Notes under the pieces: generated by a model
Told to the model about the DNA's origin: nothing
The model's input: the letters and a program-made list of their open reading frames with translations, nothing else
Databases searched by the model: none
Shown: positions 1 through 20,100 of the stretch, one piece after another
Position numbering within the stretch: the stretch's first letter is position 1
How the letters are laid out: each line of letters begins with the position of its first letter
Origin: a virus
Length of the DNA stretch: 20,100 nucleotides
IMG/VR virus record: IMGVR_UViG_3300012985_000032
Coordinates: 1 to 20,100 of that record
Strand: one strand, 5' to 3'
Translations under genes and position numbers: made by a program

Positions 1-230
1 CACTCGGCGAGCGTGCCCCGGAACACGAACGCGTGCGGGACCGGCAGGTACCGGGCCCGCACGCACATCGTCACCGTGCACCCGCCGCGGGCCCGGAACA
101 TCACCACCCGCGACACCCGTTCGTCCGCGCAGATGCGCGCCCAACCTTCGACCGTCTCCGCCGACTCCACCATCATCTGATCCTGCACCTCGGGGGCCTC
201 CGTGACAAGGCAGGCCCGGCAGGGCATCAT
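1..230 (-). CDS. Partial leftward gene of unknown function
   Basis: An open frame runs leftward from two adjacent ATG codons (230-228 and 227-225) to the window edge, about 76 residues, with its C-terminus missing. The start reads MMPCRACLVTEAPEVQ, with a CxxC pair. It continues with an alternating polar/hydrophobic pattern (for example VSRVVMFRARGG) that looks more like real protein than the rightward reading of the same bases, which is rich in Arg, Thr and His and closes at 180. It would be divergent from the gene at 260. No clear Shine-Dalgarno precedes either ATG, and the rightward promoter proposed at 202-230 overlaps its first codons. I do not recognise the family. Existence is moderately supported and the start is uncertain. 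Confidence 0.45.
   Translation of the reverse strand, partial: MMPCRACLVTEAPEVQDQMMVESAETVEGWARICADERVSRVVMFRARGGCTVTMCVRARYLPVPHAFVFRGTLAE
202..230 (+). promoter_or_regulatory. Candidate promoter for the Tad1-like gene cluster
   Basis: A -35 hexamer GTGACA (202-207, five of six matches to TTGACA) is followed by exactly 17 bases and a -10 hexamer CATCAT (225-230, with the conserved A at position 2 and T at position 6). Transcription would begin near 237, giving a leader of about 23 bases with the GGAGGA ribosome site at 250-255. The promoter lies inside the first codons of the divergent gene, so the two directions may interfere with each other. This is pattern matching by eye. Confidence 0.5.
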
Positions 231-259
231 GGGCCGACAGCCGAACCGTGGAGGACCCG

Positions 260-586
260 ATGGCGATGCAGCCGTACGCCGCGACCAACTACACCACCGA
301 GGACGGACGGCCCGACGGCGGCACCGTCGCCGGCGTCGGCCTCACCATCACCTGGCAGAGGGGCGCGATCCAAGAGCCCGACGGCACCCGCCACGAACCC
401 AACGGCGCCTTCGTCGAGACCGTCATCGACGCCGCCCGCCAGCGGATCGCCCACTACCAGGACTCCCCGTTCGCGTGCGCGGAGAACGCGGCGGCGCTCG
501 TGCACCTCGAAGCCGCCCTCGAGAAGCTCGACGAGCGCACCAAGAACCGTGAGGCGCGCGGCGTCGAAGGCACCCACGAGGTCTGA
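260..586 (+). CDS. tad1: Tad1/Acb2-like cyclic nucleotide sponge (anti-Thoeris/anti-CBASS)
   Basis: This 108-residue protein has the plan I associate with phage Tad1-type anti-defence proteins. An N-terminal strand reads LTITWQRGAIQEP (28-40), then an NG turn (48-49), a helix FVETVIDAARQRIAHYQ (51-67), the SPFACAEN turn (69-76), a second helix with LVHLEAALEKLDERT (80-94), and the C-terminal signature NREARGVEGTH (96-106). Family members form oligomers in the infected cell and bind signalling molecules such as gcADPR isomers or cyclic nucleotides, so Thoeris or CBASS effectors stay off. The start at 260 is chosen because GGAGGA (250-255) precedes it in the same GGAGGACCCgATG setting used at 15397; a GTG at 248 would overlap that ribosome site. 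It is first in a string of small genes, one base before the next. The ligand cannot be read from sequence. Confidence 0.75.
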   Translation: MAMQPYAATNYTTEDGRPDGGTVAGVGLTITWQRGAIQEPDGTRHEPNGAFVETVIDAARQRIAHYQDSPFACAENAAALVHLEAALEKLDERTKNREARGVEGTHEV

Positions 587-587
587 C

Positions 588-863
588 ATGCCGACCTACC
601 GCAAGAAGCCCGTCGACGTCGAGATGATCCGATGGACCGGCGAGAATCTCGACGACGTCAGAGCGTTCATGCGCCCGCTCCACGCCACGCTGTCGGCTGT
701 TCCACCTTCCGATAGCGGCCTCACGTTCCATGTCGTGAAGGGCCAAAGCACCTGCACGATCCACCCTGGCGATTGGGTCGTCCGTGAGCGCGACGGCTCC
801 GGGTACTACCCGCTGTCGGCCGAAGATTTCGCCGACGGCTACGAACCCGAACCGATCGGCTGA
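588..863 (+). CDS. Conserved small phage protein (MPxYRKKPV family)
   Basis: A 91-residue protein beginning MPTYRKKPVDVEMIRWTGEN, with a central PGDWVVRE segment (about 64-71) and an ending of the form YPLSAEDFADGYEPE. This combination of a YRKKPV start, a PGDW(I/V)V core and a terminal F..x.YEP is a very widespread small phage family, commonly left as hypothetical. The fold is probably a compact beta-rich domain. It starts one base after the stop of the Tad1-like gene, so the two are almost certainly co-transcribed and translationally coupled; that stop region offers no separate ribosome site. Family assignment is by remembered pattern. No biochemical role is known to me, although the position beside an anti-defence gene is suggestive. 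Confidence 0.8.
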   Translation: MPTYRKKPVDVEMIRWTGENLDDVRAFMRPLHATLSAVPPSDSGLTFHVVKGQSTCTIHPGDWVVRERDGSGYYPLSAEDFADGYEPEPIG

Positions 864-864
864 C

Positions 865-1113
865 GTGGCACTCGTCGCCGAAGTCGACATCACCCTCGAC
901 CTCCCATTCGGGTCCGTCGACTACTCCACCCTCGACGAAATCATCAGCACCGCACTCCGCGCCCACCAAATTCCCGTCCTCGACGTCGAAGTCGGCGGCC
1001 TCCGCCCCGTCGACGCCCCCGTCGACCCGACCCGCCTCGGCGTGCCACCGACGTCACCGTTCGCGCCGCGGCCGCCGTTGCAACAAGAACCCGCCTTCGG
1101 CCGGGCCCGCTGA
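865..1113 (+). CDS. Small protein of unknown function
   Basis: The start is a GTG one base after the preceding TGA, giving 82 residues. The N-terminal half (LVAEVDITLDLPFGSVDYSTLDEIIS in outline, residues 3-28) predicts a beta strand followed by a helix, then VLDVEVGG as another strand. The last 30 residues are Pro/Arg-rich (PTSPFAPRPPLQQEP) and probably unstructured. I do not recognise the family. It sits in the tight small-gene cluster that starts with the Tad1-like gene. An alternative ATG at 784 would overlap the conserved upstream gene by 80 bases and is less likely. Confidence 0.65.
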   Translation: MALVAEVDITLDLPFGSVDYSTLDEIISTALRAHQIPVLDVEVGGLRPVDAPVDPTRLGVPPTSPFAPRPPLQQEPAFGRAR

Positions 1114-1116
1114 CGG

Positions 1117-1395
1117 ATGAGCGAACCCGATCCGATCGCGGTCATCGCCCGGATCACCGGCGAGACACCCGACGAGGTCCGCGCCGCGCTCATCGTCCTC
1201 GGCGAACTCGGCTATGACTTCGATCAGATATGGGACCTGCTCACCATCCTGCGGCCGGGTGATGGGGTGCGGCTTACGGATGTTGCTGCGACTCAGGCGC
1301 CTCGCGCGCCGAATCGTGCCTACCGTCGCGCTGCGCGGGCTGGGTCGACATCTGGCGATTCCGACCATATGCATAACAGCGACAAGGAGAGGTGA
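1117..1395 (+). CDS. Small protein with UBA/CUE-like helical start, function unknown
   Basis: A 92-residue protein starting at ATG three bases after the previous stop. Residues 1-45 (IAVIARITGETPDEVRAALI, then LGELGYDFDQIWDLL) look like a compact bundle of three short helices, similar in pattern to UBA/CUE-type folds, but this is only a resemblance. After about residue 48 the chain becomes low-complexity (RAPNRAYRRAARAGS) and hydrophilic. From about base 1255 codon use also changes, with many more T-ending codons (GGT, GAT, CTT, GTT, GCT) than in neighbouring genes. That may mark a recently acquired or relaxed tail. Unknown function. Confidence 0.65.
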   Translation: MSEPDPIAVIARITGETPDEVRAALIVLGELGYDFDQIWDLLTILRPGDGVRLTDVAATQAPRAPNRAYRRAARAGSTSGDSDHMHNSDKER

Positions 1396-1401
1396 TCTGA
1401 C

Positions 1402-1701
1402 GTGCGAATGAACGTGTACGCCGAAGAGCTCGCCGACGAGACCGAACTCGTCACTAAGACCGTGACTGACGAGAAGTTCGGCACGCGCACGTTCTACGGC
1501 GTGCGCTTCTACCTCAAGTCGCCACCCGAGCTCCACAACGACCCGGCCGACGACGACCGCAGCGCGATCACTCTCTGGGTGCCCTGGACTCGAGCGCACG
1601 GGCACGACTTCACGCAGGTCAAGACCGTGCCGCGCGAGCTCACGTTCCGCCTCGGCGAGGCGATCCACGACGATTCGACGCTGCGGGCTACCGAGCGATG
1701 A
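1402..1701 (+). CDS. Conserved phage hypothetical protein (VYAEELxDE family)
   Basis: A 99-residue protein. The GTG at 1402 is preferred over the ATG at 1408 because AAGGAGAGG (1383-1391) lies ten bases upstream of it. The sequence carries the pattern NVYAEELADETELVTKT, then FYGVRFYLKSPPELH, DDDRSAITLWVPW and an ending near RLGEAIHDDS. I recall similar small proteins (VY.EE-T-E-VTK, GVRFYL-S-LH, DDDRSA-TFW) in many phages and some bacterial genomes, always without assigned function. The body should be a small mixed alpha/beta domain. It overlaps the next gene by four bases (ATGA), so translational coupling is expected. Confidence 0.75.
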   Translation: MRMNVYAEELADETELVTKTVTDEKFGTRTFYGVRFYLKSPPELHNDPADDDRSAITLWVPWTRAHGHDFTQVKTVPRELTFRLGEAIHDDSTLRATER

Positions 1702-2213
1702 AGCTGCCGGGCCTGTTGCGCTGTTCGAGCTCGACGCGCGACGGCGAGCGTTGTGATTACCCGCGGCTCCCTCACTCGCGGCACCGCGCTCAGATCGGCG
1801 AGCACGGTTCGTCACACTGGTCGAACGCCTCAACGTGGCGCGAGAACTACGACACCGACCAACCCTGGGTGATCTACACGTACGGCCGGACACACGACGG
1901 CTGGTGGCCGTTCTGGAGCTCGTCGCGCGTCCTCGGCGTCGCCCGCATCGGGCTCGAGTGCACGGTGTGCGGAACCCGCGAGGTCGTCACGATCCGACTA
2001 CCCCGGTTCGGCGATGTACCCGTGCCCGAAGGCGGGAAACACGAACGACGACGCCAGTTCCTCGCTGACCACGCTCACCCCGACCGCGGCGCGCCGATGT
2101 CCTGGGCTCTACCGCTCCGCAACCTCGCTGCGCACCCGGGCGGGCTCAACGTCGACGCGCTCGCGATGCGCCTCGAAGCCGACATCAACGAATCCCCGGA
2201 GGCGACCCCATGA
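1698..2213 (+). CDS. Protein of unknown function with possible zinc-binding motifs
   Basis: A 171-residue protein entered by an ATGA overlap. The N-terminus has LRCSSSTRDGERCDYPR followed by HSRH (residues 8-30), a Cys/His arrangement like those holding structural zinc. A second pair, LECTVCGTREVV (about 86-97), looks like one knuckle of a zinc ribbon. Between them is an aromatic stretch (WVIYTYGRTHDGWWPFWSSS). The last third is hydrophilic and helical (NVDALAMRLEADINES). I do not recognise the family. The neighbour downstream is also Cys/His-rich, so the pair may work together. The next gene starts inside its stop (ATGA at 2210). Confidence 0.7.
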   Translation: MKLPGLLRCSSSTRDGERCDYPRLPHSRHRAQIGEHGSSHWSNASTWRENYDTDQPWVIYTYGRTHDGWWPFWSSSRVLGVARIGLECTVCGTREVVTIRLPRFGDVPVPEGGKHERRRQFLADHAHPDRGAPMSWALPLRNLAAHPGGLNVDALAMRLEADINESPEATP

Positions 2214-2578
2214 GACGCGAGCGCGTTTACGCGATCCGACGCACTGACGGCGAGCATGTCGACGACGAATACGCGTTCCTGATCCGCGGCGGTCCTAGCG
2301 ACTGGCCCGGCGACGACCTCGAGCAGTCGGTCCGCTACGAGGGCACGCCGGTCGAGTTCGAGCTTGTCGAGATGAAGGTGCGCGTGCTCGAGAAGCGCAC
2401 CTACGGCACCGACGCTTGTCCGAATCACACCGAGGAATGCGGCCCGCACCACTCGCGCGAGTGCTGCTACTACGACGACGAGCCCGAGACGATCCAGGTC
2501 GGATTCAAGCGATTCCCGTGGCCGCGCCGTGGCCCGATATCCGGGGGTTCCGACCCGCGACCTGCTGACCAGGCGTAA
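2210..2578 (+). CDS. Cys/His-rich protein of unknown function
   Basis: A 122-residue, strongly acidic protein starting within the previous stop codon. Residues 1-65 are beta-like and charged (RVYAIRRTDGEHVDDEYAF, then VEFELVEMKVRVLEK). Residues 71-92 hold ACPNHTEECGPHHSRECCYY, a dense Cys/His group that could bind a metal. The C-terminus is PRRGPISGGSDP-rich and disordered. Unknown family. The stop TAA is also the first three bases of the TAACCT element that probably starts transcription of the following gene, so this may be the last gene of the left cluster. Confidence 0.7.
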   Translation: MRRERVYAIRRTDGEHVDDEYAFLIRGGPSDWPGDDLEQSVRYEGTPVEFELVEMKVRVLEKRTYGTDACPNHTEECGPHHSRECCYYDDEPETIQVGFKRFPWPRRGPISGGSDPRPADQA

Positions 2579-2581
2579 CCT
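2576..2581 (+). promoter_or_regulatory. -10 element of a probable leaderless promoter (gene at 2588)
   Basis: TAACCT fits the actinobacterial TAnnnT -10 pattern and ends six bases before the ATG at 2588, so RNA synthesis would begin at or next to the start codon. No Shine-Dalgarno sequence is visible. A good -35 at normal spacing is not seen (CTGACC at 2563 is too close), which lowers confidence. Confidence 0.45.
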
Positions 2582-2587
2582 CACGGC

Positions 2588-3151
2588 ATGGCCGAACCCG
2601 AAACCGCCGAGGACTACGAGAACGTCATCGTCCTCCGTAACGAGGCGACCGGCGCGTTCATGTCCGTGCCCGCCGCCGAAGCCTCCGACGAGCAGAAGGC
2701 CGAAGCCGTCGGTGGCGCCAAGCACCGCAAAGCCGTCTGGCAACACCGCCTCGCTGGCGCGCAAGCGCGCGCCGGGACCCTGCCCCGGCTGCTGACCGCG
2801 TCGTTCGCGGCTGGGACCGTGAACCTCATGCTGTCGAAGCTGCTGCAAGAGGAGATCGTGCCGACGACCGCCAAGGAAGCCGCGGACGTCGCCAAGACCG
2901 CGTACGCGATCTACCAGCAAGTCGCCGGAGACGCGCCAGGCAAGGACCTCACGCCCGTCGAGCGCGAGCAGAAGCGCGACGCGATCGACGTGATGGAGAA
3001 AGAACTTGCGAAGCGGGCGGAGGCCGCCGGCGTTGACCTCGGCGGTGCCGTACCCCCCGGCGAGAAGCTCCCCGCACCCGTCGAGGCCTCGGCCGATGAC
3101 GACGAGCCGAACGTATGGGAACACGAGGTCCCCGCGGGCGACAAGACCTGA
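2588..3151 (+). CDS. Helical protein of unknown function
   Basis: A 187-residue protein, largely helical and charged. The start MAEPETAEDYENVIVLRN is acidic. Residues 40-62 are basic (AKHRKAVWQHRLAGAQARAG), followed by a hydrophobic stretch LLTASFAAGTVNLMLSKLL (64-82), too short and polar to be a confident membrane span. A long charged helix around 118-148 includes VEREQKRDAIDVMEKELAKR. The last 30 residues are acidic and Pro-rich. No small terminase subunit is recognisable in the window, and this protein, upstream of the large subunit, is one weak candidate; I see no helix-turn-helix that proves it. It probably starts a transcript from TAACCT. Confidence 0.7.
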   Translation: MAEPETAEDYENVIVLRNEATGAFMSVPAAEASDEQKAEAVGGAKHRKAVWQHRLAGAQARAGTLPRLLTASFAAGTVNLMLSKLLQEEIVPTTAKEAADVAKTAYAIYQQVAGDAPGKDLTPVEREQKRDAIDVMEKELAKRAEAAGVDLGGAVPPGEKLPAPVEASADDDEPNVWEHEVPAGDKT

Positions 3152-3154
3152 CGG

Positions 3155-3215
3155 TACGCTCCGGGCGCGGCCACGCTGGGCCGCCCAGAGCCTGGATGCG
3201 CTACAGGAGGACCCA
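3155..3215 (+). promoter_or_regulatory. Candidate promoter and hairpin-capped leader with strong RBS
   Basis: TACGCT (3155-3160) fits a TAnnnT -10 element and would start RNA near 3167. The transcript would then begin almost exactly with a perfect six-base-pair GC stem, GCGGCC (3167-3172) and GGCCGC (3179-3184), around a six-base loop. The ribosome site CAGGAGG (3204-3210) stands five bases before the ATG at 3216. No convincing -35 is seen. The same layout occurs before the scaffold gene at 15345-15396. Confidence 0.45.
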
Positions 3216-3536
3216 ATGGCAGCGATCACCACCGTCACCCCCGACTCGAAGCGATCCCCGCAACGCGTCGGCACCCGCCTCGAGTGGAACGGGAAGATCA
3301 CCGGCCCCGCCTCCTACGACACTGGCGGCAGCGTCCTTGACGCCAAGTTGTTCGGTTTCACCCAGTTCATGGGTGGCGGCGCCTTCCAGTCCGGCGGCCG
3401 CACGTTCGAGGTCATCATCCAGTCGCCGCCGTCGACGGCGAAGCTCAAGGCCTACGTCGGGACCACCGGCGTCGAGGTCGCGTCAACGACCGACATCTCG
3501 GCATCGGTGCCCTGGGCGATCCTGCACGGCCGGTAA
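3216..3536 (+). CDS. Small beta-rich protein, possible virion decoration protein
   Basis: A 106-residue protein with one of the best ribosome sites in the window (AGGAGGACCCaATG). The start MAAITTVTPDSKRSPQRVGT is followed by a strand-rich body with GSVLDAKLFGFTQFMGGGAF (about 38-57), RTFEVIIQSPPSTAKLKAYVG (62-82) and a short C-terminus VPWAILHGR. Similar small proteins with a G-x-LTA-xLGF-x-(0-4)-GGxF pattern are found among phage structural and decoration proteins, and strong expression signals suit a protein made in many copies. The assignment is inference: no catalytic or DNA-binding motif is visible. It is followed after three bases by another small beta-rich gene, suggesting a pair. Confidence 0.7.
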   Translation: MAAITTVTPDSKRSPQRVGTRLEWNGKITGPASYDTGGSVLDAKLFGFTQFMGGGAFQSGGRTFEVIIQSPPSTAKLKAYVGTTGVEVASTTDISASVPWAILHGR

Positions 3537-3539
3537 CCC

Positions 3540-3929
3540 GTGGCCCGCCTCTCGTACCAAGAAGTCGCGATCGCCAACGGCGCGAGCCTGTCCGGCGAGG
3601 TCGACTTGCGTAACCATCGGCTCGTCGCGATCGACATGCCCGCGACGTGGACCGCGGCCGCGATCACCTTCGCCGGCGCGGCCGCCCCCGACGGGGCGCG
3701 CGCAGCGACGTCGCCGGAACCGTTCGATCCGGTCAAAGATTCCGGCGGCACGGAGGTCTCGATCACGACCGCCCAGGCCACCTACGTCGTGTTGACCGAA
3801 GCTCACCGCCAGGCCCTCGGCGGCCTCGCCCGCTGCAAGGTCCGGTCCGGCACCGCGGGCGCGGCGGTCAACCAGGGCCAGGCCGTGATCCTGACGTTGG
3901 TGCTCGAGCCGCGAGACTCGAACACCTGA
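3540..3929 (+). CDS. Small beta-rich phage protein, probably virion-associated
   Basis: A 129-residue protein from a GTG (3540) three bases after the previous TAA. Features are SYQEVAIANGASLSGEVDLRN (5-25), RLVAIDMPATWTAAAITFAG (27-46), a spacer rich in Ala/Pro, GGTEVSITTAQATYVVLTE (68-86) and ALGGLARCKVRSGT followed by AAVNQGQAVILTLVLEPR. I remember the pattern GxSLSG-DL-xx-LVAI-MPxxWTAA-ITF and L-xLKVRSGT-xx-NQ from many phage genomes, where it is a small jelly-roll-like protein of unassigned role near structural genes. No enzyme motif is present. Together with the preceding gene it forms a two-gene unit ending before the methyltransferase promoter. Confidence 0.75.
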   Translation: MARLSYQEVAIANGASLSGEVDLRNHRLVAIDMPATWTAAAITFAGAAAPDGARAATSPEPFDPVKDSGGTEVSITTAQATYVVLTEAHRQALGGLARCKVRSGTAGAAVNQGQAVILTLVLEPRDSNT

Positions 3930-3930
3930 C

Positions 3931-3959
3931 GTGACGCGCGGCCCGGCCGCTGTCAGGAT
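3931..3959 (+). promoter_or_regulatory. Probable leaderless promoter of the methyltransferase-terminase genes
   Basis: GTGACG (3931-3936, four of six matches to TTGACA) is followed by 17 bases and CAGGAT (3954-3959), which is preceded by TGT to give an extended -10 (TGnCAGGAT). The ATG at 3966 comes six bases later, so the mRNA would begin at the start codon. AGGA within the hexamer could serve as a weak ribosome site instead if transcription starts further upstream. Confidence 0.5.
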
Positions 3960-3965
3960 CGCCCG

Positions 3966-5123
3966 ATGACCCGAACCATCGACCTGTTCTCCGGCTGTCG
4001 AGGATGGGACGTGTTCGGCCGCGAGATCGGCCTCGACCCGCTCGGCATCGAACTCGACGCGGACGCCTGCGCCACGAGTACCGCGGCCGGGTTCCGTTCC
4101 ATACGCGGCAACATCGCCGCGATGGACCCGGCCCGGTTCCGTTCGGCGGAAGGGATCATCGCGTCGCCACCATGCACCGATTTCTCCACCGCAGGCGCGC
4201 GGGCTGGGGTCGAGGGCGAGTCGGGCCGGCTGATCTTCGAGGTTCCCCGCCGGGTTGAGGCGATCCGGCCGCGGTGGGTTGCGTGCGAGCAGGTCCCTCC
4301 GGTGTTGGAGTGGTGGGAACGGTTCGCGCACGACTTCACCAGCCTCGGGTATCGCTGCTGGACGGGCCTGCTCAACGCCGCCGACTACGGCGTCCCCCAA
4401 ACCCGGACCCGCTCGTTCCTGCTCGCCTCGTTGGATCGTGACCCGCGCCCGCCGGAACCGACACACGCTCGCCATCCGATGCCGGGCCTGTTCGGGACGG
4501 ACCTGTTGCCGTGGGTGAGCATGGCCGACGCGCTCGGATGGGGCGTGAACGATCGGCCGTGCCCGACTGTTACCGCAGGCGGTGGCGAAACCGGGGGGCC
4601 GGAACCGATCGCACATAGCAAGAGAGCCGCCGCCGCCGCCGCCGCCGCGCGAGGAGAGTGGATCGTCAACACGCATGGCGACTACGACGAGGGCGGCACC
4701 GACTTTCCGATGTGCGAGCCATCGTGGACGCTGACCGAAAAGGCCCGATCGTGGTGGATGCTGCACACGAACCGCGGCCAGGATGAGCATGGTAACCGGC
4801 AGACGCGTGAGACTTCCGCGCCCGCGCCCGCGCTCTCGTCGAAGGCCGGAGGTCAGTGGGCGTTCCAACGGCCAGCTGCGACCGTCTGCGCCGATCCTCG
4901 GCTCGCCGATCCTCGGCTCGCCGATCCTGGTCACCGTGATCGCGAAGGCGGCGAGCGCCAGTTCCGAGAGGACGGCATCCGGCTCACGGTCCGGGACGCG
5001 CTGATCCTCCAATCGTTCCCGCCCGACTATCCGCTCGTAGGGAACAAGACCAGCAAGTTCCGCCAGATCGGCAACGCCGTCCCACCCCTCCTCGCCCGCC
5101 GCGTCCTCGAACAAGTCCAATGA
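3966..5123 (+). CDS. Cytosine-C5 DNA methyltransferase
   Basis: A 385-residue enzyme with the ordered motifs of cytosine-C5 methyltransferases, which transfer a methyl group from S-adenosylmethionine to cytosine in a short target. Motif I is DLFSGCRGWD (6-15), motif IV SPPCTDFS with catalytic Cys70, motif VI EQVP (108-111, where most members have ENV), motif VIII QTRTRS (145-150), and motif X RQIGNAVPP (366-374). The target-recognition region (about 160-335) has an eight-Ala run (221-228) and a DPRLA repeat (310-320). The likely role is to modify phage DNA against host restriction or to affect packaging or expression. It ends inside the terminase start codon (ATGA), so the two are coupled. 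The target sequence cannot be read, and no partner endonuclease gene is seen. Confidence 0.93.
   Translation: MTRTIDLFSGCRGWDVFGREIGLDPLGIELDADACATSTAAGFRSIRGNIAAMDPARFRSAEGIIASPPCTDFSTAGARAGVEGESGRLIFEVPRRVEAIRPRWVACEQVPPVLEWWERFAHDFTSLGYRCWTGLLNAADYGVPQTRTRSFLLASLDRDPRPPEPTHARHPMPGLFGTDLLPWVSMADALGWGVNDRPCPTVTAGGGETGGPEPIAHSKRAAAAAAAARGEWIVNTHGDYDEGGTDFPMCEPSWTLTEKARSWWMLHTNRGQDEHGNRQTRETSAPAPALSSKAGGQWAFQRPAATVCADPRLADPRLADPGHRDREGGERQFREDGIRLTVRDALILQSFPPDYPLVGNKTSKFRQIGNAVPPLLARRVLEQVQ
4626..4649 (+). repeat. GCC trinucleotide run coding for polyalanine
   Basis: Seven GCC codons and one GCG give eight consecutive Ala residues (221-228) inside the recognition region of the methyltransferase. 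In-frame length change by replication slippage would alter the linker without a frameshift. Confidence 0.9.
4890..4928 (+). repeat. 15-base in-frame direct repeat in the methyltransferase gene
   Basis: The unit gccgatcctcggctc occurs at 4890-4904 and 4905-4919, with a third partial copy at 4920-4928. It codes for repeats of A-D-P-R-L in the target-recognition region. The copies are identical at the DNA level, which suggests a recent duplication. Confidence 0.9.
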
Positions 5124-6703
5124 CCCGCGGCCCGATACCGCGCGAGCTTCTCCCCTTCGCCACCGACGAGGAACTCGACCAATACGTCGACTGGCTCGAA
5201 TCCGAAGTCGACACCCAAGCCGTCGACACCGACACCTGGACGCTCCAAGACCGCCAACAAGACGCCGAGGACGCCCTCACCGACCTCGACCCCGCAATGT
5301 CGCACGAGCTCCTCTACGGCGGCATGGCCGGCGGCGGCAAATCCGACTTCTTGCTCTGGCACCCGTACAACGCCTGCCAGCGATACCCGGGCCTGCAGGT
5401 GCTCATCTTGCGGCGCACGTTCTCCCAGCTGCGCCGCTCACTGATCCGCCGCTCCCTTGAACGGTTCGATCGGGCCGTGTGCAAGTACCTCGTGACCGAG
5501 ACGACGTGGAAGTTCACGAACGGGTCGAGCATCGAGTTCGGCTACCTCGAGTCCGACATGGACGTCTACAACTACGACTCGGCCGAGTACGACATCATCG
5601 AGTGGGACGAGCTCACGCAGATGCCGACGCCGTTCCCGTACCTGTACCTGTTCTCCCGGCTGCGGTCGAAGTTGTCGATCCGGGCGCGCGGGTTCGTCCC
5701 TCACGTCGTCGCGGCGACGAACCCGGGCCGGGTTGGTGCGGCGTGGGTCAAGGCCCGGTTCGTTGACACCGCCCCGGCGGATACCCGCACGGTGCACGAA
5801 CTCGTCGACGATGAGGGCAACGCGATCGCGTTCGACGATGACGGCCAGCCGATGTTCGGCACCCGCATCTTCTTGCCCGCGACCTTGGATCAGAACCGGT
5901 ACATCTCCCGGGCCCAATACACCGCGAGCCTCGCGAACCTGCCGAAGGCGCAACGAGAAGCGCTCCTGTCCGGCAGCTGGGACACGATCGAAGGCCAATA
6001 CTTCACCGAATGGGACCGGTCCCTCCACGTCGTCGACCCGTTCACGATCCCGGCCTGGTGGACGCGGCTGCGCTGCATCGACTACGGCCACTTCGCCCCG
6101 TTCTGCTGTCTGTGGCTCGCGTTCGACGGCGACAACACCGCCTGGGTGTACCGGGAGCTCTACAAGCGGAACCTGACCCCGAAACAGCAGGCCGCTGCGA
6201 TCTTGGATGCGCAGGCGCCGGGCGAGCACATCGCGTATACGATCATCGACCCGTCGACGATGGCGCGCACCGGTGTCGGTATCCCGATCGCGCAGCAGTA
6301 CGTCGAGGCCGGGGTGCCGGTCCGGCCGGGCCTGAACGCCCGGGTCGCGGGCTGGGCGCGCGTGCGTGACTTCCTCCGCCCGGTCGAGCAGCCCGGCCCG
6401 AACCCCGACGACCCGCCGATCCTCGTGCCGGGCCTGCGGGTGTTCTCGACGTGCACCGATCTGATCCGCACCCTGCCGATGCTCGTGCACGACCTCACCG
6501 ACCCCGAAGATTTGGACTCCGACGGCGAGGACCACGCCGCCGACGCCCTGCGGTACGGGCTGATGTCGCGGCCGCCGCGGTCCCGGCCAACGAAAGAGAA
6601 GCCCGATACCTTGGAGAAGCGCATGGCGGCCAACCGGCGTCTGCGAGAGTTGGAACGGCAGGGCCGCAAGTCGGTTGATCATCCGATGCTCGGCAAAATC
6701 TGA
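5120..6703 (+). CDS. terL: Terminase large subunit (DNA packaging ATPase/nuclease)
   Basis: A 527-residue packaging motor that pumps phage DNA through the portal and cuts the concatemer. The ATPase half shows Walker A GGMAGGGKS (67-75), Walker B YDIIEWDE (157-164) with the paired acidic residues, and the coupling motif AATNP (198-202). The RNase H-like nuclease half shows RCIDYGH (318-324, Asp321), IIDPSTM (375-381, Asp377) and DGEDHAADALRYG (468-480), giving the expected acidic cluster. Length is normal for the family. The ATG overlaps the methyltransferase stop by four bases. The C-terminal 40 residues are basic (ANRRLRELERQGRK), as usual in proteins contacting DNA or portal. No small subunit is recognised beside it. 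Confidence 0.96.
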   Translation: MTRGPIPRELLPFATDEELDQYVDWLESEVDTQAVDTDTWTLQDRQQDAEDALTDLDPAMSHELLYGGMAGGGKSDFLLWHPYNACQRYPGLQVLILRRTFSQLRRSLIRRSLERFDRAVCKYLVTETTWKFTNGSSIEFGYLESDMDVYNYDSAEYDIIEWDELTQMPTPFPYLYLFSRLRSKLSIRARGFVPHVVAATNPGRVGAAWVKARFVDTAPADTRTVHELVDDEGNAIAFDDDGQPMFGTRIFLPATLDQNRYISRAQYTASLANLPKAQREALLSGSWDTIEGQYFTEWDRSLHVVDPFTIPAWWTRLRCIDYGHFAPFCCLWLAFDGDNTAWVYRELYKRNLTPKQQAAAILDAQAPGEHIAYTIIDPSTMARTGVGIPIAQQYVEAGVPVRPGLNARVAGWARVRDFLRPVEQPGPNPDDPPILVPGLRVFSTCTDLIRTLPMLVHDLTDPEDLDSDGEDHAADALRYGLMSRPPRSRPTKEKPDTLEKRMAANRRLRELERQGRKSVDHPMLGKI

Positions 6704-6715
6704 GAGGACCAGCCC

Positions 6716-7219
6716 GTGGACATCTACCTCGACGACCACTACCCCGCCGATGCCGCCCACGGCTGCGACTACCTCACCCGCAACGCCCAAGGCGACATTC
6801 AGGTCGAAACACCCGACGGCATCGTCCTTCGCCGCGAGAAGGTGCTCATCACCAACCGCGAGGAAGATTTCGAGGGGCGCATCTGCATCGGCGAACGCAC
6901 CGTCCGTCACCTCGCCCACCAGCTGGGTCTCGTCGACGAGTGGCGCGTCGACATGGTCAAGGCCGACAACGAGGCGCTCCGGGGCCGCCTGGTCGCCATG
7001 TCCGCGGCCGCGCAAGCCGCCCGGGACGAGAACACCCGCCTCGCACAGTTGGAACCGCCCGACGCCGACGTGGTCTACGTCGCGCTCGACGGGACCCGCC
7101 ACGCCGACGAGCGGGCCGCGCTCGAACGGTCCGCTCAAACCCTGAACCTCGAACCGGCCCTGCTGCAGGACACGGTTCGTACCGCCAGCCCGATCCCACC
7201 CGTGGAGGTCCCCGTATGA
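6716..7219 (+). CDS. Coiled-coil protein of unknown function
   Basis: A 167-residue protein from a GTG at 6716, with GAGAGGA (6702-6708) as ribosome site seven bases upstream. The first 60 residues are beta-like and acidic (MDIYLDDHYPADAAHGCDYL, then GIVLRREKVLITNREEDFEG). Residues 63-115 are helical with a probable coiled coil (DMVKADNEALRGRLVAMSAA). The C-terminus is Pro-rich and extended. It is unrecognised. It lies between terminase and portal and overlaps the next gene at gtATGA, so a role near the packaging vertex is possible, but only by position. Confidence 0.75.
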   Translation: MDIYLDDHYPADAAHGCDYLTRNAQGDIQVETPDGIVLRREKVLITNREEDFEGRICIGERTVRHLAHQLGLVDEWRVDMVKADNEALRGRLVAMSAAAQAARDENTRLAQLEPPDADVVYVALDGTRHADERAALERSAQTLNLEPALLQDTVRTASPIPPVEVPV

Positions 7220-7674
7220 CCGCGCTCATCGTTCTCGCCGTGCTCGTGCTCGCCTGCCTGGTCGTGTTCGGGCTCATCACCTCCGAGAAACGCAACCGTC
7301 TCCTTGCGGAATACGTCGGCGAGGAGCACCAGCGGAACCTTGAGGTCTGCCGCCAGCTGGTCACGATGACCGAGACGTGGGGCGCCGAGATCAGCCGGGC
7401 CGCCTTGCGCGAGACCGAAGACACCCGCCAGGTCCTACAGGCGCTCGCGTCCGAACGCCGTCTGTTCGTCAACGCTGTGCTCGCGTCGAGCGCCGACCCG
7501 CGCGCCGTGCAACGACTCGGCCTCGTCGAGCAGGCGGCGTCGCGCGAGGAACGATCCCTGAGCCTGCGCGAGGAACTGGCGTTCCTGCGCGACGACGACC
7601 CCTACGCCCGCGAGTCCGAGACCACCGGCCCCAACGGTGAGGTCATCGTCCCCGTCGGCATGACCGGCAACTGA
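7216..7674 (+). CDS. Membrane-anchored coiled-coil protein, function unknown
   Basis: A 152-residue protein starting at ATG inside the previous stop region, with GTGGAGG (7202-7208) as ribosome site. Residues 2-22 (TALIVLAVLVLACLVVFGLIT) form a single hydrophobic span with a short outside or periplasmic N-terminus. Directly after it comes SEKRNRLL and then a long charged helix to about residue 130 (EYVGEEHQRNLEVCRQLVTM; SREERSLSLREELAFLRDDD). The body is probably cytoplasmic and self-associating. It is unlike a classical holin, which normally has two or more spans and is shorter. It could be a membrane-docking factor or a virion protein. Its place between terminase and portal is unusual. Confidence 0.75.
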   Translation: MTALIVLAVLVLACLVVFGLITSEKRNRLLAEYVGEEHQRNLEVCRQLVTMTETWGAEISRAALRETEDTRQVLQALASERRLFVNAVLASSADPRAVQRLGLVEQAASREERSLSLREELAFLRDDDPYARESETTGPNGEVIVPVGMTGN

Positions 7675-7684
7675 GGACGCTCCC

Positions 7685-7720
7685 CCGACCCGAAGCTGAC
7701 CGGCCGTAGGCTTCGGGCGA
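7685..7720 (+). promoter_or_regulatory. Probable leaderless portal promoter with overlapping inverted repeat
   Basis: CCGACC (7685-7690, the GAC core of a -35), 16 bases, then TAGGCT (7707-7712, TAnnnT -10), and the ATG at 7721 after eight bases with no real Shine-Dalgarno. A perfect eight-base inverted repeat, CCCGAAGC (7689-7696) and GCTTCGGG (7710-7717), separated by 13 bases, overlaps the -10. It could be a repressor site on DNA, or a hairpin in longer transcripts that read through from upstream. Confidence 0.5.
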
Positions 7721-9865
7721 ATGGCTGCGCTCGACATCGCCGCGTCTGCCGCCCGCGGCCCGGAGAACCCGGACCCGCTCGCGCCGCAGCGCCCCGAAGG
7801 CAAGCGCACCGACCCGCTCGCCGCGATGGTCATTGCCCGCTGGAAGGCGTGCGGCGACGAACTGATGAAACAACGCCGCGACTTCTGGCAAAACCTCGCC
7901 ATGTTCTACGGCGAGCAGTGGGTGTGGTGGGACTCCCGCCGCAACATGCTCCAAGCCCTCCCCCAGGCCTGGTCTCCGCTCGGCAAGGGCCGGGCCCGGA
8001 CCGTCACGAACCGGCTCCGCCCCAACCTCATCGGCCTTCTCGGCCGGATGATGCGCAACGACCTCGAGTTCGACGTCCCCCCGACCGACTCCGCTGACGA
8101 CGTCGTCTCCGGCGCGATGCTCGCTGAGGACGTCCTCGCCGCCGCCCACCATGATCTCAACTGGCGTGACGTGCGCTACAACGAGAACTTCGCCAAGTTC
8201 ATCGGCGGCACCGCCGCAGTCTGCGTCGAATGGGACCCCTCGGCAGGCACGCCGCTCGCGGTCGACGACATGACCCGCAAGGTGACCGGCACCGGCGAGG
8301 CGTGCCTCACTGCCATGTCGATCAACGAGTTCGGGGTGCAGCCCGGCGTGCGCGACGCGAGCAAGGCCCGCTGGTGGGTGCAGGGCCTCGCCTTCTCGCC
8401 CGAGGTCGTCAAGGAAACCTACGGTCTCGACTGGCTGCCGAACGCCGACGCGTCGACGCTCATGTCGCCGCTGCAGCAACGCCTCCTCGAGCACATGGGC
8501 CGCGGGCAGGGCACCAACCGGCTCACCCTCGTTCTCACCCTGTACGAGCGCCCCAACCCGCAGCGCACCAAGGGCCTCTACGCCGTCGTCGTGAACGGCA
8601 TGACCGTCCACAAAGGCGACTGGCCGTTCGGCCCCAACGACTTCAACCTGTTCGTGTTCCACCAGCAAAAGGTCGACTCAAGCTGGATCGGCACGACGTT
8701 GATGAACGACGCGGTGCCGGTGCAGGTGTCGTACAACTTCATGCGGTCGTGTATCGCCGAACACGCGAAGAAGGTCGGCAACGCCCGCCTGATGGCCCCG
8801 ATGGGCGCGTTCGACGAGGAGGACCTGTCCGACGACCCCGGCTCGATCCTCTACTACACGCCCGACCTCGGCGGCGGCATCCCGCAGTACCTTCGGCCGC
8901 CGGACCTGCCCCGGTGGATGGTCGGCGAAGCCGGCGACCTCAAAAGCGAGCTCGATGACATCATGTTCTCCCACGACACGTCGCGCGGCCAGGCGTCGTT
9001 CGATCGGGCTTCCGGTCAGGCGCTCGCCTTGTTGGCGGAGAAGGACGATTCGCCGCTCGGACTGATGGCGTTCGAGGAAGCGCAGCAGTGGTCGATGATC
9101 GGCTCCCTTGTCCTCAAGTTGTACGAGGCGAAGGTGCGCGAGACCCGCACGGTGCAGGTGCAGCCGCGGGTGTCCCAGCCGGGCGTGGTGCGCCCGTCGA
9201 AGTGGAACGGTAAGCAGTTGAAGGGTCAGACGCGGGTGATCGTCCCGCTCGAGACGACCTTGCCGGTGTCGCAGGCTGCGCAGCAGGCGTTCGCCCGCGA
9301 TATGTGGGACCGCGGGATCGTGAAGGACCCGGTCGTGTTCGCCCGGATGCTGCGCCTCCCGCAGCGCGAACTCATCTCGGTCATCGACGCCGACGTGTCG
9401 AAATCGCAGCGTGAGAACGTGCGGATGATGCTGGGTGAGGCGCCCGAACCGGCCACGTTCGACGACCATGCGAAGCACATCGCCGAGCACAACCGGTTCC
9501 GTAAGGGCGATTCCTACACGTTCGCCCCGGCGCTGACCCGCCAGATCGTCGATGACCACATCAAGTATCACGAGCAGCTCGCGGCGGAGGCGCTCGGCGC
9601 GCAGACGACCCGTGCGCTCGTGAACCCGGCCGTCGCCGCGCTACCGCAAGCGGACGAACCGGCCGGGTCGATGGTCCCGCCCGACTTCGCGGAGCAGCAG
9701 GCCGGGCTCGCGCAGGTCGGCGCGTCCGCGCAGGCGATGCAAGCCGGACAGGCCGGTCAGGGTGGTGCGCCGCCGCCGGGTGGGCCGCCGATGACGCCGC
9801 AGGGTGCGCCCGCAGGTTCGGTCGCGCTCGCGGCCGGTGCCGGTCAACCTTCTGGAGGTCAGTAG
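7721..9865 (+). CDS. Portal protein (P22-like)
   Basis: A 714-residue portal subunit, expected to form the dodecameric DNA channel at one capsid vertex and to dock the terminase. The opening part, RWKACGDELMKQRRDFWQNL with the FYGEQW motif (60-67), then TVTNRLRPNLIGLLGRMMRN (93-112), is the pattern of P22-type portals of short-tailed phages (arrive-and-bind helices, then the R-N-x-G-R-M segment). Later come SSWIGTTLMNDAVPVQ and FMRSCIAEHAKKVGN (stem and wing regions). The last 100 residues are Gln/Ala/Gly/Pro-rich (GQAGQGGAPPPGGPPMTPQG) and probably flexible, where P22 has its barrel. Length agrees with P22-like rather than HK97-like portals. The start is supported by the leaderless promoter pattern. 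Confidence 0.92.
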   Translation: MAALDIAASAARGPENPDPLAPQRPEGKRTDPLAAMVIARWKACGDELMKQRRDFWQNLAMFYGEQWVWWDSRRNMLQALPQAWSPLGKGRARTVTNRLRPNLIGLLGRMMRNDLEFDVPPTDSADDVVSGAMLAEDVLAAAHHDLNWRDVRYNENFAKFIGGTAAVCVEWDPSAGTPLAVDDMTRKVTGTGEACLTAMSINEFGVQPGVRDASKARWWVQGLAFSPEVVKETYGLDWLPNADASTLMSPLQQRLLEHMGRGQGTNRLTLVLTLYERPNPQRTKGLYAVVVNGMTVHKGDWPFGPNDFNLFVFHQQKVDSSWIGTTLMNDAVPVQVSYNFMRSCIAEHAKKVGNARLMAPMGAFDEEDLSDDPGSILYYTPDLGGGIPQYLRPPDLPRWMVGEAGDLKSELDDIMFSHDTSRGQASFDRASGQALALLAEKDDSPLGLMAFEEAQQWSMIGSLVLKLYEAKVRETRTVQVQPRVSQPGVVRPSKWNGKQLKGQTRVIVPLETTLPVSQAAQQAFARDMWDRGIVKDPVVFARMLRLPQRELISVIDADVSKSQRENVRMMLGEAPEPATFDDHAKHIAEHNRFRKGDSYTFAPALTRQIVDDHIKYHEQLAAEALGAQTTRALVNPAVAALPQADEPAGSMVPPDFAEQQAGLAQVGASAQAMQAGQAGQGGAPPPGGPPMTPQGAPAGSVALAAGAGQPSGGQ

Positions 9866-10600
9866 ATGTCCGCACCCGCGCGCACGCGCATGGACGTGAT
9901 TCCCTACCGGCCCGGCGGGGGTAGCGACCTCGTCGTCGAGGCCAACAAGCCTGACGATGTTGTCCGCTACTGGGTCGAGGGTGACAGCTACCCGCGCATC
10001 GTCGTTGACGTCGCGAACCATCAGGTCCTCACCGGTGACGGCACCGTCCCGCCGACGTCGATGACCGCCGGGACCACGCCGACTGGTGCCGCGGGCGGCG
10101 ATCTCGGAGGCACCTACCCGAACCCGACCGTTCCCGCGCTCACCGAGCTCGAAACCGACATCGTCGACCTGGAAACCTTGAAAGCGCCGCTCGCCGCGCC
10201 GAGTTTCACCGGCGTTGTCTCCCTCACTTCCGGGTCGGTGGACCTGACCGAGATTGCCGACCCGGCGTCTCCGGCCGCGAATATCGCCCGCGTCTACGCC
10301 CGCGATGACGGTTCCGGTCACACGCAGTACGTCGTGAAGTTCTCCGATGCCGGGACGGTCGTTCTCGCCACGGACGGCGCGACGCTCGGCCCGATCGCCG
10401 AAGCGAACCAGACCGCCTACAACCAGACCGCCAACGCGACGACCGCGACCGTCGTTCCTGCCGCACTCAATGTCGGTGCGCTGGTCCTGCTCTCCGACGT
10501 CATCACTGCGGTCGGCACCCTTCAGACGGGTATTAACACGAACCGGCAGCTGATCAACCGTCTTATCGACGATCTCCAAGCCGCGAAACTCGCGCAGTAG
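9866..10600 (+). CDS. Short tail fibre or adhesin adaptor protein
   Basis: A 244-residue protein; GGAGG (9854-9858) precedes the ATG, which begins directly after the portal stop. Residues 9-63 (RPGGGSDLVVEANKPDDVVR; VEGDSYPRIVVDV; NHQVLTGDGTVPP) closely match the N-terminus of the next protein and should be a shared virion-attachment domain. GGDLGGTYPNPTV (77-89) is a motif common in phage tail fibres. A helix with ETDIVDLETLKAPLAAPSFTG follows, then a beta region, and a C-terminal coiled coil (VITAVGTLQTGINTNRQLIN; RLIDDLQAAKLAQ) suited to trimerisation. No enzyme motif is seen. It probably acts as a short fibre or as a connector for the large tailspike. Confidence 0.8.
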   Translation: MSAPARTRMDVIPYRPGGGSDLVVEANKPDDVVRYWVEGDSYPRIVVDVANHQVLTGDGTVPPTSMTAGTTPTGAAGGDLGGTYPNPTVPALTELETDIVDLETLKAPLAAPSFTGVVSLTSGSVDLTEIADPASPAANIARVYARDDGSGHTQYVVKFSDAGTVVLATDGATLGPIAEANQTAYNQTANATTATVVPAALNVGALVLLSDVITAVGTLQTGINTNRQLINRLIDDLQAAKLAQ

Positions 10601-10606
10601 CGGCCG

Positions 10607-13600
10607 ATGAGTGCCCCGCCGCTCACGAACAAGGAGTTCCACCCTCGCCATCCTGGGGCGGGTTCCGACTATGTCGTCGAGCCGAACGCGCCCGAGGAAA
10701 CGCTGCGCTACTGGGTTGTTGGTGACGCGTACCCGCGCCTGGTCCTCGATGTTCCGAACCATCAGGTCCTCGTCGGCGATGGCACCGTTCCGCCGGTCTC
10801 TGCGACGGTTGGCACTGCCGCACCGAATGACGCAACGTACGTCACCCTGGCGGCGAGCGCGGGCCTGTCGGCGGAGACGACGCTCGGGAACGTGATCCGC
10901 CGCGACGTTGTCGCGAATCGGGGCGCGTTTGGCACGGCGGGCATCGTGTTCGGCGCGACCGACACCGGTATCGGCTACCGCGATTCCGGCACGAGTTGGG
11001 ACCCGTACTTCGCGGTCCTCGACGGGTCCGGCAAGGTCAACACGTCGGTCCTGCCGCCGATCTCGTCGACGCTTGCCGGACTCACCGACGTTGACCTGAC
11101 CGGCCTCACCGACCTCGACCTGCTCCAATACTCGGCCGGCGCGTCGAAGTGGCTGCGGGTACCGGCCTCCGGGTTCGGCACGACCTACACCGCAGGTACG
11201 GGGCTCACGCTCGCGGGCACACAGTTCCGCATCACGAATATCGGCCCGGGCGCGACCGGCCCACTCGGCTCCGCCACGACCGTTCCCGTCGTCACGATCA
11301 ACGCGCAAGGCCAGACCACCGCGCTCACCTCCGCGGCCATCCAGATCGCCGAAAGCGCCGTCACGAACCTCACGACCGACCTCGCGGCGAAGTTCACAAC
11401 GAGCACCGCCCTGGGCGGCGACCTGACCGGGACCTTGCCGAATCCGACGCTCATCGCGACCGGGCCCGGCGCCACTGGTCCTCTCGGGTCCGCGACGACC
11501 TCGGCCATCGTCACCATCGACGCGAAAGGTCGCGTTACCGCGCTGACCTCGGCTGCGATCGCCATTGCTGAATCCGCGGTCACGAACCTTGTCGCCGATC
11601 TGGCCGCGAAGTTCGCCACGGCAACCGCGCTCGGCGGTGACCTCACGGGCACGCTTCCGAACCCGACGCTCGCCACCTTCGGGCCTGGTGCGACCGGGCC
11701 GATCGGCAGCGCGACCACCGTGCCGGTCGTCACTATCGACGCGAAGGGCCGCGTGAGCGCGCTGACGTCGGCCGCGATCGCGATCGCCGAGTCTGCCGTG
11801 ACGAACCTCGTCACCGACCTCGCGGGCAAAGCTGCCAAGACCGCCGCGGGCGGCCCTTACGGATCTGCGACGTCTATCCCGGGGATCACGGTCAACGCGG
11901 ACGGCTCATTGTCGTTTACGGCGAACGCGATCGTGCTCCCGAAGTTCGGTGGGCTGCTCGTCATCGGCCACTCCTACACGCAAAACGGTGGGAACCGCAG
12001 CTCGCAAGGCGCGCCCGGCCTGGACGTGTGGTCGAACTGGACGCACCGCGTTGCGGGGGCGCTCCAGATCCCCGTCGAAGAAGTGTTCTTGTGGGGCAAG
12101 TCGTCGGCTCGGGCGGGTGTAGCGACACTCGGGGACGGTTCGACACTCCAAGGGTCCGGTGTCGTCATGCGCCACCACGTCCCGAACCACTGGTACACGC
12201 CGAGCCTCACCGCGCATCAGTCGTCGAAGGGTTGGCCCGCACTCATCGTCATGGAGTACGGCTACAACGATGTGGTCAACGGCTGGCAGGGCGGCGTAGC
12301 TCGCACCCAAGCTGAAAACGCGTTCATGCACGGGATGCGGTCGATGATCTCCCGAGTCCGTGCCCGCCTGCTCTATGAGGCAACCAACGCGACGATCGCG
12401 TACACGGGAACATGGTCAACGCAGACCGACAAGAACTACTGCACGAAAGGCACCTACAAGAAAACGACCACCAACACGGATCTGTTCACGATCACGCTGC
12501 CGACCACACTGGAAGGCGACAGCGCCGACGCCGTGATCGTCGCGGTGTGCATGATCGGCACCCCGAACGCGTGGACGACCACAACGAACAGCGCGACCAG
12601 TACCTCGTTGCCGGTCGCGGCACGCGACAACTTCCCGCAGTCCGGCAACTTCGACATCATCGTCAACGGCGCGACCCGCACCGTCACCGCCGGGCAAGGA
12701 ACGGGCGCGGGCACGTTCACGTTGAGTTCGTCGGCAACATGGACTTCCGGCCAGGACGTAGTACGCGCGAGCGGCGCACTCGTCACATGGTCCGGTACGA
12801 GCGGAGTAACGGGCACGACCACGATCGGCGGGCAAGGCGCTACGGGCGTTCCGTGCCATGTCGTCAAGCGGTTCACGCTCACCCGCGCGGCTGCGGGGAC
12901 GACGATCATCGGGACATTGAGCGCGTTCGCGACGAGCGAAGAGTTCGACCTTGACTCCTGGTGGATCGAGGAAACCGACCCCCAACAGGTCCTGTGCGTG
13001 AACCAGCCGCTCGGCGCGCTCGGCACAACGCTCAACCTCGCGTCCGACGCCGGTATCACGACGAATAACACCGACCTCGCGACCGTCGTCGCGGAGTTCT
13101 CCAACAACGTCGCGGTCGTCGATCTCGTCCCGACCTTCAACAGCCTGTACCGGGCGATCTGCCAGGCTGCGACGAGCACCGGCACGAACGTCCACATCAT
13201 CCCCGACGACCCAACGAACTGCGTTATCGGTGTCGGTTCGATCCTTCATGTCGACCAAGAAGAAATGCTCGTCACCGCGATCACCAAGACGAGCAACAGT
13301 GATTGGTCGCTGACCGTTACTCGCGACTACACGACCGCACCGGACGGCCGGTCGACGGGCGGGAACGTCAACCATCTGATCGCCGCGCCGATCTACGACA
13401 TGCGGCCGTGGACACTGGACCGCGTACACCCGTCCGATGAGGGCCACGTCCTCATTGGCTCGCTGGTCCTCGCCGCGGTTGCGGGCTCGACCCAAACCGC
13501 ACGCGAGATCGCGAACTCGGGCGGCTACGTCCAGAAACGCCAACCGAAACTTCTCGATGGCGGCTTCCTGTGGGTCCAGGGCGGCACCCGATCAACGACA

Positions 13601-14122
13601 ACGAACGCGACGAACCCCGGCACGCTCAACATGCTCACCGCGGGCCGCATCTACGTCCCCGAAGCGATCACGCTCACGTCGCTCAGTATCCAAAACTCGG
13701 GCACGGTCTACGCGGCGAACGCGGTTGTCAGAATGGGGGTATGGGCTGACGGCAATCAGCAGCCCGGCGCCCTGATCCTCGACGCGGGCACCGTCGACGT
13801 TCACGCCTCCGCCGCGGTGCAGACGCTCACTTGTTGGGTGCCGTTGAAGCCCGGCTGGTATTGGCTCGGCGCGGTGATCCAGGGCGCGGCCGGTACGGGC
13901 ACGATCACAGTGACAACCGATGTACGGAGTAGCCAGCCGCTCGCGAACACGACGAATCCGCTATCCACCACGTTCGCTGACAACAACGGTGTGCGCCTCT
14001 CGGGCGTCTCGGCCGGATTGCCCGACCCATTCGGCACCCCGACCGCATGGCAATCGGGCGCGACTGCCGCGACCGGCATCATCTGCGTCACCGCGGGCTA
14101 CACCATCCCGATCAAGGACTGA
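10607..14122 (+). CDS. Large tailspike/fibre with split SGNH hydrolase domain
   Basis: A 1171-residue virion adhesin. Residues 8-65 repeat the attachment domain of the preceding protein. Residues 213-430 hold three 73-residue repeats (GPGATGPLGSATTVPVVTI, ending GGDLTGTLPNPTL) plus a decayed fourth. From about 448 an SGNH/GDSL-type hydrolase begins: VIGHSYTQNGG (catalytic Ser456), EYGYNDV (Asn554) and DRVHPSDEGH (Asp938, His941). Such domains remove ester-linked groups from surface glycans, so this is a likely decapsulating or wall-glycan deacetylating spike. The catalytic blocks are separated by a beta domain (about 599-790) and a small beta module (about 873-925, GSILHVDQEEMLVTAITK). The C-terminal 200 residues are Gly/Thr/Asn-rich beta structure, presumably for receptor binding. 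The substrate is unknown. Confidence 0.87.
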   Translation: MSAPPLTNKEFHPRHPGAGSDYVVEPNAPEETLRYWVVGDAYPRLVLDVPNHQVLVGDGTVPPVSATVGTAAPNDATYVTLAASAGLSAETTLGNVIRRDVVANRGAFGTAGIVFGATDTGIGYRDSGTSWDPYFAVLDGSGKVNTSVLPPISSTLAGLTDVDLTGLTDLDLLQYSAGASKWLRVPASGFGTTYTAGTGLTLAGTQFRITNIGPGATGPLGSATTVPVVTINAQGQTTALTSAAIQIAESAVTNLTTDLAAKFTTSTALGGDLTGTLPNPTLIATGPGATGPLGSATTSAIVTIDAKGRVTALTSAAIAIAESAVTNLVADLAAKFATATALGGDLTGTLPNPTLATFGPGATGPIGSATTVPVVTIDAKGRVSALTSAAIAIAESAVTNLVTDLAGKAAKTAAGGPYGSATSIPGITVNADGSLSFTANAIVLPKFGGLLVIGHSYTQNGGNRSSQGAPGLDVWSNWTHRVAGALQIPVEEVFLWGKSSARAGVATLGDGSTLQGSGVVMRHHVPNHWYTPSLTAHQSSKGWPALIVMEYGYNDVVNGWQGGVARTQAENAFMHGMRSMISRVRARLLYEATNATIAYTGTWSTQTDKNYCTKGTYKKTTTNTDLFTITLPTTLEGDSADAVIVAVCMIGTPNAWTTTTNSATSTSLPVAARDNFPQSGNFDIIVNGATRTVTAGQGTGAGTFTLSSSATWTSGQDVVRASGALVTWSGTSGVTGTTTIGGQGATGVPCHVVKRFTLTRAAAGTTIIGTLSAFATSEEFDLDSWWIEETDPQQVLCVNQPLGALGTTLNLASDAGITTNNTDLATVVAEFSNNVAVVDLVPTFNSLYRAICQAATSTGTNVHIIPDDPTNCVIGVGSILHVDQEEMLVTAITKTSNSDWSLTVTRDYTTAPDGRSTGGNVNHLIAAPIYDMRPWTLDRVHPSDEGHVLIGSLVLAAVAGSTQTAREIANSGGYVQKRQPKLLDGGFLWVQGGTRSTTTNATNPGTLNMLTAGRIYVPEAITLTSLSIQNSGTVYAANAVVRMGVWADGNQQPGALILDAGTVDVHASAAVQTLTCWVPLKPGWYWLGAVIQGAAGTGTITVTTDVRSSQPLANTTNPLSTTFADNNGVRLSGVSAGLPDPFGTPTAWQSGATAATGIICVTAGYTIPIKD
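11243..11899 (+). repeat. Three 219-base in-frame tandem repeats in the tailspike gene
   Basis: Copies begin at 11243, 11462 and 11681, each GPGATGP(L/I)GSATT at the protein level, so the period is exactly 219 bases or 73 residues. The third copy loses its GGDLTGTLPNPT end, and from about 11849 a degenerate fourth copy (GGPYGSATSIPGITVNADG) leads into the hydrolase domain. Protein identity is higher than DNA identity, so the repeats are not very recent. Confidence 0.93.
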
Positions 14123-14128
14123 GCCTCC

Positions 14129-14157
14129 GAGACATCTGGACCGTTGCCGCGTAGGGT
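14129..14157 (+). promoter_or_regulatory. Probable leaderless promoter (gene at 14165)
   Basis: GAGACA (14129-14134, four of six matches to TTGACA), 17 bases, then TAGGGT (14152-14157, TAnnnT). The ATG at 14165 follows after seven bases, and no good Shine-Dalgarno is present. This is the best-formed of the leaderless candidates with both hexamers at normal spacing. Confidence 0.55.
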
Positions 14158-14164
14158 GTCGGCC

Positions 14165-14566
14165 ATGACCAAGCCCACCAAGAAGCCACTCACAGCCGAA
14201 CAAGGCGACCTCCTACGCGAACGCGCCGGGATCGTCGCCTTCACCGAGCAGACCGTCGCCCAACTCAACGGCCTGCAACAGCGCCTCACGTTCATCGACG
14301 GGTACCTCACCGGGGCCGGCATCCCGCTCGACACCGAACCACCGCCCGAACCGGAGCCAGAACCGGCCTCGCCTGCGAATCGGGCTGAGGCCCGCCGCGC
14401 CGAACGGGCTGCGAAGAAGGCTGCCGAGGAGCAGGCCCGCCTTGCGCGGGCCGCGTCGGGTGGCAAGAAGGCTCCGGCGAAGAAGAAGGCGGTCGCGAAG
14501 AAGGCCCCGGCCAAGAAGGTCGGGCCGAGACTCGCGTCCGTGCCGGACACCGATGCCGCTCCCTGA
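14165..14566 (+). CDS. Protein with Lys/Ala-rich histone-H1-like tail
   Basis: A 133-residue protein. Residues 1-58 form a helical start with a likely coiled coil (EQGDLLRERAGIVAFTEQTV; LNGLQQRLTFIDGYLTG). A short acidic/Pro linker (PPPEPEPEPASP) follows, then a long basic tail from about 75, with RAEARRAERAAKKAAEEQAR and the KKAPAKKKAVAKKAPAKK repeats typical of histone H1-like or mycobacterial HU C-terminal tails. The tail should bind DNA or other polyanions. It may condense phage DNA or be a virion internal protein. ATG 14165 is chosen over upstream starts because of the promoter at 14129-14157. It ends in CCC-TGA and overlaps the next gene by 14 bases. Confidence 0.75.
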   Translation: MTKPTKKPLTAEQGDLLRERAGIVAFTEQTVAQLNGLQQRLTFIDGYLTGAGIPLDTEPPPEPEPEPASPANRAEARRAERAAKKAAEEQARLARAASGGKKAPAKKKAVAKKAPAKKVGPRLASVPDTDAAP

Positions 14567-14825
14567 GTGGGCGGCCCCACCCGGGCCCGGCTACTCCCAC
14601 GGCGACAGCTACTCGTCGATCGACGTCGTCTGGACCCGCGCCGACCCGCATGACGTCGTGTACCAGACACCGAACGGCTACCGGCGCCTCGCGGGCAGCG
14701 AATGGGTCGAGTTCGTCGTCCCCTACCGGCCGACCGTGTCCCGCAAGCTGCTCATGGTGTGGGCGGTCCTAGCCGGGATCGTCGGTCTTGGCGGTGGCGC
14801 GATCCTCGGTCACCTTCTGCGATGA
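14553..14825 (+). CDS. Small C-terminally anchored membrane protein
   Basis: A 90-residue protein whose ATG lies within the end of the preceding gene. Residues 1-62 are soluble and aromatic (GPGYSHGDSYSSIDVVWTRA; VVYQTPNGYRRLAGSEWVEF). Residues 66-89 (LLMVWAVLAGIVGLGGGAIL and GHLL) are one Gly-rich membrane span preceded by SRK, giving an N-in or tail-anchored form depending on insertion. The single span and 90-residue length fit some small holins, but no lysis enzyme is nearby, so this is not claimed. No ribosome site stands clearly before the ATG; coupling to, or +1 shifting from, the upstream gene could supply ribosomes. Confidence 0.7.
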   Translation: MPLPEWAAPPGPGYSHGDSYSSIDVVWTRADPHDVVYQTPNGYRRLAGSEWVEFVVPYRPTVSRKLLMVWAVLAGIVGLGGGAILGHLLR

Positions 14826-14832
14826 TGGGGAC
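14818..14832 (+). promoter_or_regulatory. Candidate extended -10 of leaderless promoter (gene at 14833)
   Basis: TGCGATGAT (14818-14826) is an extended -10 (TGn followed by nAnnnT) ending six bases before the ATG at 14833. No -35 is visible, as allowed for extended -10 promoters. GGGG at 14827-14830 lies too close to the ATG to be a good ribosome site. Confidence 0.35.
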
Positions 14833-15057
14833 ATGGCCCGTCTGACCGCCGCCGCCCGCAACGCCCTGCCCGACTCGGCGTTCGCGGGTCCGAACCGCAC
14901 CTACCCGGTCAACGACGCCGCCCACGCGGCGAACGCGAAGGCCAGGGTCGCGCAGTTCGGAACGCCGGCCTTGCAGAAACGGGTCGACGCGAAAGCCGAT
15001 CGGCGGCTCGCCGCTCGCGGCGAAGCGATCAAACGAGAGCAGAAGGGGAAACGCTGA
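14833..15057 (+). CDS. Small basic conserved phage protein (LTAAxRNALPxSxF family)
   Basis: A 74-residue protein starting MARLTAAARNALPDSAFAGP, with YPVNDAAHAANAKARVAQFG (23-42) and a basic end (DRRLAARGEAIKREQKGKR). The pattern LT-x-R-(N/K)-ALP-x-S-x-FA-P-x-R-xYP-(V/I)-x-D-x-x-HA-x-NA-x-AR is one I recall from many phage structural clusters and head-maturation proteins, sometimes as a free-standing domain. Its function is not established; location just before the scaffold fits a head-assembly accessory. The start at 14833 is preferred over the GTG at 14788 because it matches the family N-terminus and avoids a 38-base overlap. Its stop overlaps the next ATG by one base. Confidence 0.75.
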   Translation: MARLTAAARNALPDSAFAGPNRTYPVNDAAHAANAKARVAQFGTPALQKRVDAKADRRLAARGEAIKREQKGKR

Positions 15058-15335
15058 TGGCATCACCGGCACGAGACGTGAAAGCTGCCGGGTCCGGTCG
15101 CAAGACCGGCGGTTCCAAGAAGCCTGGCCTCGCCGCGGCGGCCCGCAACGCGGCGCTCGCGGCGGAAGCGGCCCGCTCGCGCGTTGGCACCGCCTCGACG
15201 CTGCACCCTACGGCGAATCTCGGTCCGACACTGCCCGCGGTGAACGCGGGAGATAACGACGGCGACGAGATGCCCTCGACGGCGCCGCGCGTTGCGGTGA
15301 AGGGTCACACCCGGGCCATGCCCGGCGCACGCTGA
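15057..15335 (+). CDS. Small basic, low-complexity protein
   Basis: A 92-residue protein from the ATG in a TGATG junction; AAGGGG (15045-15050) is a suitable ribosome site. The first 25 residues are Lys/Gly/Ser-rich (DVKAAGSGRKTGGSKKPG). LAAAARNAALAAEAARSRVG follows as one helix, and the rest is extended, with acidic DNDGDEMP and a basic close. The LAAAARNA piece resembles LTAAARNA of the preceding protein, which may be chance or a small duplication. No family is recognised. It is last before the scaffold-capsid promoter. Confidence 0.65.
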   Translation: MASPARDVKAAGSGRKTGGSKKPGLAAAARNAALAAEAARSRVGTASTLHPTANLGPTLPAVNAGDNDGDEMPSTAPRVAVKGHTRAMPGAR

Positions 15336-15344
15336 CACGGCGCG

Positions 15345-15396
15345 TAGCCTCCTGAGCGCCACCCCCGGACGGGGGTAGTCCGACTAGGAGGACCCG
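15345..15396 (+). promoter_or_regulatory. Candidate scaffold-capsid promoter with 5' hairpin leader and strong RBS
   Basis: TAGCCT (15345-15350) fits a TAnnnT -10, and RNA would start near 15357. Four bases later a perfect hairpin ACCCCC (15361-15366), loop GGAC, GGGGGT (15371-15376) begins. The ribosome site AGGAGG (15386-15391) stands five bases before ATG 15397. No -35 at normal spacing is evident. A 5' hairpin plus a strong ribosome site suits an abundant, stable late mRNA. Confidence 0.45.
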
Positions 15397-16464
15397 ATGA
15401 CCCAAGTACCAGCCCCCGCGACGCCGCCCGTCCCGCAGACGCCGACCCCGACGTCGCTCGGCGATTCGGAAGCCGCAGCCGCCGCGCACGCCCGCCTCGC
15501 CGAAGCGTTCCCCGAAGGCACCCAGCCCGGAACGCCCGCAGGCACCCCCCCGCCCGCCGCGCCGGCCGCGCCCGGCGAACCTGCCCCGGCCGAGACGGAC
15601 CTGTTCGACGACGCCGCCATCGACGGCCTCAACTTCGACGGCCTGCAATACCGCGACGGGATGAAACTGCGCGATCAGATCGTCAAGGCCCGCGACACCT
15701 ACCGGCCGTTCCGCGACGCGTTCGCCACGATGGACGAGGGCCAACGTCAGGCGCTCCTCGACTCCGCCCCGATGCTCGGTGCCGACCTCGCGACCGTCGC
15801 CCAGGTGAACGCCCGACTGCACCCCGAGGACCGCGCCTACTTCCAAGAGGCCATGTCCAAGTTCGCCGCCGGCGACGTCGAGGGTGGCACACAGATGCTC
15901 GAGGAGGGCGCAGCGTCGATCCGTGCCGCGATGGGCACCCAAGCCGCCGCGCCCGCTCCGCCCGCCGCGGGTACGTCCCCGCTGCCCGATTGGGCGCAGC
16001 CCCCGCCCGGCACCGAGCCCCCGGCCGGTGAGTTCCTCACCAAGGCCGACCTCGACGCCGCGCTCGCCGCGGACCGCCAACAGCGCGACTTCGCCGACAC
16101 CGTCGCCCGCGAGCAGGCGAGCATCGTTGCCCAAGCCCGCGAGCTCGGGTACGATCCAGACGCACCGGACGATTCCCCGGAACAAGACCGCTACCAGTTC
16201 CTCCTCAACGTGGCCGGACGGCCAGGGATGGGGTTTGATCTGGCGAAAGCCCACGATCGGGTAGCGGGCCTTGAGCAGGGCGCAATCGACCGGTTCGTAC
16301 AGGCGAAGTCGGCGGACGCCACTCGCCCCGCAGCACCCGCAGTCGCGGGTGTCGCACCCGCGGACACGCGGACGTTGGAAACCATGACCGACGGCCAGCA
16401 GGCGATGCGAAGTCGCCTCGATGGGACGCTCGGACCGGACCCGCGGAGACGCGCGCCGGAGTAA
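15397..16464 (+). CDS. Capsid scaffolding protein
   Basis: A 355-residue protein directly upstream of the major capsid gene, with typical scaffold character: acidic, Ala/Pro-rich and mostly helical. The first 68 residues are Pro/Ala/Thr-rich linkers (APATPPVPQTPTPTSLGD; GTPPPAAPAAPGEPAP). Residues 85-180 are helical (LRDQIVKARDTYRPFRDAF; EDRAYFQEAMSKFAAGDVEG). A second Pro/Ala linker follows, then a helix around 222-255 (KADLDAALAADRQQRDFADT). The C-terminal end is basic (MRSRLDGTLGPDPRRRAPE), where scaffolds usually contact the capsid protein. Scaffolds share little sequence, so the name depends on composition, size and position. AGGAGGACCC supplies strong initiation. Confidence 0.82.
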   Translation: MTQVPAPATPPVPQTPTPTSLGDSEAAAAAHARLAEAFPEGTQPGTPAGTPPPAAPAAPGEPAPAETDLFDDAAIDGLNFDGLQYRDGMKLRDQIVKARDTYRPFRDAFATMDEGQRQALLDSAPMLGADLATVAQVNARLHPEDRAYFQEAMSKFAAGDVEGGTQMLEEGAASIRAAMGTQAAAPAPPAAGTSPLPDWAQPPPGTEPPAGEFLTKADLDAALAADRQQRDFADTVAREQASIVAQARELGYDPDAPDDSPEQDRYQFLLNVAGRPGMGFDLAKAHDRVAGLEQGAIDRFVQAKSADATRPAAPAVAGVAPADTRTLETMTDGQQAMRSRLDGTLGPDPRRRAPE

Positions 16465-16481
16465 CCGACAAGGGGTGAATC

Positions 16482-17702
16482 ATGGCCGGTTTGACACTGG
16501 CTTTGGCTGACGCGGTCCTCAAGGAGGACTACAAAGGCCCGCTGCGCAAGCAGATCAACGACATGAACGTGCTGTCCGCCCAGGTCGCGAAGAACCGCGA
16601 CGACATCTACGGCCGTCGCGCGGTGATCCCGCTGCAGATCAGCCGCAACACCGGCGTCGGTGCCCGCCTCGAAGGCGAGACCATGCCGACCGCCGGCAAC
16701 CAGGGCACCGTCGATCAGCTGGTGTCGCTGCGATCGAACTACGGCCGGATCCGCCTGACCCGCCAGGTCATCTCGCGCATGGAGAAGGACCGGGGCGCGT
16801 TCGAGCGTGCCGTCGTCCTCGAGATGGACGGGATGCGCGACGACACCGGCCGCGACTACAACCGTCAGGAGTGGGGCACCTCCGACGGCGTCATCGCCCA
16901 ATGCGGAGCCTCCGGCCCCTCGACGACCGTGACGCTTGCGACCACGACCGCCGAGCAGCTGTTGGTGAACTTCGCCGAAGGCATGTCGGTCGACATCGGC
17001 ACCGTCGCCAACCCGCAACTCGTCGCCTCCGCGCGCACGATCACCGCGGTCGACTTCACGAACAAGACGATCACGATTTCCGGCGCCGCCGTGACCGTGA
17101 CCAACGTCGATTTCGTGTTCCGGGCCGGTTCGGGCGGTTCGGGTGCCAACCAGCGCGAGCTCACCGGCATCCAAACGATGGTGTCCGACACCGGCGCCCT
17201 GTTCTCCGTCGACCCGGCGACCTACTTCTCGTGGGCGTCGATCGTCGAAGCGAACGCCGGCGTTGCCCGGCCCGTGTCCGAGAACCTCGTCACCAAGGCG
17301 ATGATGCGGTCCCGGAACCGTTCAGGTCAGGCCAACTGGGCGCTGTACGCCGAGGATCAGGCGTACCGGGCTGCGGTGAACAACCTGTCGGCGAAGCACC
17401 GGATCGTCAACACGCTCGACCTCAAGGGCGGGCACTCGGCGGTCGCGTACGTGCTCGGCGGCAAGGAGTACCCGCTCATCGCCGAGCGTGACGCCCCGGT
17501 CGGCAAGATCTACGGGCTGTGTCACGACAAGCTCGTCGAGTACGTCGACGAGGACTGGCAGTGGGAAGACATGGACGGTTCCGCGCTTCACCTGAGCATG
17601 GACGGTACGCACACCTTCGAGGCGTACTGGTTCAAGTTCTCGGAGTTCGCGACCGTGCAGCGCAACGCCCATTTCCGTATCGACGATCTCGAGCTCGCGT
17701 AG
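16482..17702 (+). CDS. Major capsid protein (HK97 fold)
   Basis: A 406-residue protein following the scaffold after 17 bases, with AAGGGG (16470-16475) as ribosome site. Family features are an N-terminal LALADAVLKEDYKGPLRKQI helix, PLQISRNTGVGARLEGETMP (46-65), and LRSNYGRIRLTRQVISRMEK (83-102) as the spine region. A beta-rich insertion at about 145-225 contains NPQLVASARTITAVDFTNKT, a pattern common in phage capsid proteins. Then come GIQTMVSDTG, the P-domain helices around 265-300 and a C-terminal strand region (EAYWFKFSEFATVQRNAHFR). There is no N-terminal delta domain or protease gene; the separate scaffold agrees with a P22-like assembly route. A large hairpin follows its stop. Confidence 0.92.
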   Translation: MAGLTLALADAVLKEDYKGPLRKQINDMNVLSAQVAKNRDDIYGRRAVIPLQISRNTGVGARLEGETMPTAGNQGTVDQLVSLRSNYGRIRLTRQVISRMEKDRGAFERAVVLEMDGMRDDTGRDYNRQEWGTSDGVIAQCGASGPSTTVTLATTTAEQLLVNFAEGMSVDIGTVANPQLVASARTITAVDFTNKTITISGAAVTVTNVDFVFRAGSGGSGANQRELTGIQTMVSDTGALFSVDPATYFSWASIVEANAGVARPVSENLVTKAMMRSRNRSGQANWALYAEDQAYRAAVNNLSAKHRIVNTLDLKGGHSAVAYVLGGKEYPLIAERDAPVGKIYGLCHDKLVEYVDEDWQWEDMDGSALHLSMDGTHTFEAYWFKFSEFATVQRNAHFRIDDLELA

Positions 17703-17714
17703 CTCGACAAGGTT

Positions 17715-17777
17715 CCACGCGCCCCCGGCCTGCCGGTATCGGTTCGGGCTGGTCTCCGGTGGTCGGGGTGCGCGTGG
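17715..17777 (+). terminator. Large GC-rich hairpin after the capsid gene
   Basis: CCACGCGC (17715-17722) pairs perfectly with GCGCGTGG (17770-17777). After a one-base bulge, CCCCGGCC (17723-17730) pairs with GGTCGGGG (17761-17768), including one G-U pair, giving about 16 pairs around a 30-base loop that has its own CCGG pair. It starts 12 bases after the capsid stop. No U-run follows, as is common for actinobacterial terminators; it could equally protect the 3' end of capsid mRNA. Confidence 0.6.
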
Positions 17778-17783
17778 TTCGTC

Positions 17784-17798
17784 TGCGAAACTGAGCGC
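17784..17798 (+). promoter_or_regulatory. Candidate extended -10 of leaderless promoter (gene at 17799)
   Basis: TGCGAAACT (17784-17792) is an extended -10 (TGn followed by nAnnnT) ending six bases before the ATG at 17799. There is no Shine-Dalgarno and no visible -35. It lies just after the capsid hairpin, where a new transcript would be needed if that hairpin terminates transcription. Confidence 0.4.
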
Positions 17799-18272
17799 AT
17801 GAGCGACCGGCACCTTCTCGCACCGCGCGTCACCCCGGACGGGACCGTGTCGTGGGAGCACGAGACCCCGGAGATCGCCAAGCGCATCCGCGACGGGGAT
17901 TCCACACTCGGATGGCTTGGTGACGATCGCCTCTCGCTGCACCTGAACGTCGCTTACGCGACCGAGTCCGGTACGGGCCTGCCCCGCTGGGAAATCTGGC
18001 GCGACCACGAGACCGTCGAGCCCACCCTCGTCATGTCGCGCGTCGCGCAACGTATCGACGGCGACTCCCTCATCCGCCAACTCGCGGCGCACGACTCCCG
18101 CACCCGCGACATGGCAGGCGAGTTGATCGCGGCGCGTGACATGCGCGAAGCCGAATCCCGGGCCCGGTTCCACGACGCGGTCGCGGAACCGGCCGACAAG
18201 CTTGCCTGGGCGCTCGGGCGCGACCTCGACCTGCCCGCACAGTCGGGCCGCGTGTACCCGCTGGGCGGATAG
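17799..18272 (+). CDS. Conserved phage protein of unknown function
   Basis: A 157-residue protein between the capsid and connector genes. The N-terminal half has ETPEIAKRIRDGDSTLGWLG (22-41) and RLSLHLNVAYATESG then LPRWEIWRDHE (44-71), a pattern (I/L-x-R-(I/L)-xxGDPTLGWxGDxRL, later W-x-(I/L)-WR) I recall from other actinobacterial phages, always without function. The C-terminal half is helical (AAHDSRTRDMAGELIAARDM and a further charged helix). Placement next to the capsid suggests a virion or assembly role. It is followed three bases later by the first adaptor gene (GTG start). Confidence 0.75.
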   Translation: MSDRHLLAPRVTPDGTVSWEHETPEIAKRIRDGDSTLGWLGDDRLSLHLNVAYATESGTGLPRWEIWRDHETVEPTLVMSRVAQRIDGDSLIRQLAAHDSRTRDMAGELIAARDMREAESRARFHDAVAEPADKLAWALGRDLDLPAQSGRVYPLGG

Positions 18273-18275
18273 CCC

Positions 18276-19007
18276 GTGGCGAACCCGACGCTCGCCGACC
18301 TCCGCGCCAGCGTCCGCGACCGGCTGCACCTCTCCGCGAACGACCCGTCGTTCCCTGACGACCGGATCAACCGGGCGATCAACATGGCGATGGGCGACCT
18401 CGCGACCGCACAACCGAACGGCTGGTGGTTCCAACGCTGCGAGATCACCCAGCAGAACACCGCCGGAGACGTCGCGACCGTCGCGATCCACCTGGCCGAC
18501 CGCACCCGCATCGTCGAGAAAATCGGCTACGTCTACGCGTCCCTCGACGGCGACTACTGGACCGAGATCAAACAGCGCGAACGTCAAGACGCGATCCGCT
18601 CCGCCGGCGGGGTCCTCGCCGCGGGCGGCCTGCCGTACTCGTGGGGGTACGTTCGCCTCCCGTCGAGTGGGGGGCAACGCAACGACATGGGCGTCGTGTT
18701 CGACCCGGCGTTGGCGAACCTCGCGTACATCAGGGTCGGTGTCGTGGTCGGGCCGCCCGACTTCGCGAACGACACTGACACGATGGCCTATTTGCCTGCC
18801 CCGTTCGCGGGGGCGATCGTCGAGCGGGCGTGTTCCAAGTTGGGCCGCCAGAAACGTAAGGTCGGCCAGTTGACCACCCGCCGCCGGTACATCACTGAGG
18901 TCACGATGGCTGCCACCGCGGCCGACGCGTGGACGAAAGACCTGCGGCGCTGGTTCGACAAGCCGTACCACGGGCCCGGCCAAGCGACCGAGCACCGGAG
19001 AATCTGA
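18276..19007 (+). CDS. Head-to-tail connector/adaptor protein (copy 1)
   Basis: A 243-residue protein from a GTG at 18276. It opens with NPTLADLRASVRDRLHLSAN then DPSFPDDRINRAINMAMGDL (3-42), the helical start typical of phage adaptor proteins that form the ring under the portal (P22 gp4 and related connectors). A beta-rich centre (ATVAIHLADRTRIVEKIGYV) and C-terminal helices (AGAIVERACSKLGRQKRKVG; TTRRRYITEVTMAATAADAW) follow. The plan resembles the protein at 19219-19944, which has the same TL-x-DLRA-x-(V/L)-R-(D/E)-R opening. Expected function is completing the head and joining the portal to the tail. Its stop overlaps the next ATG by one base. Confidence 0.78.
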   Translation: MANPTLADLRASVRDRLHLSANDPSFPDDRINRAINMAMGDLATAQPNGWWFQRCEITQQNTAGDVATVAIHLADRTRIVEKIGYVYASLDGDYWTEIKQRERQDAIRSAGGVLAAGGLPYSWGYVRLPSSGGQRNDMGVVFDPALANLAYIRVGVVVGPPDFANDTDTMAYLPAPFAGAIVERACSKLGRQKRKVGQLTTRRRYITEVTMAATAADAWTKDLRRWFDKPYHGPGQATEHRRI

Positions 19008-19219
19008 TGGGCCGCCCGCGCCGTTCTGATGTCCTTAACCGGTCGCGATTCACCGATCGGCGGTATAGCTTTTCGGGCCAGCGCACGGTACGGGACGGAC
19101 ACCTCGTCGTGACCTGCTGGTGCGAGGACGCTTACGTCGAGGTGCCCGCGGAGGACGTTCTCGCCGGTCGAACAATGTCCTGCGGCCGCGTTTGTTGCAC
19201 GCCGATGGTGACGGCCTGA
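19007..19219 (+). CDS. Cys-rich small protein between the adaptor genes
   Basis: A 70-residue protein locked between its neighbours by TGATG junctions on both sides. It is basic at the start (GRPRRSDVLNRSRFTDRRYS) and has two close Cys pairs, VTCWCED (about 35-41) and MSCGRVCCTP (57-66), which could form a zinc ribbon or knuckle. Small CxC...SCGRxxC proteins occur in phage structural clusters, but I know no established role. Coupled translation with two connector proteins suggests it joins the neck or acts in its assembly. The upstream alternative start at 18929 would overlap the connector gene by 79 bases and is rejected. Confidence 0.72.
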   Translation: MGRPRRSDVLNRSRFTDRRYSFSGQRTVRDGHLVVTCWCEDAYVEVPAEDVLAGRTMSCGRVCCTPMVTA

Positions 19220-19944
19220 TGGTCGCTGCCACCCCCACCACCCTCGTCGATCTACGCGCGGCGCTGCGCGAACGCTGCCAACTCGACACGAACGACCCGC
19301 GCGCCACGAACACGAACCTCAACACGATCATCAACGAGGCCGTCGCCCGCTTCGACATCGCCGACCCGCGCGGCTGGCCGTGGGACTGGCTCTCCACCAC
19401 CGTCGCCGTCAACGGTGCCACGACCAGCCCGCTCCTGTTCACACAGTCGTCCATCGCGCACAAGATCCGCTACGTCCTGCTCGGCGACGCGAACGGCCTG
19501 TGGCAATACCCGCTCGAACGTGTCGGCCGCGAGGAGCAACTCGACCGCTACCCGCTCGACTCCCAGCGCGGCGTGCCCCGCACCTACGCGCTCATGGGCG
19601 CCGACGTCGGCGGCCAGACCGAACCGTACACGGCGCTGCACATTGCGCCCGCGCCCGACCGGCCGTACAACCTCGTCATCGGCGGCTTCCGGCTCATCCC
19701 GACCCTCGTCGCCGACGCCGATCCGGCCACCGCCACCAACGACTTCCAAATCGGCGACTGGTCACCTTCGGCCCTCGAGTACGCCGCGCATCTCGTGTAC
19801 CGGGCGCGCGAGGACCTCTCCGAAGCCGTGAGCGCCCTGTCCGCCTTCGACGCCGACGTGATCGGGATGCGCCGCTTCGCGCGCCGCACCTATGGTGCCG
19901 GGGTGCCCGGCCAGCCGCTCGCCGACGACCCGGACCTCCGATGA
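19219..19944 (+). CDS. Head-to-tail connector/adaptor protein (copy 2)
   Basis: A 241-residue protein. The opening TPTTLVDLRAALRERCQLDT and NLNTIINEAVARFDIADPRG (5-53) matches the first adaptor's start in helix pattern, including the LRA-x-(L/V)-RER motif and the W-rich segment after it (GWPWDW here, GWWFQ in copy 1). The centre is beta-rich (KIRYVLLGDANGLWQYPLER; YTALHIAPAPDRPYNLVIGG). C-terminal helices (SALEYAAHLVYRAREDLSEA; VSALSAFDADVIGMRRFARR) resemble portal-contacting adaptor helices. The two copies may form successive rings of the neck, as in short-tailed phages that stack two adaptor rings. Start ATG is in TGATG; its end overlaps the next gene (ATGA). Confidence 0.78.
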   Translation: MVAATPTTLVDLRAALRERCQLDTNDPRATNTNLNTIINEAVARFDIADPRGWPWDWLSTTVAVNGATTSPLLFTQSSIAHKIRYVLLGDANGLWQYPLERVGREEQLDRYPLDSQRGVPRTYALMGADVGGQTEPYTALHIAPAPDRPYNLVIGGFRLIPTLVADADPATATNDFQIGDWSPSALEYAAHLVYRAREDLSEAVSALSAFDADVIGMRRFARRTYGAGVPGQPLADDPDLR

Positions 19945-20100
19945 GCAAACTCATCGCCCGCTGGGCCGACTTCTCCAAAGGCGACGCGGGCTGGGTCGAC
20001 AAATCGCGCGTGCAAGACGGCTACTTCCTCGGCGAGAACGTCGTCCCCTACCGCGACGGGTCCATCGGCCCCCGCTCCGGCCTCCTCGACCTGGGCGCGA
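19941..20100 (+). CDS. Tail hub/stabilisation-like protein (partial)
   Basis: The first 53 residues of a gene that runs off the right edge, entered by an ATGA overlap. The sequence MSKLIARWADFSKGDAGWVD and then GYFLGENVVPYRDGSIGPRS-GL is of the kind seen at the start of tail proteins of short-tailed phages (N-terminal segments with a GENV-x-YRDGS-xGPR-xGL pattern before a beta-propeller-like body), such as P22 gp10-type hub/stabilisation proteins. Position after the adaptors agrees. The remainder is needed to confirm. Confidence 0.6.
   Translation, partial: MSKLIARWADFSKGDAGWVDKSRVQDGYFLGENVVPYRDGSIGPRSGLLDLGA

Follow-up and report, generated by a model that had tools for sequence, protein, structure and literature searches.

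The open reading frame at positions 3966-5123 is, judged by its profile matches and motifs, a real C5-cytosine methyltransferase gene, and its product is a predicted orphan enzyme whose catalytic core is single and standard (motifs I-VIII and IX-X), with four tandem units lying in the region between motifs VIII and IX. Comparison with relatives shows that such units are discrete cassettes; their gain, loss and replacement take place at exact borders and follow the catalytic tree poorly. It is proposed, on balance, that one core and four exchangeable recognition cassettes form a multi-cassette enzyme that would modify several targets and would protect the phage from several host restriction systems. 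The window, meaning the whole stretch of DNA that was analysed, is a virus record of 20,100 bases that represents a linear fragment; among its genes are those for a terminase, a P22-like portal and a podovirus-type capsid. Scanning the whole window for Rfam families and tRNAs gave no match, and a promoter scan of 3100-5400 found none.

The methyltransferase and its cassette array

The gene product matches PF00145 (E 1.6e-39) and phrog_116 (E 6.1e-57) and exceeds the cut-off of the TIGR00675 model, which together with motifs I, IV, VI, VIII, IX and X places it among the C5-cytosine DNA methyltransferases with a single deviating residue in motif I (Table 1). An M.HhaI-like catalytic fold is indicated through the model of the relative L001, which superimposes onto M.HhaI with a Z score of 24.1 (rmsd 3.4, 248 aligned residues) and onto M.HaeIII with a Z score of 23.3 over 249 residues. 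The catalytic core of the window enzyme itself is mostly modelled by AlphaFold at pLDDT above 80, whereas most of the array falls below 50 in both the window and the L001 models and is thus not confidently modelled. The C-terminal part of the protein (4944-5117) resembles the C5-carboxymethyltransferase structure 8yf3 (E 2.4e-7, whole chain).

Motifs I, IV, VIII and X had been described as intact in an earlier note made from the sequence alone, and this is correct for motifs IV, VIII and X, which are standard. It is not quite right for motif I, because FSGCRG stands where the family has FAGPGG; the conserved G is replaced by R, as it also is in L010. The same note regarded EQV in motif VI as a variant, and although EQV is indeed present, a search for anything unusual here ends with the family counts, as the 138 parsed enzymes carry EEV in 79 cases, EQV in 54 (52 scripted and two found by eye among the script's misses) and ENV in one, with odd letters in four rows (EVI, EAI, EPV, ELV) that are probably mis-captures.

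The array comprises four units of 31-42 residues with the cores RPCPTVTAGG, EPSWTLTEK, APAPALSSK and RPAATVCAD, so that at sequence level a single core holds a tandem row of recognition units after motif VIII and before motif IX. The related segments noticed earlier are therefore real, but reading them as fresh repeats is not supported, since these cassette cores are old and recur across the whole family. All 11 other carriers have NTRG as their first cassette, and among the parsed enzymes it is internal in the window alone; the window thus stacks two first-slot types, GGG and NTRG, in tandem. A local test alignment put NTRG-first rows into the GGG slot. A PDB sequence search with the array and C-terminus of L205 returned no match up to E 10.

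Table 1. Features of the methyltransferase gene, its array and the adjoining gene (window coordinates)
Feature	Position	Strand	Basis
C5-cytosine DNA methyltransferase gene, 385 aa	3966..5123	+	PF00145, phrog_116, TIGR00675 matches
Motif I DLFSGCRGW (family consensus DLFAGPGGW)	3981..4007	+	Alignment with relatives
Motif IV SPPC, catalytic Cys70	4164..4175	+	C70 column invariant among relatives
Motif VI EQVPPVL	4287..4307	+	EQV at residues 108-110; EQV/EEV is the family norm
Motif VIII QTRTR	4398..4412	+	
Family anchor PWVSMADAL, directly ahead of cassette array	4509..4535	+	Near-invariant in relatives
Cassette 1, GGG type, core RPCPTV, class B	4536..4661	+	GGG in first slot in 80/80
GCC run (Ala8) within cassette 1, cassette length unchanged	4626..4648	+	7 GCC + GCG
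Cassette 2, NTRG type, core EPSWTL, class E	4662..4754	+	Clustering of cassettes
Cassette 3, HTNR type, core APAPAL, class D	4755..4859	+	Clustering of cassettes
Six-base repeat at HTNR core	4816..4833	+	
Terminal cassette, RPATT type, core RPAATV	4860..4982	+	
15-base tandem repeat, one extra 5-residue PRLAD unit in terminal cassette	4889..4928	+	
Motif IX VRDALILQSF	4989..5018	+	
Motif X GNAVPPLL	5070..5093	+	
Terminase large subunit (terL), neighbour outside the proposed mechanism	5120..6703	+	phrog_979, E 8.7e-33

Cassettes and arrangements across the family

The starting set consisted of 207 methyltransferase ORFs from fetched loci and the window, to which two collection scans contributed the best 80 of 473 and the best 80 of 571 confirmed loci. 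Pattern-based filtering reduced these to 162 distinct sequences (19 without motif IX, 14 without motif VIII and 12 duplicates were dropped), and leaving out 24 that lacked the anchor or motif IX gave 138 parsed enzymes, the majority of which come from viral contigs or Streptomyces genomes. Between them these hold 313 cassettes (plus the stretch preceding motif IX) in 55 arrangements and about 46 classes, a class count that hinges on the clustering cut of 0.62 and includes a few segments that fuse two cassettes (L008, L115). The segments lie after motif VIII and the PWVSMADA anchor and before motif IX, mostly end in Trp and form arrays of one up to six pieces within the same family. Internal cassettes have a median length of 35 residues; by pattern, 12 of the 138 enzymes have no cassette and 30 have no internal one.

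The cassette core can be written approximately as P-A-x-T-[VIL]-T, often with an Arg five residues ahead and Asp-Glu just before it (about R..DEPAPT[IVL]T, from 36 classes), and it is borne by internal cassettes and the others alike. The core P and core residues were partly selected by the search pattern, whereas the Arg (23 of 36 classes) and the following Thr (23 of 36) were not. Loose cores occur at 2.89 per array compared with 0.77 in shuffles, and strict cores at 0.68 compared with 0.003. The ends of the arrays vary, many Streptomyces enzymes closing with an NGNQ cassette and lacking RPATT, and HTNR and NGNQ are found in both orders (9 and 3 enzymes).

Tandem pairs of array-type methyltransferase genes are found in L008 (6004-7257 and 6741-8306), L014 (5449-6906 and 6354-7958), L164 and L010, and the second gene of each pair has a short 'GWGMTARPALT' array; L010 carries a third methyltransferase (also 4490-5548). 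Elsewhere two overlapping frames, broken in or near the array, together encode the methyltransferase (L026 5971-7296 and 7229-7546; L027; L009 333-1298 and 1085-1441), which may reflect a frameshift, a sequencing error or a real split.

Gain, loss and exchange of cassettes

A natural exact indel and a natural swap can both be read from relatives. The HTNR cassette is present in L196 and L195 and absent from L202, leaving an exact gap of 105 bases (35 codons) at core identities of 0.88 (L196/L202) and 0.86 (L195/L202), and in L196 TGGGTCCTGC marks the start border of the HTNR cassette as well as that of its successor. Near-identical borders of this kind, agreeing in at least 9 of 10 bases, are seen in 9 of 279 border pairs, and so they may explain some events but not all. 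Between L201 and L008 the first cassette has been swapped for another type, with a core identity of 0.93 and a mean DNA column identity of 89%.

A tree of the catalytic core, built from 111 of the 138 rows after near-duplicate removal and weakly resolved (35 of 108 inner branches open), places the window next to L115 (63% identity, SH-aLRT 100). This sister has none of the three classified cassettes of the window, and its array scores only 57, 52, 52 and 33 against the four window cassettes, whereas their best matches (150, 109, 124 and 95, with shuffled maxima of 40-46) come from enzymes whose catalytic cores lie elsewhere on the tree. L004 is an exception, being a near relative of the window that shares HTNR (118) and RPATT (70). 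The minimum number of class changes on the tree is 15 for SRRD, 14 for NGNQ, 13 for GGG, 11 for HTNR and 7 for NTRG, and the arrangement as a whole requires at least 70. Arrangements differ in 23 of 26 non-redundant pairs with a core identity of 0.75-0.86. A cassette pair exceeds the core in identity in 152 of 2,080 non-redundant pairs; in the majority, the similarity of the cassettes is no higher than that of the core, which counts against the proposal. Part of the arrangement pattern could be explained by differential loss from a longer ancestral array. No near-identical partner of the window with a fresh cassette exchange was found among the parsed enzymes.

Two Streptomyces loci were sampled from the 80 genome loci, and one (L202) contains integrase and FtsK-like genes while the other (L208) contains TraG/T4SS and DnaB-like genes; these surroundings fit mobile elements that cross restriction barriers.

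Repeats inside the array

The GCC run and the near-three-copy 15-base repeat that had been reported for the recognition region are both present. The latter (2.7 copies at 100% identity) is the top-scoring tandem repeat of the whole window, and its exact period-15 run of 25 bases is matched neither by any of 300 codon-shuffled versions of the gene nor by the array of any of 137 relatives. Copies 2 and 3 share the rare codons GAT and CCT (P approximately 2.5e-6 given the protein and the window codon usage), and because such exact rare-codon repetition makes an independent origin unlikely, the change is regarded as young. When the recognition regions of relatives are compared, the 15-base repeat has no counterpart: among 37 pattern-readable terminal elements the extra PRLAD is found in the window only, the 36 others being without it. 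The suggestion that the recognition region is the part undergoing change thus holds, with the 15-base repeat as a young in-frame duplication inside it. The duplication probably arose by slippage between two copies of GCCGATCCT lying 15 bases apart in the last cassette, which the ancestor would already have possessed and which would have been enough for slippage, and the extra unit lengthens the stretch just past the core of this cassette.

The GCC run does not bear out its reading as an expansion. The first cassettes of the window and L001 are both 42 residues long, so that Ala8 replaces QALLDAQG in a stretch of equal length, and a gain in length is ruled out. Its codon bias (at least 7 of 8 GCC; P 0.009) is compatible with some triplet slippage. 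Six-base Ala-Pro-coding repeats are also found at the cassette core of relatives, the same tract being longer in L164, L004 and L136 and a similar one occurring in L005. With units of 3, 6 and 15 bases, none of the repeats in the gene is of the frame-shifting kind that marks phase-variable genes.

Comparison with known methyltransferases

In C5 enzymes the choice of target is made by the region that separates motif VIII from motif IX, and the specificities, unit sizes and targets of the Bacillus phage enzymes are known from earlier literature. The multispecific C5 methyltransferases of SPbeta, phi3T, SPR, rho11 and H2 are like the window family in that a single catalytic core carries several recognition units in tandem, placed after motif VIII and ahead of motif IX. 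SPbeta has two cores with the P..T[LV] pattern of the window family, GLSPTLTTMGGG and GEPAFTVNT, the first of which aligns in the right order with residues 238-257 of M.HhaI, albeit weakly (2.3 bits). However, the Bacillus phage catalytic core is only 24% identical to that of the window over the alignable part, and the match between the Bacillus units and the cassettes is confined to the short core. The window family further differs from the Bacillus phage enzymes in its approximately 46 cassette classes, which are common to phages and mobile elements, and in its exact indels and swaps. A PF00145 search detects two adjacent C5 methyltransferase genes in phi3T (L277, L279) and one in SPbeta (L278).

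M.HhaI possesses a single recognition element and no array, and M.HaeIII is not known to have more than one such element. The domain movement described for Helicobacter reportedly concerns other enzyme types and whole domains instead of an array of short cassettes. Multi-target Bacillus phage enzymes contain tandem recognition domains (PMC8936443), and according to a review, temperate phages of Bacillus withstand many R-M systems by placing several target recognition domains in one polypeptide (PMC12707154). In Helicobacter, recognition domains move between and within methyltransferase genes (PMC3983042). A study of an actinophage methylase family with inteins and a ShiLan domain describes within-gene recombination, and the terms 'cytosine', 'target recognition' and 'TRD' do not appear in its text (Gosselin 2023, PMC9957025). 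The ShiLan-domain family is a different one, as the sole PF00145 match of phage ShiLan lies in ShiLan_70 and not in ShiLan_65. ShiLan_70 (L289 5344-6510), a mycobacteriophage C5 methyltransferase, has a repeated unit of its own in the recognition region, LLPTPxxxDGxGG, which is unlike the window-family cassettes. No description of a cassette array of the window-family type was found in titles and abstracts of the open-licence PMC literature.

Proposed function and alternatives

By analogy with the SPbeta-type multispecific enzymes, each cassette is most likely a separate target-recognition unit, and the window enzyme probably works as they do. The cassette core would correspond to the recognition-loop strand of M.HhaI. 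If each cassette is one recognition unit then one enzyme would methylate several sequences, and the parallel with SPbeta and M.HhaI suggests that as many as four targets are possible for the window enzyme. The array probably serves to withstand several restriction enzymes of the host simultaneously; the phage would gain protection from several host systems, and the exchange of a cassette would reset which of these are resisted. Points that speak against this reading are the R that replaces a conserved G in motif I, the low confidence of both array models and the slot preferences of the cassettes.

The main alternative, which is unlikely but deserves weighing, is a single specificity conferred by one composite recognition domain. 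Slots are not free, as GGG is first in 80 of 80 cases and NTRG in 11 of 12 (among the matches listed), and therefore the first and last cassettes may form one ordinary domain, with the internal cassettes as dispensable insertions that either adjust affinity or have no effect. The 30 enzymes parsed without an internal cassette agree with this, whereas the tandem first-slot types of the window, the NGNQ endings without RPATT and the core shared by internal cassettes all speak against it. Decay of the gene into an inactive passenger whose array drifts by slippage is improbable: the R in motif I and the restriction of Ala8 and the 15-base repeat to the window among parsed enzymes could be taken as its signs, but the frame is open, the catalytic Cys70, Glu108, QxRxR and motif X are retained and every repeat unit is a multiple of three. 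More improbable still is that the cassettes, modular and of similar size, read adjacent bases like beads on one long target whose length is set by their number, since arrays of one and six pieces occur in the same family and the single such element of M.HhaI suffices for a 4-base target.

Building on the reading of one target per cassette, a wider scheme is put forward with some hesitation. Actinobacterial phages and conjugative elements might draw on a common, open stock of short specificity cassettes, dozens in number, that fit one methyltransferase scaffold, each cassette corresponding to one restriction specificity met, and the array might be a readable, swappable record far beyond that of the few-unit Bacillus phage enzymes, with two first-slot cassettes stacked in the window. 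With one target per cassette, natural pairs that differ by one cassette would make the code from cassette sequence to motif directly measurable, and the restriction barriers that phages and mobile elements cross could be predicted from the cassettes they carry. Specificity stacking, known from a few Bacillus phages, would in that case also prove to be widespread and recombining in Actinobacteria.

The neighbouring terminase gene

The four-base overlap between the methyltransferase gene and terL is present as described, and it had led to the idea that methylation and packaging are linked. A phrog_2 search of 40 contigs found terL in 20, the remaining 20 being uninformative, and in all 20 contigs with both genes the two are at least 4.8 kb apart in linear distance (median 11.4 kb) and never adjoining; if the contigs are circular the distance would fall to 1.2 kb in L028 and 4.6 kb in L017. 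Upstream DNA of 1.3 kb or more is available for 51 terL loci, and in none of these does a C5 enzyme stand beside terL; in L058 one is located several kb upstream. The methyltransferase is hence not tied to packaging genes across relatives, and the overlap is ordinary operon packing because the window has further four-base overlaps at 1698-1701 and 2210-2213. A packaging link, for which the overlap could be cited together with the requirement of phage P1 for Dam methylation at pac (PMC12707154), is barely credible in view of these neighbourhoods, in which nothing beyond the overlap favours it.

Further downstream, the window encodes a large tail-type protein (10607-14122) with a weak GDSL-lipase match and several internal repeats of the GGDLTGTLPNPT type.

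Follow-up and report, generated by a model that had tools for sequence, protein, structure and literature searches.

Among the described systems closest to the protein studied here is Ape1 of Neisseria meningitidis, a peptidoglycan O-acetylesterase (PDB 4K7J) in which a CBM35-like beta-sandwich lies inside the SGNH catalytic domain (PMC9487903, PMC6174289). The catalytic domain of Ape1 is made of residues 45-99 and 227-393, with the beta-sandwich (residues 104-221) inserted early in the fold (PMC6174289), and Curtobacterium prophage proteins that resemble Ape1 have been modelled with a central beta-barrel (PMC9862828). SGNH domains are also carried by phage tail proteins. For Possum gp66 deacetylation has been shown (PMC9569702), and for Aristophanes gp41 it has been reported (PMC8471582); two SGNH fibres of Klebsiella prophages are described as having esterase activity in a source that also cites G7C gp63.1 (PMC13123978).

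The window analysed here is a stretch of 20,100 bases of a metagenomic virus record, and it encodes a putative tailspike or tail fibre with an interrupted SGNH esterase domain. Like Ape1, this protein has a beta domain within an SGNH esterase; unlike Ape1, which is not a tail protein, it does not carry its beta domain early in the fold, between block I and the later blocks, but after block III. With G7C gp63.1, Possum gp66, Aristophanes gp41 and the Klebsiella prophage fibres it has in common that a tail fibre or spike bears an SGNH domain, for which deacetylation of a host polysaccharide is shown or inferred; those proteins, however, belong to phages of Gram-negative hosts, and the available parts of the sources describe no double-module arrangement for them. 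A search of the phage collection found no sequence match between our protein and these. The best solved relative of its insert-free core is an acetylxylan esterase (PDB 4OAO and 3W7V), which we take to be Axe2 of Geobacillus; its catalytic motifs align with ours, but it is uninterrupted, has 219 amino acids and does not come from a phage.

The gene and its setting

The gene (10607..14122, forward strand, like its parts described below and the tail gene before it) is an intact open reading frame with an ATG at 10607 and a stop at 14122, encoding 1171 residues. It starts 6 bases after a paralogous tail gene (9866..10600, 244 aa). The portal gene (7721-9865) is on one side of this pair and the major capsid gene (16482-17702) on the other. 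The N-terminal anchor (residues 1-70, 10607..10816) shares 63% identity with the corresponding residues of the upstream protein, and because this anchor is shared, the two proteins probably use one attachment site. Two adjacent tail proteins (9866-10600 and the one beginning at 10607) would thus probably be displayed at one kind of site on the virion. Further along, three tandem repeats of 219 nt (73 aa; family D1, 11242..11898), as found in phage fibres, would form a stem, with identities of 100, 71 and 62%. Stretches resembling these repeats occurred in 27 viral loci when the whole protein was used for the scan, and the matches of that scan were mostly stem repeats. The anchor, the stem repeats and the gene position make the product a probable tailspike or tail fibre. 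Searches of PHROGs and plain searches of the PDB with the whole protein gave no match, and a plasmid search gave none either.

The C-terminal domain (residues 963-1171, 13493..14119), which has no assigned function, is 34% identical to the C-terminus of L042, a tail protein of the metagenomic phage IMGVR_UViG_3300027754_000544 that was found by a scan with residues 780-965. Arthrobacter phage Phrank15 gp31 (L040, 2986-3585) also weakly resembles this domain (33% over 111 residues), and its gene adjoins a glucosaminyl deacetylase gene.

The phage has 68% GC, a P22-like portal and a capsid nearest to those of Arthrobacter and Microbacterium phages, the closest being Arthrobacter phage Jasmine and Microbacterium phage Shocker. 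Its host is probably an actinobacterium. The terminase, portal and capsid genes (5120-17702) mark a relative of actinophages, and the gene order differs in that here the tail genes come after the portal gene and before the capsid gene, whereas in Shocker and Jasmine the spike and esterase genes follow the capsid. A C5-cytosine DNA methylase gene (3966-5123; PF00145, E 1.6e-39) is located immediately 5' of the large terminase gene.

Catalytic blocks of the SGNH domain

An earlier reading of the sequence alone had proposed an SGNH hydrolase interrupted by inserted modules, with catalytic blocks spread unusually far apart. All the motifs were found where that reading had put them: VIGHS at residues 452-456, YND at 553-555 and DRVH at 938-941, in addition to GSILHVDQEEMLVTAI at 877-892, and the blocks (S456, G509, N554, D938/H941) span 486 residues. 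They are distributed over three pieces. Part A (residues 442-596, 11930..12394) contains block I (Ser456), block II (Gly509) and block III (Asn554), covers positions 1-109 of the GDSL_2 profile and is 47% identical to L042. Part B (residues 791-850, 12977..13156), with the strand QQVLCVNQP followed by a helix and a strand, aligns with PVLLMKEP...VADPNT of the relatives. Part C (residues 933-962, 13403..13492) carries block V (Asp938 and His941) and is 53% identical to L042. Invariant columns fall in both A and C.

The native protein matches Pfam GDSL_2 (PF13472) over profile positions 1-109 of 178 with 26 bits (E 1.6e-5), under the curated cut-off of 32.9 bits, because the inserts break the profile match; it passes only once these are removed. 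In-silico excision of residues 597-790 and 851-932 raised the score from 24 to 45.4 bits and extended the match to positions 1-176 of 178 (E 1.7e-11). Removal of insert 1 alone gave 35.3 bits, a shift of the insert-1 cut by +45 residues 34.0 bits, and a shift of both cuts by -45 only 13.4 bits. Removing inserts had the same effect in relatives, with scores going from 34.2 to 55.1 bits for L042 and from 36.2 to 46.6 bits for Gordonia phage Beenie gp27. When six insert-free cores were aligned, no more than eight columns proved invariant (G454, S456, G509, N554, R578, D938, H941 and G946), among them every SGNH catalytic position (S456, G509, N554, D938 and H941). Moreover, the insert-free family profile matched the acetylxylan esterase 4OAO end-to-end (E 8.3e-8), pairing Ser with Ser and the Asp-x-x-His block with DRVHPS. 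AlphaFold2 models had a mean pLDDT of 32 for the esterase region alone and 30 with L042. Given the gain in score on excision, the invariant catalytic columns and the end-to-end match to 4OAO, the protein almost certainly contains one complete SGNH domain, interrupted by inserts, as the earlier reading had supposed.

Insert 1 and the actinophage family

Insert 1 (residues 597-790, 12395..12976) is a predicted beta domain that is kept in actinophage tail SGNH proteins, as judged from an alignment with BruhMoment gp38, Beenie gp27, Yappy gp49 and others. A tblastn match to Arthrobacter phage BruhMoment gp38, at 349 aa the smallest relative, led to a family of 25 phage records, consisting of Curtobacterium, Gordonia and Arthrobacter tail proteins, many of them named pre-neck appendage or minor tail protein. 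The beta domain follows the Asn block, at the same point as insert 1, in all ten actinophage tail proteins that were read. What marks this group is a beta domain that lies after the Asn block and ahead of the core strand preceding block V, and our protein has it. Scans of viral and genome contigs gave no match, whether with the whole esterase region or with distant relatives as the query.

The sequence-only reading had regarded GHS in the Ser block as a departure from the common GDS. This does not hold within the family, where GHS is the usual Ser block (10 of 12 members).

The Ser-to-His spacing is 485 residues in our protein and 489 in L042, against 261-310 in single-insert relatives and 155-159 in the SGNH esterases without inserts from the phages with the nearest capsids. 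Likewise, the Asn-to-His spacing is 387 here, 197-235 in the single-insert family and 89-90 in uninterrupted phage esterases. Since the esterases of Jasmine and Shocker are uninterrupted and encoded in separate genes, we rejected them as being of the same type. Judging by the family spacing and by the constant position of the beta domain, insert 1 is long-standing in the family and not peculiar to this phage. No match to insert 1 and its family was obtained in Pfam or among PDB sequences, and by sequence it matches no known CBM. This beta domain probably binds glycan.

BruhMoment gp38, Beenie gp27, Yappy gp49 and the Curtobacterium pre-neck appendage proteins (Trapezoid, Mantle and others) resemble our protein in combining an SGNH domain with a beta insert, in the frequent GHS and in their tail annotation, but they have a single insert, without small modules. 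Our protein is about 160 residues longer than these single-insert relatives, the excess being one stretch inside insert 1 and another before block V. The two inserts proposed earlier (about residues 599-790 and 873-925) were present, with bounds corrected to about 597-790, a composite, and about 851-932.

The two small modules

Small module 1 is nested in insert 1 (residues ~662-725, 12590..12781) and was aligned to module 1 of L042 by position and, more weakly, by sequence. Insert 2 (residues 851-932, 13157..13402) holds small module 2 and matches both modules of L042. Small module 1 and insert 2 are both absent from the single-insert relatives; the double arrangement was found only in our protein and in L042. 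In comparisons with 2000 shuffled sequences, the score of module 1 against L042 module 1 was reached by 5 shuffles, while that of module 2 was reached by none, whether against L042 module 2 or module 1. The two L042 modules scored 77 against each other, with 58 as the best of the shuffles (0 of 2000). Direct comparison of our modules 1 and 2 was not significant, module 1 being divergent, and their kinship is judged from the match of both to the modules of L042. The best reading of the additional stretches is that a general phage module is present twice, with one copy nested within a domain that itself lies inside the enzyme.

Streptomyces phage Dennebes gp45 (L046, 3468-4892) has such a module by itself at its N-terminus. 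We rejected gp45 as another esterase with module 2, as its N-terminal module is free and no SGNH domain accompanies it. Dennebes gp44 (L046, 2529-3458) also seems to begin with a small module, the score support being for gp45 only. Because the module occurs alone in gp45, a structural or general role would fit at least as well as the grip on the substrate beside the active site that the earlier reading had suggested, and we are inclined to doubt, if only slightly, that the small modules are binding parts and not spacers. It is improbable that they form a matched pair over the active site, closing on the glycan chain like a clamp or lid, in a module-in-module esterase passed as a unit between unrelated phages.

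A relative in an unrelated phage

Since the window comes from a metagenomic virus record, mis-assembly is possible in principle, and the long spacing might come from a chimeric assembly or from unrelated domains joined by chance. We reject this and consider its probability practically negligible, as the same order and spacing are seen in L042, a protein of an unrelated phage from a separate metagenome with 40% identity to ours in the esterase region; from the start of the Ser motif to that of the Asp-His motif it has 490 residues, against 486 here. In addition, an identical partial copy of the L042 protein was found in a third sample. The same arrangement in an unrelated phage means that ours is no artefact.

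L042 shares with our protein the esterase, the beta insert, both small modules and the C-terminal domain. It differs in that its contig has 47% GC and an HK97-type capsid gene with relatives in Streptomyces phage phiC31 and Pontimonas phage phiPsal1, and in its N-terminus, for the anchor is not shared (20% over 25 aligned residues). The simplest reading would be an exchange of the receptor-binding part between phages. Identity is lower in the modules (28% and 39%) than in the catalytic pieces A and C, which bears on whether the enzyme works. With inserts totalling 276 residues and a Ser block of GHS in place of GDS, the SGNH domain could be a dead enzyme whose catalysis was disrupted by the inserts and which was kept as a receptor-binding fold. 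We find this quite improbable, given the better conservation of the catalytic pieces, the Ser, Gly, Asn, Asp and His that are invariant in the family and L042, and a GHS that is normal for the family. The protein is likely to be an active esterase.

Proposed mode of action

We propose the following mode of action. The N-terminus would anchor the tailspike to the virion, and the three repeats would make the stem. The spike would bind a host surface glycan, with the beta domain as the probable grip, and the SGNH serine esterase would take O-acyl groups, most likely O-acetyl, off this glycan during phage binding. The esterase fold would be complete but written in three pieces: the beta domain would interrupt it after the Asn block, ahead of the next core strand, and would itself hold one small module, and a second module of that type would separate the last core strand from the Asp-x-x-His block. 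These small modules would probably contribute spacing, stability, trimer contacts or additional binding surface. Overall, we judge it likely that the gene encodes an actinophage tailspike or fibre whose three-piece SGNH esterase, with a beta insert and two small modules, deacylates a host surface glycan.

As to the target, we lean towards acetyl groups on an exposed glycan. The esterase might instead act on another ester, such as the O-acetyl of peptidoglycan or other cell-wall polymers, at penetration and not on an exposed adsorption receptor: peptidoglycan is the substrate of Ape1, the best known of the SGNH esterases that contain an internal CBM (PMC6174289), and all the phages in which the beta-insert family was found have Gram-positive hosts. 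This appears rather unlikely, however, as stem repeats, an anchor to the virion and a C-terminal domain are in keeping with an exposed spike and the phage SGNH tail proteins that were tested act on surface polysaccharide, although in Gram-negative hosts (PMC9569702, PMC8471582).

Significance

The suggestion of a new glycan deacetylase architecture stands in part. A beta insert is common to the actinophage family and a CBM within an SGNH domain is known from Ape1, so that this part is not new; what does look unusual is the pair of small modules, one nested in the beta domain and the other placed ahead of block V, and a nested, double-module esterase was not found in the literature searched. 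SGNH tail deacetylases have a known mode of action, and the enzyme is of a known kind, its nesting being unusual.

The annotation of most such tail esterases goes no further than minor tail protein or pre-neck appendage; with the insertion points known, such enzymes can be recognized. The nested modules offer a natural example of a catalytic domain that has accepted other domains in two places, in one of which there is nesting. Surface O-acetyl groups are suggested as a common target of actinophages, as has been argued for Klebsiella phages (PMC13123978).
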